Below are positions 1 to 64,000 of a stretch of DNA of 64,000 nucleotides, one piece after another; within the stretch, counting starts at the first letter, position 1, and the number at the start of each line of letters is the position of its first letter. Under the pieces are notes generated by a model. The model ran no database searches. It was not told the origin of the DNA and saw nothing but the letters and a program-made list of their open reading frames with translations. Source of the DNA: Ditibartonella choladocola (lineage in GTDB: Bacteria; Pseudomonadota; Alphaproteobacteria; Rhizobiales; Rhizobiaceae); contig NZ_CP015625.1 of NCBI RefSeq assembly GCF_002007565.1, forward strand, positions 1 to 64,000, in the 5' to 3' direction. A program made the translations under genes and the position numbers.

Positions 1-87
1 GGCTTATGTTGGCTTTTCCATAAGTGGGTTTCAATAAAGAAATTATTTTGAATCTGGGATTCTGATTCTTAGAGTCTGTGTTTTCTG

Positions 88-102
88 TTAATTATTTATT
101 AA
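88..102. promoter_or_regulatory. CtrA-type binding site in oriC
   Basis: A full TTAA-N7-TTAA site (TTAA at 88-91 and 99-102). CtrA represses origin firing in Caulobacter by binding sites of this form that sit next to DnaA boxes; here the nearest DnaA box starts at 110. Chance occurrence in AT-rich DNA is possible. Confidence 0.55.
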
Positions 103-109
103 CCTTATT

Positions 110-118
110 TTATCCACA
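110..118 (+). promoter_or_regulatory. DnaA box (perfect consensus)
   Basis: TTATCCACA, the high-affinity DnaA box, in the AT-rich region ahead of ppsR. A second box in the opposite orientation lies at 320-328. Confidence 0.7.
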
Positions 119-319
119 GATTTGGCGGAATTTTAAAAAATTACAAAGCGGCTTTTTTAGAGCCTCTCTATTTAACCGATAAATTGCAAAATGATATATA
201 AAATCAAGCAGGTTCTTTGTTTTACGATTGGTTATAAAGGGTGCTATAAATTTTTAACGAAACAGGGTTTTTCCCATAATCCAAAAGCGTGAATTTGAAT
301 TTCCCACAATGCATTGGCT

Positions 320-328
320 TGTGTATAA
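320..328 (-). promoter_or_regulatory. DnaA box (TTATACACA)
   Basis: The minus strand reads TTATACACA, which fits the TTATNCACA DnaA consensus. It falls just upstream of the ppsR start chosen here and would lie inside the gene if a more distal start (309) were used, one reason to prefer the start at 414. Confidence 0.55.
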
Positions 329-413
329 CATCATGGAGTTATCCTCACATTTTTTTGGTGTGCACAAAATGCTTGTTTCTTTGCACATCTTTCAACAAGG
401 GCCTGTGAATCCT

Positions 414-1235
414 GTGACAAAAGAAAAATTGGACTTTCATTTATATATGATTTCTGATGCGACCGGAGAGACTCTCCTGTCGGCAGGTCGTGCTGTGGCC
501 TCGCAATATGTAGAAGCGCGTGCAATCGAACATGTTTATCCGCTTATTCGTAACGAAGCCCAATTGCAGGAAGTGATCGGCCAGATCAACCGGAACCCCG
601 GAATTGTGCTTTATACAATAGTGGATGAAAAAATAGCGCATTTATTACATTCGGCATGTGATAAAATGGGTGTGCCTTCGGTTTCTGTTCTTGATCCGGT
701 TTTTCAGGCATTTCATTCCTTTTTAAGGCTGCCGGCAAACCGGCGTGCCAGTGCCCAACACCAACTTGATGCAGATTATTTCAAGCGCATCGAGGCACTC
801 GATTACACAATGGATCATGATGACGGCCAATTGCCGGATGGCTTACAAAATGCCGATGTGATTCTCGTCGGAATTTCGCGAACATCAAAAACGCCGACAA
901 GTATCTATCTTGCCAATCGTGGTATAAAAACAGCCAATGTTCCACTGGTGCCGGGTGTTGAACCACCCAATCAGCTCTTTTTGTCAAAAAAACCGTTAAT
1001 TGTCGGTCTTATTGCTTCTGCCGACCGGATAAGTCAGGTGCGGCAAAGTCGCAATATCGGTGGAGGTCTCACCACTGAAAGCTATATCGACAGGGCAAGC
1101 ATCGCGCAGGAACTCAATAATGCAAAACAGATTTGCATGCGCAACAATTGGCCTATTATCGATGTTTCACGCCGTTCTATCGAGGAAACGGCAACTGCAA
1201 TTCTCGAACTTTACCTGCGCGATCATCAGATCTGA
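414..1235 (+). CDS. ppsR: Pyruvate, phosphate dikinase / PEP synthase regulatory protein (kinase-pyrophosphorylase)
   Basis: DUF299-family bifunctional enzyme of the cytosol. It inactivates pyruvate,phosphate dikinase or PEP synthase by ADP-dependent phosphorylation of a threonine, and reactivates it by phosphate-dependent removal. The family's SDATGETL motif is near the N-terminus and the nucleotide-binding [11 protein letters not shown] loop is near residue 150. With a GTG start at 414 the protein has 273 residues, the family's usual length, and begins VTKEK before the conserved motif. An AAGGG lies at 397-401. GTG 405 is an alternative, and the frame stays open to 309. It is the first gene after the origin and is followed closely by maf, aroE and coaE, probably as one transcription unit. 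Confidence 0.9.
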
Positions 1236-1256
1236 ATATTGATAAAAAGAAAAATT

Positions 1257-1853
1257 ATGCAACATAAACCGCTCATTCTCGCATCTTTAAGCCCGTTCCG
1301 AAAATCGATTCTGGAAAATGCCGGTCTCGAATTCGGTGTTGAAGGAGCAAAAATAGATGAACGTGAACTGGAAAAAGCTTTGGGTAAAATCACGCCTCAA
1401 GAGCTTGCCAAAGAATTGGCAATAAAAAAGGCTGAAGATGTTTCCGGCCGGTTTCCCGATTCGCTTGTTATCGGATGCGATCAAACACTCGATCTTGAAG
1501 GAAAAGCACTCCACAAAGTGTCAAATCTTGAGGGCGTGCGGCAGCGTCTCGTCGCTTTATCGGGAAAAACACATTATCTTCATAGCGGTATCGCTTTGGC
1601 AAAAGCCGGTAAAGCCGATTGGGTCGGGCTTTCGACTGCAAAAATGACAGTCCGTTCATTATCGCCGGAATTTATAGATTATTATATCGATAAAGCAGGA
1701 GAAAATGTTCAATCAAGTGTCGGTGCCTATCAGGTTGAAGGCTTGGGTATCCAGCTATTTGACAAAATAGAAGGAGATTATTTTACCATTATCGGTTTAC
1801 CTCTCTTATTATTGTTGCAGAAATTACGCGAGACAGGAATCATCATTCGATAA
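1257..1853 (+). CDS. maf: Maf family nucleotide pyrophosphatase
   Basis: Maf-like nucleoside triphosphate pyrophosphatase, 198 residues, expected to hydrolyse non-canonical or methylated nucleotides in the cytosol. The N-terminal motif LILASLSPFRK, the DERELEKA segment and the catalytic-region GCDQTLDLEGK are all visible. The CDQ pattern resembles the YceF branch (7-methyl-GTP preference in E. coli) more than canonical Maf, but substrate cannot be read from sequence. The ATG at 1257 is preferred because the family motif begins right after it; a TTG at 1239 would add six residues. It lies 21 bp after ppsR and 1 bp before aroE. Confidence 0.88.
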   Translation: MQHKPLILASLSPFRKSILENAGLEFGVEGAKIDERELEKALGKITPQELAKELAIKKAEDVSGRFPDSLVIGCDQTLDLEGKALHKVSNLEGVRQRLVALSGKTHYLHSGIALAKAGKADWVGLSTAKMTVRSLSPEFIDYYIDKAGENVQSSVGAYQVEGLGIQLFDKIEGDYFTIIGLPLLLLLQKLRETGIIIR

Positions 1854-1854
1854 G

Positions 1855-2712
1855 ATGACACATATAACGACAGAAATTCCCCATGCTTTTGTAACCGGCT
1901 ATCCGGTCGGGCATTCCCTTTCACCGCAAATTCATCGCTTTTGGCTCAAAAAATATAAGTTGGCCGGAACTTATGATGCGGTCGAGGTAACACCGGAAAA
2001 TTTTGAAACATTTATCAATTCGCTGCAAAAAAAAGGTTTTTGCGGCGGCAATGTTACGCTGCCCCATAAGGAAGAAGCCTTCCGCCTTGCCGAAAAAAAA
2101 GACGAGGCCGCTTTAAGGATAGGTGCTGCCAATACATTATGGTTCGAGAATAACATACTTTGTGCGAGCAATACCGATGGCTATGGCTTTGAAGCCAATC
2201 TTGACGATTTTGCCCCCGGTTGGGGTGGAAATGTGGCACTTGTCATTGGCGCCGGAGGGGCGGCGCGGGCAGTTATCTATACACTCGAACAACGCGGTTT
2301 TGACAATATTTATCTTGTAAACCGGACGAGATCACGTGCCGAAAAGCTTGCCGGTTATTTTGGCAATCAGGTAAAAGCACGCAATTGGAGCCAAATAGAT
2401 GATCTCGTTCCTCTGGCGGATTTAATCGTCAATACGACATCTTTGGGGATGACAAATAACCTTATCGAAAAAGATAGCAAACCGTTTATCCATCTCGATC
2501 AGGCAAAGCCGTCTGTTCTGGTGACAGATATTGTTTATACTCCTTTGATGACACCAATTCTATTGGAAGCCAAAGCCAAGAACCTCAATTATGTTGATGG
2601 AATCGGAATGTTGCTTCATCAGGCTGTACCGGGGTTTGAACGTTGGTTTGGAATGAGACCTGTTGTGGACAATGAATTACGACAAGAAATTCTGGGTAAA
2701 ATGGGCGAATAA
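1855..2712 (+). CDS. aroE: Shikimate dehydrogenase (NADP+)
   Basis: Reduces 3-dehydroshikimate to shikimate with NADPH in chorismate biosynthesis. The 285-residue protein shows the shikimate-binding GYPVGHSLSPQIH near the N-terminus and NVTLPHKEEAF with the catalytic lysine. The NTDGYGFEANL segment, the dinucleotide loop VIGAGGAARA and the NADP-phosphate-binding VNRTRSRAEK follow. GIGMLLHQAVPGF is at the C-terminus. Length is normal for the family. The start follows the maf stop by 1 bp and the stop abuts coaE, so translation is probably coupled. aroK and aroB are about 37 kb away in the same window. Confidence 0.96.
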   Translation: MTHITTEIPHAFVTGYPVGHSLSPQIHRFWLKKYKLAGTYDAVEVTPENFETFINSLQKKGFCGGNVTLPHKEEAFRLAEKKDEAALRIGAANTLWFENNILCASNTDGYGFEANLDDFAPGWGGNVALVIGAGGAARAVIYTLEQRGFDNIYLVNRTRSRAEKLAGYFGNQVKARNWSQIDDLVPLADLIVNTTSLGMTNNLIEKDSKPFIHLDQAKPSVLVTDIVYTPLMTPILLEAKAKNLNYVDGIGMLLHQAVPGFERWFGMRPVVDNELRQEILGKMGE

Positions 2713-3300
2713 ATGATTATCCTTGGGCTTACAGGTTCTATAGGCATGGGAAAAACGACAACGGCCGGCTTTTTCGAGGAAGCCGGTGTTCCTGTTTATA
2801 ATGCCGACAAGGCTGTTCATGAACTTTACGAAAGTAAAGAGGTTATCGAAAATTTAAGCCGTATTTTCCCCGATTGTCTGACTGATGGCCGGATAGACCG
2901 GTCAAAATTATCAAAAGCAATTGTCAAAGATCCGTCAAAGCTTGCCGTTTTGGAAAAGTTCATTCACCCTCTGGTACGCAAAAAAGAAAAGGATTTTGTC
3001 AAAAAGCACCGCAATCAGGGTGCCCCGCTTGTGGTTCTCGATATTCCTTTATTATTTGAAACGGGGCCGGAAGGACGGGTTGACAAAATAGCGGTTGTTT
3101 CGGCTCCGCTTGCAATCCAGCGGCAACGTGTGCTTGCCCGCAGCGGCTGGGATGATGAAAAACTCGACCGCATCTTGTCTCGTCAAATAACCGATGAAGA
3201 AAAGCGAAGGCGTGCCGATTTTGTTATTGATACCGGCAAGAGTCTCGATGATGCCAGACAACAGGTAAAACATCTGATTGCCCGCTTGACCGGCAAGTAA
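2713..3300 (+). CDS. coaE: Dephospho-CoA kinase
   Basis: Catalyses the last step of coenzyme A synthesis, ATP-dependent phosphorylation of the 3'-hydroxyl of dephospho-CoA. The 195-residue protein starts with a P-loop, GLTGSIGMGKTTTA. It then has the NADKAVHELY segment (family DADxxxH) and VVLDIPLLFETG, which lines the CoA site. The ATG directly follows the aroE stop, so it belongs to the same operon. This maf-aroE-coaE-dnaQ order next to the origin is widespread in Hyphomicrobiales. Confidence 0.95.
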   Translation: MIILGLTGSIGMGKTTTAGFFEEAGVPVYNADKAVHELYESKEVIENLSRIFPDCLTDGRIDRSKLSKAIVKDPSKLAVLEKFIHPLVRKKEKDFVKKHRNQGAPLVVLDIPLLFETGPEGRVDKIAVVSAPLAIQRQRVLARSGWDDEKLDRILSRQITDEEKRRRADFVIDTGKSLDDARQQVKHLIARLTGK

Positions 3301-3640
3301 ACTGCCCGTCGATAAAAAATAAGGGTATTTTCGGGTGACAATTTTTGTAAAATTGAAATGACGACTTAATCGCAGATTTTGGCGATGTTATATCCGGATT
3401 ATCCATAGTTTCTTTCAGAGATAGGATGTAGGAATCATCAAAACGTTTTTGCGTCGATTATTTTTGATTTTCACCCTTCCGGTGAGGTGAGCGAATATAG
3501 TCAACGGAAAGACGATTTGTTGTTTATTGCCTCTTCAAGACGCAAGAAAGATAGGAAATAATCCATTATGAAGGTGCAATTCGTGCAAAAACAGCAATGC
3601 AAGTCAAGGCAGGTTAAAGAGTAGGTGAGAGCAGGTTTTT
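3301..3640. other. Intergenic region coaE-dnaQ, no gene seen
   Basis: 340 bp without a convincing open frame. A TTATCCATA at about 3403 is one base from a DnaA box. Presumably this holds the coaE terminator and the dnaQ promoter, but I could not identify either with confidence. Confidence 0.4.
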
Positions 3641-4342
3641 ATGAGAGAAATTATTTTTGATACTGAAACAACAGGCCTTCACAAAGAAACAGACCGTATT
3701 GTCGAAATCGGCTGTGTGGAGATGGTTGATCGCTATCTCACTGATAAAACTTTTCATGTCTATCTCAATCCTCAGGGTGTGATTATTCCTGACGAGGTTG
3801 TGGCAGTCCATGGTCTTACCAATGAGCGCCTCAAGGACGAGCCGAAATTTGAAGAAATAGCCGATGATTTTCTTTCCTTTATCGAAGGCGCGACACTGAT
3901 TGCCCATAATGCGAATTTCGACCTCGGTTTTTTGAATGCCGAATTGGGGCGTATTCATAAACCTCTTATCAGTGTTGATCGTATTATTGATACATTGGCG
4001 ATGGCACGACGGAAATTTCCGATGGGGCCAAATTCTCTGGATGCTTTGTGTAAACGCTTCGGTATTGATAATTCACGCCGGACGCTACATGGTGCTTTGC
4101 TCGACTCTGAAATTCTCGCCGACGTTTATATCGAACTTATTGGCGGCAAACAGGGTGCTCTGGGATTTGACGGTGGAAAAGCTGACAGCCAATCAAACGA
4201 AAACGAAGATCAGAGTAAAATTGTTCTGAAAACTCGCCCTCAGCCATTGCCAAGCCGTTTGAGCGAAGAAGATAAAGCCGCCCATGACGCTTTGCTTGCA
4301 AAAATCGGCGAAAAAGCCATGTGGAGCCACATTAAAAATTGA
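3641..4342 (+). CDS. dnaQ: DNA polymerase III subunit epsilon (3'-5' proofreading exonuclease)
   Basis: Proofreading subunit of the replicative polymerase core. The 233-residue protein has the three exonuclease motifs of the DEDDh family: FDTETTGL at the N-terminus, AHNANFDLGFLNAEL near residue 95, and LHGALLDSEILADVY near residue 150 with the catalytic histidine and aspartate. The C-terminal tail is charged and would contact the alpha subunit and the polymerase. Length is close to the E. coli protein (243). It is preceded by 340 bp of non-coding DNA, so probably has its own promoter. Confidence 0.95.
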   Translation: MREIIFDTETTGLHKETDRIVEIGCVEMVDRYLTDKTFHVYLNPQGVIIPDEVVAVHGLTNERLKDEPKFEEIADDFLSFIEGATLIAHNANFDLGFLNAELGRIHKPLISVDRIIDTLAMARRKFPMGPNSLDALCKRFGIDNSRRTLHGALLDSEILADVYIELIGGKQGALGFDGGKADSQSNENEDQSKIVLKTRPQPLPSRLSEEDKAAHDALLAKIGEKAMWSHIKN

Positions 4343-4633
4343 AGTGTCGGCAAAAGCCGAATAACGGCAAAATCCGAAATATCCTGACGCGGGGATTGGT
4401 TTTTGTGAAATCTTCAAAAAAATGAAATCAATTTCCGACAGAACCGATTTGAAATTTATAAAAACCGGCTAACACCTTTGAAACTCTGCTAAAAAGGGAA
4501 TTTACAATCGAGCGGCGCGTGCTCTAACGATTGATTTATAGATGTTCTTGCAATCGACTTTATTGCAGTTGAATCTGTTCGATCTTGTTAAAACCTGTTT
4601 TCAGGCGGTCTTTTGATAAAAATAGGCCGGTTT

Positions 4634-4785
4634 ATAAAAATAGACCGTTGTGGAGAGGGGGAAACCACAACGGCCTTTTTTACTGCACTTCAATCAACAG
4701 TCCGGAGAGGGAAAGTAGACTGTTGCATCCGGTAAACGGCGGGGGACAAAGCCGGACAACCGGACATATCGACGCAGTGTCGATA
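4634..4785 (-). ncRNA. Small RNA resembling the alpha-r7 family, upstream of polA
   Basis: The minus strand has a sigma70-like promoter: TTGAAA at 4819-4814, 17 bp, TTTATA at 4796-4791. Downstream comes a string of hairpins. The first is a 7-bp stem at 4767-4785. A CCGG-closed stem-loop spans 4729-4755. A perfect 8-bp stem at 4695-4702/4718-4725 has a loop reading CTTTCCCTCTCC. The last is a 9-bp terminator stem at 4645-4653/4665-4673 with loop TTTCCCCCTCTC, followed by five U. The length of about 150 nt and pyrimidine-rich loops able to pair with Shine-Dalgarno sequences match my recollection of the rhizobial alpha-r7 (Smr7C) trans-acting sRNA, which also lies beside polA. The family name is inferred; promoter, hairpins and terminator are seen. 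Confidence 0.7.
4645..4682. terminator. Bidirectional rho-independent terminator
   Basis: Perfect 9-bp stem CCGTTGTGG / CCACAACGG with an 11-nt loop. A T-run follows on the plus strand (4676-4681) and five T on the minus strand (4640-4636). It ends the putative small RNA on the minus strand and could also stop readthrough from dnaQ. Confidence 0.75.
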
Positions 4786-4985
4786 GGTCATATAAAAGAA
4801 TTTAAAAATGGCTTTTCAAGGGCAACTATATTAACATTTTGTAACAAATGCGTGAAAAGAACCTATAAGGACCTGACGATAAATTTTGCGCGCTCCACAT
4901 TTTCTATCGTTTGCCGATGGGCTTTTTTGGTTCAATATGCTTTTAGACTATAAAATGTTTTCAAAATTCGATGTCAGGATTGACG

Positions 4986-7934
4986 ATGCACAAAAATGAT
5001 CACCTTTTTCTCGTTGACGGTTCAAGCTATATTTTTCGCGCCTATCACGCTTTGCCGCCATTAACACGGAAAAAAGACGGTTTGCCTGTTGGTGCACTGG
5101 CGGGTTTTTGCAATATGCTCTGGAAATTGCTGTGTGATGCGCGTGATACAGCAGTTGGCGTTGTGCCGACGCATTTTGCTGTCATTTTTGACTATTCATC
5201 GGAAACGTTCCGTAAAAAGATATATCCCGAATATAAAGCAAACCGCCCTACTCCACCTGAAGATCTTATTCCCCAATTCAGCCTTATCAGGCAGGCTACC
5301 CGCGCTTTCAATCTACCCTGCATTGAAAAAGAAGGTTATGAGGCGGACGATATTATCGCGACTTATGCTTCGGCGGCTACCCGAAGTGGTGCAAAAACGA
5401 CAATCATTTCTTCCGACAAGGATCTCATGCAACTCGTCAATCAACAGGTCGGGATGTATGACGGCATGAAAGACCGCCCGATCGGCATTAAAGAAGTTAT
5501 TGAAAAATGGGGCGTTCCGCCTGAAAAGATGATTGATTTGCAATCTCTTACCGGCGATTCGACCGATAATGTTCCAGGTGTTCCGGGTATTGGCCCGAAA
5601 ACAGCAGCCCAGCTTCTTGATGAATTTGGTGATCTTGATACGCTGTTGGCTCATGCCGGAGACATCAAACAACAAAAACGTCGTGAAAATATCATTGAAT
5701 TTGCCGATCAGGCAAGATTGGCACGTCAACTTGTAACATTGAAAACCGATGTTCCGCTTGAAATCGGTCTTGATGGGCTTCTGTTGGAGCCAACCGACGG
5801 GCCGCGCCTTATCGGCTTTTTGAAAGCAATGGAATTCAATTCTTTGACGCGCCGTGTTGCAGAAGCGACCAATTGTGATGCAGCTTTGATCGAGCCGGTC
5901 AATCTTGATGTCGAATGGGGCAAGAGTGCCCACGGTCCTGATCTTGAGTCGGGTTCGGATGTCGGCGGAGCGCCGGAAGCGAGTGGCAATCTTGAGCAAG
6001 AACAAAAAAGCGGCTCTGACGGTGCACAGGAAAACACCCCGCAGCTTCTTGCAGAAAAACGTAAAAAAGAAGCACTCACAGAAAAAATAGATACCACCGC
6101 TTATCACACCATAACGGACGAAGCCGAACTGAAACAGTGGCTTGATCGGGCTTTGGAACAGGGGTTCTTTGCATTCGATACCGAAACGACTTCACTTGAT
6201 CCGATGCAAGCGGAACTTGTCGGCTTTTCTATAGGTCTTAATGCCGGTGAAGCGGCCTATGTGCCACTTAACCATGTCGATGGTAGCAATGATTTACTGG
6301 GCGGCGGACGCCTGAAGGGACAAATTGATACACAAAAAGCCGTCGCTTTATTGAAACCGGTATTGGAAAATCCTGCAATATTAAAAATTGCGCAAAATAT
6401 GAAATATGATTGGCTGGTAATGCGACAATATCAGGTCACAATCCGGTCTTTCGACGATACGATGTTGCTTTCCTATGTTCTGGATGCCGGAACTTTGACC
6501 CACGGGATGGACGCACTTTCAGAGCGCTGGTTGGGACATAAGCCGATTACTTTCAAAGAGGTTGCCGGAAGTGGAAAAACGGCAACGGGTTTTGCAGCCG
6601 TCGATTTGAAACGGGCAACACAATATGCGGCCGAAGATGCCGATGTTACGTTGCGACTTTGGCGGGTTTTAAAACCGCAAATTGTCGCGCGCGGTGTTAC
6701 CCGTGTTTATGAACGTCTGGAGCGGCCATTGGTGACCGTTCTTGCGCGCATGGAAGAACGTGGTGTTCTGGTTGATCGGCAATTATTGTCGCGACTATCC
6801 GGCGAGCTTGCCCAGTCGGCGGCCGCTTTGGAAGATGAAATCTATCAACTTGCCGGAGAAAAGTTCAATATCGGTTCGCCCAAACAATTGGGTGAAATAT
6901 TGTTCGGAAAAATGGGTTTGCCCGGCGGCTCGAAAACCAAAACCGGTCAATGGTCAACATCGGCTCAGGTTCTTGAAGATCTGGCAGCAGAGGGGCATGA
7001 ATTACCCCGCAAGATTGTTGATTGGCGCCAGCTAACAAAATTGAAATCGACTTATACGGATGCTCTTCCGAATTATATTTTACCCGATACGGGGCGCGTT
7101 CATACGAATTATTCAATGGCTGCAACGTCGACCGGAAGGCTTGCCTCGTCAGATCCGAATTTGCAAAATATTCCGGTTCGCACCACAGAGGGAAGAAAAA
7201 TTCGTGCCGCTTTTATCGCCGGTCCCGGTAATTTGCTATTGTCGGCCGATTACAGCCAGATTGAATTGCGTGTTCTTGCCCATGTCGCCGATATTAAAGC
7301 ACTGAAGAAAGCGTTTGCAGATGGCCTTGATATTCATGCAATGACGGCATCGGAAATGTTCGGTGTGCCGATCGAGGGTATGCCACCGGAGGTTCGCCGT
7401 CGCGCCAAGGCGATCAATTTCGGGATTATCTATGGCATTTCTGCCTTCGGTCTTGCCAATCAATTGTCGATTCCGCGCGAGGAAGCAGCCCAATATATCC
7501 GCACCTATTTTGAACGTTTCCCCGGTATCAAGGACTATATGGAAAAAACCAAAGCCTATGCGCATGAACATGGTTTTGTCGAAACAATTTTCGGGCGTCG
7601 TATCCATTATCCGGAAATCAATTCAAAAAATGCGCAAATGCGTGCATTTAACGAGCGAGCGGCAATTAATGCACCAATTCAGGGGGCTGCTGCCGATATT
7701 ATCCGTCGCGCCATGATAAAAATGGATGACGCGTTGAAGGAAGCCGGCTTATCGGCAAAAATGTTGTTGCAGGTTCATGATGAACTGATTTTCGAGTTGC
7801 CTGAAAACGAGGTTGAAAAAACCACCGCTCTCGTAAAAGACGTGATGGAAAATGCCACTATGCCGGCATTGTCTCTCACTGTGCCGCTTAAAGTTGATGC
7901 ACGGGCAGCAAAAAATTGGGATGAAGCCCATTAA
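4986..7934 (+). CDS. polA: DNA polymerase I
   Basis: Repair and Okazaki-fragment polymerase, 982 residues, somewhat longer than the E. coli enzyme. The N-terminal 5'-nuclease domain (about 1-290) contains EGYEADDIIATYA. The 3'-5' exonuclease domain (about 370-580) keeps FDTETTSLDP, NMKYDWLV and YAAEDADVT, so proofreading looks intact. The polymerase domain has motif A DYSQIELRVLAH, motif B RRRAKAINFGIIYG and motif C QVHDELIFELP. The ATG at 4986 is chosen because AGGA lies 7 bp before it; the ATG at 4971 would add five residues. A charged, low-complexity linker joins the first two domains. Its upstream region holds the minus-strand small RNA. Confidence 0.96.
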   Translation: MHKNDHLFLVDGSSYIFRAYHALPPLTRKKDGLPVGALAGFCNMLWKLLCDARDTAVGVVPTHFAVIFDYSSETFRKKIYPEYKANRPTPPEDLIPQFSLIRQATRAFNLPCIEKEGYEADDIIATYASAATRSGAKTTIISSDKDLMQLVNQQVGMYDGMKDRPIGIKEVIEKWGVPPEKMIDLQSLTGDSTDNVPGVPGIGPKTAAQLLDEFGDLDTLLAHAGDIKQQKRRENIIEFADQARLARQLVTLKTDVPLEIGLDGLLLEPTDGPRLIGFLKAMEFNSLTRRVAEATNCDAALIEPVNLDVEWGKSAHGPDLESGSDVGGAPEASGNLEQEQKSGSDGAQENTPQLLAEKRKKEALTEKIDTTAYHTITDEAELKQWLDRALEQGFFAFDTETTSLDPMQAELVGFSIGLNAGEAAYVPLNHVDGSNDLLGGGRLKGQIDTQKAVALLKPVLENPAILKIAQNMKYDWLVMRQYQVTIRSFDDTMLLSYVLDAGTLTHGMDALSERWLGHKPITFKEVAGSGKTATGFAAVDLKRATQYAAEDADVTLRLWRVLKPQIVARGVTRVYERLERPLVTVLARMEERGVLVDRQLLSRLSGELAQSAAALEDEIYQLAGEKFNIGSPKQLGEILFGKMGLPGGSKTKTGQWSTSAQVLEDLAAEGHELPRKIVDWRQLTKLKSTYTDALPNYILPDTGRVHTNYSMAATSTGRLASSDPNLQNIPVRTTEGRKIRAAFIAGPGNLLLSADYSQIELRVLAHVADIKALKKAFADGLDIHAMTASEMFGVPIEGMPPEVRRRAKAINFGIIYGISAFGLANQLSIPREEAAQYIRTYFERFPGIKDYMEKTKAYAHEHGFVETIFGRRIHYPEINSKNAQMRAFNERAAINAPIQGAAADIIRRAMIKMDDALKEAGLSAKMLLQVHDELIFELPENEVEKTTALVKDVMENATMPALSLTVPLKVDARAAKNWDEAH

Positions 7935-8020
7935 AATGAGCCATATTGAAAGTGTTATTCCGGTTATTCTGAATTGAATACCGGGTAATACTGCCCTTGA
8001 AATAGAAAATAGTGCTCCAT

Positions 8021-8052
8021 ATTGCTCCCTATTACTTTGAACAGGGAGCAAT
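8021..8052 (+). promoter_or_regulatory. Hairpin enclosing the ribosome binding site of the next small gene
   Basis: Perfect 10-bp inverted repeat ATTGCTCCCT (8021-8030) / AGGGAGCAAT (8043-8052) with a 12-nt loop. The right arm contains AGGGAG, the ribosome binding site 7 nt before the ATG at 8056. If the RNA folds, initiation would be blocked. There is no clear T-run, so it is a weaker candidate as a polA terminator. Confidence 0.5.
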
Positions 8053-8055
8053 TTG

Positions 8056-8208
8056 ATGAACCGGAATTTCCTTTTTCTTATTATCGGCATTCTTATCGTT
8101 GTTGTTGCAGGCTTGGGTTATAAGACTTACCAACAGAAACAACAGCAAAAACCATCCGGCGTCGAATTGACAATCGATAAAAATGGCGTTTCGGTCGATC
8201 GTCACTAG
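8056..8208 (+). CDS. Small single-pass membrane protein, unknown function
   Basis: A 50-residue protein. Residues 4-21 (NFLFLIIGILIVVVAGLG) form one hydrophobic segment, followed by a Gln/Lys-rich stretch and a C-terminal VELTIDKNGVSVDR. A strong AGGGAG lies 7 nt before the ATG. The topology, an N-terminal anchor with a short soluble tail, is like small conserved Rhizobiales proteins of unknown role. I recognise no functional domain. It starts 121 bp after polA. Its ribosome binding site is inside a perfect hairpin. Confidence 0.65.
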   Translation: MNRNFLFLIIGILIVVVAGLGYKTYQQKQQQKPSGVELTIDKNGVSVDRH

Positions 8209-8389
8209 TGTTCAGATAAAACAATATTTAAAGAATAATAACAGCTAAAGGCGACGTGTTTTTCAATCGGCATTCATCTTATAATTGCATTGTGGCTCAC
8301 GTCCCGTTCAAATTGAGATATAATCCCGATCGGGGTATATATAGCCCGGTTCGGGTAACGATACTATTCTCCGTAAAGAGAAGTAGGGT

Positions 8390-8412
8390 CTTTTAAAAAA
8401 GTTTTTTAAAAG
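8390..8412. repeat. Perfect 11-bp inverted repeat (CTTTTAAAAAA / TTTTTTAAAAG)
   Basis: A 23-bp near-continuous palindrome with one central base, between the 50-residue protein and the next membrane gene. A CCCGATCGGG palindrome lies just upstream at about 8326-8335. Either could be an operator or part of a weak terminator. Confidence 0.4.
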
Positions 8413-8475
8413 GCGGAATTATTCTCGGAAGTTTTGTAATTACTAGAACAGCAATTTCAGAAAGAAGTAATAGAA

Positions 8476-9054
8476 ATGTTAAGTTACATTTTTTCTATTA
8501 AAGGTTTTATTCTTTCACTGGATGGACTTCTGCTTTCGTTTCTGTTTGGTGCTGTGCTCGCCTATTTTACCAATATCAGTCTGAAGACGCTTTATCGCAT
8601 TCCTTATATGTTTATACTTGCCTTTGCGTTTTTGGGCTATGTTTTATTAACTTATGCAATCAATTTGCTAGTGTTCAGATTAATTGGCACATTGCCACTG
8701 GCATTTCTGGTTTTGCTTGCAGCTATCCCGCCATTTCTGTTTGGTTATATCGCCATGTACCTTTCTGTTTCCCGTGCGCGGGACGGATTCGGTAAAAAAG
8801 GCGCTGCCTGGCTCCTGGTCATACCACTTCTCAATCTCGGCTTATTCATTGTCACGTTAGATGATGATCCGGAAGACCGCGACGAAAAGCCGATAAACCG
8901 GAACCCGATTGAAACACCGGCTTTTATGAATGGTGCAACCGGTATCATCGCCGCAACAATTATTTTCGTATTGAGTTTTACTGGCGGAATGATGTTAGTG
9001 ACTTATCCGAGCATCATCCAAATTCCCGAATTACTATTCATGGGAACCCGCTAA
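8476..9054 (+). CDS. Integral membrane protein, unknown function
   Basis: A 192-residue protein with about four to five strongly hydrophobic segments: roughly residues 10-30, 40-65, 68-100, 110-128 and 153-178. A charged loop with DDDPEDRDEKP lies between the fourth and fifth. The start ATG follows an AGAAAGAAG sequence. I do not recognise the family. There is no signal peptide or lipobox. It stands alone: polA and the tiny membrane gene are upstream and a DUF2892 gene converges on it from the other strand. Confidence 0.75.
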   Translation: MLSYIFSIKGFILSLDGLLLSFLFGAVLAYFTNISLKTLYRIPYMFILAFAFLGYVLLTYAINLLVFRLIGTLPLAFLVLLAAIPPFLFGYIAMYLSVSRARDGFGKKGAAWLLVIPLLNLGLFIVTLDDDPEDRDEKPINRNPIETPAFMNGATGIIAATIIFVLSFTGGMMLVTYPSIIQIPELLFMGTR

Positions 9055-9103
9055 CGGACTGAAGTTTTTGGGTCAATGTACACCAAAGCGGCGAATCGTT
9101 TTA

Positions 9104-9301
9104 TCAGTGTTTCAAAGGGCAGCTTGATAGGCCGAATATTTTATAAAGCGGGCAAAAACCGATAATTGCAGTGATAAGCGGAATAAGGCCGATCAAACCA
9201 AACCAGCGCGCGCCACTATCAAGAATGAAAATAAGAGAAAGCAGAACAACACCGATAATAATACGGATAATGCGATCAACGCTACCAAGATTTTGTTTCA
9301 T
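9104..9301 (-). CDS. DUF2892 (YgaP-like transmembrane) protein
   Basis: A 65-residue protein of the YgaP transmembrane-domain type. It has the N-terminal signature MKQNLGSVDRIIRIIIGV, two hydrophobic segments and the C-terminal GFCPLYKIFGLSSC with the conserved CP and GxxxC cysteines. In YgaP this module anchors a rhodanese; here it is free-standing. Proteins of this type sit in the inner membrane; the role is unknown. An AAGGAG-like sequence precedes the start. Confidence 0.85.
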   Translation of the reverse strand: MKQNLGSVDRIIRIIIGVVLLSLIFILDSGARWFGLIGLIPLITAIIGFCPLYKIFGLSSCPLKH

Positions 9302-9510
9302 CCAAGGAGCCTTTCCAATTTATTTCTCTTTTGGATTTAGTCCTGCATAAGGGAAAAAACAATCCTTTAGCCGGCAATTCGGGGTCTTTCACCTTGGCAC
9401 ATGGGACGAAAAGCACCTGATGATCGGTATTTTTTGTTGTTTTTGAGAAATCTTTTAACGACGTAACTTGCTAAATTCGGGCCGGATTTAGAGATGACAA
9501 AAGACAATAA

Positions 9511-9541
9511 AAAGCTCCGGAAGATTCATTCCGGAGCTTTT
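9511..9541. terminator. argG terminator (bidirectional)
   Basis: Perfect stem AAAGCTCCGG / CCGGAGCTTT with a 10-nt loop. T-runs follow in both directions. It lies 22 bp beyond the argG stop on the minus strand. Confidence 0.85.
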
Positions 9542-9562
9542 GTAAAATATGGATAAAAATGC

Positions 9563-10783
9563 TTATTTACGGTCGCGCGCAGCAAGGGTGCGAAGGCGCA
9601 GAGCATTCAATTTGATGAAGCCTGCAGCATCTTTCTGGTCATAGGCGCCGTGGTCGTCTTCAAATGTAACGAGTGAACTCGAATAAAGCGATTTGTCACT
9701 CTTGCGGCCTTCAATAATGACATTGCCCTTATAGAGTTTCAGCTTGACTTCCCCTTCAACATTTTCCTGCGACAGATCTATTGCAGCCTGCAACATTTTG
9801 CGTTCGGGAGAAAACCAGAAGCCGTTGTAAATCAACTCGGCATAACGCGGCATCAACTCGTCTTTCAGATGAGCGGCACCGCGATCAAGCGTGATCGATT
9901 CAATTGCGCGGTGGGCTGCAAGCAGGATTGTACCGCCCGGCGTTTCATAGACACCGCGTGATTTCATACCGACAAAGCGGTTTTCAACCAGATCAACACG
10001 GCCGATACCGTTATCGTGACCATATTTATTGAGTTCGGTCAGCAAAGTTGCCGGCGACATTTGTTTGCCATTGATTGAAACGGCGTCGCCATTCTTGAAG
10101 CCGATGGTGATAATTGTCGGTTTATCAGGTGCGGTTTCAGGCGAGACAGTGCGTAAATGCACATATTCGGGAGCGGGAAGTGACGGGTCTTCCAACACTT
10201 TACCTTCTGAAGACGAGTGCAGCAAATTCGCGTCAACCGAAAATGGTGCTTCACCCTGTTTATCTTTTGTCACAGGAATCTGGTGTTTTTGTGCAAAATC
10301 CAGAAGCTCTGTACGGCTCTTGAAATTCCAGTCCCGCCATGGCGCAATGATCTTTATATCAGGGTTCAAAGCATAAGCCGATAATTCAAAACGAACCTGA
10401 TCGTTGCCCTTACCTGTCGCACCATGAGCAATCGCATCGGCACCGGTTTTTTCGGCAATTTCAATCAGATGTTTTGAAATGAGCGGGCGTGCAATTGATG
10501 TTCCAAGAAGGTAGACACCTTCATAAACCGCATTGGCGCGAAACATCGGAAATACGAAATCGCGAACAAATTCTTCGCGCAAATCTTCCATAAAAATCTG
10601 TTTGGCACCGAGCATTTCGGCTTTGCGGCGTGCCGGCTCAAGCTCTTCACCCTGCCCCAGATCGGCTGTGAAGGTGATAACTTCAGCACCGAGTTCGGTT
10701 TGCAACCATTTCAATATGATTGAAGTATCAAGGCCGCCTGAATAGGCCAGTACAACTTTTTTAACGTCTTTCCACTTTTCCAT
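9563..10783 (-). CDS. argG: Argininosuccinate synthase
   Basis: Joins citrulline and aspartate with ATP, the penultimate arginine step. The 406-residue protein starts [11 protein letters not shown] and shows the ATP pyrophosphatase PP-loop [11 protein letters not shown], then [14 protein letters not shown] and the C-terminal [12 protein letters not shown] region. The start at 10783 matches rhizobial homologues; the open frame extends 29 codons further without support. argH (19116) and argB (63571) are in the same window, not adjacent, so the arginine genes are scattered as usual for this group. It ends at a strong terminator. Confidence 0.96.
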
Positions 10784-10961
10784 TTTTTCTGTCCGATAAT
10801 TAATGGCCCCAATTGATTGACCCGAATGAATTGATATGAGCTGTTTTATCAGGAGATAGCAACCATGCAAGCAATCAAAAATTTTTTCTTACATAAAACT
10901 TATAAAAACAGATTGAAATGGTTTGATAAAACAATAAGACAAAGATGATTAACGAGAGATC

Positions 10962-11609
10962 ATGACCATGTCTTTCTTGCCTGATGCCCATGTGTTTTTT
11001 GAATTTGCCGGTGCAGCAATCATTTTGACGCTCATTCCTGGTCCCGATATGGCACTTTTTGTCGGCCGTGCCATATCGCAGGGAAAAGCGGCAGGCCTTG
11101 CTTGCATTGCCGGTTGTACAACCGGCATTATCATTCAGGTTTTTGCGGTCTCTGTCGGCCTATCGGCGTTGATAATAGCCTCGCCAATGGCATTTTTTAT
11201 CCTCAAAGTGGCCGGTTCCGTCTATCTCTTATGGCTTGCGCTACAAGCGCTTTTGAACCGGTCGAATTTTTTGGTCGACGGAAAAAAGCAGAAGAAGCTC
11301 AGTGTGAGACGGAATTACCTTACGGGTCTTGCGATCAATTTGTTAAATCCGAAAGTGCTTCTTTTCAATTTGACCTTTTTGCCGCAATTTGTTGATGCGC
11401 TCGACCCGCATGCGCCCGGAAAGATATTTTTTCTCGGAGCTTCTTTCATTCCGATCTCTCTTCCCTTCACGGTTTCGATGGTATTGGCTGCCGACAAATT
11501 TGCCAAAGCCTTAAAAGAAAACCCGCATTTTGTAAGAATACTTGATTTTTTAATGGCCGGAATTTTTACAGCCTTTGCTGTCCGACTGATCGTGACCGAA
11601 GTTAAATAA
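10962..11609 (+). CDS. LysE/RhtB family amino-acid exporter
   Basis: Inner-membrane exporter of the LysE superfamily, 215 residues with about six hydrophobic segments. The N-terminal LIPGPDMALFVGRAISQGKAAGL carries the family's PGP...G..G signature. Substrate cannot be assigned; relatives export lysine, threonine, homoserine or leucine. It is divergent from argG across 178 bp, which might link it to arginine metabolism, but that is speculative. GAGAG precedes the ATG at 10962; ATG 10968 is an alternative. A hairpin terminator follows at 11713. Confidence 0.88.
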   Translation: MTMSFLPDAHVFFEFAGAAIILTLIPGPDMALFVGRAISQGKAAGLACIAGCTTGIIIQVFAVSVGLSALIIASPMAFFILKVAGSVYLLWLALQALLNRSNFLVDGKKQKKLSVRRNYLTGLAINLLNPKVLLFNLTFLPQFVDALDPHAPGKIFFLGASFIPISLPFTVSMVLAADKFAKALKENPHFVRILDFLMAGIFTAFAVRLIVTEVK

Positions 11610-11712
11610 ATATCGGCTTCATCCCGTCGGGAAAAATGGCTATAAATTTGAAAATTGCAAAAATGTGTATTCGGAAAAACGGTTAAAAACTTTATAAAGT
11701 TCGATTTTTCAT

Positions 11713-11736
11713 AAAAGCCGGTCATCCGGCTTTTCC
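11713..11736 (+). terminator. Rho-independent terminator after the LysE-family gene
   Basis: Perfect 9-bp stem AAAAGCCGG / CCGGCTTTT with loop TCAT; the four T of the right arm are followed by CC. Confidence 0.6.
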
Positions 11737-11783
11737 GGTCTTGAAAGTTTCCGAAAGTTTCTTTCAAACGAGAGGATAAAGAA

Positions 11784-12470
11784 ATGAGTGATTTCATATT
11801 TACTCCCCCTGCAATTGTCAGTATCCCGATCAAAGGGAGCAGTAAAGTTTTTCCGGTTCACAGAATTTATTGCGTTGTTCGCAATTATGCAAATCATGCG
11901 ATAGAAATGGGGCATGACCCGTCAAAGGAAGCGCCGTTTTTTTTCCAGAAAAATCCGGATAATCTGGTATTTGACGGTGTTTTCCCCTATCCGCCGAAAA
12001 GTCATGATGTTGAACATGAGATAGAGCTTGTTGTTGCTCTTCAAAAAGGTGGACAAAATCTGACGACGAAAGAGGCAGACGATTGCGTATTCGGTTTTGC
12101 TGTCGGCCTTGATATGACGCGACGTGATTTGCAGGCCGAACTTAAAAAAGCGGGGCGCTCATGGGAAACCGCAAAGGCTTTTGAACATTCGGCTCCCTGT
12201 TCCCATTTGATTGAAAAATCACAAACCAAAAACATGAACGAAGGTTCGATAACCCTTTCGGTGAACGGTAAAGGTCGCCAGTCGGGCAATCTGAACGAGA
12301 TGATCTGGAAAATTCCTGAAATGATCGCCTATTTGTCGCAATTATTCGTGTTGCAGGCGGGAGATATTATCATGACGGGAACGCCGGCGGGCGTGGGGCC
12401 GGTGCAAAAAGGCGATGAATTGGTAGGCCATATTGATGGACTGGATGATCTGGTGGTGAAGGTTGTCTGA
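11784..12470 (+). CDS. Fumarylacetoacetate hydrolase (FAH) family protein
   Basis: A 228-residue single-domain FAH protein. Family features are the N-terminal VHRIYCVVRNYANHA, the metal-binding EHEIELVVAL (Glu-x-Glu) and a following aspartate in GLDMTRRD. The C-terminal TGTPAGVGPVQKGDEL is typical. Members hydrolyse fumarylpyruvate, acylpyruvates or oxaloacetate-type compounds, or act as oxaloacetate tautomerase; the sequence does not decide between these. An AGAGGATAAAG sequence precedes the ATG. It stands alone, followed directly by the palindromic repeat array. Confidence 0.88.
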   Translation: MSDFIFTPPAIVSIPIKGSSKVFPVHRIYCVVRNYANHAIEMGHDPSKEAPFFFQKNPDNLVFDGVFPYPPKSHDVEHEIELVVALQKGGQNLTTKEADDCVFGFAVGLDMTRRDLQAELKKAGRSWETAKAFEHSAPCSHLIEKSQTKNMNEGSITLSVNGKGRQSGNLNEMIWKIPEMIAYLSQLFVLQAGDIIMTGTPAGVGPVQKGDELVGHIDGLDDLVVKVV

Positions 12471-12501
12471 GGTGATAAGGTTTTAACACGCACATCGCCA
12501 C

Positions 12502-12943
12502 ACGCACATCCCAAAAAGTGTGAAACGGTTTTTGGACGAGATGTGCGTGCGCTTAAAAGCCACATCCCAAAAAGTGTGAAACGGTTTTTGGATAAGATGT
12601 GCGTGCACTTTAAAAGCCACATCCCAAAAAGTGTGAAACGGTTTTTGGACAAGATGTGCGTGCACTTAAAAGTCACATCCCAAAAAGTGTGAAACGGTTT
12701 TTGGACAAGATGTGCGTGCACTTTAAAGCAACATCCCGAAAAGTGTGAAACGGTTTTTGGACAAGATGTGCGTGCACTTAAAAGCGACATCCCAAAAAGT
12801 GTGAAACGGTTTTTGGATAAGATGTGCGTGCACTTTAAAAGCGACATCCCGAAAAGTGTGAAACGGTTTTTGGATAAGATGTGCGTGCACTTTAAAAGCG
12901 ACATCCCAAAAAGTGTGAAACGGTTTTTGGACAAGATGTGCGT
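12502..12943. repeat. Array of eight tandem 56-57 bp palindromic repeats
   Basis: Eight near-identical units whose ACATCCC motif begins at 12506, 12562, 12619, 12675, 12731, 12787, 12844 and 12901. Each unit is an imperfect hairpin: GCACATC pairs with GATGTGC, and CCAAAAA with TTTTTGG, around GTGTGAAACGG. Units are joined by a linker resembling GTGCACTTTAAAAGC. The unit strongly resembles the short palindromic elements scattered through rhizobial genomes (GATCCCGAAAAGTG...CGGTTTTCGG...GATC type), which usually occur singly or in pairs. Units differ at only a few positions (A/G in CCCAAAA, GACAAG/GATAAG), pointing to recent expansion. No spacers vary, so it is not a CRISPR. Confidence 0.95.
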
Positions 12944-13037
12944 AAATTTTTTCCCGAAACCACTTGAAAGCCTATCAATTTCTCCACAGGGAAAACCGGT
13001 GAAAGCAATTGCAATTCCGGTTATGTGGGTAAACTTG

Positions 13038-13640
13038 TCAATCTTTGACTTTTTCGCCAGGGTAAGCACCCCAAAGTTGATCCTGAGCCACATAGCCACG
13101 CGTATGGTTTATGTTGAGCTCGCACCATTTCCCGTCGCATTTATGAATAGTGCCAATGACACCGGGTTCAAGTTCGGCAGCAAGCGGTGCGTTTTCACTC
13201 GGTTCCTGACGCATGGGGGCAAGTTTGGATTTATCTTTTTGCCAAGGCGTTATCATGGCTGTGCGATGACCCGATAAAAGGGACTGGTAGACCCAACCTT
13301 CATCACCATCCGAGTCGCGAATTTTCCGCCATTGATCGTATTCCTGCGTGATTTCCACAGGCAATCCTTGTTTTTGATAAGAAAATACAACCGTATAATT
13401 GCGTCCGGGACCAACACGCACATTGACCCGTGCCGGTTTGATAGAAACAAAACGCGGCAATGGTAAACCGCTAGGCCCCACATTGGCCGGAGTTTCCTGA
13501 GCGGTTTCTTCCTGTGCACAGCTTACAGCGGAAAGAGATAATGTAGAAAAGACCGTCAACGCGGAATAGACGAGCATTTTCGCGATGGTTGAAAAACGGA
13601 ACTTGTCGAAACTGTCCACTGTGCATGCCTTTCTTCTCAT
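13038..13640 (-). CDS. Exported SH3-domain protein
   Basis: A 200-residue protein. A signal peptide near residues 10-40 ends in LSAVSCAQE, and bacterial SH3 repeats follow (SIKPARVNVRVGPGRNYTVV, then WRKIRDSDGDEGWVYQSLL). A second SH3-like region is EPGVIGTIHKCDGKWCELNI. Such proteins (DUF1058 type) are periplasmic and are thought to bind peptidoglycan or peptides; the role of this one is unknown. The ATG at 13640 puts the signal peptide in the usual place; ATG 13682 would add 14 residues. It is divergent from the dehydrogenase gene at 13768. Confidence 0.85.
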   Translation of the reverse strand: MRRKACTVDSFDKFRFSTIAKMLVYSALTVFSTLSLSAVSCAQEETAQETPANVGPSGLPLPRFVSIKPARVNVRVGPGRNYTVVFSYQKQGLPVEITQEYDQWRKIRDSDGDEGWVYQSLLSGHRTAMITPWQKDKSKLAPMRQEPSENAPLAAELEPGVIGTIHKCDGKWCELNINHTRGYVAQDQLWGAYPGEKVKD

Positions 13641-13767
13641 ATGTTCTTTGATTTCTTTTCTGCTATAACAGATCAGACTCAAGACAGTCTGATGATCCTA
13701 TGCCACATCGGTGGTTAAAGAGGTCTCAACATTCGGGCAAAACACTGGAAATATTTCGAGGATTTCT

Positions 13768-14775
13768 ATGCAGGGGAAAAAATTACCATTGGTCATTTTG
13801 ACACGCAAACTTCCGGATCAGGTTGAAAAGCGTATGTGCGAGCTTTTTGATACAGAAGTCGTCAAACAGGATCGGCCAATGTCTCGACAAGAGCTGGTTG
13901 CTGCGGTCAAACGCGCGGATGTTCTGGTTCCGACCATTTCTGATGTTATTGACAAGGACCTTATCGATCAGGCAGGAAATAATCTTAAAATGATTGCCAA
14001 TTTTGGCAACGGTGTTGATAATATCGACATTAATGCGGCGACCGGCCGCGGCATTCTCGTAACCAACACCCCGAATGTTCAAACAGAAGATACAGCCGAT
14101 ATGGCAATGGCGCTTATACTGGCAGTGCCACGTCGCCTTGTCGAGGGAGCCAATGTGCTGAGTGAAAACGGTGTTTGGCCGGGTTGGTCTCCGGACTGGA
14201 TGTTGGGACGACGTATCTACGGAAAAAAGCTCGGCATTATTGGTCTCGGTCGTATAGGCACAGCGGTTGCCCGCCGCGCGAAAGCGTTCGGTCTTTCGAT
14301 CCACTATCATAATCGCTCCCGCGTGAGCGAAAAAATCGAAGAACAGCTTGAAGCGACCTATTGGGCCGATCTCGATGACATGTTGAAAACAATGGATATT
14401 GTTTCGATCAATTGCCCGCTTACCGAAATGACCTATCATCTCCTTTCGGAAGAAAGGCTCGCTTCAATGCAAGATACTGCCTATATCGTCAACACAGCCC
14501 GTGGCGAAATTATTGATGAAAATGCACTTGCGCGCCAGATTGAAAGTGGCAAACTTGCAGGGGCAGGACTTGATGTATTTGAAAAAGAACCGGCCTTCAG
14601 TCCGGCTTTGGCAAAATTGGCGCATCTGGGCAAAGTTGTGCTTTTACCGCACATGGCGTCTGCAACAGTTGAAAGCCGGATCAATATGGGTGAAAAAGTT
14701 ATCATCAATATCAAAGCTTTTATCGATCATCACCGTCCGCCTGATCGTATCATACCCGAAAAATTCCGTAGCTGA
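13768..14775 (+). CDS. D-isomer 2-hydroxyacid dehydrogenase (glyoxylate/hydroxypyruvate reductase type)
   Basis: A 335-residue NAD(P)-dependent dehydrogenase. The N-terminal catalytic part has NFGNGVDNIDINAA. The nucleotide-binding GLGRIGTAVARRA follows, then the arginine in NTARGEIIDE, the glutamate region GLDVFEKEP and the histidine in LLPHMASAT. All catalytic residues (Arg, Glu, His) are present. It most resembles GyaR/D-glycerate dehydrogenases that reduce glyoxylate and hydroxypyruvate. GAGGA lies 5 nt before the ATG at 13768. It appears monocistronic. Confidence 0.9.
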   Translation: MQGKKLPLVILTRKLPDQVEKRMCELFDTEVVKQDRPMSRQELVAAVKRADVLVPTISDVIDKDLIDQAGNNLKMIANFGNGVDNIDINAATGRGILVTNTPNVQTEDTADMAMALILAVPRRLVEGANVLSENGVWPGWSPDWMLGRRIYGKKLGIIGLGRIGTAVARRAKAFGLSIHYHNRSRVSEKIEEQLEATYWADLDDMLKTMDIVSINCPLTEMTYHLLSEERLASMQDTAYIVNTARGEIIDENALARQIESGKLAGAGLDVFEKEPAFSPALAKLAHLGKVVLLPHMASATVESRINMGEKVIINIKAFIDHHRPPDRIIPEKFRS

Positions 14776-15228
14776 TTCTTTCACGGAAATTCTTTGGCCT
14801 TTGTCAAAAGCGGTGTCGATAGCTGTTTACAGCGCTCCAATAGCGCCGTTCTGAATGAGGAAACCGATTTCTGTCGGGCAATTTTACGTGCTTACATTAT
14901 TGGCGGTAATCCGTTTTTTAGATGTCGGCTTTTTTGCCGTTCATTTGAAATTGTCCATCGATAAAGTTTTGCATAAAAATATCTTCAAGCAGAAGAAAAA
15001 AGAGGAAAGCGAAGCTAACAGGCGACCTTTCAAATTATTCTTGCGGCTTTTCATCGCCTAACAGACCAAGACTTTAACCGCGAACCAATAACGATCGGCA
15101 CGGACTGTTTTTTGAAGCCGGATGATGGACTTATGAATTTCACACCCGCAGGGGTTCAAATTTCAAAGCCAGTTTGTTGCCATTTTTCTTCTTCAGAGCA
15201 TTTTTAGCCGGAAAGTTCCGGAAAAAGC
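14776..15228. other. Intergenic region, no supported gene
   Basis: 453 bp between a plus-strand dehydrogenase and the minus-strand hbd. A 68-codon frame (14855-15061) begins without a ribosome binding site and resembles no family I know. Paired CCGG-rich inverted repeats at about 15202-15225 may terminate hbd. Confidence 0.4.
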
Positions 15229-16101
15229 TCAACGTGTGGGAATAGGCGTTTTACCGCTATAGTCATAAAAACCGCGGCCGCTTTTGCGCCCCAACCAGCC
15301 GGCTTCGACATATTTTATCAATAACGGGCAAGGGCGATATTTCGTGTCGGACAATCCCTGATGCAAAACATGCATAATAGCAAGGCAGACATCAAGTCCG
15401 ATAAAATCGGCAAGTTCCAATGGCCCCATCGGATGATTTGCACCGAGTTTCAAAGCTGTATCAATAGCATTGACATCCCCCACGCCCTCATAAAGAGCGT
15501 AAATTGCCTCGTTAATCATCGGCACCAAGACACGATTGACGATAAAGGCCGGAAAGTCTTCAGTAACGGTAAAAGTTTTTCCGATTGAAGTGACAAAATC
15601 GCAGATTGTCGAGTAGGTCTCTTCGCTTGTTGCAATGCCGCGCACCACTTCAACAAGCTTCATTTGTGGCACCGGATTCATAAAATGCGTGCCAATGAAT
15701 TTTTCCGGACGGTTTGTGGTTGCAGCAAGACGGGTGATGGAAATGGTAGAGGTATTGGTCGCAAGGATTGTTGAAGGTGAAAGGTTCTCGCACAATCCGA
15801 TAAAAATATCCCGCTTTATATTTTCATCTTCGCTTGCTGCTTCAATGATAAGATCGGCCCCCTTCAATTCATCCAGAGTCAGTCGGGTTGAAAGCCTTTT
15901 GATCGTATCAAGGCGGCTTTGCTCATTCATTTTTCCGGCTTTGACCAGATGGGCAAGATTGAATTTTATGGTAGAAATTGCTTTTTCAACCTGTTCGGCA
16001 GAAATATCGTAAAGAAGAACCTCGAAACCGGCAGTCGCAACAGTTTGGGCAATTCCTCCACCCATTTGCCCTGCTCCGACAATAGCGACCGTCTTTATCA
16101 T
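15229..16101 (-). CDS. hbd: 3-hydroxybutyryl-CoA dehydrogenase
   Basis: NAD(P)-dependent oxidation or reduction of 3-hydroxyacyl-CoA, 290 residues. The Rossmann motif VGAGQMGGGIAQTVATAGF is at the N-terminus. THFMNPVPQMKLVEVV carries the catalytic histidine, and NRVLVPMINEAIYAL lies in the substrate domain. The C-terminal LGRKSGRGFYDY is the family signature. It lies 15 bp downstream of the adenosyltransferase gene on the same strand, so the two are co-transcribed. In rhizobia the equivalent gene follows etfBA, which is absent here. Confidence 0.93.
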   Translation of the reverse strand: MIKTVAIVGAGQMGGGIAQTVATAGFEVLLYDISAEQVEKAISTIKFNLAHLVKAGKMNEQSRLDTIKRLSTRLTLDELKGADLIIEAASEDENIKRDIFIGLCENLSPSTILATNTSTISITRLAATTNRPEKFIGTHFMNPVPQMKLVEVVRGIATSEETYSTICDFVTSIGKTFTVTEDFPAFIVNRVLVPMINEAIYALYEGVGDVNAIDTALKLGANHPMGPLELADFIGLDVCLAIMHVLHQGLSDTKYRPCPLLIKYVEAGWLGRKSGRGFYDYSGKTPIPTR

Positions 16102-16116
16102 GCGCGTGCTCCTCCT

Positions 16117-16677
16117 CTAGCGATTCTTTCCCGGTACCCATAATACATCATTTTTGCCACAATCATTAGCATAACGGGCAGCGACAAACAGAAAATCCGA
16201 AAGCCGGTTGATATAGCCTAGAACATCTTTATTGACATTTTCTTGCTCGCTTAACGCGACAATGATGCGTTCGGCACGTCTTGCAACAGTTCGGGCAAGG
16301 TGTAGATAGGCTGATGCTTTGGATCCGCCGGGCAGAACAAAAGATTTCAAGGGCGAGAGTTTTTCATTCAATCTGTCGATTTCATTCTCGAGCCGTTTTG
16401 TCTGGGTAGAAAGAACGCGTAAATCGCCTTTATTTTCGCTTTGTTCAGGGGTTGCAAGATCAGCTCCAAGATCGAAAAGATCATTTTGTATTTCTTCGAG
16501 CATTTTGTCGAGATCGCTTACCGTTTCAAGACGGGCAAGCCCTATTGTTGCATTGGTTTCATCTATCGAACCATAAGCGTCAACGCGTAAATCGGCTTTC
16601 GAGCGTCTGGGACCATTAACAAGACCGGTTGTACCATCATCACCGGTACGCGTATAGATTTTATTGATTTTGACCAT
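16117..16677 (-). CDS. Cob(I)yrinic acid a,c-diamide adenosyltransferase (PduO type)
   Basis: Transfers the 5'-deoxyadenosyl group of ATP to cob(I)alamin to make adenosylcobalamin. The 186-residue protein has the N-terminal ATP-binding YTRTGDDGTTGLV, the AYGSIDETNATIG segment, RTVARRAERIIVAL with the conserved arginines, and YINRLSDFLFVAARYAN near the end. It is first in a two-gene unit with hbd. The presence of methylmalonyl-CoA epimerase at 58065 suggests the coenzyme is needed for methylmalonyl-CoA mutase (inference). Confidence 0.93.
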   Translation of the reverse strand: MVKINKIYTRTGDDGTTGLVNGPRRSKADLRVDAYGSIDETNATIGLARLETVSDLDKMLEEIQNDLFDLGADLATPEQSENKGDLRVLSTQTKRLENEIDRLNEKLSPLKSFVLPGGSKASAYLHLARTVARRAERIIVALSEQENVNKDVLGYINRLSDFLFVAARYANDCGKNDVLWVPGKNR

Positions 16678-16856
16678 TTTTTAAGTTCCTTGAGAAGCCA
16701 TTTTCTATTTGAAAATATAGATAGCTTTTGTTGCCCCAATGTCCATGAAACTTATGTGACGTTATCAAATGACGGGAAAACATTGAAATGCTCATTGTAA
16801 TGCTTGTATAGATTGCGTTCTCAATTAAAATAATTTTATACGGTAGTCTGTGCGTT

Positions 16857-17846
16857 TTGCCCGTTAGGTGCGGGTTCATTAACGGGAAAGACATTGATTT
16901 GACGCTGAGACCCTTACGCTTTTGTTGGCGCATTTTATATAACGCTGTCAGCCACTATTTCCGTGATTCTGGCAGCGCTTTTGCCAGTCATATAGCTTTG
17001 TCCGGTTTGATGGCGCTGTTTCCTTTTCTGATTTTTGCAACATCGCTTGCAAGTTTTATCGGGGCACGTGCCTATACCCAGCAAAGCGTGAATGCGCTTT
17101 TGAAAATGTTGCCGGATGCTATCGCCGGCCCGATTGTCAAGGAAGTCGTCAATGTCATGACTATTCAGCGCGGTGGTCTGTTGACAATATCGGTCATCGG
17201 GACAGCCTATTTTGCCTCAAATGGTGTGGAAGCATTGCGAACAGCGCTCAATCGTGCCTATCGCGTGGTTGATAGACGCAGTCTCTTTTTCTGCCGGTTT
17301 CAAAGTCTGTTTTTTGTGATTGTCGGCACGATCGGCCTGATGGTTATCAGTTTTCTTCTGGTTCTGGCACCGCTTGTCATCAATATCCTTCAACATGATT
17401 ATCCGGTGATTGCCCAATATGTCGGCACAATCCGCATCTGGCGTTATGCCATTGCGGTGGTTGTTTTGTTGATTAGCCTGCTGATTGCCCATAAATGGCT
17501 TCCTGCAGGAAAGCGGAAACTGGCCGATATTTTGCCCGGAATTGGTGTAACCATGGTGGTGTGGGTTGTGGCTTCCATGCTATTTGCACAATATCTGGCA
17601 ACGTTTGCCAATTATGTTTCCACTTATGCAGGGCTTGCCTCGATCATGGTGGCAATCATCTTTCTTTATATGCTGAGTGCCATTTTTATTCTCGGCGGAG
17701 AAATCAACGCAGCCATTATGTTTTATCGCAACCGCCAGCAACAGCCTGGCCAATTGGTGCGTGCGATAGAACAGAACAAGGAAAAAGAAGAAGGGCTAAA
17801 ACAGCAAAACAATGACGGACAAAATGATCATAAAGTTGTTTCTTGA
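16857..17846 (+). CDS. YihY/BrkB family inner-membrane protein
   Basis: A membrane protein of up to 329 residues with about six hydrophobic segments. The family landmarks are FRDSGSAFASHIALSGLMALFP at the first, ASNGVEALRTALNRAYRV in the middle, and YVSTYAGLASIMVAIIFLYM with LGGEINA near the end. The family was once annotated as RNase BN; that activity belongs to another gene and the true role is unclear. The start is uncertain: TTG 16857 opens the frame, and TTG 16899 with GGGAAAG upstream is a good alternative. The charged tail overlaps the next gene. Confidence 0.88.
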   Translation: MPVRCGFINGKDIDLTLRPLRFCWRILYNAVSHYFRDSGSAFASHIALSGLMALFPFLIFATSLASFIGARAYTQQSVNALLKMLPDAIAGPIVKEVVNVMTIQRGGLLTISVIGTAYFASNGVEALRTALNRAYRVVDRRSLFFCRFQSLFFVIVGTIGLMVISFLLVLAPLVINILQHDYPVIAQYVGTIRIWRYAIAVVVLLISLLIAHKWLPAGKRKLADILPGIGVTMVVWVVASMLFAQYLATFANYVSTYAGLASIMVAIIFLYMLSAIFILGGEINAAIMFYRNRQQQPGQLVRAIEQNKEKEEGLKQQNNDGQNDHKVVS

Positions 17847-18309
17847 TGGCGATGCCTGTCCCGTCAAAACGGAAGCCTATCGTGTAGCCGAACGTTATTA
17901 TATCAAGACTTTTATCGTCTCGAACAGCTTCATGAGGATACCGAATGAGGATTTTCTCGAAGCTGTTATTGTAGATCAAGGGTTGAACAAGGCAGACGAC
18001 TGGATTGCAGAAAAGGCCGATGAGGCCAGTATTGTTGTTACCAATGATGTGCCATTGGCCGATCGTGTGGTCAAAAAGGGTGGAGTGGCTATTTCCCCCT
18101 CCGGTCGGCTTTTTGATGCGGCCACAATAGGCGCGGCATTGGCCACCCGTAATCTCTTTGAAAATCTGCGGGAAAGTGGCGTCGTAACCGGTGGCCCGCG
18201 CCCGTTTTCCAGCCGTGACCGCTCGGCATTTCTTGGCGCGCTTGATTTGGCTGTGCAACGCAAAAAACGTCAAGGTTTTGAGCCTGATTTTACCAAAAAC
18301 CGCCATTGA
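17812..18309 (+). CDS. YaiI/YqxD family (DUF188) protein
   Basis: A 165-residue cytosolic protein of the UPF0178/DUF188 family. The DGDACPVKTEAYRVA motif is near the N-terminus, DDWIAEKADEASIVVTNDVPLADRVV in the middle and the FSSRDRSAFLGALD region towards the end. The fold is PIN-like, but no activity is established for the family. The start at ATG 17812 overlaps the end of the BrkB-family gene by 35 bp; ATG 17824 would overlap by 23. Translational coupling is likely. Confidence 0.88.
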   Translation: MTDKMIIKLFLDGDACPVKTEAYRVAERYYIKTFIVSNSFMRIPNEDFLEAVIVDQGLNKADDWIAEKADEASIVVTNDVPLADRVVKKGGVAISPSGRLFDAATIGAALATRNLFENLRESGVVTGGPRPFSSRDRSAFLGALDLAVQRKKRQGFEPDFTKNRH

Positions 18310-18379
18310 CCGGTTTTCAACCGGCAATTTCATATACTGATTATTGTGTTCGGTGCTGTTTTGGATGGAAAACCGGTAA

Positions 18380-19084
18380 TCAGTCTTTTTTATCGGCTTC
18401 CATTGCCGCTTTCATCAGTTTTTCCGAATCGGCATTGCTCCAGGGTGCCGAACCGTTATAAGAGCCGAGCAAACACCCATTTTTATCGATCAACATGGTA
18501 ATGGGAAGTCCCACAGCCAAACCCTGTTTGCGCACTTCATTAAAAACATCCATGGATTGGTCACGATAGAAAACAATATTGTCGGCTTTTATGTTTTTCA
18601 AAAAGTCTTTCACTTTTTCGTCGCTTGCTGTTTTATCAATATTGATGGCCATGACATCGAATGAATCATTGTGAATGGAACGTTTGAGATTGGCAAGTTC
18701 AGGCATTTCGGTGCGGCAGGGTACACACCAGCTTGCCCAGAGGTTGACAAGTAGGGTTTTGCCGGAAAATTCTGCCAATGTGTGATCTTTACCGGCTTCA
18801 TCTTTGAAGGCGAGTTTGCGCGCATCATAAGGTTCGTCTGCAAAACGCATATTTTTGAAAAAACCGTTTGCCGATTGTTTAATCATATCAATTTTTCCGG
18901 CATTTCCGGTGCAGGGGGAAGCGGCTTCGGCATGGGCAACAGAAATCAGCGAAGGAAAAGAGTAAACTTGGTTGTCAGACCCCATCATTATCGCGTATAT
19001 GCTCAGGGCACCAAGTGTAGTTTTGGCAATGATTTTCCCGAATGTTCCGGAAAATTTTGCTTTTTCTAGAATTCTTGCAACCAT
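18380..19084 (-). CDS. tlpA: TlpA family thiol:disulfide oxidoreductase
   Basis: A membrane-anchored periplasmic thioredoxin-like reductase, 234 residues. An N-terminal anchor (about residues 10-40) is followed by a thioredoxin fold with the active site [12 protein letters not shown], and by the cis-proline region [12 protein letters not shown]. Bradyrhizobium TlpA reduces the copper-centre assembly proteins of cytochrome oxidase. AAGGAAG lies just before the ATG at 19084; an upstream extension in the open frame lacks support. It is divergent from argH across 31 bp, an arrangement conserved in rhizobia. Confidence 0.9.
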
Positions 19085-19115
19085 TTTTTCTTCCTTTCGA
19101 TGGGGGCTAACATAT

Positions 19116-20516
19116 ATGAACAACAGTGGATCAAGCAACCAGATGTGGGGTGGTCGTTTTGCCTCAGGACCGGCGGCCATTATGGAAGAGATTAACGCTT
19201 CGATCGGTTTTGATAAAAAACTCTATAAAGAAGATATTAAAGGTTCGTCGGCACACGCCGCTATGTTGGCAGCTCAAGGTATTATATCGGCTGCCGATTA
19301 TGACGAGATCGAAAAAGGCTTGAAAACCATTCTCGCCGAAATCGAGAGCGGCAAATTTGTCTTTTCGCGCAAACTTGAAGATATTCATATGAATATTGAA
19401 GCCCGCCTTGCAGAATTGATTGGTTCGGCTGCCGGAAGGCTTCACACGGCCCGTTCGAGAAACGATCAGGTTGCTTTGGATTTCCGGCTCTGGGTCAGGG
19501 AAGAAACCGATAAAACAATACAGTCTATCAGACATCTGATTGAAACATTGCTTGGTCGTGCCGATCAGGAAGTTGAAACACTTATGCCGGGCTTTACGCA
19601 TTTGCAGGTTGCCCAGCCTATTACCCTTGGCCATCATTTAATGGCCTATGTTGAAATGTTCGGCCGCGATTTGTCGCGTATGCATGATGCACGTGAAAGG
19701 ATGAACGAATCACCTTTGGGAGCAGCCGCCCTTGCCGGTACGAGCTTTCCCACCGATCGTTTCATGACTGCAAAGGCTTTGGGTTTCAGAGAGCCGACAA
19801 GAAATTCGATTGACAGTGTGTCCGATCGTGATTTTGCACTCGAATTTTTAAGTGCAACGGCCATATGCGCCACCCATCTTTCGCGCCTTGCCGAAGAGAT
19901 TGTTATCTGGTCAACGGCACAATTCAACTTTATCCATTTGCCTGATTCTTTTTCGACCGGTTCATCCATTATGCCGCAAAAGAAAAATCCGGATGCGGCA
20001 GAACTTGTCCGCGCAAAGACCGGACGGATCAACGGGTCACTAATTGCTTTATTGACCATTATGAAAGGTCTGCCGCTTGCCTATTCAAAAGATATGCAGG
20101 AAGACAAAGAACAGGTTTTTGATGCCGCCCAATCGTTGGAACTATCGCTTGCTGCAATGGCAGGTATGATTGGCGATCTCGAGATCAATCGCGACGTTAT
20201 GAAAAAAGCTGCCGGTTCGGGTTATTCGACTGCAACCGATCTTGCTGACTGGCTTGTTAGAAAATTGGGTCTGCCATTTCGTGAAGCGCATCATATTACC
20301 GGTCACGCGGTCGCTCTGGCAGAAAAGAAAAAATGTAATCTTTCCGATCTTACTTTGGAAGATTTGAAAACTGTTTACCCTGATATTACAGAAGATGTTT
20401 TTGATGTCTTGAGTGTTGAAAAGTCGGTTCAAAGTCGCAAAAGTTATGGTGGTACCGCCCCACAAGAAGTGCGTCGCCAAATCGACTATTGGAAAAAACG
20501 CCTTGCCAAAGCCTGA
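19116..20516 (+). CDS. argH: Argininosuccinate lyase
   Basis: Splits argininosuccinate into arginine and fumarate, the last arginine step. The 466-residue protein starts [15 protein letters not shown]; the QMWGGRF block is the family N-terminus. [33 protein letters not shown] with the catalytic histidine, and the superfamily signature [12 protein letters not shown] are present. The start at 19116 is chosen because the family block follows at once; the frame runs open back into the divergent tlpA. lptM follows 114 bp later and lysA after that. Confidence 0.96.
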
Positions 20517-20630
20517 ATTTGAACGCTACACAAAGAATAGATTGAATAGGAATAGATTTGAAATAGTTCGCAACGAGCGTAACGCTTGCTATTTTTGAAT
20601 GGGACAAGCTTTTTGGAAAGAGACGCGATC

Positions 20631-20819
20631 ATGAAAAAAACTCTGGCCGGTTTGATGATTGTCACAATCTGTGGCGTGGCTTTGGCCGGTTGCGGGCGTA
20701 AAGGTCCGCTTGAACCGCCGCCGTCCACGATGATTGAGGACTCTAACGGCAAAATGGTTCAAAAACCGAAAGTAGAAAAACCGTTTATTCTTGATCCATT
20801 GATTAAGCAGAGGCACTAA
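20631..20819 (+). CDS. lptM: LptM-like small lipoprotein
   Basis: A 62-residue lipoprotein. The signal peptide ends in the lipobox LAGC at residues 18-21, and GCGRKGPLEPPP follows, the signature of LptM (YifL). In E. coli LptM helps oxidative maturation of the LPS translocon protein LptD in the outer membrane. The same argH-lptM-lysA order occurs in other alphaproteobacteria. The ATG at 20631 is preferred over an upstream in-frame codon because the signal peptide starts there; GGAAAGAG lies upstream. Its stop abuts lysA, so translation is coupled. Confidence 0.88.
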   Translation: MKKTLAGLMIVTICGVALAGCGRKGPLEPPPSTMIEDSNGKMVQKPKVEKPFILDPLIKQRH

Positions 20820-22094
20820 ATGCAGCTTTTTCAATATCGTAATGGCTTTCTACATGCAGAAAATGTAGCAATTGCCGATATAGCAAAAAAAATTCCAACC
20901 CCGTTTTATTGCTATTCGGCAACAGCCATTGTGAACCAGTTCGAGCAGTATCGTCATGCCTTTGCCGACACCAATGCACTTGTCGCCTTTGCACTGAAAG
21001 CCAATTCCAATCAGGCAGTTTTAAGCCTGCTTGCAAAACAAGGCGCCGGTGCAGATGTTGTATCGGGCGGAGAAATGCGACGCGCACTCAAAGCCGGTAT
21101 TCCTGCCGACAAGATAGTCTATTCCGGTGTTGGCAAAACTGTTGAAGAAATCGACTTTGCTCTTGGTCATGATATCCATTGTTTCAATGCCGAATCAGAA
21201 CCGGAATTGCAGCAATTATCCGCGCGTGCTGTTGCACTGGGTAAAAAGGCACGCGTGTCTTTGCGCATCAATCCCAATGTTGATGCCAAAACACATCGAA
21301 AAATAGCAACCGGAAAGTCTGAAAACAAATTCGGCATTCCTATTGCAGTAGCACGTGACGTTTACGAACAGGCAGCAAAACTCCCCGGTCTTGATGTCCA
21401 TGGAGTGGATGTTCACATCGGCAGCCAGATTTGCGAGTTGCAGCCCTTTGAGGATGCTTTTTCACTCGTTGCCGATTTTGTTCATGTCCTGCGCGACGAG
21501 GGGCACGATATTCGCCATGTTGATGTCGGCGGCGGGCTTGGCATTGTTTTTCGCAATGATAATACGCCTCCACCTTCCCCTGCCGAATATGCAAATGTTG
21601 TCAAAAAACATTTTGCGCCTCTTAATGTCGAGATCATTATGGAACCGGGACGTAATATCATCGGTAATGCGGGCATTCTGGTTACATCCATCATCTATAT
21701 AAAACATGGAGCCGGAAAAAATTTCGTTATTGTCGATGCCGGGATGAATGATCTTATCCGACCGACTTTATATGATGCATGGCACGACATTGTGCCTGTA
21801 AAAGAGCCAAAGCAGAGTGATAAGCCGATGATGGCCGATATTGTCGGTCCGGTTTGCGAGACGGGTGACTATATGGGGCTTGGGAGGTTTCTTCCCTCGC
21901 CAAAAGCCGGTGACCTGCTGGCGGTCTGTAGCGCAGGGGCTTATGGTGCCGTTATGGCAAGCACCTATAATACACGGCTGTTGGTACCGGAAGTGTTGGT
22001 GAGTGATAGTCGTTTTGATATTATTCGCCCGCGTATTTCATATGAAGAGCTGATAGAATTCGATCGTGTCCCTGAATGGGTAGAAAATTCCTGA
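20820..22094 (+). CDS. lysA: Diaminopimelate decarboxylase
   Basis: Decarboxylates meso-diaminopimelate to lysine. The 424-residue PLP enzyme has FALKANSNQAVL with the PLP lysine, GAGADVVSGGE, the HIGSQI loop, EPGRNIIGNAG and the C-terminal CSAGAYGAVMASTYN with the conserved cysteine from the partner subunit. Length is normal. The ATG follows the lptM stop with no gap. A GC-rich inverted repeat (CGGCCG...TTTT/AAAA...CGGCCG) lies just after the stop at about 22099-22127 and may attenuate readthrough. Confidence 0.96.
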   Translation: MQLFQYRNGFLHAENVAIADIAKKIPTPFYCYSATAIVNQFEQYRHAFADTNALVAFALKANSNQAVLSLLAKQGAGADVVSGGEMRRALKAGIPADKIVYSGVGKTVEEIDFALGHDIHCFNAESEPELQQLSARAVALGKKARVSLRINPNVDAKTHRKIATGKSENKFGIPIAVARDVYEQAAKLPGLDVHGVDVHIGSQICELQPFEDAFSLVADFVHVLRDEGHDIRHVDVGGGLGIVFRNDNTPPPSPAEYANVVKKHFAPLNVEIIMEPGRNIIGNAGILVTSIIYIKHGAGKNFVIVDAGMNDLIRPTLYDAWHDIVPVKEPKQSDKPMMADIVGPVCETGDYMGLGRFLPSPKAGDLLAVCSAGAYGAVMASTYNTRLLVPEVLVSDSRFDIIRPRISYEELIEFDRVPEWVENS

Positions 22095-22210
22095 TGTCGA
22101 AACGGCCGGTTTTCAGGTAAAATCGGCCGAACATTCTGGCAAAGGGATTCGCCTTTGCCGGTTTCATTGTTATGATATGCAAAATCAACTCGAAGGAAAG
22201 AACATAAATT

Positions 22211-24649
22211 TTGCTCAATCATGAACACCCTTTCCGGTTCCGGTTATCGGCACTTGCCAGAGCAAGAGCTGCCGCTTGGTGTGTTCTGACATTCGAGCGC
22301 CTGTGGCCACGTGTCATTACATGCGTTCTCGTCTTGTTGATGTTGCTGTCACTCACATGGTTCGGCGTTTTCAACTATCTTTCCTATTGGCCACATGTGA
22401 TCGTGCTTTGGGCATTGCTTTTTATAGCAATCGGTTCGCTGCTTTTTATATCCGGTTTCCATTTTCCTTCGCGACACGACATCGACCGCCGGATTGAACA
22501 AGCAAGCGGCCTGAAAAACCGGCCACTCGAAACGCTGTATGATAAGCCGGTCAATGATGACAACAATGCTTTTGCCAAAGCTCTTTGGGCCGAACATCAA
22601 CGCCGTATGGCCGGTGAGCTGCAAAACCTGAAAACAGGCGTTCCCGAAACCGGTATGACGCGGTCTGATCCCCTGGCATTGCGGGCGCTGGTGGTGTTGT
22701 TCACAGTAACAGCTTTTGCCTATTCTTCAGGCACGTCAGGCGGAAGGATTGCTGATCTTTTTGATTTTTCGCGGCCGGTCAATTTGTCTAGAATGCGGGT
22801 AGATGCCTGGGTTACCCCGCCAGCCTATACCGGTAAAGCACCTCTTTATCTCACCGAAAGCAACCTTCAGGGCGCAAAAATTCCGGAAGGAAGCAAAGTG
22901 ACTATCCGGTTGGTTGATGGTGGCGACGCAACATTGAAATTGCATGATAAACAAACCGGAAAGACAGAAAATATTGGCGCTCTTGAAGAGCATGATACGA
23001 CCAAAACCAATAGCCGGACATTCGAGACAATTTTGCTCTCGTCGAGTGAATTGACATTAAAAACCCGCCATTATGAAAAGAACTGGAATTTTGATGTTGT
23101 GGTTGATCGTGCACCGACAATCAGACTGACCAAGGAACCGGGGCGCATTCTCAACGGATCGCTGGAACTCAATTATGCGCTTGATGATGATTATGGTGTC
23201 GAGAAAGCTTACGTAGAAATCACCCCGACATCGTCTGTTAAGGAAACCGGACTTCCTCTTTATGATGCTCCTGATATAAAATTGCTGATTCCGCGTGGCG
23301 GAAAAGGGGATGCGCGTACAGTGCAAGATGTCAGTATCCATCCTTGGGCAGGTTCGGAAGTGCGTTTGACACTGGTTGCAGAAGATGGCGCCGGTCATCA
23401 GGGAAGAAGTGAAACCCGAACCATCACATTGCCGCAAAGAAATTTCGGCAATCCGCTTGCGCGAGCCGTGGTTGAACAACGTCGCCTGCTGGCTCTTAAT
23501 ACACTTTCGCGCGATCGGGTTCTTGATATGTTGTCGGCTTTAACGTTGCGGCCGGAAGAAACAATCAATAATTATACCCATTATTTGGCATTGCGTAGCA
23601 TATGGACACGACTTCGTCTGGCAGAAACCGATGAAGATCTGAAAAATGTAGCCGATTTTATGTGGCAGACAGCCATCGGTATCGAGGGAGACAATGTCAA
23701 TCAGGCTGAAAAAAACTTGAAAGCAGCCGAAGCGGCATTGCGTGACGCTTTGAGAAATGGCGCTTCGCCTGAAGAAATCGAACGTTTGACAGAGGCTTTG
23801 CGTCAGGCGATGAATGACTATATTGCCGCACTTGCCGAACAGCAACAAAACGATGGCCTTGGCCAAAAGCCTTCCGAAAAGGCACAAAATCTTTCACCTG
23901 ATGAACTTGCCGAAAAACTGAAACAACTTGAAGATACGGCAAAATTGGGCAACCACACAGCCGCTGAACAGCTTTTGAACGAACTTGAGCAACTCATGGA
24001 TAATCTTCAAGTAAGTCGTGGCGGATCGGGGGAAGAGGGAAGCCAAACAAGCGAAATGCAAAAGCAGCTTGACAAGCTTGGCGATTTGATGCGCAAGCAG
24101 CAAGAGACTTTAAACGACACCCATAAACTTGAGGACGAACGCGAGCGCGGAGAAAAGACCCCTGAAGAATATCGAAAAGATCTTGATGATTTGAAAAGGC
24201 GGCAAGACGAACTCCAGCAGGAATTAAAAAAATTCGATAAGGATTTAACTGATAAAGGCTTGAAATCGGGACAAGGCCTGAAGGATGCCGAAAATAAAAT
24301 GGATAAATCCGGTCAAGCCCTTCAGCAGGGAGATGCCGGTGGCTCGGCAGACCAACAGTCAAAAGCATTGGATGCAATGCGTGATGGCGCAAGCAAGCTG
24401 ATGAAAGAAATGCAGGAAGCCATGAAAAAAAATGGCAATGATGGTAAAAATGGTGACGGGCTTTCAAAAGATCCACTCGGGCGCAAACTCGGCTCGGCGG
24501 GCCATCAGACGGAAAAAAATGGTATTCCGCAAGAAAGCGATATGCAACGTGCACGCCGCATCCTCGATGAAATCCGCAAAAAATTAGGTCAGTCTGCATT
24601 ACCCGATAGCGAGAAAGAATATCTCGAACGATTGTTGAAGTTCGATTGA
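22211..24649 (+). CDS. DUF4175 (TIGR02302-type) envelope protein
   Basis: An 812-residue protein typical of alphaproteobacteria. Two hydrophobic segments (about residues 38-60 and 66-85) are followed by a third near 150-165. A large periplasmic region has beta-rich blocks (LNYALDDDYGVEKAYVEI, LTLVAEDGAGHQGR). A long Gln/Glu/Lys-rich low-complexity coiled coil runs from about 490 to the end. The function of the family is unknown. The TTG start at 22211 has GAAGGAAAG 10 nt upstream. Relative to lysA the gap of 116 bp suggests possible co-transcription. A hairpin terminator follows. Confidence 0.85.
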   Translation: MLNHEHPFRFRLSALARARAAAWCVLTFERLWPRVITCVLVLLMLLSLTWFGVFNYLSYWPHVIVLWALLFIAIGSLLFISGFHFPSRHDIDRRIEQASGLKNRPLETLYDKPVNDDNNAFAKALWAEHQRRMAGELQNLKTGVPETGMTRSDPLALRALVVLFTVTAFAYSSGTSGGRIADLFDFSRPVNLSRMRVDAWVTPPAYTGKAPLYLTESNLQGAKIPEGSKVTIRLVDGGDATLKLHDKQTGKTENIGALEEHDTTKTNSRTFETILLSSSELTLKTRHYEKNWNFDVVVDRAPTIRLTKEPGRILNGSLELNYALDDDYGVEKAYVEITPTSSVKETGLPLYDAPDIKLLIPRGGKGDARTVQDVSIHPWAGSEVRLTLVAEDGAGHQGRSETRTITLPQRNFGNPLARAVVEQRRLLALNTLSRDRVLDMLSALTLRPEETINNYTHYLALRSIWTRLRLAETDEDLKNVADFMWQTAIGIEGDNVNQAEKNLKAAEAALRDALRNGASPEEIERLTEALRQAMNDYIAALAEQQQNDGLGQKPSEKAQNLSPDELAEKLKQLEDTAKLGNHTAAEQLLNELEQLMDNLQVSRGGSGEEGSQTSEMQKQLDKLGDLMRKQQETLNDTHKLEDERERGEKTPEEYRKDLDDLKRRQDELQQELKKFDKDLTDKGLKSGQGLKDAENKMDKSGQALQQGDAGGSADQQSKALDAMRDGASKLMKEMQEAMKKNGNDGKNGDGLSKDPLGRKLGSAGHQTEKNGIPQESDMQRARRILDEIRKKLGQSALPDSEKEYLERLLKFD

Positions 24650-24674
24650 TATTGATAATGACGACGTCAATATT

Positions 24675-24707
24675 CCGGCAGATTATCTGTCGGCAGTTTG
24701 TTTTTTG
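24675..24707 (+). terminator. Rho-independent terminator after the DUF4175 gene
   Basis: Stem CCGGCAGA / TCTGTCGG (one G-T pair) with a 3-nt loop, followed by CAGTTTGTTTTTT; it begins 26 bp after the stop codon. Confidence 0.65.
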
Positions 24708-25315
24708 AATGCCGGAATTGCTGCCGCTTTTACAGGCCGGAGAGTCTGAAACTTTCTTTTGCTCCATCAATAATGGAAATTGCGCCGATAACGAAAATTG
24801 CCGCGCTAATGGAAATTGCCTCTCTAGTGCAAATGGCTATATGTCATCTCGGATGTATCTTCTTCCGGCATCCGGTTATCGACATTTATCAGTATAATAA
24901 AACCCGTCTTTTGTGTTCATTATTATCAAATTTAGTATAAGTATTGTTAAATAAATATTGGCCGGATTGTAAAAATTCGGGATTCTTTTCTCGTTTAATA
25001 AATCGGTAAAAGGTGGGCTTTTACTCTATTCACAGCGGACGGATTAGCGTTGCCGCAGCGCGAAAAATTTTAATGGATAATTTTATAATTATTATAACCG
25101 ATTGTTATTATTGATATATAATTTTCTCTAACACTTTCTTGGACAGTCTGTTTCTATCCATTGAGTTGAAGCATTTAGCCGGTCACGCAGTTGTTACAAA
25201 AAATGAAACAAAATTAGTTTTTTTTAAGAAATAATGAATTAGATCAATTTTATTCTTTATTCATGGAACTATATTGGATTTGACACGTTATATCGACTGT
25301 GAAAAGGAATGAGAT
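24708..25315. other. AT-rich intergenic region, no gene seen
   Basis: About 600 bp with no supported open frame. The last 200 bp before the DUF305 gene are very AT-rich and presumably carry its promoter; I could not assign -35 and -10 elements with confidence. Confidence 0.4.
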
Positions 25316-25699
25316 ATGAAAAAAATTATTGCAGCCTTATGTATTTCTTGTGCTTCTATCGGTTATTCGGCAGCGCAAAATGTCAATCAGAATATCGTTG
25401 ATAAAGCACAAGGGGCAGCATCGGCTGTTTCTCAAACTTTGTCTGCATCTTCAACGGCTTTGGATAAAGTCAATGAATCCATGATGAAGAATATGTCGGT
25501 CAAAATGAGCGGCAATGCTGATGTCGATTTTATCAAAATGATGCTGGCTCACCATAAAGGGGCTGTCGACATGGCGGAAGTCGAATTGCAATACGGCAAG
25601 GATCCGGAAGCCAGAAAATTGGCCGAAACAATTATCTCTGCACAGCAAAAAGAAATCACTGAAATGCAGGATTGGCTCAAAAAACACGACAGCCAATAA
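25316..25699 (+). CDS. Exported DUF305 protein
   Basis: A 127-residue periplasmic protein. The signal peptide (residues 1-20) ends in YSAAQ. The DUF305 core is DVDFIKMMLAHHKGAVDMAEVEL, with the His-His pair and the following methionine that in family members form a metal site. The spaced Met residues (MMKNMSVKM) before it are also metal-site-like. Family members are four-helix ferritin-like proteins linked to copper or other metal handling; the role here is inferred. A GGAATGAG sequence precedes the ATG. Confidence 0.88.
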   Translation: MKKIIAALCISCASIGYSAAQNVNQNIVDKAQGAASAVSQTLSASSTALDKVNESMMKNMSVKMSGNADVDFIKMMLAHHKGAVDMAEVELQYGKDPEARKLAETIISAQQKEITEMQDWLKKHDSQ

Positions 25700-25809
25700 G
25701 TTTTCCAGATATTTTATACATCTTTTTACATGAATAAGCCCGTTGCTGAAAAGGCTTAGTTTCATTGGGGTAGTTTATTCAGCTTTCTCGATCATGAAGG
25801 GTAATTATC

Positions 25810-26052
25810 ATGGAAATTGATGACGGCGATTTTTTGTCAAGTTTTGAGACCGATGAAACGGGTTTTTTTGAGACCGATGAAACGGGTTTGAGTTATCCTC
25901 CACGTGTGAGGGAAAGTGGAAGAGAAATCCGTCCGAGACGTGCCCGGACGGCTAATCGCGTTATTTCCACTTCTTCGCCGAACTCATTCATTGCCCATCA
26001 TAATGGTACTGTTAACGGTCGACGCCGCCTGAAGTCGGCACGGGAAATTTGA
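25810..26052 (+). CDS. Hypothetical 80-residue protein with internal repeat
   Basis: The open frame has GAAGGG 8 nt before its ATG. The N-terminal third is acidic and contains a directly repeated FETDETG block, encoded by a 24-bp tandem DNA repeat (units start at 25842 and 25866). The C-terminal half is Arg/Ser-rich. There is no signal peptide, membrane segment or recognisable domain. It may be a real small gene or a chance frame; it ends 12 bp before the convergent cysK. Confidence 0.35.
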   Translation: MEIDDGDFLSSFETDETGFFETDETGLSYPPRVRESGREIRPRRARTANRVISTSSPNSFIAHHNGTVNGRRRLKSAREI

Positions 26053-26063
26053 CTTTCAGATGA

Positions 26064-27035
26064 TTAATCCAGACCTTCAAAAAGCAGGGTAGACAAATAT
26101 CTTTCTGCAAAATCGGGAATAATGATAACGATGTTTTTTCCCTCGTTTTCCGGACGTTTGCCCACCTCGATGGCGGCAGTCAATGCTGCACCGGCCGAAA
26201 TACCGACGGGAATTCCTTCCAGATGAGCAAGATCGCGTGAATTCTTGAAAGCATCATCACTTGAAACGGTAATAACTTCGTCAATTATTTCGGTGTTGAG
26301 TATCTTCGGTATAAAACCCGCGCCGATGCCTTGAATTTTATGTGGGCCAGGTTGTCCACCCGATAAAACCGGAGAATCTTTCGGTTCGACAGCAACGATT
26401 TTAAAATCGGGCTTACGTTTCTTTATCACTTCACCAATACCGGTAATAGTGCCGCCCGTACCGAAACCGGCTACCAGAAAATCGACATTGCCATTGGTGT
26501 CGTTCCAGATTTCCTCGGCTGTGGTCTGACGGTGAATTTCCGGATTTGCCGGATTTTCAAACTGTTGGGGAATAATAGCATCGGGATTTTCGGCGGCCAG
26601 CTCTTCGGCTTTGGCTATCGCACCTTTCATTCCTTTTGCGCCTTCGGTCAATACCAGTTCGGCGCCAAGAAACTTCAGCAATTTACGCCTCTCGACAGAC
26701 ATGGTTTCAGGCATTGTCAAAATCAGCTTGTAACCTTTGGCAGCAGCAACAAAAGCAAGCGCAATACCGGTATTGCCGGATGTGGGTTCTATCAGCACTG
26801 TTTTGCCGGGTTTAGCTTTTCCTTGTTTTTCCAATGATTCAATCAAAGCCAAACCAATACGATCCTTGACACTTGCCAAAGGATTGAAAAATTCGAGCTT
26901 TGCCAGAAGGTTGGCTTTTACGCCTTTATTTTTGGCAAAATGGTCTATGCGGACGAGCGGCGTGTTTCCGATCGTATCCAAAACAGAATTATAAATGATG
27001 CCGCGCCCTTTTTTCTCCGAATGTTTATCCGTCAT
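26064..27035 (-). CDS. cysK: Cysteine synthase A (O-acetylserine sulfhydrylase)
   Basis: PLP enzyme making cysteine from O-acetylserine and sulfide, 323 residues. [11 protein letters not shown] carries the PLP lysine, [11 protein letters not shown] is the substrate loop, [14 protein letters not shown] binds the PLP phosphate and SAGAALTAA is near the C-terminus. The first 15 residues before [14 protein letters not shown] are slightly longer than usual; a start nearer that motif is possible but no other Met lies close. Its upstream region borders the left copy of the island-flanking repeat. Confidence 0.95.
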
Positions 27036-27221
27036 GACCGATCTCCCTGAAGATATTTAAGATGACAAATCCGCAAACCGCCGGAATGGCTGCGGCAATT
27101 CTTGATTATCAGGATAAAGGCAAAATTTAGAATGATATAGCTAAAAAATATTGTTCAATTCAAAAAAATAAAATTTTTTTCTAATGTATAAGCAATCGAT
27201 GAAAACGCATACCGAATAAAA

Positions 27222-27252
27222 AGGAAGTTCGTTCTTGCTGCAAGAACTTCCT
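27222..27252 (-). terminator. Duplicated terminator hairpin in the left repeat
   Basis: Perfect 9-bp stem AGGAAGTTC / GAACTTCCT followed on the minus strand by five T. It is a copy of the terminator of the aldo/keto reductase gene at 31777-31807 and now stands upstream of cysK. Confidence 0.75.
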
Positions 27253-27281
27253 CTTACCTGTCGGTTCATGAATGGAAGCTA

Positions 27282-27388
27282 TTAATAGCGGCTTGCCTGA
27301 TCGAGTATTTCAATATCTTCATTGTTCAGATTGATTGTCACTGCTTTCACAAGACTGGAAAGCTGGTCAATCTTGGTAGCACTGGCAA
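27282..27388 (-). pseudogene. Truncated 3' fragment of an aldo/keto reductase gene
   Basis: About 35 C-terminal codons of the reductase at 31837-32793, including its stop codon, with no upstream coding part: the frame is cut at 27388 where the island begins. It is a by-product of the event that placed the island here, and has no start codon or promoter. Confidence 0.9.
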
Positions 27389-27463
27389 CATTAATAAATA
27401 AATTGACAATATCTCATATTTAGAATAACTCAAAAGAATAAATATGTTTGTGAGGGGGATCTC

Positions 27464-27763
27464 ATGAAAAAAAGGCTTTTTTTTGCATCTATAGCTGCTT
27501 TAACTGCTGGCCTGACCGGCGGGGATGCGACAGCTTCTACGAATATCAATACCAAAGTTGAATCTGTTTCAGAGACTGGAATTAACAATGGTCTTACATC
27601 TAAAACCATGATGATTTCTAACGGAAATGATCCTTTTTCTTTTATTCTGAAAACTTCAGCTCCGGCAAATGCTATGGATTATCATATGTCACATATCTCA
27701 CATAGCTCCCATAGCTCGCATAGTTCTCACGCCTCTCATAGTTCACATTATTCAGGTTATTAA
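27464..27763 (+). CDS. hxsA: His-Xaa-Ser repeat precursor peptide HxsA
   Basis: A 99-residue secreted or RiPP-like precursor. Residues 1-25 look like a signal peptide (KKRLFFASIAALTAGLTGG). A linker follows, and the C-terminal 27 residues hold eight consecutive His-x-Ser triplets: HMS, HIS, HSS, HSS, HSS, HAS, HSS and HYS, ending in GY. This is the hallmark of the HxsA family, the presumed substrate of the two radical SAM enzymes encoded downstream. GAGGGGG at 27452-27458 is a strong ribosome binding site. TTGACA at 27403-27408 may be the -35 of the operon; the -10 is poor. Family assignment is firm; the chemistry done on the repeats is not known to me. Confidence 0.9.
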   Translation: MKKRLFFASIAALTAGLTGGDATASTNINTKVESVSETGINNGLTSKTMMISNGNDPFSFILKTSAPANAMDYHMSHISHSSHSSHSSHASHSSHYSGY

Positions 27764-27782
27764 TAACCAGGTTATTAATAAT

Positions 27783-28085
27783 ATGTCTAACAGAGTGATA
27801 TTAGAGTTTGATTGTGTAGTTTATAGTTCCACTGCAATCCAAAAGGCTGCATATAGAGCTATGAATTTTATGCTCGTGCACATTGATCTAAATGAAGAGA
27901 AAATTATTTGCATTTGTGAGCCTACATCTGACGCTGATAATGACCAATTCGAGAAAGCAATACAAGAATTTAAAAAAGACGTATTGGACTATAGCTTACG
28001 TGAAAAAATTCGAGATGAAACTACTCCGATACGGAATTTAATATTAGGTATTGCTTTTTCAAAAACAGGTGCGGGAAGTGAGTAA
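27783..28085 (+). CDS. hxsD: His-Xaa-Ser system protein HxsD
   Basis: A 100-residue cytosolic protein. Its LDYSLREKIRDET block near residue 78 matches the conserved LLNDYxLRE motif that defines HxsD, the small protein always found with HxsB and HxsC. A role as partner or peptide-recognition protein for the maturases is inferred from constant co-occurrence. It starts 19 bp after hxsA. A perfect 14-bp palindrome GGTTATTAATAACC (27755-27768) spans the hxsA stop and a CCAGG before the start. An open frame extends upstream into hxsA but lacks support. The stop overlaps the hxsB start. Confidence 0.88.
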   Translation: MSNRVILEFDCVVYSSTAIQKAAYRAMNFMLVHIDLNEEKIICICEPTSDADNDQFEKAIQEFKKDVLDYSLREKIRDETTPIRNLILGIAFSKTGAGSE

Positions 28086-29535
28086 ATTTAAAAGTATTGA
28101 TTCCTATATTCCAAAAAAAGAATATGAACTTTTACCATTTAAATTTGATCATTTTGACGATAAGCGTTGTATCATTACAAATATGGTCGGAGAATACCTA
28201 TTATTAAATAATAATGATTTATATAGTCTAATAAATAAAAAAATTTCGTCTGATAGTTCTATATTTTCTTCATTACGTAGTAAGCACTTTATTCGTTATG
28301 AAGGTGAAAATTCACCTTTAGAACTTTTAGCTTTAAAATATAGGACTAGGCTTTCTAAGCTGGTTAACTTTACTAATTTACATGTTTTTGTAGTTACATT
28401 ACGGTGTGATCATAGTTGTCCTTATTGTCAAGTATCACGGCAATCAGAAGATAAAAATCAATTTGATATGACGTATGAGATGGCTGACAAAGCATTAGAT
28501 TTTGTTTTTAAATCGCCAAATCCAGCCATTAAGATTGAATTTCAGGGCGGCGAACCGTTATTAAATTTCCCAATGGTTCAATATATTGTTGAACAGGCAG
28601 AATTTCGGAATAAATCGGAAAACCGTAATTTACAGTTTGTTATTGCTACTACACTTTCGTTATTGACGGATGAAATCCTTGAATTTTGTCGTGACCACTC
28701 TGTTATGTTGTCCTCATCTCTAGATGGCCCTCAAGATTTGCATAATGCAAATCGTCCAAGACCCTCAAAAAATAGCCATCAGCTATTTGAAGACGGATTA
28801 AATAAAGCGAGAGCAGTTTTGGGTTATGACCGAGTATCAGCGTTAATGACAACAACAGACAAGAGCCTATCCCGTGTTCGTGATATAATAGATGAATACG
28901 TTAGACTTGGATTTAACAGCGTTTTTTTACGCGCACTCTCGCCTTATGGTTTTGCGATCAAAACAAAACGTTACATGATGTATGACGTAGATCGCTGGCT
29001 GAAATTTTTTAAAGAGGGTTTGGATTATATTATATTTTTGAATAAGTCAGGCATTCCTTTTGTCGAGGTTTATTCGGCTTTGATATTAAAAAAGATGCTA
29101 ACATCTGACGATCCAGGCTTTGTCGATTTAATGAATCCTGCTGGAGCAGGTATAGCCGCGATTGTTTTTAACTATGATGGTTATGTCTATGCCTCAGATG
29201 AAAGTCGCATGTTAGCCGAGATGGGCGATTTTAAATTTAGATTAGGGAATATATTAACGCAATCTTATGAGGATATTATCTTTTCGGATCAACTTCTCGA
29301 TGCTTTGGAAGACTCATTTACGCTCAGTGTTCCAATGTGCTCTGATTGTGCCTTTGAACCATATTGCGGTGCAGAACCTGTCTTTCATTATGCCGTCTAT
29401 AAAGACATGGTTGGACGAAAACCTGAATCTGCTTTTTGTAAAAAAAATATGTCGATTTATAAGCACTTAATAACACTGATGGAGAACGACGAAGAAACGA
29501 AAAGTATATTTCTTAGATGGGCAACTCAATGTTAA
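28078..29535 (+). CDS. hxsB: His-Xaa-Ser system radical SAM maturase HxsB
   Basis: A 485-residue radical SAM protein. The N-terminal region (about 1-105) is family-specific. The radical SAM cluster motif is CDHSCPYC near residue 115, followed by EFQGGEPLLN (the GGE motif). The C-terminal SPASM-like region has CSDCAFEPYCG and a later cysteine (SAFCKKN), suggesting auxiliary Fe-S clusters as in peptide-modifying maturases. It probably modifies the HxS repeats of HxsA together with HxsC. The GTG at 28078 overlaps the hxsD stop and precedes the conserved FKSIDSYIP; GTG 28069 or TTG 28051 are alternatives. Base composition is very AT-rich (12 G+C in the 60 bases from 28081). Confidence 0.9.
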   Translation: MSKFKSIDSYIPKKEYELLPFKFDHFDDKRCIITNMVGEYLLLNNNDLYSLINKKISSDSSIFSSLRSKHFIRYEGENSPLELLALKYRTRLSKLVNFTNLHVFVVTLRCDHSCPYCQVSRQSEDKNQFDMTYEMADKALDFVFKSPNPAIKIEFQGGEPLLNFPMVQYIVEQAEFRNKSENRNLQFVIATTLSLLTDEILEFCRDHSVMLSSSLDGPQDLHNANRPRPSKNSHQLFEDGLNKARAVLGYDRVSALMTTTDKSLSRVRDIIDEYVRLGFNSVFLRALSPYGFAIKTKRYMMYDVDRWLKFFKEGLDYIIFLNKSGIPFVEVYSALILKKMLTSDDPGFVDLMNPAGAGIAAIVFNYDGYVYASDESRMLAEMGDFKFRLGNILTQSYEDIIFSDQLLDALEDSFTLSVPMCSDCAFEPYCGAEPVFHYAVYKDMVGRKPESAFCKKNMSIYKHLITLMENDEETKSIFLRWATQC

Positions 29536-30689
29536 AGTTATTTGGAAATATAAAAAATCATATTTTTGATGACAATTTGTTTGTGAATCCAATTAAAATT
29601 TCAACTAACGCGAATTTACCAAACGTTTTAAAAAATAAATATGCCTATTTAATTAATGATAATAATTACAGTGAGGGGTTTTTTCATTATATAGTTTTTA
29701 ATGATTTTTTTGAAAAAAATAAAGAAATTTTAGATACAAAAAGTTACTCTATAATTCCTGACGATTTTAAATATTTATCCAACGATGATATCGTAAGTAT
29801 TAATCCGAATCAGAACAAAATAAGAGTTCTTTTTAGATCACATTCAAATTTTAATAGTATATTAGTCACAGAACAATGTAATCATTATTGTTTAATGTGC
29901 TCCCAACCGCCGAAGCCGAAAGACGATTCATATCTTCTGGACGAAATCGAAAATTTAATACCTTTGATACCAAGGTATACAAAGGAAATCGGGTTTACGG
30001 GAGGAGAACCTACTACGAATCGTGATCGATTTTTGAAAATACTCCGGCTAACTAAAAGCTATCTACCAGAAACGAGTATTCACATATTATCAAACGGCAG
30101 GAGTTTTCGGGATTTCCATTTTGCAAAAAGTTATGCAGATCTAGAACTTACTGATAGTATGGTGGGTATCCCTCTTTATTCTGATGACCCGAGTTTGCAT
30201 AATTATATTGTGCAGTCGGATAATGCTTTTGATGAAACTGTACAGGGCATAATAAATTTAAAAAAGTTAAACCAAAAGGTTGAAATTAGAATCGTACTCC
30301 ACCGGTTATCTGTAAAACGTTTAATTCAGTTATGCGAATTTATAGGTAGAAATTTGCTTTTCGTGGACCATGTGGCTCTTATGGGGCTTGAAATAATGGG
30401 TTTTACTCGAGCGAATTTACAAGAGTTATGGATAGACCCGTTTGATTATAAAGATAAATTAAGCCAAGCGACATCCATTTTAAAATCGTATGGTCTAAAT
30501 GCCTCTATATACAACCATCAACTATGTGTTGTGAACGAAAATGTTTGGCCGTTTTGCCGCCAATCCATTAGCGACTGGAAAAATGAATTTGCAATTGAAT
30601 GTCAAACATGCACCAAGCGTTGTGATTGTGGCGGTTTTTTTTCTTCGGGCCTATTATATAAACACAGCGACCACTTACATCCGTTGTAA
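29517..30689 (+). CDS. hxsC: His-Xaa-Ser system radical SAM maturase HxsC
   Basis: The second, shorter radical SAM protein of the system, up to 390 residues. The cluster motif CNHYCLMC lies near residue 120 and GFTGGEPTTN near 160. The C-terminus has a cysteine cluster (CQTCTKRCDCGGFF) and ends in HSDHLHPL, typical of HxsC. It overlaps hxsB. ATG 29517 opens the frame; ATG 29529 lies closer to the hxsB stop and is a good alternative. Composition is extremely AT-rich (13 G+C in the 60 bases from 29641), unlike chromosomal neighbours, indicating transfer. Confidence 0.9.
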   Translation: MGNSMLKLFGNIKNHIFDDNLFVNPIKISTNANLPNVLKNKYAYLINDNNYSEGFFHYIVFNDFFEKNKEILDTKSYSIIPDDFKYLSNDDIVSINPNQNKIRVLFRSHSNFNSILVTEQCNHYCLMCSQPPKPKDDSYLLDEIENLIPLIPRYTKEIGFTGGEPTTNRDRFLKILRLTKSYLPETSIHILSNGRSFRDFHFAKSYADLELTDSMVGIPLYSDDPSLHNYIVQSDNAFDETVQGIINLKKLNQKVEIRIVLHRLSVKRLIQLCEFIGRNLLFVDHVALMGLEIMGFTRANLQELWIDPFDYKDKLSQATSILKSYGLNASIYNHQLCVVNENVWPFCRQSISDWKNEFAIECQTCTKRCDCGGFFSSGLLYKHSDHLHPL

Positions 30690-30699
30690 GGAAGTTGAT

Positions 30700-30765
30700 A
30701 TGAGAGGAAATTTTTCTCAAATCGCAATTAATGGCAGGATCGAAAATAATAAAAGCGAAGAGTAA
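30700..30765 (+). CDS. Possible 21-residue peptide downstream of hxsC
   Basis: A short frame starting MRGNFSQIAINGR and ending NNKSEE, 10 bp after the hxsC stop. AAGGAAG at 30688-30694 is one of the best ribosome binding sites in the island and is well placed for this ATG. It contains no cysteine or HxS triplet. It could be a real small peptide of the operon or a decayed gene start. Confidence 0.4.
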   Translation: MRGNFSQIAINGRIENNKSEE

Positions 30766-30794
30766 AATGCATTTAATGGATTTATATAATCGTA

Positions 30795-31541
30795 TTATTT
30801 AATTCCATAACTTAAAACTTGGGTGCCGCATATTTTGACCATTGATACGACTATAGCCGCTGCATCATATCCGGTGCAGTTTCCTGTAAAACTGCATATG
30901 GCTTCAGAAACACTAACATTGGCGCATTGGCTTCGATTACCTCCTAAAGCTAAGCATATACCTACGCCTAGGTCGTTATCTCCTATTCCGGTACAGTCGT
31001 AGCTGGCTCTCCCCCCTGAAATGCAAAAAGCTTCGCCTAAGCTCATCAGGCTGTTACATAGAAATGATGAACCTGTTGAAGCCGTTCCAGCAGCACAGAT
31101 GCCTGCTCCCAAGCTCATCTCGCTGTTACATAGAAATGATGAACCTGTTGAAGCTGTTCCAGCAGCACAGATACCGGCTCCCAAGCTCATCAGGCTGTTA
31201 CATAGAAATGATGAACCTGTTGAAGCCGTTCCAGCAGCACAGATGCCGGCTCCCAAGCTCATCTCGCTGTTACATAGAAATGATGAACGCGTTGAAGCCG
31301 TTCCAGCAGCACAGATGCCGGCTCCCAAGCTCATCTCGCTGTTACATAGATATGATGAACCTGTTGAAGCTGTTCCAGCAATGCAAACTGCTTCTCCGGA
31401 AAAATTTCCTGAGCGTAGAAATATGGGCATGAGCATTTGCGAAATTTTACAAAAGTTTCGAATTTCGTTGTATGTTTGGCCAATAGAAAGAGAAGGGAAA
31501 GCAAGTAATATAAATAAAGCAATAGGAAAAATTTTTTTCAT
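30795..31541 (-). CDS. Secreted cysteine-rich repeat protein, unknown function
   Basis: A 248-residue protein convergent with the hxs operon and inside the same flanking repeats. A signal peptide (residues 1-22, KKIFPIALFILLAFPSLSIG) is followed by five near-perfect 24-residue repeats with cysteines at positions 1 and 14 (CAAGTASTGSSFLC then NSEMSLGAGI). Further degenerate copies (CISGGRASYDC, CLALGGNRSQC) and a final CSFTGNC follow. The even spacing suggests disulfide-linked repeats in the periplasm or outside the cell. I do not recognise a family. No clear ribosome binding site precedes the ATG at 31541. A partner or target of the hxs product is only a guess from location. Confidence 0.75.
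   Translation of the reverse strand: MKKIFPIALFILLAFPSLSIGQTYNEIRNFCKISQMLMPIFLRSGNFSGEAVCIAGTASTGSSYLCNSEMSLGAGICAAGTASTRSSFLCNSEMSLGAGICAAGTASTGSSFLCNSLMSLGAGICAAGTASTGSSFLCNSEMSLGAGICAAGTASTGSSFLCNSLMSLGEAFCISGGRASYDCTGIGDNDLGVGICLALGGNRSQCANVSVSEAICSFTGNCTGYDAAAIVVSMVKICGTQVLSYGIK
31057..31416. repeat. Five tandem 72-bp repeats inside the cysteine-rich protein gene
   Basis: Units begin at 31057, 31129, 31201, 31273 and 31345, exactly 72 bp apart, and differ by only a few bases. Each encodes 24 residues. Such near-identity points to recent expansion or homogenisation and to likely length variation between strains. Confidence 0.95.
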
Positions 31542-31678
31542 ACGGGCTAGCTTTTTTACAGTTCATGGGCATGAGTAGTTTAAATCTTGTTCAGTTTCCA
31601 TGATAGTCGTTTTCTTCAGATGCGTTATAGTCCGAACAATTTTTTCACGTTCCCGCTTGCTTGTTATCATGAAAAAGG

Positions 31679-31943
31679 AAAATTTAGAATGATATAGCTA
31701 AAAAATATTGTTCAATTCAAAAAATAAAATTTTTTCTAATGTATAAGCAATTAATGAAAACGCATACCGAATAAAAAGGAAGTTCGTGCTTGCTGCAAGA
31801 ACTTCCTCTTACTTGTCGGTTCATGAATGGAAGCTATTAATAGCGGCTTGCCTGATCGAGTATTTCAATATCTTCATTGTTCAGATTGATTGTCACTGCT
31901 TTCACAAGACTGGAAAGCTGGTCAATCTTGGTAGCACTGGCAA
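31679..31943. repeat. Right direct repeat of the hxs island (265 bp)
   Basis: Partner of 27122-27388. This copy is the native one, because it continues into the intact aldo/keto reductase gene. It covers the last 35 codons of that gene, the terminator hairpin and about 100 bp beyond. Confidence 0.95.
31777..31807 (-). terminator. Terminator of the aldo/keto reductase gene
   Basis: Perfect 9-bp stem AGGAAGTTC / GAACTTCCT with a 13-nt loop, followed on the minus strand by a five-T run. Confidence 0.8.
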
Positions 31944-32793
31944 TTGGTGCGGTTACTGCCGGTTTGGCGATAAGCCAGGCAAGGGCAATTTCAGCCTGTT
32001 TGGCGTTATGCTTTTCACTGATTGTATCAAGAGCGTCCAAAATCCGCATTCCGCGGGGGTTCAAATATTTTTCGACTCTTGAACCACGTTTATGACCGGC
32101 AAGATCTTCTTTCGAGCGATATTTACCGGAAAGGAATCCTGAAGCGAGACTATAATAGGTAATGACTCCGAGACCATATTTTCGAGCAGTATCGGCAAGC
32201 GACCCCTCGAATGTGTTGCGATCATACAAATTATATTCGGGCTGGAGCGTTTGATAAGAGGGGAGATTGTTATTTTTAGCGACGATCATTGCTTGTTCTA
32301 GCTGTTCTGCCGTTATGTTTGAACAGCCAATTGCGCGAATTTTTCCCGCTTTCAGCAATTTGCTATAAGCTTCCAGTGTTTCTTCAAAAGGGGTTTCCGG
32401 GTCAAACCAGTGTGATTGATAAAGATCGATAAACTCGACATGCAAACGACGAAGAGAATCCTCGACAGCCTGTTCGATCCAGCGCGCGGAAAGACCTTTG
32501 TGACCGGCTATCCCCATATCCGAGCCGACCTTGGTGAAAATATAGAATTTGTCTCGCTTGGACGGATTTTGTTTCAACCAGTTGCCGATAATGGTTTCGG
32601 ATTCGCCCCCTTTATTTCCTTCAACCCATGTTGAGTAGGCATCGGCTGTATCAATCGCATTAAGTCCGCTTTCCGAAATCGCATCAAGCATTTTAAAGGA
32701 TTGTTTTTCGTCCAGCGTCCAGCCGAAGACATTGCACCCGAAAACCAGAGGTACAATATTGAAACCGGTATTACCCAAAGCACGATATTTCAT
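31837..32793 (-). CDS. Aldo/keto reductase
   Basis: An NAD(P)H-dependent oxidoreductase of 318 residues with a TIM-barrel fold. It starts MKYRALGNTGFNIVPLVFG. The catalytic aspartate and tyrosine are in AIDTADAYS, the lysine in IFTKVG and the histidine in LYQSHWFDP. The substrate is unknown. AAGGACA lies just before the ATG at 32793; an upstream extension of the frame has no support. Its last 35 codons are duplicated at 27282-27388 on the other side of the hxs island, so the island was inserted next to this gene without destroying it. Confidence 0.92.
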   Translation of the reverse strand: MKYRALGNTGFNIVPLVFGCNVFGWTLDEKQSFKMLDAISESGLNAIDTADAYSTWVEGNKGGESETIIGNWLKQNPSKRDKFYIFTKVGSDMGIAGHKGLSARWIEQAVEDSLRRLHVEFIDLYQSHWFDPETPFEETLEAYSKLLKAGKIRAIGCSNITAEQLEQAMIVAKNNNLPSYQTLQPEYNLYDRNTFEGSLADTARKYGLGVITYYSLASGFLSGKYRSKEDLAGHKRGSRVEKYLNPRGMRILDALDTISEKHNAKQAEIALAWLIAKPAVTAPIASATKIDQLSSLVKAVTINLNNEDIEILDQASRY

Positions 32794-33028
32794 GGAGTGT
32801 CCTTTCAACGGTTCTCTGCCGGCAAGAAACGTATTGTCTATTGGCAAAAGAGATTGTTCGAGCCTAACCACTTTTCCACTCCGGAGAAAGCGTCTCACAG
32901 GGTTTTGATAATTTCATGCTTTTGTCAGATTTTAACCGTAAATTAACGAATATTTTTATTTTGAGGGAAAAGTTTGTTATTGTCATTTTTGGACAATGCA
33001 CGAATATCGAATGAATGGATTATAATTC

Positions 33029-33358
33029 ATGGTCAGTTTGAATCGTTTTATATCAGCCAAAACATTATTTCTGCCATGTTTTCTGATGCTTACGGGATGT
33101 GCTACCCAAGCGACTGCATGGACTGAAAAAATTACGACCCAGAAGGTGGAATTGCCGACAGAATGTGCCGGTTGGCAAAAAATCAATGTAAAGACGAGAA
33201 CGCGTTATTATATGATGAAAGACGACCAACGTGCGCTTGTTGATATTGATGCACATAATTTGCGGGGAAAAAATCTTGGTTGTTGGGATAGGAATGTGCA
33301 GTCCGCACAACCGGTCCAGTCACAGGCGCCGGTTTCTGCACCGGCCGATATACAGTGA
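33029..33358 (+). CDS. Small exported lipoprotein, unknown function
   Basis: A 109-residue protein. The signal peptide ends in the lipobox LTGC (residues 22-25). A compact domain follows with CAGWQKI at its start, and DAHNLRGKNLGCW at its end. The W..I...HN..G...GCW pattern recurs in small alphaproteobacterial and phage-associated lipoproteins. The tail is Pro/Gln/Ala-rich. No other phage gene is nearby, so a prophage origin is not claimed. It is followed 17 bp later by a methyltransferase gene. Confidence 0.7.
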   Translation: MVSLNRFISAKTLFLPCFLMLTGCATQATAWTEKITTQKVELPTECAGWQKINVKTRTRYYMMKDDQRALVDIDAHNLRGKNLGCWDRNVQSAQPVQSQAPVSAPADIQ

Positions 33359-33375
33359 GAGAATAAGGATCCTAT

Positions 33376-34143
33376 TTGGATATACTGACATTCAGATCCT
33401 TTTATCAGACAGTGCTTGGTGAAAAAGTTTTTTCAACCATTACAAATAAGCTCGCCCTAAAAAATTGTGATGTCGCCGGTGAACGGGTTTTGGGACTCGG
33501 ATATGTAACGCCCTATCTTGAACAATTGAAAGATCGCGCCGAAAGATGTTTTGCTTTCATGCCTGCCCATCAAGGGGCATGTGTCTGGCCATCGGCAGAC
33601 AAAGTCGCAACCGCATTGGTATTTGAAGAGGATTTACCATTATCGGATTCCGCAGTTGACCGCATTATTTTGATCCATTCGCTGGAATTTGCTGAAAATG
33701 CGCGCGAAATGCTTAGCGAAATGTGGCGTGTGCTTGCTCCGAATGGCCGTATCATTATCGTTGTACCCAACCGGCGGGGCCTCTGGGCGCGCAATGACCA
33801 TACGCCTTTTGGCAGTGGCCAACCTTATAGCCGCCAACAATTGTTACAATTATTGCATGAAACCAATTTCAGCGTCGTCAAAATCGGTGAAGCACTTTAT
33901 TTTTCACCTTCCGGTGGTGCTTTGGCACGCGGTTTTTCCGCGGTTTACGAGCCTCTGGCGCGGAGCTTTTTTCCTTATTTTGGCGGTATTATTGTTTGCG
34001 AGGCTCAAAAACGCTTATTTCAGGGATTGTTGGTCCATCGTCGCCAGTCACGTCGGGTATTTGTACCGGCTTTATCTCCGCAAATCACCAATCGCAAATC
34101 ATTTCGTGCTGCCGATATTATACGGAATGATTCTGCTAACTGA
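33376..34143 (+). CDS. Class I SAM-dependent methyltransferase
   Basis: A 255-residue protein. The Rossmann-like methyltransferase fold is recognisable from ERVLGLGYVTPYLEQL (motif I, with GLG where many members have GxGxG), ERCFAFMPAHQG, DRIILIHSLEFAENAREMLS and EMWRVLAPNGRIIIVVPN. It is a methyltransferase of the type often found near glyoxalase II in rhizobia; the substrate is unknown. The start is a TTG at 33376 with AAGGA 6 nt before it. It probably forms a unit with the preceding lipoprotein. Confidence 0.85.
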   Translation: MDILTFRSFYQTVLGEKVFSTITNKLALKNCDVAGERVLGLGYVTPYLEQLKDRAERCFAFMPAHQGACVWPSADKVATALVFEEDLPLSDSAVDRIILIHSLEFAENAREMLSEMWRVLAPNGRIIIVVPNRRGLWARNDHTPFGSGQPYSRQQLLQLLHETNFSVVKIGEALYFSPSGGALARGFSAVYEPLARSFFPYFGGIIVCEAQKRLFQGLLVHRRQSRRVFVPALSPQITNRKSFRAADIIRNDSAN

Positions 34144-34454
34144 GCCATTCGAGTGCGTCACTGCAAAATGGATTCATTAAAACTGGATTGATTTTGCTTT
34201 CCCATATAATCCTCGACTTTTTACGCCGCTACTTTTGTGATATTCCGCAGATTAAAAGCTTGAACTTTTGAAAATCAGGGGCGGCGGCCAAAATGGTCAA
34301 TAAGCAAAGCCCCGTCGATTTGATAGAAAAAGGCCGTAAACTGTTCGGGAGTGGCTTTTTCAGGGATTATTTTTTCGGGGATTATATAGAGTTCGTTGCA
34401 AAGCAAGAAAAGAAATGAACGGGGAAACAAACAGGATAATCGCAGCAACTCTGT
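34144..34454. other. Intergenic region, no gene seen
   Basis: About 310 bp between convergent genes. An imperfect inverted repeat AAAAAGGCC...GGCTTTTT at about 34327-34361 with a bulge may act as a terminator. No open frame is supported. Confidence 0.4.
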
Positions 34455-34910
34455 TCAGTTTTTTTTCAAATCGGTGAGATGGTTGATATTGCTTGCAAGC
34501 TCGCGCATACGCTCGCTTACATAGTCATATATATGTTGGGTAATCTCAGGAAATTCATTTATCAGCTTCAGGAATACGATACGATTTATTTTCAGTGTTT
34601 TTGTATTGCTTTGCGCTATTGCGGTGAACGGCCGGTTGACTTTCGTGATTAAAGCAAGCTCGTTAAGCAGGGCATTTTTGTTGATGATGTCAATTGGCTG
34701 GTTGGGTTGGCTATTTTGCCGATAAAGATTGACCGTTCCGGAAAGAACGACATAGGCGCTTTCAGCGGGCTGTCCTTCTGTGAAAATAATCTCTCCGGTG
34801 GCAAATTCCTTTCGTTCTGCTCCAAAAATCAACAAACGCAATTGTTCAGTCGTCATTTTGCTGAAAAAATCGAATTTTTCCAATAAAGCAATGTCGTCGG
34901 TAATCGCCAA
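34455..34910 (-). CDS. Cyclic-nucleotide-binding domain protein (no DNA-binding domain)
   Basis: A 151-residue protein consisting of one cNMP-binding beta-barrel. It has FATGEIIFTEGQPAESAYVVLSG in the first half and NALLNELALI followed by NRPFTAIAQ where the phosphate-binding cassette should be. The cassette lacks the classical RxA arginine seen in CRP, so ligand binding is uncertain. There is no helix-turn-helix. Homologues sit next to the same OmpR-type regulator in rhizobia. It lies 112 bp downstream of that regulator on the same strand. Confidence 0.85.
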   Translation of the reverse strand: MAITDDIALLEKFDFFSKMTTEQLRLLIFGAERKEFATGEIIFTEGQPAESAYVVLSGTVNLYRQNSQPNQPIDIINKNALLNELALITKVNRPFTAIAQSNTKTLKINRIVFLKLINEFPEITQHIYDYVSERMRELASNINHLTDLKKN

Positions 34911-35022
34911 CGAAAACTCCCTATTTTTATGAATTGACGATTTATTTCGGCCAATTCATTGCGTCACGTTTCGTAAGTGCCGGTTTTGGCAAATAAAGTT
35001 ATATGTCTATTTTGCCAAAACG

Positions 35023-35706
35023 TTACGGATTTAATCTATAGCCACCGCTATCAGTTATCAATATCTGCGCATTTGCGGGATCTTTTTCGATTTTTTGCCG
35101 GAGGCGATAAACATGGGTTTCCAACGTATGCGTTGTTACACCCGAATTATATCCCCACACCTCTTCCAGAAGCGTGTCACGGCTTACAACATTGTCACCG
35201 GCACGATAGAGGAATTTGATAATGGCAGCTTCTTTTTCAGTTAGCCGTATTTTGCTTCCCTTATCGTCGATAAGCAGTTTTTGCCCCGGTTTGAAAGTGT
35301 AAGGCCCCACTTGAAATGTTGCGTCTTCGCTTTGTTCATGTTGGCGCAACTGGGCGCGAATGCGGGCAAGAAGAACCGCAAAACGGAAAGGTTTTGTTAC
35401 ATAATCATTAGCACCGGCTTCAAGGCCGAGAATGGTATCCGAATCGGTATCATGGCCGGTCAACATGATGATAGGTGCACGGAATCCTTCCTGACGCAAT
35501 TTTTTTACCGCTTCACGCCCGTCGAGATCAGGCAGACCAATATCCATAATAATCAGGTCTACATTCTCGTTTCTGGCGGTTTCGAGACCCTTTGCAGCCG
35601 TACTTTCCTGAAGAACATTGAATTCTTCATGCATTTGTAGTTGCTCTACCAGAATAGAGCGCAGATCCTCGTCATCATCTACAATCAAAAGGGTGCGATC
35701 GGTCAT
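35023..35706 (-). CDS. OmpR/PhoB-family response regulator (possible CenR)
   Basis: A 227-residue two-component regulator. The receiver domain (1-115) has the acidic DDDED pair, the phosphoacceptor aspartate in LIIMDIGLPD, the threonine in IMLTGHD and the lysine in YVTKPF. The C-terminal winged helix shows RLTEKEAAIIKFL and THTLETHVYRLRQKI. The EQLQMHEEFNV segment and the cell-envelope neighbours resemble CenR, the essential envelope regulator of alphaproteobacteria; this identification is tentative. No histidine kinase is adjacent. It is divergent from an L,D-transpeptidase gene, a plausible regulatory target. Confidence 0.9.
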   Translation of the reverse strand: MTDRTLLIVDDDEDLRSILVEQLQMHEEFNVLQESTAAKGLETARNENVDLIIMDIGLPDLDGREAVKKLRQEGFRAPIIMLTGHDTDSDTILGLEAGANDYVTKPFRFAVLLARIRAQLRQHEQSEDATFQVGPYTFKPGQKLLIDDKGSKIRLTEKEAAIIKFLYRAGDNVVSRDTLLEEVWGYNSGVTTHTLETHVYRLRQKIEKDPANAQILITDSGGYRLNP

Positions 35707-35780
35707 TTTCAGTCCTTATAAAAAACGCTTTCACGCGTTATGTAATAATTGCAGTCAACAATCACGAAAAACTGAACGTC

Positions 35781-36425
35781 ATGCAAGTGTCTTTCATCAG
35801 AAATTCGTTAAAAACACCAAAAATTGTTCCTTTTATCGTTGTGCGCAAGAAATGCGGTACAACAACAAAAGGGATCTTGGCAATTGGTCAATACCGTTTT
35901 CCTTGTGCATTGGGAAGAAGCGGGTTTACTGCAAGGAAGCGGGAAGGCGATGGTGCAACGCCTGTTGCTGTTATGCCGATTCTTGGCGGTTTCAGGAAAA
36001 GCGGTTTTGTCAGCCTACCACATCATCCGATGAAGCTCCACCGTATAAAACCTTCCGATGGCTGGTGCGATGAGCCATGGGACGCAAATTATAATCGTCC
36101 TGTCAGATTGCCTTACAGAAATAGCGCAGAAAAACTCTTTCGTGATGATAAGCTCTACGATATTGCACTGATACCGGATTGGAATATCCGTTGCCGGATA
36201 CAAAAACGTGGTAGCGCTATTTTTTTTCATCTCGCACACCCTGAATACAAACCGACCGAGGGTTGTATAGCTGTTTCAAAACGCACAATGGAACGGATTT
36301 TACCCTTTGTTTCACGTCAAACCAGAATAATGACATTGGGCACATTAACTCGGTCAAAACCGGCCGGCCTGTTTAAGAAAAAACATGCGCAGTGTTTGAA
36401 AAAAAGCATGCGCGGTAGGGAATAG
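35781..36425 (+). CDS. L,D-transpeptidase (YkuD) family protein
   Basis: A 214-residue protein. The YkuD-type substrate loop is GRSGFTARKREGDGATPV, and the catalytic region FHLAHPEYKPTEGCIAVS contains the His...Gly-Cys arrangement with the nucleophilic cysteine. There is no clear signal peptide, and the catalytic HxxG spacing is of the shorter cytoplasmic or periplasmic DUF-like type, so the site of action is uncertain. The basic C-terminus is rich in lysine. The start is uncertain because no good ribosome binding site precedes ATG 35781. It is divergent from the response regulator gene. Confidence 0.82.
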   Translation: MQVSFIRNSLKTPKIVPFIVVRKKCGTTTKGILAIGQYRFPCALGRSGFTARKREGDGATPVAVMPILGGFRKSGFVSLPHHPMKLHRIKPSDGWCDEPWDANYNRPVRLPYRNSAEKLFRDDKLYDIALIPDWNIRCRIQKRGSAIFFHLAHPEYKPTEGCIAVSKRTMERILPFVSRQTRIMTLGTLTRSKPAGLFKKKHAQCLKKSMRGRE

Positions 36426-36963
36426 GTAAGTCCTTTATTCCGTCAGGAAAAACAAAACTGTTTGTTGCGGGAATTTATGAAAGTAAAACTTCCGGATAGG
36501 TTCGCTATTTTGTTGTTCGGTTGGAAAACGGCAATATGAACAGGGTGGAAACGGTTTGAACATCTATTTGAACATACCGTTTGAACCTACCATTTGAGCA
36601 CACCAATTGATCTATTCACGATCGGGGTTTCGTGAACTTCTACTGAATGGTGATCCCGATCGGCTTGTAACCGGAAGAATTTTATAAGCTTGTTGAATGC
36701 GATAAGCCTAAAATTCATCGGCTATCCGGCAGTCGACCAATCGGGGTGGTCGCCGGCATTTTAAATATTTCAACCGCTTTGTTGAAGAAATGCCAATATG
36801 TTTCCGGCATTCTTCTTCTATTTTTAAAAATTGGACGAGAATAATTGAGGGAGTCGATAACAGGCGCTTTTCAATTATCAGGAATGATCGGAAATTTTAT
36901 CGAACATTGAAACAGCGCGATATAAATAATGCTCAGGTCAAACATAAAATCATTGAAACAGAT

Positions 36964-36979
36964 GTTTTCACGTGAAACA
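36964..36979. other. parS: parS-like ParB binding site 1
   Basis: GTTTTCACGTGAAACA differs from the universal parS TGTTTCACGTGAAACA at two outer positions; the core TTTCACGTGAAAC is intact. It lies about 37 kb from the proposed origin, as expected for chromosomal parS. Confidence 0.65.
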
Positions 36980-36982
36980 AAA

Positions 36983-36998
36983 TATATCACGTGAAATA
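36983..36998. other. parS: parS-like ParB binding site 2 (degenerate)
   Basis: TATATCACGTGAAATA, three mismatches from the parS consensus, 4 bp after the first site. Clustering of two CACGTG-centred sites supports both. Confidence 0.45.
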
Positions 36999-37092
36999 AA
37001 ATATAAGTGTCTCTTATAAACGGCTATGTCGACAATTGTAGACGAGCTTCCGCAATCCAGTGTTTCGATGGTTACAACCATGAACGTCCGGA

Positions 37093-38049
37093 TTATGAAA
37101 GGGAGCGTCCGATTTCGAGATATTTATCCCAACGTTCTCTTTTCAATGTCTCGCCATCTTTTCCGGCCATGCCCTTCAAAGCAGCTTCGATCACTTGGCC
37201 AGTTGCATCAATGGCTTCTTTTTTATTGCGATGCGCGCCACCCAGAGGTTCGGGAATAATACCGTCGATGATTTTCAGTTTATAAAGATCCTGAGCTGTA
37301 ATATGCATTGAAGTTGCGGCATCTTTTGCTCGCGTTGCATCACGCCATAATATAGAAGCAGCCCCTTCGGGAGAGATGACAGAATAGATAGCGTGTTCAA
37401 GCATATAGACCTTGTTGGCTGCGGCAATAGCAATAGCCCCGCCTGAGCCACCTTCGCCAATAATGACAGAAACAACAGGGACTTTTAATCGTAACGTTTC
37501 GGCGGTTGACTGTGCGATAGCCTCTGCCTGTCCGCGTTCTTCAGCGCTTACACCCGGATAGGCACCGGCTGTATCAACCAGAGTAATGACCGGAAGCGAG
37601 AAACGGTCGGCCAGTTCCATAATTCTTACGGCCTTGCGGTATCCCTCCGGACGGGCCGAACCGAAATTATAGCGTAGTCGTGATTGGGTATCGTACCCCT
37701 TTTCCTGTCCGAGATAGGCAATCGCCTGTCCATTGAAACGGGCAAAACCCGCCTGAATGGCTTCATCCTCGCCATATTTGCGGTCACCGGCCAAGGGTGT
37801 TACGTCGGTAAAGAGTGCGGCTGAATAATCAAGAAAATGCGGCCTGTCGGGATGACGTGCAACCTGGGCCTTCTGCCAGGGAGTGAGTTTTTTATAAAGA
37901 TCACGCAAGGCCGTTTGCGAGCGTTCTTCAAGACGGGATATTTCGTCGCCCATGTCGACGCTACCTTTTTCCTGGGCAATTTTTTTCAGTTCAAAGATTT
38001 GCCCTTCCAGATCAGCAACCGGCTTTTCGAAATCAAGATAATTATACAT
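37093..38049 (-). CDS. accA: Acetyl-CoA carboxylase carboxyltransferase subunit alpha
   Basis: One half of the carboxyltransferase that makes malonyl-CoA for fatty acid synthesis; works with AccD. The 318-residue protein starts MYNYLDFEKPVADLE. It has GDRKYGEDEAI, the RYNFGSARPEGYRKA segment, VDTAGAYPGVSAEERGQA and IGEGGSGGAIAIAAAN, which shape the acyl-CoA site. GGAG overlaps the region just before the ATG; a TTG three codons earlier is an alternative. It is 97 bp downstream of xerD on the same strand, a conserved neighbour in rhizobia. Confidence 0.95.
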   Translation of the reverse strand: MYNYLDFEKPVADLEGQIFELKKIAQEKGSVDMGDEISRLEERSQTALRDLYKKLTPWQKAQVARHPDRPHFLDYSAALFTDVTPLAGDRKYGEDEAIQAGFARFNGQAIAYLGQEKGYDTQSRLRYNFGSARPEGYRKAVRIMELADRFSLPVITLVDTAGAYPGVSAEERGQAEAIAQSTAETLRLKVPVVSVIIGEGGSGGAIAIAAANKVYMLEHAIYSVISPEGAASILWRDATRAKDAATSMHITAQDLYKLKIIDGIIPEPLGGAHRNKKEAIDATGQVIEAALKGMAGKDGETLKRERWDKYLEIGRSLS

Positions 38050-38146
38050 CGGCTCCAACTTTTATCGTGTTACTCGGCTTTTATCATACCATTTGACGGC
38101 TTATTTCAAGCTTTCACGCTGTCTTATAAATAATATATCATTTTCT

Positions 38147-39085
38147 TTACTCTGCATGAGAGCGCTCGGCAAGCGGGTGATGCTCATTTACAAGACTTTG
38201 CAGCTTTTCTTCCAGAACATGGGTATAGATTTGTGTTGTTGATATATCGGAATGGCCGAGCAACTGTTGAACAACGCGCAAATCTGCACCATGTTGCAAC
38301 AAATGGCTTGCAAAAGCATGGCGAATAACGTGCGGTGAAACATTATGGGCGCTGATTCCGGCTTCAACGGCAAGCGCTTTCAATTCGCGTGCGACAAGTT
38401 GGCGCGCGATATAGCCCTGATCGGCATGGGCAGGAAAAAGATAGGGACTGGTGCTGCCTGAGGTTTTATCACGTAACTCCAGCCATTGACTGACGGCTTC
38501 TTTGGCTTTTTGCGAAAGTGGCACCAGCCGGTCTTTGGAACCTTTCCCGCGAACCGGCAAAAAATCCGGCGCTCCACGAACAATACGAACCGGCAGGCTC
38601 ACAAGTTCGCTAATGCGCAAGCCCGTTGCATAAAGCAATTCGACAATTGCATGAAGACGCATAGCCCTTTTATGTTCAGCCGGTGATACATCTTCACGTT
38701 TGGCATTTGCTTCGGCGAGATCAAGCAGGTTACTAACCTGTTTCTCGCTGATGATTTTCGGCAAATTCGCGCGCTTTTTCGGGGTATCAATGTCGCTTGA
38801 AGGATCATCATTGCGCAATCCTTCCGCATAAAGAAATTGGAAAAACTGGCGTAAAGTCGATAAACGCCGTGCTTGCGACGTTGCGGCAAAGCCGTCATGT
38901 TGCATAGACGCCAATATTTTGGCGAGCTCATCCCCGCTTGTTTCCAACAGCGTTGTTTTGAACGCCGCCAGTTCTTCATTTGCCCAAAAAAGATCACGGC
39001 GATAGGCTTCAAGAGTATTTTTTGAAGCACCACGTTCGGCACTCATCATTTCAAGAAAATTGTCGATTGTTGCTGCAAGATTCAT
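38147..39085 (-). CDS. xerD: Site-specific tyrosine recombinase XerD
   Basis: Resolves chromosome dimers at dif with XerC and FtsK. The 312-residue protein has an N-terminal SAM-like core-binding domain (ERGASKNTLEAYRRDL) and a catalytic domain. The arginine is in ATGLRISELV, the lysine in GKGSKDRLVPL, the HxxR in HVIRHAFASH, and the histidine and tyrosine in GHSDISTTQIYTHV. XerD rather than XerC is chosen for the location next to accA and aroK and for the N-terminal sequence. The start overlaps the end of the upstream membrane-protein gene by 4 bp. Confidence 0.92.
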   Translation of the reverse strand: MNLAATIDNFLEMMSAERGASKNTLEAYRRDLFWANEELAAFKTTLLETSGDELAKILASMQHDGFAATSQARRLSTLRQFFQFLYAEGLRNDDPSSDIDTPKKRANLPKIISEKQVSNLLDLAEANAKREDVSPAEHKRAMRLHAIVELLYATGLRISELVSLPVRIVRGAPDFLPVRGKGSKDRLVPLSQKAKEAVSQWLELRDKTSGSTSPYLFPAHADQGYIARQLVARELKALAVEAGISAHNVSPHVIRHAFASHLLQHGADLRVVQQLLGHSDISTTQIYTHVLEEKLQSLVNEHHPLAERSHAE

Positions 39086-39474
39086 TTGTTGCCGCCATTC
39101 CTTTGTGCGGGCGAGCCGCCTTCCGACATGTCCGGCTTCTGCTCTTTCCGCTCGCCAGACTCTTGGCTGTGCCGGTTTTCGGAGATTGAAGAATTATCAT
39201 CTTTCCCGCTGTCTGTCTGGCCACCCGCTTCATCTTTCGGCAGCGGTTTGCCATCGGGCATTTGCTGCATATCAGTGTCATTATTTGTCGGCATTTTCTG
39301 TTCTGTCGTTGGGGAGATAGACGCACGATCACGCAAATGCAGGTTTTCCGGTTGAATTTCGATTGTTATATCGGTGGTTACCGGTTTTACGAGATAAACA
39401 AGCCCGACCATTGCACCGTAAATCAGCGCAACCAATATGACGAGGGCGAGTAACAAACGGGTAAGAGTCGGCAT
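39082..39474 (-). CDS. Membrane-anchored hypothetical protein upstream of xerD
   Basis: A 130-residue protein. One N-terminal membrane segment (about residues 5-28) is followed by KPVTTDITIEIQPENLHL, and then a long disordered tail rich in Ser, Asn, Gln, Asp and Lys. I recognise no domain. It overlaps xerD by 4 bp (ATGA), so the two are translationally coupled. It is divergent from aroK with 104 bp between. A similar small membrane protein is found at this place in other rhizobia, as far as I recall. Confidence 0.7.
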   Translation of the reverse strand: MPTLTRLLLALVILVALIYGAMVGLVYLVKPVTTDITIEIQPENLHLRDRASISPTTEQKMPTNNDTDMQQMPDGKPLPKDEAGGQTDSGKDDNSSISENRHSQESGERKEQKPDMSEGGSPAQRNGGNK

Positions 39475-39578
39475 GGCAAGAGAAAATTATCCAAAATCGA
39501 AAAGGTTATAAACACTATCATGCCTTATAAAGATTAACAGGGATTGACTTATTCTGCGATAAATGTCGAAACAAAATC

Positions 39579-40211
39579 ATGAAAAGCAGATTTTCAAAAA
39601 CTGGCCCGATGGCAAAAACAGCGCATCGTCTGATGTCTCATCTGGACGGGCGTTCGCTCGTCCTTGTAGGGCTTATGGGGGCAGGCAAATCAACGATCGG
39701 CAAACGTGTGGCCACTATGCTGGAGCTTCCCTTTCATGATGCCGATTACGAGATCGAGCAGGCGGCACGCATGACAATACCCGAATTGTTCGAGTCTTAT
39801 GGTGAACCGGCTTTTCGTGATCTTGAGAGGCGTGTGATTTTACGGCTGTTGAAAGACGGGCCGATGGTACTTGCTACGGGCGGTGGTGCCTATATGAACG
39901 GGGAAACGCGCAGTGCTATTGCCGAAAAGGGTATTTCTATCTGGCTTCATGCGGAGCTTGATGTATTGATGGAACGGGTTTCCCACCGTCAAAACCGCCC
40001 TTTGTTAAAAAGACCTGATCCGCGTGCCTTTATGGAAAAACTTATGGCAGAACGTTACCCTGTTTATGCTTTGGCCGACATTCGCATAAACAGCCGTAAA
40101 ACGCGTCGTGACGTGGTGGCACGCGATGTCGTGCGTTCGGTTGAAAGCTATCTTTCAAAATCCGGAAACAGCAATAAAGGACAGCTTAAAAATGGAAAAT
40201 CAGACAGTTAA
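39579..40211 (+). CDS. aroK: Shikimate kinase
   Basis: Phosphorylates shikimate at the 3-hydroxyl. The 210-residue protein has the Walker A loop [14 protein letters not shown] near residue 33, DADYEIEQ binding shikimate and magnesium, the GGGAYMN loop and the lid RPLLKRPDP. The N-terminal 20 residues precede the conserved core; a later start is possible. The 3' end overlaps aroB by 20 bp, so aroK-aroB form an operon, as in most alphaproteobacteria. Confidence 0.94.
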
Positions 40212-41307
40212 AGTAACCTTGGGGAAACGTAGTTACGATATTCTGATAGGACCCGGTCTGGTTGTCTCGGCAGGTAAGGAAATTGCCAACCGTTTTCCGG
40301 AAAGACGCGTTGTCGTTGTGACGGATGAAAATGTTGCAGCATTGCATCTTGGCATGTTGACACAAAGTTTGCACGATAGCGGTATTGATGTTGTACCGGT
40401 CGTGGTGAAGGCAGGCGAAAAATCGAAGTGCTTTGAAACGCTGGAAAACGTGGTAGATCAAATTCTTGATAATCGTCTGGAGCGGGGCGATTTCGTTATA
40501 GCCTTCGGCGGTGGTGTGGTGGGCGATCTTGCGGGATTTGCAGCCGGAATTGTGCGCCGCGGCATGAACTTTATCCAGATTCCGACATCACTTCTCGCTC
40601 AGGTTGATTCGTCGGTGGGCGGCAAAACCGGTATTGATACGCGGCAAGGAAAGAATCTCGTCGGTGTATTTTATCAGCCAAAACTTGTCATTGCCGATAC
40701 AGAGATTCTTGATACTCTGCCTGAACGCGAATTCAGAGCCGGTTATGCCGAAGTCGCCAAATATGGCTTAATCAATCAGCCCGACTTTTTTTCATGGCTG
40801 GAAAAAAACTGGCGGCAAATTTTTCTGGGTGGTCATGAGCGAATCGAAGCTATAGCGCAATCCTGTCGTTCAAAAGCCGAAGTGGTCGCCCATGACGAAC
40901 ATGAGTCGGGCGAGCGTGCATTATTGAATCTGGGGCACACCTTTGGTCATGCACTGGAAACAGTCACAAATTATGATTCGGCCAGACTTGTACATGGCGA
41001 GGGTGTCGCTATCGGCATGGTTCTTGCGCACCAGTTTTCAAATTACCTCGGCCTTTGTCCGGCCGATGTTGCAACCCGTGTTGAAACCCATTTGAGCACT
41101 GTCGGCCTTCCTGTTGCCTTGCAGGATGTTCCCGGTGGTGTGCCGGATGCTGAAACATTGATGAAAATTATTTCGCAAGACAAAAAGGTCGAACACGGTA
41201 GCCTGACTTTTATTCTCACACGCGGGTTGGGCCAATCATTCATTGCCAAAAACGTACCGCCGGAAAAAGTATTGGCATTTCTTAAACAAAAACTTGGTGA
41301 AAAATGA
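40192..41307 (+). CDS. aroB: 3-dehydroquinate synthase
   Basis: Converts DAHP to 3-dehydroquinate, the second shikimate-pathway step. The 371-residue protein needs NAD and zinc or cobalt. It shows the [16 protein letters not shown] loop, [17 protein letters not shown] and the metal ligand histidines in [10 protein letters not shown]. The ATG at 40192 has AAAGGA 9 nt upstream within aroK. The open frame extends further upstream but homology begins at [11 protein letters not shown]. It is followed by the intron-containing tRNA gene 44 bp later. Confidence 0.96.
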
Positions 41308-41351
41308 TTGATCGAAGCAGTCATATTGGTTAATGCTTCGACTACGATGAA

Positions 41352-41654
41352 GTCTGCGTAGCTCAGCAGGATAGAGCACAGGATTCCTGAAATAAATTGG
41401 GCGCCTCTAAAGGAAACTTTTGAAGCGGATCTGCTCAAAGTCGGGGAACGCTTCTGGCTTTTTATAGCCATTGCCAATCCCGAACCAAGCCCTCACAAAG
41501 GGAAGGTGTAGAGACTGGACGGGCAGCACCTAAAGGCTTTTGCCAATGGTGAAGGGACAGTCCAGACCACAAACGGTCATAGTTTTGACCGGCGGCGAAA
41601 GTCGAAGTGGTATGAATCCTGGGGTCGTGGGTTCGAATCCCACCGCGGACACCA
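41352..41654 (+). tRNA. tRNA-Arg(CCT), interrupted by a group I intron
   Basis: The 5' exon is 41352-41388 and the 3' exon 41615-41654 (with encoded CCA at 41652-41654). Joined, they give a 77-nt cloverleaf. The acceptor stem is GTCTGCG/CGCGGAC, the D-arm GCTC...GAGC, the anticodon stem CAGGA/TCCTG with loop TTCCTAA (anticodon CCT), and the T-arm GTGGG TTCGAATC CCAC. The exon boundary falls at the end of the anticodon. The same tRNA in Agrobacterium tumefaciens is known to carry a self-splicing group I intron. Confidence 0.96.
41389..41614 (+). mobile_element. Group I (IC3-type) self-splicing intron in tRNA-Arg(CCT)
   Basis: A 226-nt insertion directly after the anticodon. It follows an exon U and ends in G, as group I introns do. 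The core R element GTAGAGACTGGACGG lies at 41508-41522 and the S element AAGGGACAGTCC at 41552-41563. Their P7 pairing GACTG (41513-41517) / CAGTC (41558-41562) is intact. There is no open frame for a homing endonuclease. The small size and tRNA site are those of the bacterial IC3 group. Self-splicing is inferred. Confidence 0.92.
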
Positions 41655-42543
41655 TCGTATTTTCCTCGAAATGAAATGGTTATTCCAGTGGGTAAAAGCC
41701 TGCTGGACCGTGAATTGAGAGGTTTTTTAATTCGCGAATTTTTGTTTATATCTGATCGTCGGTCAATCCGGAATTTATATCCCGTCGCCGGTTGAAGCGA
41801 AAAATGAACGGGAATCAATTTGACCCGACAACGCCGTTCATGCAGATATGGCCGTTCATGCAGATATGGAAGAACGGCCTCGCCCTTTTGCAGCAAGCTT
41901 GCAGTTTTTTGCATTTACAGGATCGGGTTTCATTTTTGTATTTCCGTTTGCTCAAGTATTTTGGATGCAAAAAATCTTGTGAAAGCAAAACCATAAAAAT
42001 AGATCAACAAATGACGTTCGACAGCTCATTGACCCGTTCGTGCATTCCTCCTTTTAACCCTCGAATTAACCCTCGAACTATCAGCAGATAGAGTTATCGA
42101 AAATACCGGAAGAATTATAAAGCTGTGCCAGCATCCCGTTTGATAAAAAGCACGGCTTTTTATCCGGCTTGTCTTCAAGATTTGTTACAATGACACATAA
42201 GAGTGATAAAGTAATCATAAAATAATATTTAATTTTTTAATGTTTAAAACGATCAGTCAAAATACAGAAAACGCATTCTATGTTCAAAATGAATAGAAAA
42301 TACATAGTAATGAATGGTATCTATGATGAATCTCCTATCCGTGTTGAAACCGGTAGGTTGATTATCATCTTGAATCCTGTATAACAAAAATAATGAAATA
42401 CGACTCACCGGCGTTATTTACTAAAAATTAACGTTATTACAGGAGCGGGTCTTAACGTAAACGTTCTTATGCAGCATGATAGAAAGAGCTAGGTTCTTTG
42501 CGTTTCTTGTTTCATATTGCTTAGGTTCAGGCAGGGTAGACTG
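41655..42543. other. Long intergenic region, no supported gene
   Basis: About 890 bp between tRNA-Arg and the carboxypeptidase gene. It has a perfect tandem 18-bp repeat CCGTTCATGCAGATATGG at 41834-41851 and 41852-41869. There is also a short CCCTCGAATTAA/CCCTCGAACTA repeat at about 42057-42080, and a very AT-rich last 350 bp that presumably includes the promoter of the next gene. Open frames here are short and unlike known proteins. Confidence 0.45.
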
Positions 42544-43911
42544 ATGCGTCTTTTTAAAGTTTTACGGTTTTCGATCGCGTTAATCATTGCGGTTGCGAGC
42601 GTCTTGTTTTTTACACTTGCATCAGTTCAGGCGAAATCGAATGCTGTCGAGCTTCCGGCAATAGTGGTTGATGCCAATACCGGAAATGTCCTTTATGCAA
42701 ATCGCGCGGATGAAATACGGGCACCCGCATCGATTACCAAGGTCATGACGTTATATCTCGTTTTCGATGCAATCCAAAGCGGCCGGTTGAGTTGGAATAC
42801 CGAAATGCCGGTTTCCAAATATGCTGCGAGCAAACCGCGGATGAAACTGGGCTTGCCTGCCGGTTCCAGAATTTCGGTACGTGATGCAGTCAATGCCATG
42901 ATTGTTCTTTCGGCCAATGATGCGGCCGTTGTTGCTGCCGAATATCTGGGCGGGAGCGAAGAAAATTTTGCGCGTGTTATGACTTTGAAAGCAAGGTCTC
43001 TCGGCATGCGGAACACGACTTTCAGAAATGCCAATGGTCTACCTGCACAAGGGCATGTATCGACAGCCCGCGATATTGCTTTGATGTCAATTGCCATGCG
43101 TGACCATTTCCCGCAATATTATCACCTTTTCAGTCAGCGCGAATTCAGTTATCGCGGTCAGGTTTATAAAGGCCACAACCGTGTTCTTGACAGGATTGAC
43201 GGTGCAGACGGTTTAAAAACCGGTTTTACCGGCCTTGCAGGTTTTACAATTACCACAACTATCGCCAAGGATGGCAAAAAACTGGTTGTTGTGGTGCTTG
43301 GCGGTACTTCAGGCCGTCAGCGTGATGATGTCGTTGTATTGCTTGCAAATGCCTATATGGGTAGTGCCAGCCGGTCGACGAAAAAACGTATTTTTGCCCA
43401 ATGGAACGTAGCCCAATCGGCTTGGCGTGGGCAACCACAGCCAAAGAATGTCCAACCGGATACAAACAATGCCGAGATTGTGACAGCTTCTGTTTCCCAA
43501 CGTGGCAATCGCGCAACCGAACCGGCAAAAACTGTTGTCGAAACACGTTCTACTATTTCTATTCCGGTGAAAAAAACAGTCAAAGTTGAAACCAGCCCGA
43601 CGACAATGGCTTATGCCGATGATAGCAAAAAGACAGTCACCGACATTCTAAAAAATGAAATGTCGGGAAATTACATTGTTCAGGTGGCCGCGTTACCCGA
43701 TAAAGGTTCAGCGGAAGGCTTTTTGAAAACAATAAAAAAATCTTTGTCCGATACAAATGTTGCATCGCTCGGCCATGTCGAACCGGCAACTGTTGACGGA
43801 AAAAGGGTTTATCGCGTCAGGTTCGGTTCATTCGGAAGCGAAAGTGAAGCAAATGCAGCTTGTGGCAAAATAACAGCACAAGCCTATTCATGTTTTGTTG
43901 TTGCGAATTGA
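42544..43911 (+). CDS. D-alanyl-D-alanine carboxypeptidase with C-terminal SPOR domain
   Basis: A penicillin-binding protein (class C, DacA/PBP5-like) that trims the terminal D-alanine from peptidoglycan stem peptides. The 455-residue protein has a signal peptide (residues 1-31). The catalytic SITK is near residue 58, SAND near 115 and KTGFTG near 225. A Thr/Ser/Pro-rich linker follows. The last 75 residues form a SPOR domain (YIVQVAALPDKGSAEGFL, YRVRFGSFGSESEA) that binds denuded glycan at the division site. This domain order is common in alphaproteobacteria. The ATG at 42544 has AGGG upstream. Confidence 0.93.
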   Translation: MRLFKVLRFSIALIIAVASVLFFTLASVQAKSNAVELPAIVVDANTGNVLYANRADEIRAPASITKVMTLYLVFDAIQSGRLSWNTEMPVSKYAASKPRMKLGLPAGSRISVRDAVNAMIVLSANDAAVVAAEYLGGSEENFARVMTLKARSLGMRNTTFRNANGLPAQGHVSTARDIALMSIAMRDHFPQYYHLFSQREFSYRGQVYKGHNRVLDRIDGADGLKTGFTGLAGFTITTTIAKDGKKLVVVVLGGTSGRQRDDVVVLLANAYMGSASRSTKKRIFAQWNVAQSAWRGQPQPKNVQPDTNNAEIVTASVSQRGNRATEPAKTVVETRSTISIPVKKTVKVETSPTTMAYADDSKKTVTDILKNEMSGNYIVQVAALPDKGSAEGFLKTIKKSLSDTNVASLGHVEPATVDGKRVYRVRFGSFGSESEANAACGKITAQAYSCFVVAN

Positions 43912-44498
43912 AATAGCTTTTTTTGTTAGAAAAAGCTGACAACTGAACCGGATAATCTTTCCGGAACGCATTCATAATCCTTTTATCGCCGTGAACGTCA
44001 TTGTTTAAAACATTGGTTGAATTCTGGTAAAAAGACCGAAGCTTCGGGTAAGAACCGGAGATATTTTTATTCAACTGCCAAAATGACGGAATGTGCAAGA
44101 TTGTCTTTGCCCTTATATTGTTTTGGCACTTGTCTCATGGAGAGAGTTTGAAGGGCAGTTTCTAAAAAAATTGAACCTAGCCGGTTATTGTAATGATTGG
44201 AAGCCGGTAATCTATTCAGGAATTATGCCCAAGCATAATCAACTTCCATCACTTCCATATTTATAAATTGCCAATCACGAAGCTTTAACAATTGCCAATC
44301 ACGAAGCCAAATGCTTGCCGGATAATGGATATAGATTCATAGATTGTTTGATAAATATAGCCGGTATGGTTGCACGTTACGGCTCGACCAATTCCCCTTT
44401 CAGGAACAATGTTTCCTACGCAGTGCAACGGGAATGAAACGATGAAGTTTCCCGAAAGCATTCAGAAAAAAGAAGGCTCGAAATTGTAGAAAATTAAA
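43912..44498. other. Intergenic region, no gene seen
   Basis: About 590 bp between convergent genes. An 8-bp stem AGCTTTTT/AAAAAGCT at 43915-43937 directly after the carboxypeptidase stop is a likely terminator. A direct repeat ATTGCCAATCACGAAGC occurs twice at about 44267-44307. No open frame is convincing. Confidence 0.45.
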
Positions 44499-44521
44499 AA
44501 AGGCGGAATTTTACCGCCTTT
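44499..44521. terminator. Bidirectional hairpin terminator near grpE
   Basis: Perfect 8-bp stem AAAGGCGG / CCGCCTTT with a 7-nt loop and A/T runs on both sides. It lies about 100 bp past the grpE stop on the minus strand. Confidence 0.7.
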
Positions 44522-44620
44522 AATAAAGAGCTGAACAACGGATCGACACTTTAAACCTCGACAGAGAGCTTCCTGACAGCTTTTTTTGTACAGTTATACG
44601 GGTTAAAGCGCAAACAGGCT

Positions 44621-45316
44621 CTAATCCGCTTTCTTGTCATTATGCTCGGCGTTTTCCGTGCTTTTCGTATTTGTTTCTTTCGGCCCACCTTTGGAAACAC
44701 CGACCATGGCCGGACGTAATACGCGATCTCCGATGACATAACCGGCCTGAACAACTTGTTGTACGGTGTTGTTTGGCACATCGGTATTCGGGATTTCAAA
44801 CATAGCCTGATGGAAATTCGGGTCGAATTTTTGCCCTTCAGGTTCAATTTTTTTCACGCCATTGCGCTCCAACGCTGCCATCATGGCGCGTTCTGTCATT
44901 TCAACCCCTTCGGCCAAAGCATTCAGCCCGGAATCTTTTTCACGTGCACCTTCGGGAATAGCCTGCAAAGCGCGGTTGAGATTATCCGAAACCTGAAGCA
45001 TATCGCGTGCGAAATTGGCAACCGAATAGGACCGTGCATCGGCAACGTCACGGGCAGTGCGGCGGCGCAAATTTTCCATTTCAGCCGCGAGACGCAAAAC
45101 CTGATCTTTCAGTTCGTCATTTTCTGCCTGCACGGCAGCAACCGGATCAGCCCCCTCATCGGTAACCTGATCTTCCTCGGCTTCGGCTTTCGCTTCTTCC
45201 TTGCGCTGTTTCAAGAAATCATCGGCCGCACGTTTCAATGCATCTCTGTCAGCCGGATTCTTTATGTCACGGTTATTGATATCGCTTTCGCCAGACTTCT
45301 TTTTTTCCTCAGACAT
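44621..45316 (-). CDS. grpE: Nucleotide exchange factor GrpE
   Basis: Releases ADP from the chaperone DnaK. The 231-residue protein has a charged N-terminus, a long coiled coil ([23 protein letters not shown], dimerisation) and the C-terminal beta domain with [23 protein letters not shown] and [18 protein letters not shown]. In rhizobia grpE normally lies directly after hrcA; here more than 4 kb with hemC and an ABC transporter separate them. No CIRCE element is visible upstream. Confidence 0.95.
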
Positions 45317-45467
45317 AGGATTCCTACTTCTCGATAATAGTTGTTAAATTCGATATCGAAATTTTAGCGAGAAAAATCAAGAGGCAAACCGTAAAACGAC
45401 AGTCTAAATACGTTCAGCCCCCCGCTTTTAACCGATAATCGGTAGCCGGTTGAAAAATTGTCGGGAT

Positions 45468-46421
45468 TCAAGCTTTTAGCAGGCTTTCGACCTTTTTTCT
45501 ATTGCTATTGACTGTGCAGGCTCTTAGCAGCTCGCCGGCTCCCTTATCAAGTAGCCGTTCCGCCAGAACCTTGCCCATTTCTTCAACGCCATAAGTACAA
45601 GTTGTCGCGTAATCGACAATCTGCTTCAAGCCGTCAACGCCTGTTACGGTGGCTTTCATATAAAGCATTGTGTTTTTCCATGTCGAGCAAACACCCACAG
45701 GCAAATTGCATCCGGCATTGAGATATTTCATCAATGAACGTTCGGCGTCGGTTTCGGCACGCGATTTTTTGCATTCAATTGCTTTAAGCAGTCTTAGAAT
45801 ATCGCGGTCGCCTTGACGGCATTCTATACCAAGAGCCCCTTGGGCAACAGCATAGGGGAATATTTGCGGATTGAGACATTCCATGCTGTCTTCAAAAAGG
45901 CCAAGCCGTTTTAATCCCGCAGCCGCAAGAATTGTCGCGTCAATACCGTTTTTGTCAACCGCACGGCGCAATCTCGGCGGTACATTGCCACGAACCGGCA
46001 CAATCTCGATATCCGGAAAGAACGATCTGAGCTGGGCAGCACGACGAATGGAGCCGGTGCCGATTTTATGATGATTGCTGCGAATATCATCAAATTTCAA
46101 GCCGCAAAGAACGTCACGCGGGTCTTCACGCTTGGGAACCGAAGCCAGAACAAGCCCTTCGGGCTGCACTGTCGGCAAATCTTTCAAAGAATGGACAACA
46201 ACATCCACTTCCCGATTCAACAATGCCTCTTCACCACTCTTGGTGAAAACACCGACATTGCCTATATCCTGAAAACTCGTGTGCTTATCTTTGTCACCTA
46301 CACAGCCAAGCAAGACAGTTTCAACTGTTAACGTAGGATCAAGCTCCCGCAAAAGCTTAGCCACACTTTCCGCTTGCACGCGCGCTAACGCACTTTTCCG
46401 TGTTCCAAGCCTTATCCGCAT
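45468..46421 (-). CDS. hemC: Hydroxymethylbilane synthase (porphobilinogen deaminase), unusual type
   Basis: Polymerises four porphobilinogen units for heme and cobalamin synthesis. The 317-residue protein keeps the substrate motif GTRKSALARVQ, the catalytic aspartate in HSLKDLPT, paired arginines in GTGSIRRAAQL, further arginines in VRGNVPPRLRR and the cofactor cysteine in LNAGCNLPVGV. The usual GDR...GGKGLFTKE block is altered to GDKDKH...GNVGVFTKSGEE. Several positions (GTRKSxLARxQ, YAVAQGALGIE) look more like animal/plant enzymes than like proteobacterial ones. It stands alone between grpE and the ABC genes, away from the usual partner hemD. Confidence 0.85.
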   Translation of the reverse strand: MRIRLGTRKSALARVQAESVAKLLRELDPTLTVETVLLGCVGDKDKHTSFQDIGNVGVFTKSGEEALLNREVDVVVHSLKDLPTVQPEGLVLASVPKREDPRDVLCGLKFDDIRSNHHKIGTGSIRRAAQLRSFFPDIEIVPVRGNVPPRLRRAVDKNGIDATILAAAGLKRLGLFEDSMECLNPQIFPYAVAQGALGIECRQGDRDILRLLKAIECKKSRAETDAERSLMKYLNAGCNLPVGVCSTWKNTMLYMKATVTGVDGLKQIVDYATTCTYGVEEMGKVLAERLLDKGAGELLRACTVNSNRKKVESLLKA

Positions 46422-46675
46422 AACTCTAAGCCTATTCCGTATATTCCAATAATCGAACTTCACACTCTTTAGAGCGTTTCTAAGAGTATCTAACTCAACT
46501 TGCGCATAAAAGAAAGTTCTCTTCGCTTAAATTGTGATTCAGAGTGTCATTTTCAAATTTTAAGGCAATTTTTCCTTAAAATGTCAGGAAAAGAAACAAA
46601 TAATTCTTTGTTTTGCGCGTTGATTATAACGTTTTTTTGAAGCGATATGTTGCGAGCCGGTGGCAAAAAATCAGG

Positions 46676-47443
46676 TTATCTTTGTCCATCCCAGAAAATG
46701 ATTCTGTGTTTTGCGAAACCGACAATCAGATGCATGATAACACCAATGAGCGCCAGAATAACAAGAATGGCGAATTGACCGGCAATGTTGAACTGCTCGT
46801 TGAACTGCATAAGCATTTTGCCCAACCCCTTTTGAGCGCCGACAAATTCGGCAACAATCGCGCCAATCAGGGCAAAGATAATGCCAAGGCCGAGACCTGC
46901 AAATACAAACGGCAGGGAAGCCGGCAATTTTACTTTCAGCAAAATCTGTATTTCGTTGGCACCGAAAGCCTTGAGCATCTGTATTTCTTCGCGTCCTGCC
47001 GATTGTAAACCGGCAATGACATTGATGAGCATGGGGAAAAACGAAATAAGTGCGGCCATAACAATTTTTGATGTGATGCCATAGCCGAACCATTGCAGAA
47101 AAATCGGTGCGAGAGCAACCGTCGGTATCGTCTGGAAGGCAATGATATAAGGCAAAAGTGCGAGCTGGAAAACGCGAACTTGCGAAATGGCAATGCCGAG
47201 AATTGCCGCAAGCACCAAGCCACAAATATAGCCGAGCAAAACTTCGACCATTGTAACACCGAGGTTATCCCAGAAAAGGGTTGACTGCAGCAGCCGCACG
47301 AGCTGGGAAAAAATGCGGCTGGGCGGTGGCAACAGATAGTTCGGAACCTGCCACAGCCACACGGATGTTTCCCAGAAGCCGACAACAAGAATAAAAACAA
47401 CAACAACAAGCAATGCTTGAAGCGTTTTTTCATTTTTAAACAT
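46676..47443 (-). CDS. NitT/TauT-type ABC transporter permease
   Basis: A 255-residue inner-membrane subunit with six hydrophobic segments, related to SsuC/TauC/ThiX. The loop that contacts the ATPase (EIQMLKAFGANEIQILLKVKLP) has the EAA-type GA...L..I.LP signature. It is the last gene of a three-gene unit: substrate-binding protein, ATPase, permease. The 65-bp gap to the ATPase gene contains no gene. Substrate is unknown. Confidence 0.9.
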   Translation of the reverse strand: MFKNEKTLQALLVVVVFILVVGFWETSVWLWQVPNYLLPPPSRIFSQLVRLLQSTLFWDNLGVTMVEVLLGYICGLVLAAILGIAISQVRVFQLALLPYIIAFQTIPTVALAPIFLQWFGYGITSKIVMAALISFFPMLINVIAGLQSAGREEIQMLKAFGANEIQILLKVKLPASLPFVFAGLGLGIIFALIGAIVAEFVGAQKGLGKMLMQFNEQFNIAGQFAILVILALIGVIMHLIVGFAKHRIIFWDGQR

Positions 47444-47508
47444 TGCCAGCCTTTCTGCGGTTTTGCCGATTTCTCAATCACAGGATTTGATGGATATGCA
47501 ACGGCAGT

Positions 47509-48294
47509 TCAACAATTCATACTAAAATTTTCAAAATGTTGTCTTATTTGGCCTAAAATTTTTCCGACTTTTTTATCTGTCAATTCCTGAAGTTCGCGCG
47601 GGCGGGGCAATTTGACATCGACAATTTCCTCGATATGGCCGGGACGCGGGCTCATCACCACCACCTTATCGGCAAGAAATACCGCTTCGGGAATGGAATG
47701 GGTAACAAAAAGCACGGTTTTTTTGCTTTCAAGCCAGATATTTTGCAATTCGCCATTCAAAACTTCGCGGGTCATTGCATCAAGCGCCCCGAATGGCTCA
47801 TCCATAAGCAGGACTTTCGGGTCACGGATAAGGGCGCGGCAAATTCCGGCACGTTGGCGCATTCCGCCTGAAAGCTCGGTGGGCAATTTGTTTTCAAACC
47901 CTTTAAGCCCCACTGTTTCCATCAACATCAAAGCACGGTCATAATATTGTTTTTTGTCAAGATGCATCAATTCGACCGGCAAGAGGATGTTTTGCAGGAT
48001 TGTGCGCCACGGAAGCAGCGTAGGGTCCTGAAAGACAAAGCCTACTTCCGGCGAAGGGCGGGTAACGGCGATGTCATTAAGCATGACTTCGCCGGAAAAA
48101 TTGTCAACAAGACCGGCAAGGATTTTAAGCAGAGTCGTTTTGCCACAACCGGATGGTCCCACGAGTGCAACAAAAGCACCTTCGGCTATTTCAAGATTGA
48201 CATCTTTCAACGCATCGATCGTGCCGTCTTTTTTACTTTCATAGCATTTGTGCAATCCCTTGATGGAGATAAGGGGTTTTTTGACAGACGGCAT
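47509..48294 (-). CDS. NitT/TauT-type ABC transporter ATP-binding protein
   Basis: A 261-residue ATPase of the SsuB/TauB class. Walker A is GPSGCGKTTLLK, the Q-loop FVFQDPTLLPW, the signature LSGGMRQRAGICRAL, Walker B VLLMDEPFGALD and the H-loop VTHSIPEA. All catalytic motifs are intact. The RPGHIEEIVDV segment is typical of nitrate/sulfonate/pyrimidine-precursor importers. It lies 47 bp after the binding-protein gene. Confidence 0.92.
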   Translation of the reverse strand: MPSVKKPLISIKGLHKCYESKKDGTIDALKDVNLEIAEGAFVALVGPSGCGKTTLLKILAGLVDNFSGEVMLNDIAVTRPSPEVGFVFQDPTLLPWRTILQNILLPVELMHLDKKQYYDRALMLMETVGLKGFENKLPTELSGGMRQRAGICRALIRDPKVLLMDEPFGALDAMTREVLNGELQNIWLESKKTVLFVTHSIPEAVFLADKVVVMSPRPGHIEEIVDVKLPRPRELQELTDKKVGKILGQIRQHFENFSMNC

Positions 48295-48341
48295 AGACGT
48301 TTTCTCGATCTTTCAGGTAAATAACCGTGGGTTTAGACGGA

Positions 48342-49412
48342 TTAATCCTTTTTAACAATTGCCTTGATATCGAAATTATAAATTTCCGGCATCAAGGAAT
48401 TGTTCCAAACGTCTTTTACATGAAGCAGGCGTTCGGTTGAACCTGTTTGATGCGCAAAAGACAAAACTGCTTGCCAGCGTTCATCAGGAATATCAAGCCA
48501 TTTTCCCCAACTTGCCGGATCCGGTTTGTCAGCCGGTGTCGAATCGGCAAGTGCTATGGCCATTGCTTCGGCAGTATTTTTGGCATCCTGTCCTGTCGGA
48601 TTATCAGAACCTCCCAGTTCGGGGAATTCTTTAAAAGCAAGTTTCAAGGCACTATCGGGATAAAGTTTGGTGTAAATCATGCCTTTATAGGCAGCGCGTG
48701 CAAAAGCCGAAAGTTCATGTGGCTTGTCATCGAATATTTTCTGGCTTGTGACCATAGTAACGCTGAAAAGGCGGTTCATTTCTTCAGGGCGTTGCAAAAG
48801 ATCGAATTCAACGCCGTTTTGACGCATAACGGTAAAACTGTCGGAATAGCTGTCGACTGCGTCGATATCCTTCGCATTGAGCGCGGCTGCCGCGCGCGCA
48901 CCTGCACCAACAGGGACAATTGTAACGTCATTTTCTTTCAAGCCGGCAATTTTTAAATTCGCCCGTAAATCGGCATAAGAAGCCGAAGCCAGACTGATTA
49001 CGCCCACCCGTTTTCCTTTAAGATCGGCAATGGATTTGATAGTGGAGCCTTTCGGGACACCGATAAAATAAGGCCATCTGACCGTTATTCCGGCAAATGC
49101 CTTGAGCGGCACACCTTTATCAACGGCAGCGGCAATATTGGCAGATGACGCATAGGCAATATCGGCAGAACCGGATGCAACTGCCTGAAGAGCTGCTGTG
49201 GAGCCATCGGTAAAGAGCAATGACGGATTGATATTTTCTTCCTGAAAATAGCCGAGTTGTTTGGGAATGGCATAGGTAAATGTTTCTTCCGCCGGCGTTG
49301 TTGTGCTGCGGGCGAGTGCCAGAACAAAATGCACAGGTTCGGCAAATCCGGATAGAGTGAAAAATAAAAACGCATTCAGTAGTACAACGGCATGGATGAA
49401 AACGGCTTTCAT
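48342..49412 (-). CDS. ABC transporter substrate-binding protein (NMT1/SsuA type)
   Basis: A periplasmic binding protein of 356 residues. The signal peptide (1-25) ends in SGFAEP. The NMT1/THI5-like fold shows IPKQLGYFQEENINPSL, LQAVASGSADIAYASSANI and LKGKRVGVISLASASYADL. It delivers a small nitrogen- or sulfur-containing compound, possibly an aliphatic sulfonate or thiamine precursor; the sequence does not decide. The ATG at 49412 follows AAAGGAGAGC, a strong ribosome binding site; the open frame upstream lacks one. First gene of the transporter unit. Confidence 0.9.
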   Translation of the reverse strand: MKAVFIHAVVLLNAFLFFTLSGFAEPVHFVLALARSTTTPAEETFTYAIPKQLGYFQEENINPSLLFTDGSTAALQAVASGSADIAYASSANIAAAVDKGVPLKAFAGITVRWPYFIGVPKGSTIKSIADLKGKRVGVISLASASYADLRANLKIAGLKENDVTIVPVGAGARAAAALNAKDIDAVDSYSDSFTVMRQNGVEFDLLQRPEEMNRLFSVTMVTSQKIFDDKPHELSAFARAAYKGMIYTKLYPDSALKLAFKEFPELGGSDNPTGQDAKNTAEAMAIALADSTPADKPDPASWGKWLDIPDERWQAVLSFAHQTGSTERLLHVKDVWNNSLMPEIYNFDIKAIVKKD

Positions 49413-49582
49413 GGGATGCTCTCCTTTGTACTTTCCGTAAAACAAATGCAGCCCATAAAACAGATGTGGCTTGCGGAAAGGGGCGGACAATGACAGGGCC
49501 TATCCGGAAAGTATCCCATCTCTAGCCGATAAGTGCAATAGAAGCGGAAGTTTTAATATATTTACCGGCGTTTGATTTACGT

Positions 49583-50656
49583 CTATTTGAGAAGTCGCGA
49601 GACAAGTTGGGCAGTATAGTCGACCATCGGAACAATACGCGCATAATTCAAACGGGTTGGCCCGATAACGCCGAGAGCGCCAAGAACATGCTGGTTTGAA
49701 TCGCAATAAGGCGCAACGATAAGAGAGGAGCCGGATAACGAAAACAACTTGTTTTCAGAACCGATAAAAATACGCACACCTGAACCTTCCTCGGCGAGAT
49801 CAAGAAGCTGCATCATGCTTTCACGTGTTTCAAGATCATCAAAAAGATGGCGCAAACGTTCAATATCTTCTGCGGCTTTGACATCTTCCAGAAGGTTGCC
49901 GCGCCCGCGCACAATAAGTTGGGTTTTGCGCCCCTGATCTTCGCCTCCCCAAACGGCAAGCCCCTGATCGACGAGATGTTGCGACAATTCATCAAGAGCT
50001 GCCTTGGTCTCTTCTCTCTGCCTCGAGATTTCAGCCTTGGCTTCGCTTAAAGTTCGTCCCTGAATATGGGCGTTCAGAAAATTGGTGGCTTCGCTTAATT
50101 GCGACAATGTTACCCCTTCGGGCAAATTGACAATACGATTTTCCACATCACCATTTTGGGTTACGAGAACTGCCATGGCGCGGGAAGAATCAAGCCGTAC
50201 AAATTCGATATGTTTGAGTGTTCCTTCGTTTTTTGTCGACAAAACCAGTCCGGCACCACGTGAAAGACCGGATAGAATCTGGCTCGCACCGGTCAGGAAT
50301 TGTTCGACCGATTGGCTATGACCGGCTTCTTCAACCTGTGTTTCTATGGCTTTGCGTTCGTCTTCCGGAAGGTCGCCAACTTCGATAAAAGCGTCGACAA
50401 AAAACCTCAAACCCGATTGTGTCGGCATACGACCGGCAGAAATATGGGGCGAATAGATAAGGCCGAGATGTTCGAGATCGCTCATAATTGTGCGAATGGT
50501 CGCCGGAGAAAGGCTTTGTGGCAATTGTCGGGACAGATTGGCCGACCCGACCGGGTCTCCTTCGCTCAAATAGGTTTCGACAATTCGCCTGAAAATATCG
50601 CGGGATCTTTCGTCGAGACTTTTCAATTCATCCGGAATGGTGGCGTGTTTCATCAT
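49583..50656 (-). CDS. hrcA: Heat-inducible transcription repressor HrcA
   Basis: Represses chaperone genes by binding CIRCE; GroEL controls its activity. The 357-residue protein has an N-terminal winged helix ([32 protein letters not shown] with [11 protein letters not shown]) and the C-terminal dimerisation region with [12 protein letters not shown] and [20 protein letters not shown]. Length is normal. It is divergent from rph, as in other rhizobia, but its usual downstream partner grpE has been displaced. ATG 50653 is an equally possible start. Confidence 0.95.
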
Positions 50657-50760
50657 ATTCCTTCAATGACAGAATTTCTTTCCTTCTATATAAGTTTTGC
50701 CAAACACGGGTCAAATGGTCTAAAGATGCTTCAAACAACGCTTCAGGGAAAGGAATATTT

Positions 50761-51480
50761 ATGCGCCCGTCCAATCGTGCCAGCAACGAGATGCGTGCCG
50801 TTTCGTTTGAACGTCATGTGAACAAACATGCCGAAGGGTCATGTCTGGTCAAGTTCGGTGATACCCATGTGTTATGTACAGCAAGCCTTGAAGAACGTGT
50901 CCCCAACTGGATGCGCAATTCCGGCAAAGGATGGGTTACCGCCGAATATGGTATGTTGCCCCGTTCAACCGGTGAAAGAATGCGCCGCGAGGCCGCTTCG
51001 GGCAAACAGGGTGGGCGCACCATGGAAATCCAGCGTCTCATCGGCCGCTCGTTGCGTTCGGTCGTTGATTTGAAAGCCTTGGGCGAAATGCAGATTACGA
51101 TTGATTGTGATGTTATTCAGGCTGATGGCGGAACCCGCACAGCATCAATCACCGGCGCATGGGTTGCCCTTTATGATTGTCTGGGTTTTATGGAAACACG
51201 CCAGATGGTTTTGCGCAATAAGGTACTGAAAGACCATGTTGCAGCAATTTCCTGCGGTATTTATCAGGGAACGCCGGTGCTCGATCTCGATTATGCAGAA
51301 GATTCCAATGCCGAAACCGATGCCAATTTCGTGATGACCGGCAAAGGCGGAATTGTCGAAATACAGGGCACTGCAGAAGGCGACCCGTTCAGTGAAGAGC
51401 AGTTTTCAACATTGATGTCTCTGGCAAAAAGCGGCATTCATGATTTGATTGAATTGCAGAAGAAAGTGATAGCTTCCTGA
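50761..51480 (+). CDS. rph: Ribonuclease PH
   Basis: Phosphorolytic 3'-5' exoribonuclease that trims tRNA 3' ends. The 239-residue protein begins [17 protein letters not shown]. It has [20 protein letters not shown], which binds RNA and phosphate, [18 protein letters not shown] and [20 protein letters not shown]. Length is as in other bacteria. AAAGGAA precedes the ATG. rdgB and hemW follow on the same strand with short gaps, forming a conserved three-gene unit. Confidence 0.95.
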
Positions 51481-51493
51481 AAGGTGATTATCG

Positions 51494-52138
51494 ATGAGAA
51501 AGCTTGAAGGGAAAAAACTGGTTGTTGCAACGCATAATTCCGGAAAACTCAGGGAAATAGCCGATCTTATTGGCCCGTTCGGGTTTGAAACCACATCGGC
51601 GGGTGAATTGGGATTGGAAGAACCGGAAGAAACCGGCACGAAATTTGAAGAAAACGCCTATATCAAGGCTTTTTTTGCAGCCAAATCGACAGGTTTGCCG
51701 GCATTGTCGGACGATTCAGGACTTGAGGCAGACGCTCTTGACAAGGCACCCGGCGTTTATACTGCCGATTGGGCGATAGAACCTGACGGACACCGCGATT
51801 TCGACAAAGCAATGAAAAAAGTTGAAGATGCATTGGAAAAGAAAGGTGCAACAACGCCTGATAAACGGCATGGCCGTTTTGTCTCGGTGCTTTGCCTTGC
51901 CTGGCCTGATGGACATGCGGAATATTTTCGCGGTGAAATCGAAGGCACTTTGGTCTGGCCGCCGCGTGGCAAAAAGGGTTTCGGTTTCGATCCTATCTTC
52001 CAGCCGGAAGGTTATGACAAAACATTCGGTGAAATGACGGCAGAGGAAAAACATGGTTGGAAGCCGGGCGACAAACATGCTTTGTCACACCGCGCACGGG
52101 CGTTCAAACAATTTGCCGAAGCGTTACTGGAAAACTGA
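51494..52138 (+). CDS. rdgB: XTP/dITP diphosphatase (RdgB/HAM1)
   Basis: Hydrolyses dITP, ITP and XTP to monophosphates, keeping deaminated purines out of DNA and RNA. The 214-residue protein shows [14 protein letters not shown] at the N-terminus, [26 protein letters not shown] with the catalytic acidic residues, [12 protein letters not shown] and the C-terminal LSHRARAF. It starts 13 bp after rph and its stop overlaps the hemW ATG by one base (TGATG). Confidence 0.95.
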
Positions 52139-53298
52139 TGGACGAGCCATTCGGTATTTACGTCCATTGGCCGTTTTGTGCCGCCAAATGTCCTTATTGC
52201 GACTTCAATTCCTATGTCCGGTTGAAAGGCGTGGATGAAGACCGTTTTGCCAAAGCTTTTGCAAGAGAAATGGCAACAGTGCGTGAATGGACAGGAGCCC
52301 ATAAGGCAACGACTGTTTTTATCGGCGGTGGTACGCCATCGCTGATGTCGCCAAAAACAGTCGAATCACTCTTGAAAAGCATTGATCGTTATTGGCCGAT
52401 TGTGGACAATGCCGAAATTACAATGGAAGCCAATCCTTCAAGCGTCGAGGCCGGGCGTTTTCATGGTTATCGTTCAGCCGGTGTCAACCGGCTTTCCTTG
52501 GGCGTCCAGTCATTGAACGATGAAGAATTGAAACGCTTGGGGCGCATTCATAATGTCGAACAGGCACGTTTTGCTATTGGCCTTGCACGCGAGATTTTCC
52601 CACGGCTTTCCTTTGACCTTATTTATGCGCGCCCCAACCAGACATTGCATTCGTGGAAACATGAACTGGAAGAAGCAATTGATCTCGCAGCCGACCATCT
52701 TTCGCTTTATCAATTGACCATTGAAGAAGGCACGGGGTTTGACAGGCTCTATAAAGCCGGAAAGCTTAAATTGCCGGAGGCGGATTTGAGTGCCGATCTT
52801 TATGATCTCACACAGGAAATAACCGAAAGTCGCGGGCTTCCTGCTTATGAAATATCCAATCATGCAGCCGCCAATGCGCAGTCGCAACACAATCTCATTT
52901 ATTGGCGCTATCAGCAATATGTCGGTATTGGTCCGGGGGCGCATGGCAGGTTTCTTCCTGTTTCAAATGGCGATTTTCCGGATCGGCGATTGGTAACGAT
53001 CACCGAAAAAATCCCCGAACGCTGGTTGGAACTGGTTGAAAAACAAGGTCACGGTATTGTTGAAGAAGAACATTTGACAAAAAGTGAACAGGCGGAAGAA
53101 ATGGTCTTGATGGGTCTGCGCCTCACCGAAGGGCTTGATCTTGCCCGCTACGAGAAACTGGCAAATCACGGATTGAACCAGAAAAAAGTTGCCGATCTTC
53201 AACAACAAGGCCTTGTAGAAATGGTGGGCAATAGCCGCATCCGTGCAACAGGAAAAGGCCGCATGGTGCTGAATTATATTATCAGCGAACTGGCTTGA
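52138..53298 (+). CDS. hemW: Radical SAM family heme chaperone HemW
   Basis: A 386-residue protein related to HemN that binds heme and inserts it into respiratory enzymes; it lacks HemN's decarboxylase function. The radical SAM motif CAAKCPYCDF is near residue 15, followed by FIGGGTPSLM, LGVQSLNDEELKRLGRIH and the C-terminal HemN domain (GIGPGAHGR). The ATG at 52138 overlaps the rdgB stop; the open frame extends further into rdgB without support. The missing extra cysteine of HemN's CxxxCxxCxC (here CPYCDF) fits HemW. Confidence 0.93.
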   Translation: MDEPFGIYVHWPFCAAKCPYCDFNSYVRLKGVDEDRFAKAFAREMATVREWTGAHKATTVFIGGGTPSLMSPKTVESLLKSIDRYWPIVDNAEITMEANPSSVEAGRFHGYRSAGVNRLSLGVQSLNDEELKRLGRIHNVEQARFAIGLAREIFPRLSFDLIYARPNQTLHSWKHELEEAIDLAADHLSLYQLTIEEGTGFDRLYKAGKLKLPEADLSADLYDLTQEITESRGLPAYEISNHAAANAQSQHNLIYWRYQQYVGIGPGAHGRFLPVSNGDFPDRRLVTITEKIPERWLELVEKQGHGIVEEEHLTKSEQAEEMVLMGLRLTEGLDLARYEKLANHGLNQKKVADLQQQGLVEMVGNSRIRATGKGRMVLNYIISELA

Positions 53299-53728
53299 GC
53301 TTTTTTATTCGCTTTTATTCGCGTTATTTATAGCTTGAAACAAGTGACCGGAGCGGCTTGAAAATTCAATATTGAATAGGGTTTAACTGGCTTTAACAGG
53401 TGATGAAAAATCCCCGATAAAGATCAAGCGTGCTGTGACGTGATGGTTATCAACCCATTTATTATGAAGTGACTATTATGAAGTGACGATTGTAACCCCT
53501 GTCATATTATAAAATGTTCGCCATTTCAGGCTTCTGTCAGAGTGATACCACTCCCGCCCGATATTACTGTTTTATATGTTTTTCTTCGTTTGATACGAAT
53601 AGTGTGGCAGTTGTCTTTTGCACAATTGATAGTGTGAAAAATCCTCTCTGTTAGAAAAAGTTCTTTCAAATCAACAAAATCAATTATGTCTATAAAAAGC
53701 ACAAAATGAACAATAACCGCGCCTTAAT

Positions 53729-53743
53729 TGCGCAAAATACGCA
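53729..53743. promoter_or_regulatory. Operator-like repeat, copy 1 (TGCGCAAAATACGCA)
   Basis: A 15-bp sequence with inverted ends (TGCG-N7-CGCA), repeated exactly at 53781-53795. A binding site for the DeoR-type regulator at the end of the operon is the obvious guess. Confidence 0.6.
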
Positions 53744-53780
53744 TTTTTAAGCTTAATATTGGCATTTACAATTGACGAAC

Positions 53781-53795
53781 TGCGCAAAATACGCA
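53781..53795. promoter_or_regulatory. Operator-like repeat, copy 2 (TGCGCAAAATACGCA)
   Basis: Exact copy of 53729-53743, offset by 52 bp, close to five helical turns, so proteins bound at the two sites would face the same side of the DNA. Confidence 0.6.
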
Positions 53796-53861
53796 ATTAA
53801 TATCCTTGAAGAGTACGAATTGTCTCGATTTGTGGAGGCAAATTTCAGGGAGTGAATCGAA

Positions 53862-54848
53862 ATGCAAATACCTATAAAACGCGGGATTGAAAAAGTACCT
53901 GGAGGAATGATGGTTGTTCCCCTCCTGATTGGTGCAGTGATAGCTACTTTTTTCCCTGAAGCGCCGGGGTTTTTCGGTTCATTCACCGGAGCGCTTTTTA
54001 AAGGTTCGTTGCCGATACTGGCAGTTTTTTATGTTTGTATGGGGGCAAGCATCAATTTTAAAGCAGCTCCCTACATTATTAAAAAAGGTGGAACATTATT
54101 TATCGTGAAGGTGGGCATAGCCATTCTGGTTGGTGTTATTGCCGGCAGGTTTTTAGGTGAGGCGCCGATTACTTCCGGTATTTTTGCGGGCGTTTCGACC
54201 TTGGCACTGGTGGCAGCTCTGAACGATACAAATGGCGGTCTTTATATGGCACTGATGGGGCAATACGGGCGCCCGCGCGATGTCGGAGCCTATACGATCA
54301 TGTGTTTGGAGTCAGGACCGTTTCTAACTATGATTACATTAGGAGTGGCGGGGCTTTCTGCCTTCCCATGGCAAGCATTGGTTGGCAGCATTTTACCACT
54401 GGTTGTCGGAATGATATTGGGTAATCTCGACAAGGAAATGCGTGAATTTCTTGGTAAAGCCAGCGGTGTGATGATTCCGTTTTTTGCTTTCGCCCTTGGA
54501 GGTTCACTTGATCTTTCCAAGGTCTGGCAAGCCGGACTTTTAGGACTTGCCATGGGAGTGGGCGTGGTCATCATTACCGGAATTCCGCTGTTTTTTGCCG
54601 ACAGGTTAACCGGCGGCACAGGTGTTGCCGGTGTAGCGGCTGCATCCACAGCCGGTAATGCTGCCGCCGTACCGGCAATTGTCGCTTCCGCCAATCCGGC
54701 TTATGCAGATGCAGCAATTCCGGCAACAATGCTTGTTGCGGCCTGCGTTGTGGTGACAACAGTATTAGTGCCATTCGTTACAGCCTGGGTTTCTAAAAAA
54801 TACGGGAGACCGGTAGCAGAAGCCGGAGAAGAAACCGGTTTGGAATAA
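53862..54848 (+). CDS. KdgT-family (2-keto-3-deoxygluconate permease-like) transporter
   Basis: A 328-residue inner-membrane symporter with about ten hydrophobic segments. It belongs to the KdgT family, shown by [66 protein letters not shown] and [14 protein letters not shown]. Given the kinase and PdxA2 genes directly downstream, the likely substrate is a four-carbon acid sugar such as D-threonate or D-erythronate rather than ketodeoxygluconate; this is inference. An AGGGAGTG sequence precedes the ATG. First gene of the operon. Confidence 0.88.
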
Positions 54849-54860
54849 GGGAGTGGCATT

Positions 54861-56114
54861 ATGAAAAACTGGCTTATTCTGGCAGATGATCTCACCGGTG
54901 CAGCCGATTGTGCAATCGCCTTTTGCCGTCAGGGAGCAACAGCGACCGTCGGCTGGAAGAATGCCTATCCTTCGCTGACAGATCGGGCACAAATATTTTC
55001 TTATAATATTGACAGTCGCGAATTGAATGTAAGCGAGAGTGTCCGTCTCCAGCGTCAAACATTGGAAAAACTCTGGTCGCCGCAAGCATTCCTGTTTTGT
55101 AAGATAGATTCGACATTACGGGGGCAACCGGGAGCTGTCATTGCTGCAACGTCCGATTTTCTGAAACAGCATACGGGGCGTGCCGTGGGCGTTCTGGCAC
55201 CGGCATTTCCTGCGACAGAGCGTACCACCAGAGGCGGAAAGATTTTTGTCAACAATATCGGGCTGGAAAATACCGAGCTTTGGGCGCGTGACCATACTTA
55301 TCCGACATCCGATCTAAAGCAGATTCTTCATGATGTCGGTTTGAAAGCTTTTGTTATAGATCTCGAAACCTTAAGGCAAGACGCCAATAGACTGTCTGCC
55401 TATATTGAGAATATCGAGCAGCAAAATAAAGATTTCGTTTTTATTTTTGATGCCGAAACGCCCGAAGATCTGCAACAGATTGCCAATGCTTTTTCCAAAG
55501 CGGATTCATCACATTTCTTTATAGGAAGTGCAGGTCTTGCGCACGCTTTTGCTGCAAGATGCCCTGCAAGGCTGCGCAACGCCACAATAAATGTGAAAAA
55601 TGAAGGTGGCATCATGATTGTGGTGGGGTCGTTGGCCAAAGCTTCCCGCCTGAGCGCAAAGAAGCTGTTGGATACCCGTTTGCTGCGGCATTTCCCTGTT
55701 GATCCGGATGTTCTCTTAGAAGGAGGAGCAGGGATTGCCGGTTTTTCGCACGACGTGGCAGAGGCTTTGCGAAAGGGCGATGATATATTGGTTGAAATTA
55801 CCGTGGGTAAGAATGTTGATATGTCACTTGGATCGCGGCTTGCTCTCGATCTTGCCGGAGCACTTCAATGTGTGGGGAGTGATCTCGCCGGTTTTGCCGC
55901 AACCGGTGGTGAAACTGCAACTTATTTGATGGATGCATTAGGAGTGAACGGCATTACTTTGGAAGACGAGATTGAAGCAGGTGTTTGTCTCGGTATAACG
56001 CGTGGAAAAATTGTCGTACCAATCGCCACGAAAGCGGGAGCCTTTGGTGATGAAAACAGTCTGGTGAAAATTTTCGACAGACTTTCCGACATAAGGAATA
56101 AAGGAAAACTTTGA
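54861..56114 (+). CDS. Four-carbon acid sugar kinase (DUF1537 family)
   Basis: A 417-residue ATP-dependent kinase of the DUF1537 family, which phosphorylates D-threonate, D-erythronate or related acids at O4. The N-terminal domain begins WLILADDLTGAADCAIAF (substrate-binding aspartates) and has CKIDSTLRGQPGAVIAA and APAFPATERTTRGG. The C-terminal ATP domain has IVVGSLAKASRLSAKKL and AATGGETATYLMDALG. It starts 12 bp after the transporter and overlaps the pdxA2 start by 4 bp. The combination with PdxA2 points to D-threonate or D-erythronate; which epimer cannot be told. Confidence 0.9.
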   Translation: MKNWLILADDLTGAADCAIAFCRQGATATVGWKNAYPSLTDRAQIFSYNIDSRELNVSESVRLQRQTLEKLWSPQAFLFCKIDSTLRGQPGAVIAATSDFLKQHTGRAVGVLAPAFPATERTTRGGKIFVNNIGLENTELWARDHTYPTSDLKQILHDVGLKAFVIDLETLRQDANRLSAYIENIEQQNKDFVFIFDAETPEDLQQIANAFSKADSSHFFIGSAGLAHAFAARCPARLRNATINVKNEGGIMIVVGSLAKASRLSAKKLLDTRLLRHFPVDPDVLLEGGAGIAGFSHDVAEALRKGDDILVEITVGKNVDMSLGSRLALDLAGALQCVGSDLAGFAATGGETATYLMDALGVNGITLEDEIEAGVCLGITRGKIVVPIATKAGAFGDENSLVKIFDRLSDIRNKGKL

Positions 56115-57109
56115 TGAATAAGCCGAAAATCGTAATTACAATGGGTGATCCTTCCGGAATCGGGCCGGAAGTTATTATGAAAGCGCTAAAACATAAAGAT
56201 GTTTATGATATGTGCTCGCCTGTTGTCATTGGCGATGCATTGCGTCTGGAAGAAGCAGGTAAAATTGTTCACGCTGGCCTTGATGTCCGCTCGATAAACG
56301 ATGTCGAGGAAGCAAAATGTGAATTCGGCACAGTCGATTGTCTTGATTTGAAATTGTTGAAAGCCAATCATCCATTCGGCGTTGTACTGAAAGAATCCGG
56401 CGAGGCCGCTTATCAATATATAAAAAAGGCGGCTGAAATTGTCATGGATAACAAGGCTGATGCTATTTGCACGGCTCCACTTTGCAAGGAAGCATTGCAT
56501 AATGCAGGACACAATTTTCCCGGACATACAGAACTTCTGGCCCATCTCACCCATACGCCGGAAGTTTCCATGATGCTGGTCTCGCCCAAATTACGAGTCA
56601 TCCATGTTACGACACATATCGGCTTGATTGACGCAATCGCGAAGATAGAACCCGGTCTTGTCGAAAGGGTAATTTCACGTGGGCATAACGTTCTTGTCAA
56701 GCGTGGCATGAAAAACCCCAAGATTGCTGTTTGTGCAATCAACCCGCATGCCGGAGAAAATGGACTTTTCGGTTACGGCGAGGAAGAAAAGAAAATCGTT
56801 CCTGCTGTCAAGGCTTGTCAGGCAAAAGGCTGGAATGTTGTAGGGCCACTTCCTGCCGATACATTGTTCTATCTCGCCGGTCGGGGTGATTATGATATGG
56901 TTGTTGCCATGTATCACGATCAGGGACACATACCGATAAAAGTTCTAGGGCTTGAAAGCGGCGTCAATATTACGGTGGGTCTACCTGTCATTCGTACATC
57001 TGTCGATCACGGTACAGCTTTCGATATTGCCGGAAAGGGAATTGCCGACGAGCAATCGATGGTCGAAGCATTGCGGCAGGCTGCCGAACTCGCACCACGA
57101 ACGGAATAG
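56111..57109 (+). CDS. pdxA2: PdxA2-type 4-phosphate dehydrogenase (D-threonate/D-erythronate pathway)
   Basis: A 332-residue NAD-dependent, metal-dependent dehydrogenase homologous to PdxA of vitamin B6 synthesis. It has MGDPSGIGPEVIMKAL at the N-terminus, APLCKEALHNAGHNFPGHTE, CAINPHAGENGLFG, and VAMYHDQGHIPIKVLG with VDHGTAFDIAGKG near the end. In DUF1537 operons this paralogue oxidises and decarboxylates the 4-phosphate of threonate or erythronate to dihydroxyacetone phosphate. The ATG overlaps the kinase stop. True PdxA in rhizobia sits beside surA and ksgA, which are not here, supporting the catabolic assignment. Confidence 0.88.
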   Translation: MMNKPKIVITMGDPSGIGPEVIMKALKHKDVYDMCSPVVIGDALRLEEAGKIVHAGLDVRSINDVEEAKCEFGTVDCLDLKLLKANHPFGVVLKESGEAAYQYIKKAAEIVMDNKADAICTAPLCKEALHNAGHNFPGHTELLAHLTHTPEVSMMLVSPKLRVIHVTTHIGLIDAIAKIEPGLVERVISRGHNVLVKRGMKNPKIAVCAINPHAGENGLFGYGEEEKKIVPAVKACQAKGWNVVGPLPADTLFYLAGRGDYDMVVAMYHDQGHIPIKVLGLESGVNITVGLPVIRTSVDHGTAFDIAGKGIADEQSMVEALRQAAELAPRTE

Positions 57110-57214
57110 TGTTTTTGTAGTTTTGTTTCGTGTCATCTGGTATAATAACCGGAATAGACGAACAGCAAGTTCTATTTGAAACGGATAGGACTTATGTTGC
57201 AAAATAAAGACGGA

Positions 57215-57242
57215 GAGTTCAGGAATATATATTCCTGAACTC
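57215..57242. promoter_or_regulatory. 28-bp perfect palindrome upstream of the DeoR-family gene
   Basis: GAGTTCAGGAATAT followed by its exact reverse complement. It ends 30 bp before the regulator's ATG and is followed by TCTTTTTG. It can be an autoregulatory operator, a terminator for the acid-sugar operon, or both. Confidence 0.6.
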
Positions 57243-57272
57243 AAAGTCTTTTTGTTGGAGAACAAAGCTGCT

Positions 57273-58040
57273 ATGACCCGCAAGGAACGACTCACATGCC
57301 TCATCCACGCGATCAAGGTCGGCATTGTCAATGTCGAGGCAATGGCAGAAAAATTTGGTGTGTCTGCTTCAACAATCCGGCGTGATTTGCAACAACTTGA
57401 AAAAAACGGCCATATTCAGCGAACCTATGGCGGTGCGGTGCTCAGTCAGGCTGTGCCGGAAACGTCTTTTGTCGAGCGTATGGCACGTCATAGCGATAGC
57501 AAACATAGTATTGCCAAGCAGGCCAATGAATTGGTTTCCGACGGCGACACCATTCTACTTGATGCCGGTTCGACAGTCTGCGCGTTAGGGCATTTATTGA
57601 AAGAGCGTAAGCTTCACATTATTACAAATAACCTTATGCTGGTGCCGCTTTTTGAAGGAAAAACGAATCTGGAACTGACAATAATCGGCGGTAAATGCCG
57701 GAATACCAGTATGGGCATTTTCGGCGCTCTTGCGATCAAAAATCTTGAATCATTTACGGCAGACTATTTTTTCACGAGTGCTGACGGTGTCGTTCCGGGG
57801 TTGGGCTTATGTGAAGCAAGTCTGGAGCAGACTATTTTAAAAGAAGCAATGATGCAAAGGGCGCGTAACACAGTCGTAATGGCTGATGCTGATAAAATAA
57901 ATCGGGCAGAACAGCATTGTTGGGCAAAGTGTCCTGCCAAATGGACATTGATTACCGACAAGAAAATGGACGAAGAAGAAAAAAGATTGTTTTCTATTGC
58001 CGGTGCAACCGTTCTTGAGGCAGCCCCCCATTCGGTTTGA
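57273..58040 (+). CDS. DeoR/GlpR family transcriptional regulator
   Basis: A 255-residue repressor-type regulator. The N-terminal winged helix has VEAMAEKFGVSASTIRRDLQQLE and HIQRTYGGAVL. The C-terminal sugar-phosphate-sensing domain has DGDTILLDAGSTVCALGHLL and LTIIGGKCRNTSMGIFG. The FFTSADGV region follows. It probably senses a phosphorylated intermediate of the upstream acid-sugar pathway and binds the twin operators at 53729 and 53781 and/or the palindrome before its own gene. ATG 57273 is preferred over TTG 57252, which would be the first codon of a GGAGAAC-containing leader. Confidence 0.9.
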   Translation: MTRKERLTCLIHAIKVGIVNVEAMAEKFGVSASTIRRDLQQLEKNGHIQRTYGGAVLSQAVPETSFVERMARHSDSKHSIAKQANELVSDGDTILLDAGSTVCALGHLLKERKLHIITNNLMLVPLFEGKTNLELTIIGGKCRNTSMGIFGALAIKNLESFTADYFFTSADGVVPGLGLCEASLEQTILKEAMMQRARNTVVMADADKINRAEQHCWAKCPAKWTLITDKKMDEEEKRLFSIAGATVLEAAPHSV

Positions 58041-58064
58041 TAGATAGCAAAGCGTTTTTCGTGC

Positions 58065-58472
58065 TTATTGCTCTTCTAATTCGACCAATGTGCCATCAAA
58101 ATTTTGCGGGTCAATAAACAATACCGGTTTGCCACGAGCACCCGGTTTCGGGTTCCCGTCACCCAGAATTGTAATTCCCTCTTCTATCAACTGGTCACGC
58201 ATTTCTAAAATGTTTTCAACTTCAAAACAAATATGATGAAGGCCGCCAGAAGGGTTCTTTTCAAGAAAATCCGCAATTTCCGAATGGTCGCCCAAAGGTG
58301 TCATAAGTTCCAGTCTGGTATTGGATAGTTCAACAAAAACAACCTTTACGCCGTATTCCGGCAATTCCTGTACAGTGGTGATATTGCCATTGACCGAGCG
58401 ATAAAGTTCTGCGGCTTGTTCAAGATCCGGTACGGCGATAGCTACATGATTTAAACGACCAAAGTGACGCAC
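58065..58472 (-). CDS. mce: Methylmalonyl-CoA epimerase
   Basis: Interconverts (2R)- and (2S)-methylmalonyl-CoA in propionyl-CoA breakdown. The 135-residue vicinal-oxygen-chelate protein starts with GRLNHVAIAVPDLEQAAELY (metal ligand histidine). It then has FVELSNTRLELMTPLG (glutamate), GGLHHICFEVENI (histidine) and VLFIDPQNFDGTLVELEE with the final glutamate ligand. All metal ligands are present. It implies a methylmalonyl-CoA mutase elsewhere and links to the cobalamin adenosyltransferase at 16117. The XRE regulator downstream of its promoter region belongs to a family that controls this pathway. Confidence 0.93.
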   Translation of the reverse strand: MRHFGRLNHVAIAVPDLEQAAELYRSVNGNITTVQELPEYGVKVVFVELSNTRLELMTPLGDHSEIADFLEKNPSGGLHHICFEVENILEMRDQLIEEGITILGDGNPKPGARGKPVLFIDPQNFDGTLVELEEQ

Positions 58473-59300
58473 AGATAAAACTCCTTAGTATAATGAAACC
58501 TAGAATAACCTCTCCGGTTGCTGTGTCTTTATCCTTCTTCCGGAGAGAAAATCGAGGTATTTGTTGTTGTAACATCTAAAATAAGTTGAAGATTGCAGCA
58601 ACACTGTTTGTTTCTGAAAGTTGTCCCTGAAAGTTGTTTTTGAAAGTCATCCCCGAAAGTCATCGCTTTGCTATAGTTGTTGCCAACAAAGCAGCAGATT
58701 CCGGTTCTGCGGCTTTTGTTCGTTTTATAAGTTTTGCGGGAATAGAATTTCTTTGAAACATAGTTCTATGCAAATTGGTGTTGTTTAGCAGGAACCGGAT
58801 TTTGGCAAGGTGAATGCCGGTTTTTCGAGCGAGATAGCCGGAAATAGAAATCGAGCGGGATTGCGACATTTTGTTTAAGTTGAATTTATATGGCCGGTTA
58901 TGGACGAAGTGTCTGCATAATGCATATTTCCGGTCGTTTTATGTAGAGTATCTGATGTTTATTTCTCATTCGGGGCTGTTCCGGATGGACTGCGCTATGT
59001 TTTTCCCAGTAAAATAATCTATCCGTTATGACTCTCATGATTTTTAAAAAATTTTAAAGAGCAGATTTTACTGTTTTGTTGATGTTGTAGAGATAACCAA
59101 TAAAGGTAAAAAAAGAAAAGGCGCGCTCTCCCACGCTGCCTTTTCTTTTCCTCCCACATATATCCTATTCATAAAAGACAAAGCTTTTTTTTCCTCCGAC
59201 AATCCAAGGCTAACACAGCGAAAAAAATAATAAAGCTTGATCGTGTGCGAATGCATAAGTTATAAAAATGCAAATTGTAAATTGCGAAATTGTGAAAAAA
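58473..59300. other. Intergenic region with orphan terminator and short repeats
   Basis: About 830 bp between divergent genes. Four imperfect 13-bp tandem units (CTGAAAGTTGTCC type) lie at 58614-58665. A perfect 12-bp hairpin flanked by T/A runs is at 59111-59149 although no gene ends nearby. A 69-codon minus-strand frame (58660-58869) has no recognisable features and overlaps the repeats; I do not call it. Confidence 0.5.
59111..59149. terminator. Orphan rho-independent terminator-like hairpin
   Basis: Perfect 12-bp stem AAAAGAAAAGGC / GCCTTTTCTTTT with inner GCG/CGC pairing and loop CTCTCCCA. On the minus strand it is followed by TTT. No annotated gene ends at it in either direction, so it may terminate an unrecognised small RNA. 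Confidence 0.55.
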
Positions 59301-60719
59301 ATGTCTATCGGAAAACTTTATATTGGAAGAAAAGTTCGTAAATTGCGGGAAGACCAGAAATTGACGCAGGCTCATTTTGCCGAGCGCATAGGTATTTCCA
59401 CTTCATATCTCAATCAGATCGAAAACAATCAAAGGCCTGTATCGGCTGCGGTTCTGCTGTCTTTGGCTGAAAAATTTCATATTGATATTTCTAGTCTTTC
59501 TTCGGGTGAGGACGACCGGCTGCTTTCCGCTCTGAGCGAAACTTTAACCGATCCTCTATTCAAGAATCACCGCGCAGCTATGCAGGAATTGCGGCTTATT
59601 ACACAAAATGCCCCTGGCCTTGCGCGTGCTTTGATTACTTGCCATCAGGCCTACCGTCTGGCTTCCGAACAATTGGCAAGTACCGACGGATGGTTGCAAG
59701 CGGGTGGGCTCACAGAAATTTTACCTTATGAAGAGGTGCGCGACTTTTTCCATTTCATGGATAATTATATTGATGACCTCGACCGGAGTGCAGAAGATCT
59801 TGCGGGCGAAATGGGTATCGGGGAACGCGATAATCATTCGGCCATTATCGAACGGCTTGAAAAAAAATATCAGGTCAGTGTCAACTGGGGAACTGCTGAC
59901 GATGGTATGGTACGCCGTTATGATCCGGTGAGCCGTATTTTGACTTTGAATCCTTATATAGCGCCGCAACAACGCACTTTTGAATTGGCTATCCAACTTG
60001 CACGATTTGAAGCGGATCCGCTTTGTGATGAAATCATCAAAAAAGCATCTTTCAAATCGGAGGAAGCCAATGAAATATGTCGCATCGGGCTTTACAACTA
60101 TTTTGCCGGTGCGCTCATTCTTCCCTATAAACCTTTTATGCGTGCAGCCAGTGCGCTTCGTCATGATATAGAATTGCTTGCCGCCCGTTTCAGCGTTTCT
60201 TTGGAACAGGTTTGTCACCGGCTTTCAACTTTGCAACGGCCAGGTCTGAAGGGTGTGCCGATTTTCTTTGCGCGCATCGACCGTGCCGGAAATATAACCA
60301 AGCGTCATAGTGCTGTGAAATTGCAATTCGGCCGTTATGGCGCGGCCTGTCCGGTATGGAATGCACATCAGGCTTTTGAAACGCCGGGCAATATCATCCG
60401 CCAACTTGCCGAAACGCCCGATGGTGTGCGCTATCTTTGTCTGGCTGTTCAGGTAGTGAAAAGAAATGGCGGTTACCATAGTCCGCATCCCCATTATGCC
60501 TTGGCATTCGGCTGTGAAATATCGAATGCGTCGCAATTTGTTTATGCCGATGGCCTTAATCTTGATAATAATGCAGCCTATGAACCGATCGGCATTTCTT
60601 GCAGGATTTGTCCACGCACGCGGTGTCCGAACAGGGCAGCACCGCCGCTAAAACATCGTTTAACGGTCAATTATAACCAGCGTGATGCCTTGCCATATAC
60701 GTTGGAACAAATTGGCTAG
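59301..60719 (+). CDS. XRE-family short-chain fatty acyl transcriptional regulator (ScfR/PccR/RamB type)
   Basis: A 472-residue regulator. The N-terminal helix-turn-helix is RKVRKLREDQKLTQAHFAERIGIS followed by YLNQIENNQRPVS. A middle IrrE/DUF955-like region holds LNPYIAPQQRTFELAIQLARFE. The C-terminal DUF2083 domain has FFARIDRAGNITKRHSA and a cysteine pattern ISCRICPRTRCPNRAAPP. Members control propionyl-CoA, methylcitrate or glyoxylate-shunt genes. Proximity to mce supports propionyl-CoA control. ATG 59301 is chosen for the family N-terminus; ATG 59268 would add 11 residues. Repeated AAATTG/GCAAAT-like sequence at 59266-59292 may be its own operator. Confidence 0.88.
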   Translation: MSIGKLYIGRKVRKLREDQKLTQAHFAERIGISTSYLNQIENNQRPVSAAVLLSLAEKFHIDISSLSSGEDDRLLSALSETLTDPLFKNHRAAMQELRLITQNAPGLARALITCHQAYRLASEQLASTDGWLQAGGLTEILPYEEVRDFFHFMDNYIDDLDRSAEDLAGEMGIGERDNHSAIIERLEKKYQVSVNWGTADDGMVRRYDPVSRILTLNPYIAPQQRTFELAIQLARFEADPLCDEIIKKASFKSEEANEICRIGLYNYFAGALILPYKPFMRAASALRHDIELLAARFSVSLEQVCHRLSTLQRPGLKGVPIFFARIDRAGNITKRHSAVKLQFGRYGAACPVWNAHQAFETPGNIIRQLAETPDGVRYLCLAVQVVKRNGGYHSPHPHYALAFGCEISNASQFVYADGLNLDNNAAYEPIGISCRICPRTRCPNRAAPPLKHRLTVNYNQRDALPYTLEQIG

Positions 60720-61161
60720 GAAAGCTGCTGCAATCCGAAGCAATCGGCCGTTTGAAAATACGATTGATAATGAAAAATCAATCGGACACCGGCGAAGATT
60801 CCGGCTGTCCAAACTTTCCTTGAATAGAAAACCGGATTCAAGAATTTGATAATCGAAGACGGTTTTTTACATTTCCCGGATGTCGGCATTTCTTTGCTAT
60901 AAGAGATGAACATATAAAAATGCGCAGACAAGAAACAGGCTGGCGTTGCATACCGGAAAATTTCCCGATTTTTAGGGGAGAAAACCTCTGGTGGCTGCTA
61001 TGATTTCGATAAGTTGAAAAACTGTGCGCAATTACGCCATTTGATAATCGCGTTTCAGCCTGACAGGTAAAAGTGATTAAGTGTCTCATCTCACGGAATG
61101 AGATCTGCTCCGGCCTATAGACTTTAAGCCGGAGCAATCCTGTTGAAAAATCGGAAACCGG
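60720..61161. other. Intergenic region with hairpins, no gene
   Basis: About 440 bp between convergent genes. A perfect 8-bp stem GCTCCGGC / GCCGGAGC at 61107-61135 lies 27 bp past the aldo/keto reductase stop. A smaller hairpin (CTCAT/ATGAG) at about 61084-61102 adjoins it. Neither has a good T-run. No open frame is supported. Confidence 0.45.
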
Positions 61162-62151
<990 letters not shown>

Positions 62152-62283
62152 ACTCAATTCCTTTTTGTTATCTTTATGTTTTTACCGCTGTAACGAATCT
62201 AGAAGAATTATTACTGTTTGTTTATCCTGTTTAATTTGCTAAATGTGATCGAATAATTAGAACAATAGAAAAAAGTAAAAACC

Positions 62284-63174
62284 ATGGATCGTCAACAGCT
62301 TTCCCATTTATTGATTTTTGAAACAGTCGTTGAAGAAGGTAGTTTTCGCGCCGCCGCAAAAAGGCTGAATATTGCACCTTCTGCCGTATCTTACGCGATT
62401 GGAAAATTGGAAGAAAGTTTGGATGTACAGCTTTTTAACCGTACGACTCGCAGTCTGGGATTAAGCCCTGCCGGAAAAGTGCTCATTCGCCAAACGGCTT
62501 CCGCTTTGGGAATGATAGAAGACGGTTTTAACGCGGCAAAAGCAACGCATGACAATGTTTCCGGTCTTTTGCGGATCAATACCGGCTATTCGGCGGCAAA
62601 ATTTCTTATTTCTCCTTATCTCGGAGCATTCGCAGAAGCCTATCCCGATATTATCCTTGATCTCGTGATTGATAACCGGTTTGTCGACATTGTAAAATCC
62701 GGTTATGACGCAGGCATACGCATTCACGAGCATGTCGAAAAAGATATGATTGCCGCAAAAATTGGTGGCGATTTGAAAAGCGTTCTTGTCGCGACGCCAA
62801 AATATTTTGAAAACCATCCGGTTCCCTGCCACCCTGTCGATTTGAAAAACCATAGAGCAATTTTATATCGTTTCAACGAACAACGCACTTATGTGTGGGA
62901 ATTCGAGAAAGGCCGGAAAAAATTGACGGTTACTCCTCCCGAACAGCTCGTCGTCAATAGCCATCAATTGGTTATCGACGCAGTGCTTCAGCATACCGGA
63001 TTGGCTTATATATTTGAAAATTATGTGAAAGACGAGATCAGTCAGGGCAAGCTCGTAAAAGTAATGGAAGATTGGACACCGCCATTTTCGGGGTTTTACA
63101 TTTATTATCCGCAACAAAAAATGCGCGCAGCTCTTCGTGCTTTTATTGATTTCTTTATTGCCAAAAACCGCTAA
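62284..63174 (+). CDS. LysR-family transcriptional regulator
   Basis: A 296-residue regulator. The N-terminal winged helix has FETVVEEGSFRAAAKRLNIAPSAVSYAIGKLEESLDVQLFNRTTR. The C-terminal periplasmic-binding-like domain (about 90-290) senses an unknown effector. In LysR fashion it is divergent from the aldo/keto reductase gene and probably regulates it and itself from the shared 132-bp region. The ATG at 62284 follows AAAAGTAAAAACC; no strong ribosome binding site is seen. Confidence 0.92.
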   Translation: MDRQQLSHLLIFETVVEEGSFRAAAKRLNIAPSAVSYAIGKLEESLDVQLFNRTTRSLGLSPAGKVLIRQTASALGMIEDGFNAAKATHDNVSGLLRINTGYSAAKFLISPYLGAFAEAYPDIILDLVIDNRFVDIVKSGYDAGIRIHEHVEKDMIAAKIGGDLKSVLVATPKYFENHPVPCHPVDLKNHRAILYRFNEQRTYVWEFEKGRKKLTVTPPEQLVVNSHQLVIDAVLQHTGLAYIFENYVKDEISQGKLVKVMEDWTPPFSGFYIYYPQQKMRAALRAFIDFFIAKNR

Positions 63175-63570
63175 GAGAAACCGTTAAGTAAAAACGTTAA
63201 GTGAAACGGAAAAATCGGATAGCATTTATAGCCTTCAAGACCAAAATGGTTGACGTTTGAAATCTGTCACAGCCGCAACGTTAGCCTTATTACTCTATTT
63301 TTTCGCGGGTGCACCGCCCTTTGTTTATTCGGTTACAGAATTTTCGTTTTTCCCGCTCGACCAATTTTTAAAGCATGACAAGCAAATTTATCTATTCAGA
63401 ACCGGCGGGGTAAAAAATTCTGTCCAGTGTTAAATTGTATTGATAGAAAAATACCTCGCATTGCGATAACGTGATGGTAATTACATGTATTAACGGTTTG
63501 AGACGGAAAAATTTCTTGATATGAAAATGTCGATTCAAATCTTTCCGTAACTCCGAGGAGGGCGATTTTA
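63175..63570. other. Intergenic region before argB
   Basis: About 400 bp. Contains two CGTTAAGT copies at about 63183-63202 and a possible short TTG-started frame (63257-63433). The argB ribosome binding site GAGGAGGG is at 63555-63562. Confidence 0.4.
63257..63433 (+). CDS. Possible small exported protein (58 residues)
   Basis: A TTG-started frame beginning MKSVTAATLALLLYFFAG, a plausible signal peptide, then PPFVYSVTEFSFFPLDQF and a basic tail ending in a cysteine. No ribosome binding site is obvious and there is no recognised family. It may be a decayed or spurious gene; listed because the N-terminus looks exported. Confidence 0.25.
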   Translation: MKSVTAATLALLLYFFAGAPPFVYSVTEFSFFPLDQFLKHDKQIYLFRTGGVKNSVQC

Positions 63571-64000
63571 ATGGATGATTTAACGACCGACGCTGCCGAT
63601 GTTGCTGAAAGACAGGCTGCGCTGCTTTCTGCAGCTTTGCCTTATATGCAGAAATACGAGAACAAGACAGTTGTGGTCAAATATGGCGGTCATGCTATGG
63701 GAGACCCTGAACTGGGTCGTGCTTTTGCCCGCGATATTGCGCTTCTCAAGCAATCCGGTATCAACCCGATTGTCGTTCATGGCGGCGGCCCGCAAATTGC
63801 AAAACTCCTTGGAAAAATGGGAATTGAATCGAAGTTTGAAGGTGGACTTCGTGTAACCGACGCCAAAACTGTCGAAGTTGTCGAAATGGTTCTGGCCGGT
63901 TCGATCAACAAAGAAATTGTTGCAATGATTAATGCCGAAGGCGAATGGGCTATCGGCCTTTGCGGCAAAGATGGCAATATGGTTTTTGCCGAAAAAGCCC
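63571..64000 (+). CDS. argB: Acetylglutamate kinase (5' part, runs off the window)
   Basis: Second step of arginine synthesis, phosphorylating N-acetylglutamate; usually feedback-inhibited by arginine. The 143 codons present show [55 protein letters not shown] and the start of the GKDGN region, all family hallmarks. An excellent ribosome binding site (GAGGAGGG) lies 8 nt before the ATG. The 3' half is outside the window. argG and argH are elsewhere in this window. Confidence 0.95.

Follow-up and report, generated by a model that had tools for sequence, protein, structure and literature searches.

A His-Xaa-Ser peptide-modification system on a repeat-flanked island, with indications of recent transfer between Bartonella species

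The locus described in this work closely resembles the His-Xaa-Ser system catalogued in NCBIfam, with which it shares the same four genes, their order, the Cys motifs and a short precursor ending in HxS triplets. From a chemical point of view, the nearest comparison is with the triceptide maturases HaaB, YhhB and MscB, radical SAM RiPP enzymes acting on aromatic-X-X triplets, as is proposed here, which form three-residue cyclophanes by joining His C2 to Ala C-beta, His C2 to Arg C-beta and Phe C4 to Ser C-beta, respectively (PMC11002830). Both His and Ser are precedented as partners among the enzymes described in that source, but in separate enzymes. Hxs systems differ in having two radical SAM enzymes plus HxsD, in their tandem triplets without spacers, and in an HxsB that scores far under the cut-offs of the cyclophane models YhhB (62.9 against 445 bits), GrrM/OscB (47.4 against 310 bits) and AmcB (48.3 against 425 bits). 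In terms of structure, the overall fold of the CteB and TigE maturases resembles the HxsB model, with alignments that extend into the N-terminal domain, but their identity to HxsB is just 16-18%, and HxsB retains only four auxiliary-type C-terminal Cys. Finally, integrative islands with repeats at the 3' end of a gene are alike in the duplicated 3' end, the empty site in relatives and the low GC, but the hxs island has no recognised integrase and its repeats of ~280 bp are largely host-specific.

The window considered here is the whole stretch of 64,000 nucleotides analysed, at the start of contig NZ_CP015625.1 (Ditibartonella choladocola), and its relevant features are collected in Table 1. 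All four proteins, HxsA2, HxsD, HxsB and HxsC, passed the curated NCBIfam cut-offs in an HMM search, so that positions 27464-30689 are confirmed, at the level of protein families, as an HxsA2-D-B-C system, already a known kind. The first-pass annotation had proposed an hxsADBC system, and both its open reading frames and this identity held. Of the models it had suggested as a check, TIGR03976, TIGR03977 and TIGR03978 matched, but TIGR03979, the HxsA model, did not (19.8 bits by hmmscan and 35.1 bits in a genome search, for a cut-off of 121.65), the precursor being of the HxsA2 family (NF038296) instead. Searching the genome of the window with TIGR03979 was moreover unspecific: further H/S-rich places scored at similar E-values, and hits also came from 5 of 14 control genomes. 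The operon had also been described as overlapping, which is true of hxsD/hxsB (8 nt) and hxsB/hxsC (19 nt), but not of hxsA and hxsD, which lie 19 nt apart. The gene order A-D-B-C recurs in 71 of 80 related loci. Rfam gave no match, the possible hairpin at the hxsA-hxsD junction included; a scan for promoters gave 16 candidate sites (19.0 in shuffled sequence) and one for terminators gave 4 (2.5 in shuffled sequence). Inspection by eye shows a TTGACA immediately inside the left island junction, which is absent from the list of the promoter scan.

Table 1. Positions of the hxs genes, the island and its surroundings in the window
Feature	Position	Strand	Description
Left direct-repeat copy	27116-27388		Intergenic + AKR gene 3' tail
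Island body	27389-31672		~4.28 kb; from junctions and GC; lacking in sister genomes G007, G021
hxsA (HxsA2 type)	27464-27763	+	NF038296 65.2 bits, cut-off 48
Possible RNA hairpin, hxsA-hxsD junction	27755-27783	+	Weak; MFE -11.9 kcal/mol, z -1.85
hxsD	27783-28085	+	100 aa; TIGR03976 61.2 bits, cut-off 50
hxsB	28078-29535	+	485 aa, GTG start; TIGR03978 639.8 bits, cut-off 370
hxsC	29517-30689	+	390 aa, radical SAM enzyme; TIGR03977 387.8 bits, cut-off 267.9
Cys-repeat protein gene	30795-31541	-	248 aa; convergent with hxsC
Right direct-repeat copy	31673-31943		Runs on into the intact AKR gene
Aldo-keto reductase (AKR) gene	31837-32898	-	PF00248 233.3 bits; 3' end = insertion site

The precursor, HxsA, has 99 residues, a start resembling a signal peptide by eye, a His-rich composition without Cys, and the uninterrupted C-terminus HMS HIS HSS HSS HSS HAS HSS HYS-GY, i.e. 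(H-x-S)8-GY. The eight triplets reported initially are indeed present and lie far beyond chance order, as the longest HxS run in 20,000 shuffles of its residues was 3, reached in 4 shuffles. Compactness and uninterrupted repeats had been put forward as particular to this version; they are real, but ordinary for the family, in which the HxS run lies at most 6 residues from the C-terminus in 67 of 77 HxsA, with longest runs of 5-9 triplets and a mode of 6, against 8 in the window (L069 and L071 were dropped first, and the search pattern recovered no HxsA at 2 of the 78 remaining loci). A short precursor with a terminal HxS run is, among these sequences, the family norm.

The radical SAM motifs CDHSCPYC in HxsB and CNHYCLMC in HxsC, as well as the C-terminal Cys, were as described in the first-pass annotation: each Cys of the motif is kept in 79/79 aligned sequences for HxsB and in 77/78 for HxsC, and four more C-terminal Cys in each enzyme are kept in all aligned sequences. 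The SPASM match of HxsB stays under the Pfam gathering score (18.8 against 21.5 bits). The HxsB model (mean pLDDT 87.0), with strands at 15-43 and then helices at 44-67, matched anSME (Z 34.4), CteB (5wgg; Z 32.6 over 403 residues), ChlB (Z 31.9) and TigE (Z 26.1), with alignments starting at residue 19 of HxsB for CteB and 11 for TigE. Its predicted architecture combines an RRE-like N-terminal domain, covered by few of the structural matches, a radical SAM fold and one C-terminal Cys4 auxiliary site. A part in anti-phage defence was considered and rejected, the PADLOC viperin-type matches to HxsB and HxsC being weak and taken as superfamily similarity. HxsD was modelled as beta-alpha-beta-beta-alpha (mean pLDDT 89.8); Foldseek found nothing at E <= 0.001, the folds listed by VIA-align were ferredoxin-like, Pcc1 or KH, the highest Z being 7.7, not above the stated background, and the one match among PDB sequences had an E-value of 0.64. 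An RRE is absent from the structural comparisons shown for HxsD, and this identity was rejected as its likeliest reading, since the modelled fold, Foldseek and VIA-align do not support it. HxsD also matches a function-unassigned PHROG (E 2.1e-6).

The hxs genes are the cargo of a low-GC island (~0.36, against 0.45 in the remaining window) between direct repeats which duplicate the 3' end of the AKR gene. These repeats of ~280 bp are 97% identical over 225 nt and 92% over the adjoining 63 nt, and occur in 2 copies in the genome. Their length and largely host-specific sequence fit homologous recombination better than a short att site. No integrase or recombinase was found among the named genes of 27389-31672 or in the two longest overlapping ORFs (138 and 185 aa), and with the island genes examined being integrase-free, the island was not assigned to integrase-type elements (ICE, IME, prophage). 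Close orthologues of the AKR gene are present in G007, G018 and G021 (87%). This island setting, and a fifth, unrelated gene, had been overlooked in the initial annotation.

The fifth gene encodes a protein built of 24-aa units, with 18 Cys and a start that looks, by eye, like a signal peptide. It is also found in the islands of M0177 and of G018, the latter being the one genome with it among 13 relatives searched; it sets the island apart from other loci of the His-Xaa-Ser system, since of the 80 loci compared just the three island copies have it. No ncbifam family was found for the protein, nothing in Pfam rose above the gathering score, and its own genome holds no second copy. Beyond the Bartonella islands, relatives were not found in plasmids, viral contigs or the 80 loci, and no clear one in the PDB (a match at E 0.56). 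One marginal PHROG match (E 0.0011) was set aside. The protein may be either a partner of the Hxs system or a passenger.

The insertion point is the same in the three carriers (the window genome, G018 and M0177), while the site is empty in the sister genomes G007 and G021. The island is 97.2% (G018) and 96.5% (M0177) identical to that of the window over 4.0 kb, against 78-83% for the flanks. Between the window and these two other Bartonella genomes, dS was 0.056-0.072 for hxsB/hxsC and 1.5-1.8 for the neighbouring cysK, a fold difference to be taken as rough because synonymous divergence approaches saturation at a dS of 1.5 and above; for the closer pair, G018 and M0177, it was 0.045 against 0.197. 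Near-identical synonymous sites in the island, a diverged cysK and the empty sites together indicate, by sequence comparison, that the cassette moved recently between Bartonella species at a fixed chromosomal spot, most simply through homologous recombination at one locus. The right repeat of M0177 starts like that of G018 and continues like its own left copy. An ancestral island, lost from G007 and G021 and kept identical elsewhere by strong constraint, would also account for the identical insertion point in the three carriers, but it is highly improbable, as synonymous sites are near-identical too and the closer pair also has the lower dS in the island. Compared with G018, synonymous and nonsynonymous substitutions numbered 17/2 in hxsB and 14/3 in hxsC, and with so few amino-acid changes the system is apparently maintained; constraint is not visible in hxsD (1/1 with G018, 3/4 with M0177). 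A 3,551-bp contig labelled Gilliamella (L069) is 99% identical to the window, and since its bin contains no close AKR (best 36%), it may be a Bartonella contig placed in the wrong bin or reflect insertion at another site; it was left out of the host count. Beyond the Bartonella-type island, the closest HxsB were those of Pseudomonas (69-73%) and Methylophilus (70-71%), the HxsB query having 484 aa, with the first residue missing (GTG at 28078).

From a mechanistic point of view, we consider it rather probable that a maintained HxsA2-D-B-C system, on a cassette with no recognised integrase and spread by recombination, forms rings on the HxS tail of an exported product. HxsA2 would carry a Sec-type signal peptide when synthesised. 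Its C-terminal HxS triplets would be modified, still in the cytoplasm, by HxsC and by HxsB, the latter acting through a predicted RRE-like domain, with HxsD assisting both; export of the modified peptide to the envelope would follow. The cassette itself would spread at the cysK-AKR locus by means of the repeats on either side of it. By analogy, the likeliest chemistry would be a His(i)-to-Ser(i+2) C-C crosslink in each triplet, so that the tail would bear successive three-residue rings, and the HxS period of 3 fits such rings because the HaaB, YhhB and MscB cyclophanes span three residues. The bond type is nevertheless a guess, since HxsB falls far under the cyclophane cut-offs and its best non-HxsB model is the thioether maturase PapB (ranthipeptide; 110.1 bits for a cut-off of 340); a Cys thioether is excluded by the Cys-free precursor. 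The same system may instead modify the tail differently, for instance by joining His and Ser through a C-O or C-N bond, by epimerisation or by oxidation of Ser; the tail might serve as a metal-binding strip. It should be noted that the best structural match of HxsB, anSME, is an enzyme that oxidises Cys or Ser, that the precursor is His-rich without Cys, and that a strict three-residue period is equally compatible with repeated single-residue chemistry; the present data do not separate this possibility from ring formation, yet we regard it as clearly the less probable. As for a bacteriocin directed against other gut bacteria, the niche permits it, a RiPP of the bee-gut genus Gilliamella inhibiting Melissococcus plutonius (PMC10673953), and the cassette is mobile and patchy, with 2 carriers among 37 genomes of the genus; but the island has no recognised transporter, protease or immunity gene, and the PG_binding_1 domain carried by some HxsA relatives (L063, L066) suggests an envelope-located protein, which makes an antibacterial product unlikely.

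These PG_binding_1 domains and the di-haem MauG-type peroxidase gene found just downstream at five loci point to a role in the envelope, as judged from gene content. CCP_MauG was the commonest Pfam family in the neighbour scan, occurring in 4 of 109 ORFs (drawn from 150 of the 185 neighbour ORFs of at least 100 aa, long or doubtful ones being left out), and none was found in the genome of the window. A peptidoglycan-binding gene was rejected as a constant of the locus, being downstream in L115 and L144 and without a match in L127, L138 and L141. One may go further and imagine, as a long shot that we hold to be even less likely than a bacteriocin, a continuous ladder of His-Ser rings forming an exported, redox or metal-binding envelope polymer, with the MauG-type peroxidase encoded downstream in some lineages and, in Bartonella, a Cys-repeat partner co-travelling on the self-contained, recombination-moved cassette. 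A search of open-licence literature found no paper on the Hxs product. The Hxs families are already catalogued in NCBIfam; this copy differs in its setting on a recently transferred, repeat-flanked cassette. Electroporation has been used to engineer Bartonella apis, a symbiont of bees (PMC11389375). With the 4.28-kb cassette present in some Bartonella genomes and missing from the corresponding locus in others, a natural experiment is available.

The His-Xaa-Ser system of Ditibartonella choladocola is of an already known kind, and the first-pass annotation was right both in what it observed and in the family it named. The four open reading frames of hxsADBC are indeed present where it placed them, and HxsA, of 99 residues, does end in eight consecutive HxS triplets, followed by GY; a run longer than three was obtained in none of 20,000 shuffles of its own residues. 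The absence of HMM hits, named beforehand as evidence against the family, was not what we found, since all four products exceeded their NCBIfam cut-offs, with HxsA2 replacing HxsA; the precursor stayed far below the HxsA model TIGR03979 (19.8 bits, cut-off 121.65). Overlaps of 8 nt (hxsD/hxsB) and 19 nt (hxsB/hxsC) link the last three genes.

Features of the hxs island and its borders (window coordinates)
Feature	Position	Strand	Description
Left direct repeat	27116-27388		
hxsA			HxsA2, 65.2 bits (cut-off 48)
Hairpin	27755-27783		possible, weakly predicted; AT-rich, short, between hxsA and hxsD; G018 has one too
hxsD			HxsD, 61.2 bits (cut-off 50)
hxsB	from 28078		GTG start; HxsB, 639.8 bits (cut-off 370)
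hxsC			HxsC, 387.8 bits (cut-off 267.9)
Cys-repeat protein gene	30795-31541	-	248 aa, signal-peptide-like start, Cys spaced 13/11
Right direct repeat	31673-31943		
AKR gene	31837-32898		aldo-keto reductase

The same annotation had singled out the compact precursor with unbroken repeats as an attractive minimal substrate; in the wider comparison such a precursor is ordinary. A survey of GTDB r220 with one genome per species confirmed 125 stretches with HxsB relatives; among the best 80 loci, which were retained, 72 matched all four genes, 71 of these in the order A-D-B-C on a single strand. Once two near-copies had been removed, 76 of 78 loci and the window provided 77 HxsA sequences, and in these the middle residue of the triplet is usually S, A, R or Y. 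The HxS run lies at most six residues from the C-terminus in 67 of the 77, and the longest run counts 5 (15 sequences), 6 (42), 7 (11), 8 (5) or 9 (4) triplets, so the window's precursor is typical, its run being rather long. The system itself is rare within the class (HxsC above cut-off in 7 of 385 genomes, counting that of the window), and HxsB exceeded its cut-off in two of 37 genomes of the genus, the window's and G018.

From a mechanistic point of view, the N-terminus of the precursor resembles a signal peptide on visual inspection, and its tail repeats strictly every three residues. In the parts of the source consulted, the radical SAM enzymes HaaB and YhhB join His to the beta-carbon two residues on, and a separate one, MscB, uses Ser as acceptor in an aromatic-to-beta-carbon bond (PMC11002830); the partners are those of the candidate HxS ring, but they occur in different enzymes. 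Because of this precedent and the tail period, one His-to-Ser ring per triplet, formed by radical SAM chemistry, would be our first choice if some modification takes place, albeit a tentative one, held with well under even confidence. HxsC could act on the same position as HxsB or on a second one. In HxsB, the three radical SAM and four C-terminal cysteines are conserved in 79/79 sequences and an additional one (C203 of the query) in 72/79; in HxsC, the corresponding groups are found in 77/78 and 78/78. The predicted HxsB model aligned with anSME, CteB, ChlB, TigE, SkfB and SuiB. Since the CteB and TigE alignments begin at residues 19 and 11, and residues 15-67 form short strands and two helices, the model is compatible with a putative N-terminal precursor-recognition domain (RRE), although most rows of the structural comparison span 93-469 only. 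The predicted fold of HxsD is beta-alpha-beta-beta-alpha.

The partner genes of hxs differ between lineages. HxsA itself carries PG_binding_1 in loci L063 and L066, a sign that these proteins may sit in the envelope. A CCP_MauG di-haem peroxidase gene lies downstream of hxsC in L115, L138, L141, L144 and L065 (hosts: Polynucleobacter, the PS1 clade, SAR116 and another alphaproteobacterium), accounting in the first four for 4 of 109 neighbour ORFs scanned; a search of the window's genome recovered none. A short PG_binding_1 protein separates the two genes in L115 and L144, and the domain scan found none there in L138 and L141. In L118, L122 and L061, hxs adjoins the gene of a protein that combines GDSL-type and propeller domains, that of L061 being 29% identical to the L060/L122 protein. 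The hxsB of L061, from a small-genome alphaproteobacterium, appears as two overlapping ORFs (4496-5951), reflecting either a frameshift or an assembly error. The Bartonella Cys-repeat protein, whose repeat number and unit length vary among the window, G018 and Bartonella sp. M0177, may be a partner or just a passenger; no relatives outside the island were found in plasmid records or viral contigs.

Mobility of hxs is not new, given its occurrence on plasmids and phages and the published cases. HxsB relatives (E <= 1e-30) were found on 409 of 72,556 plasmid records, of which 325 are predicted conjugative, 316 are from Klebsiella and 407 carry an HxsB less than 60% identical; Klebsiella plasmid HxsB is distant, at about 31-32% identity among the matches listed. 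Two of 50,697 phage records carry relatives, one being Leptospira phage KF114877, with hxsA, hxsD, hxsB and hxsC annotated at 4293-7602; a 'mobilome CxxCx(11)CxxC protein' follows them. Of two IMG/VR contigs with relatives, L150 bears hxsADBC (1495-6573), hxsA starting some 0.9 kb past the gene for a major head protein, that is, as apparent phage or prophage cargo. In the portions of the reports consulted, hxs is listed with conjugative-element and phage genes in Pseudomonas aeruginosa ST277, where a map legend names a genomic island (PMC8446631), and at a variable locus in Vibrio parahaemolyticus (PMC6537148). The literature searched yielded no description of the repeat-flanked Bartonella form.

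In the window, a direct repeat roughly 280 bp long, present in two copies only in the whole genome, flanks hxsADBC and the convergent Cys-repeat gene; it comprises the 3' end of the AKR gene and the AKR-cysK spacer. GC content is 0.36 in the island vs 0.45 in the rest of the window, and no integrase was recognised among the island genes checked. In G007 and G021, cysK adjoins AKR with a single repeat copy, and the two genes are likewise neighbours in G012 and G014. Further carriers are G018 and M0177, these Bartonella being, we presume, of the bee-gut group. In the HxsB tree, the island sequences (four rows, of which one bears a Gilliamella label) group as a single clade (100/100) nested in a 29-row set (96/88) otherwise made up of Pseudomonas and Methylophilus and separate from other alphaproteobacterial rows; the exact sister group of the clade is poorly supported (93/48), and the island genes probably came from a beta- or gammaproteobacterium. 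The Gilliamella-labelled MAG holds a near-identical 3,551-bp island fragment (L069), either a misbinned contig or a transfer into a gammaproteobacterium.

Identity and dS show that transfer of the cassette, direction and vehicle left aside, is recent. Over 4.0 kb, the window's island shares 97.2% identity with that of G018 and 96.5% with that of M0177, vs 78-83% in the flanks. Between the window and G018, dS is 0.059 (hxsB) and 0.063 (hxsC) vs 1.81 (cysK) and 2.30 (AKR), and between the window and M0177, 0.056 and 0.072 vs 1.54 (cysK); since estimates beyond about 1.5 approach saturation, the island/flank ratio is approximate. In the closer pair, G018-M0177, hxsB gives 0.045 vs 0.197 for cysK. 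Low dN in hxsB and hxsC suggests, at the sequence level, a system kept functional; substitution counts in hxsD (window vs G018/M0177) gave no sign of constraint. The repeats are mostly host-specific: left and right copies share 94.7% (window), 89.1% (G018) and 84.6% (M0177) identity over the aligned repeat, and those of the window and G018 only 57-62%, the exception being the sister pair G018/M0177 (right copies 94.0%, left 90.2%). Insertion may have occurred via the repeat through homologous recombination, because the M0177 right repeat starts like that of G018 and continues like its own left copy, and the left repeats of both share a last ~20 bp unlike the empty sites; part of the right repeat would have come in with the island, followed by gene conversion between copies. 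With the cassette recently transferred, and with genomes that have it and genomes that lack it, a long-standing question on hxs becomes testable.
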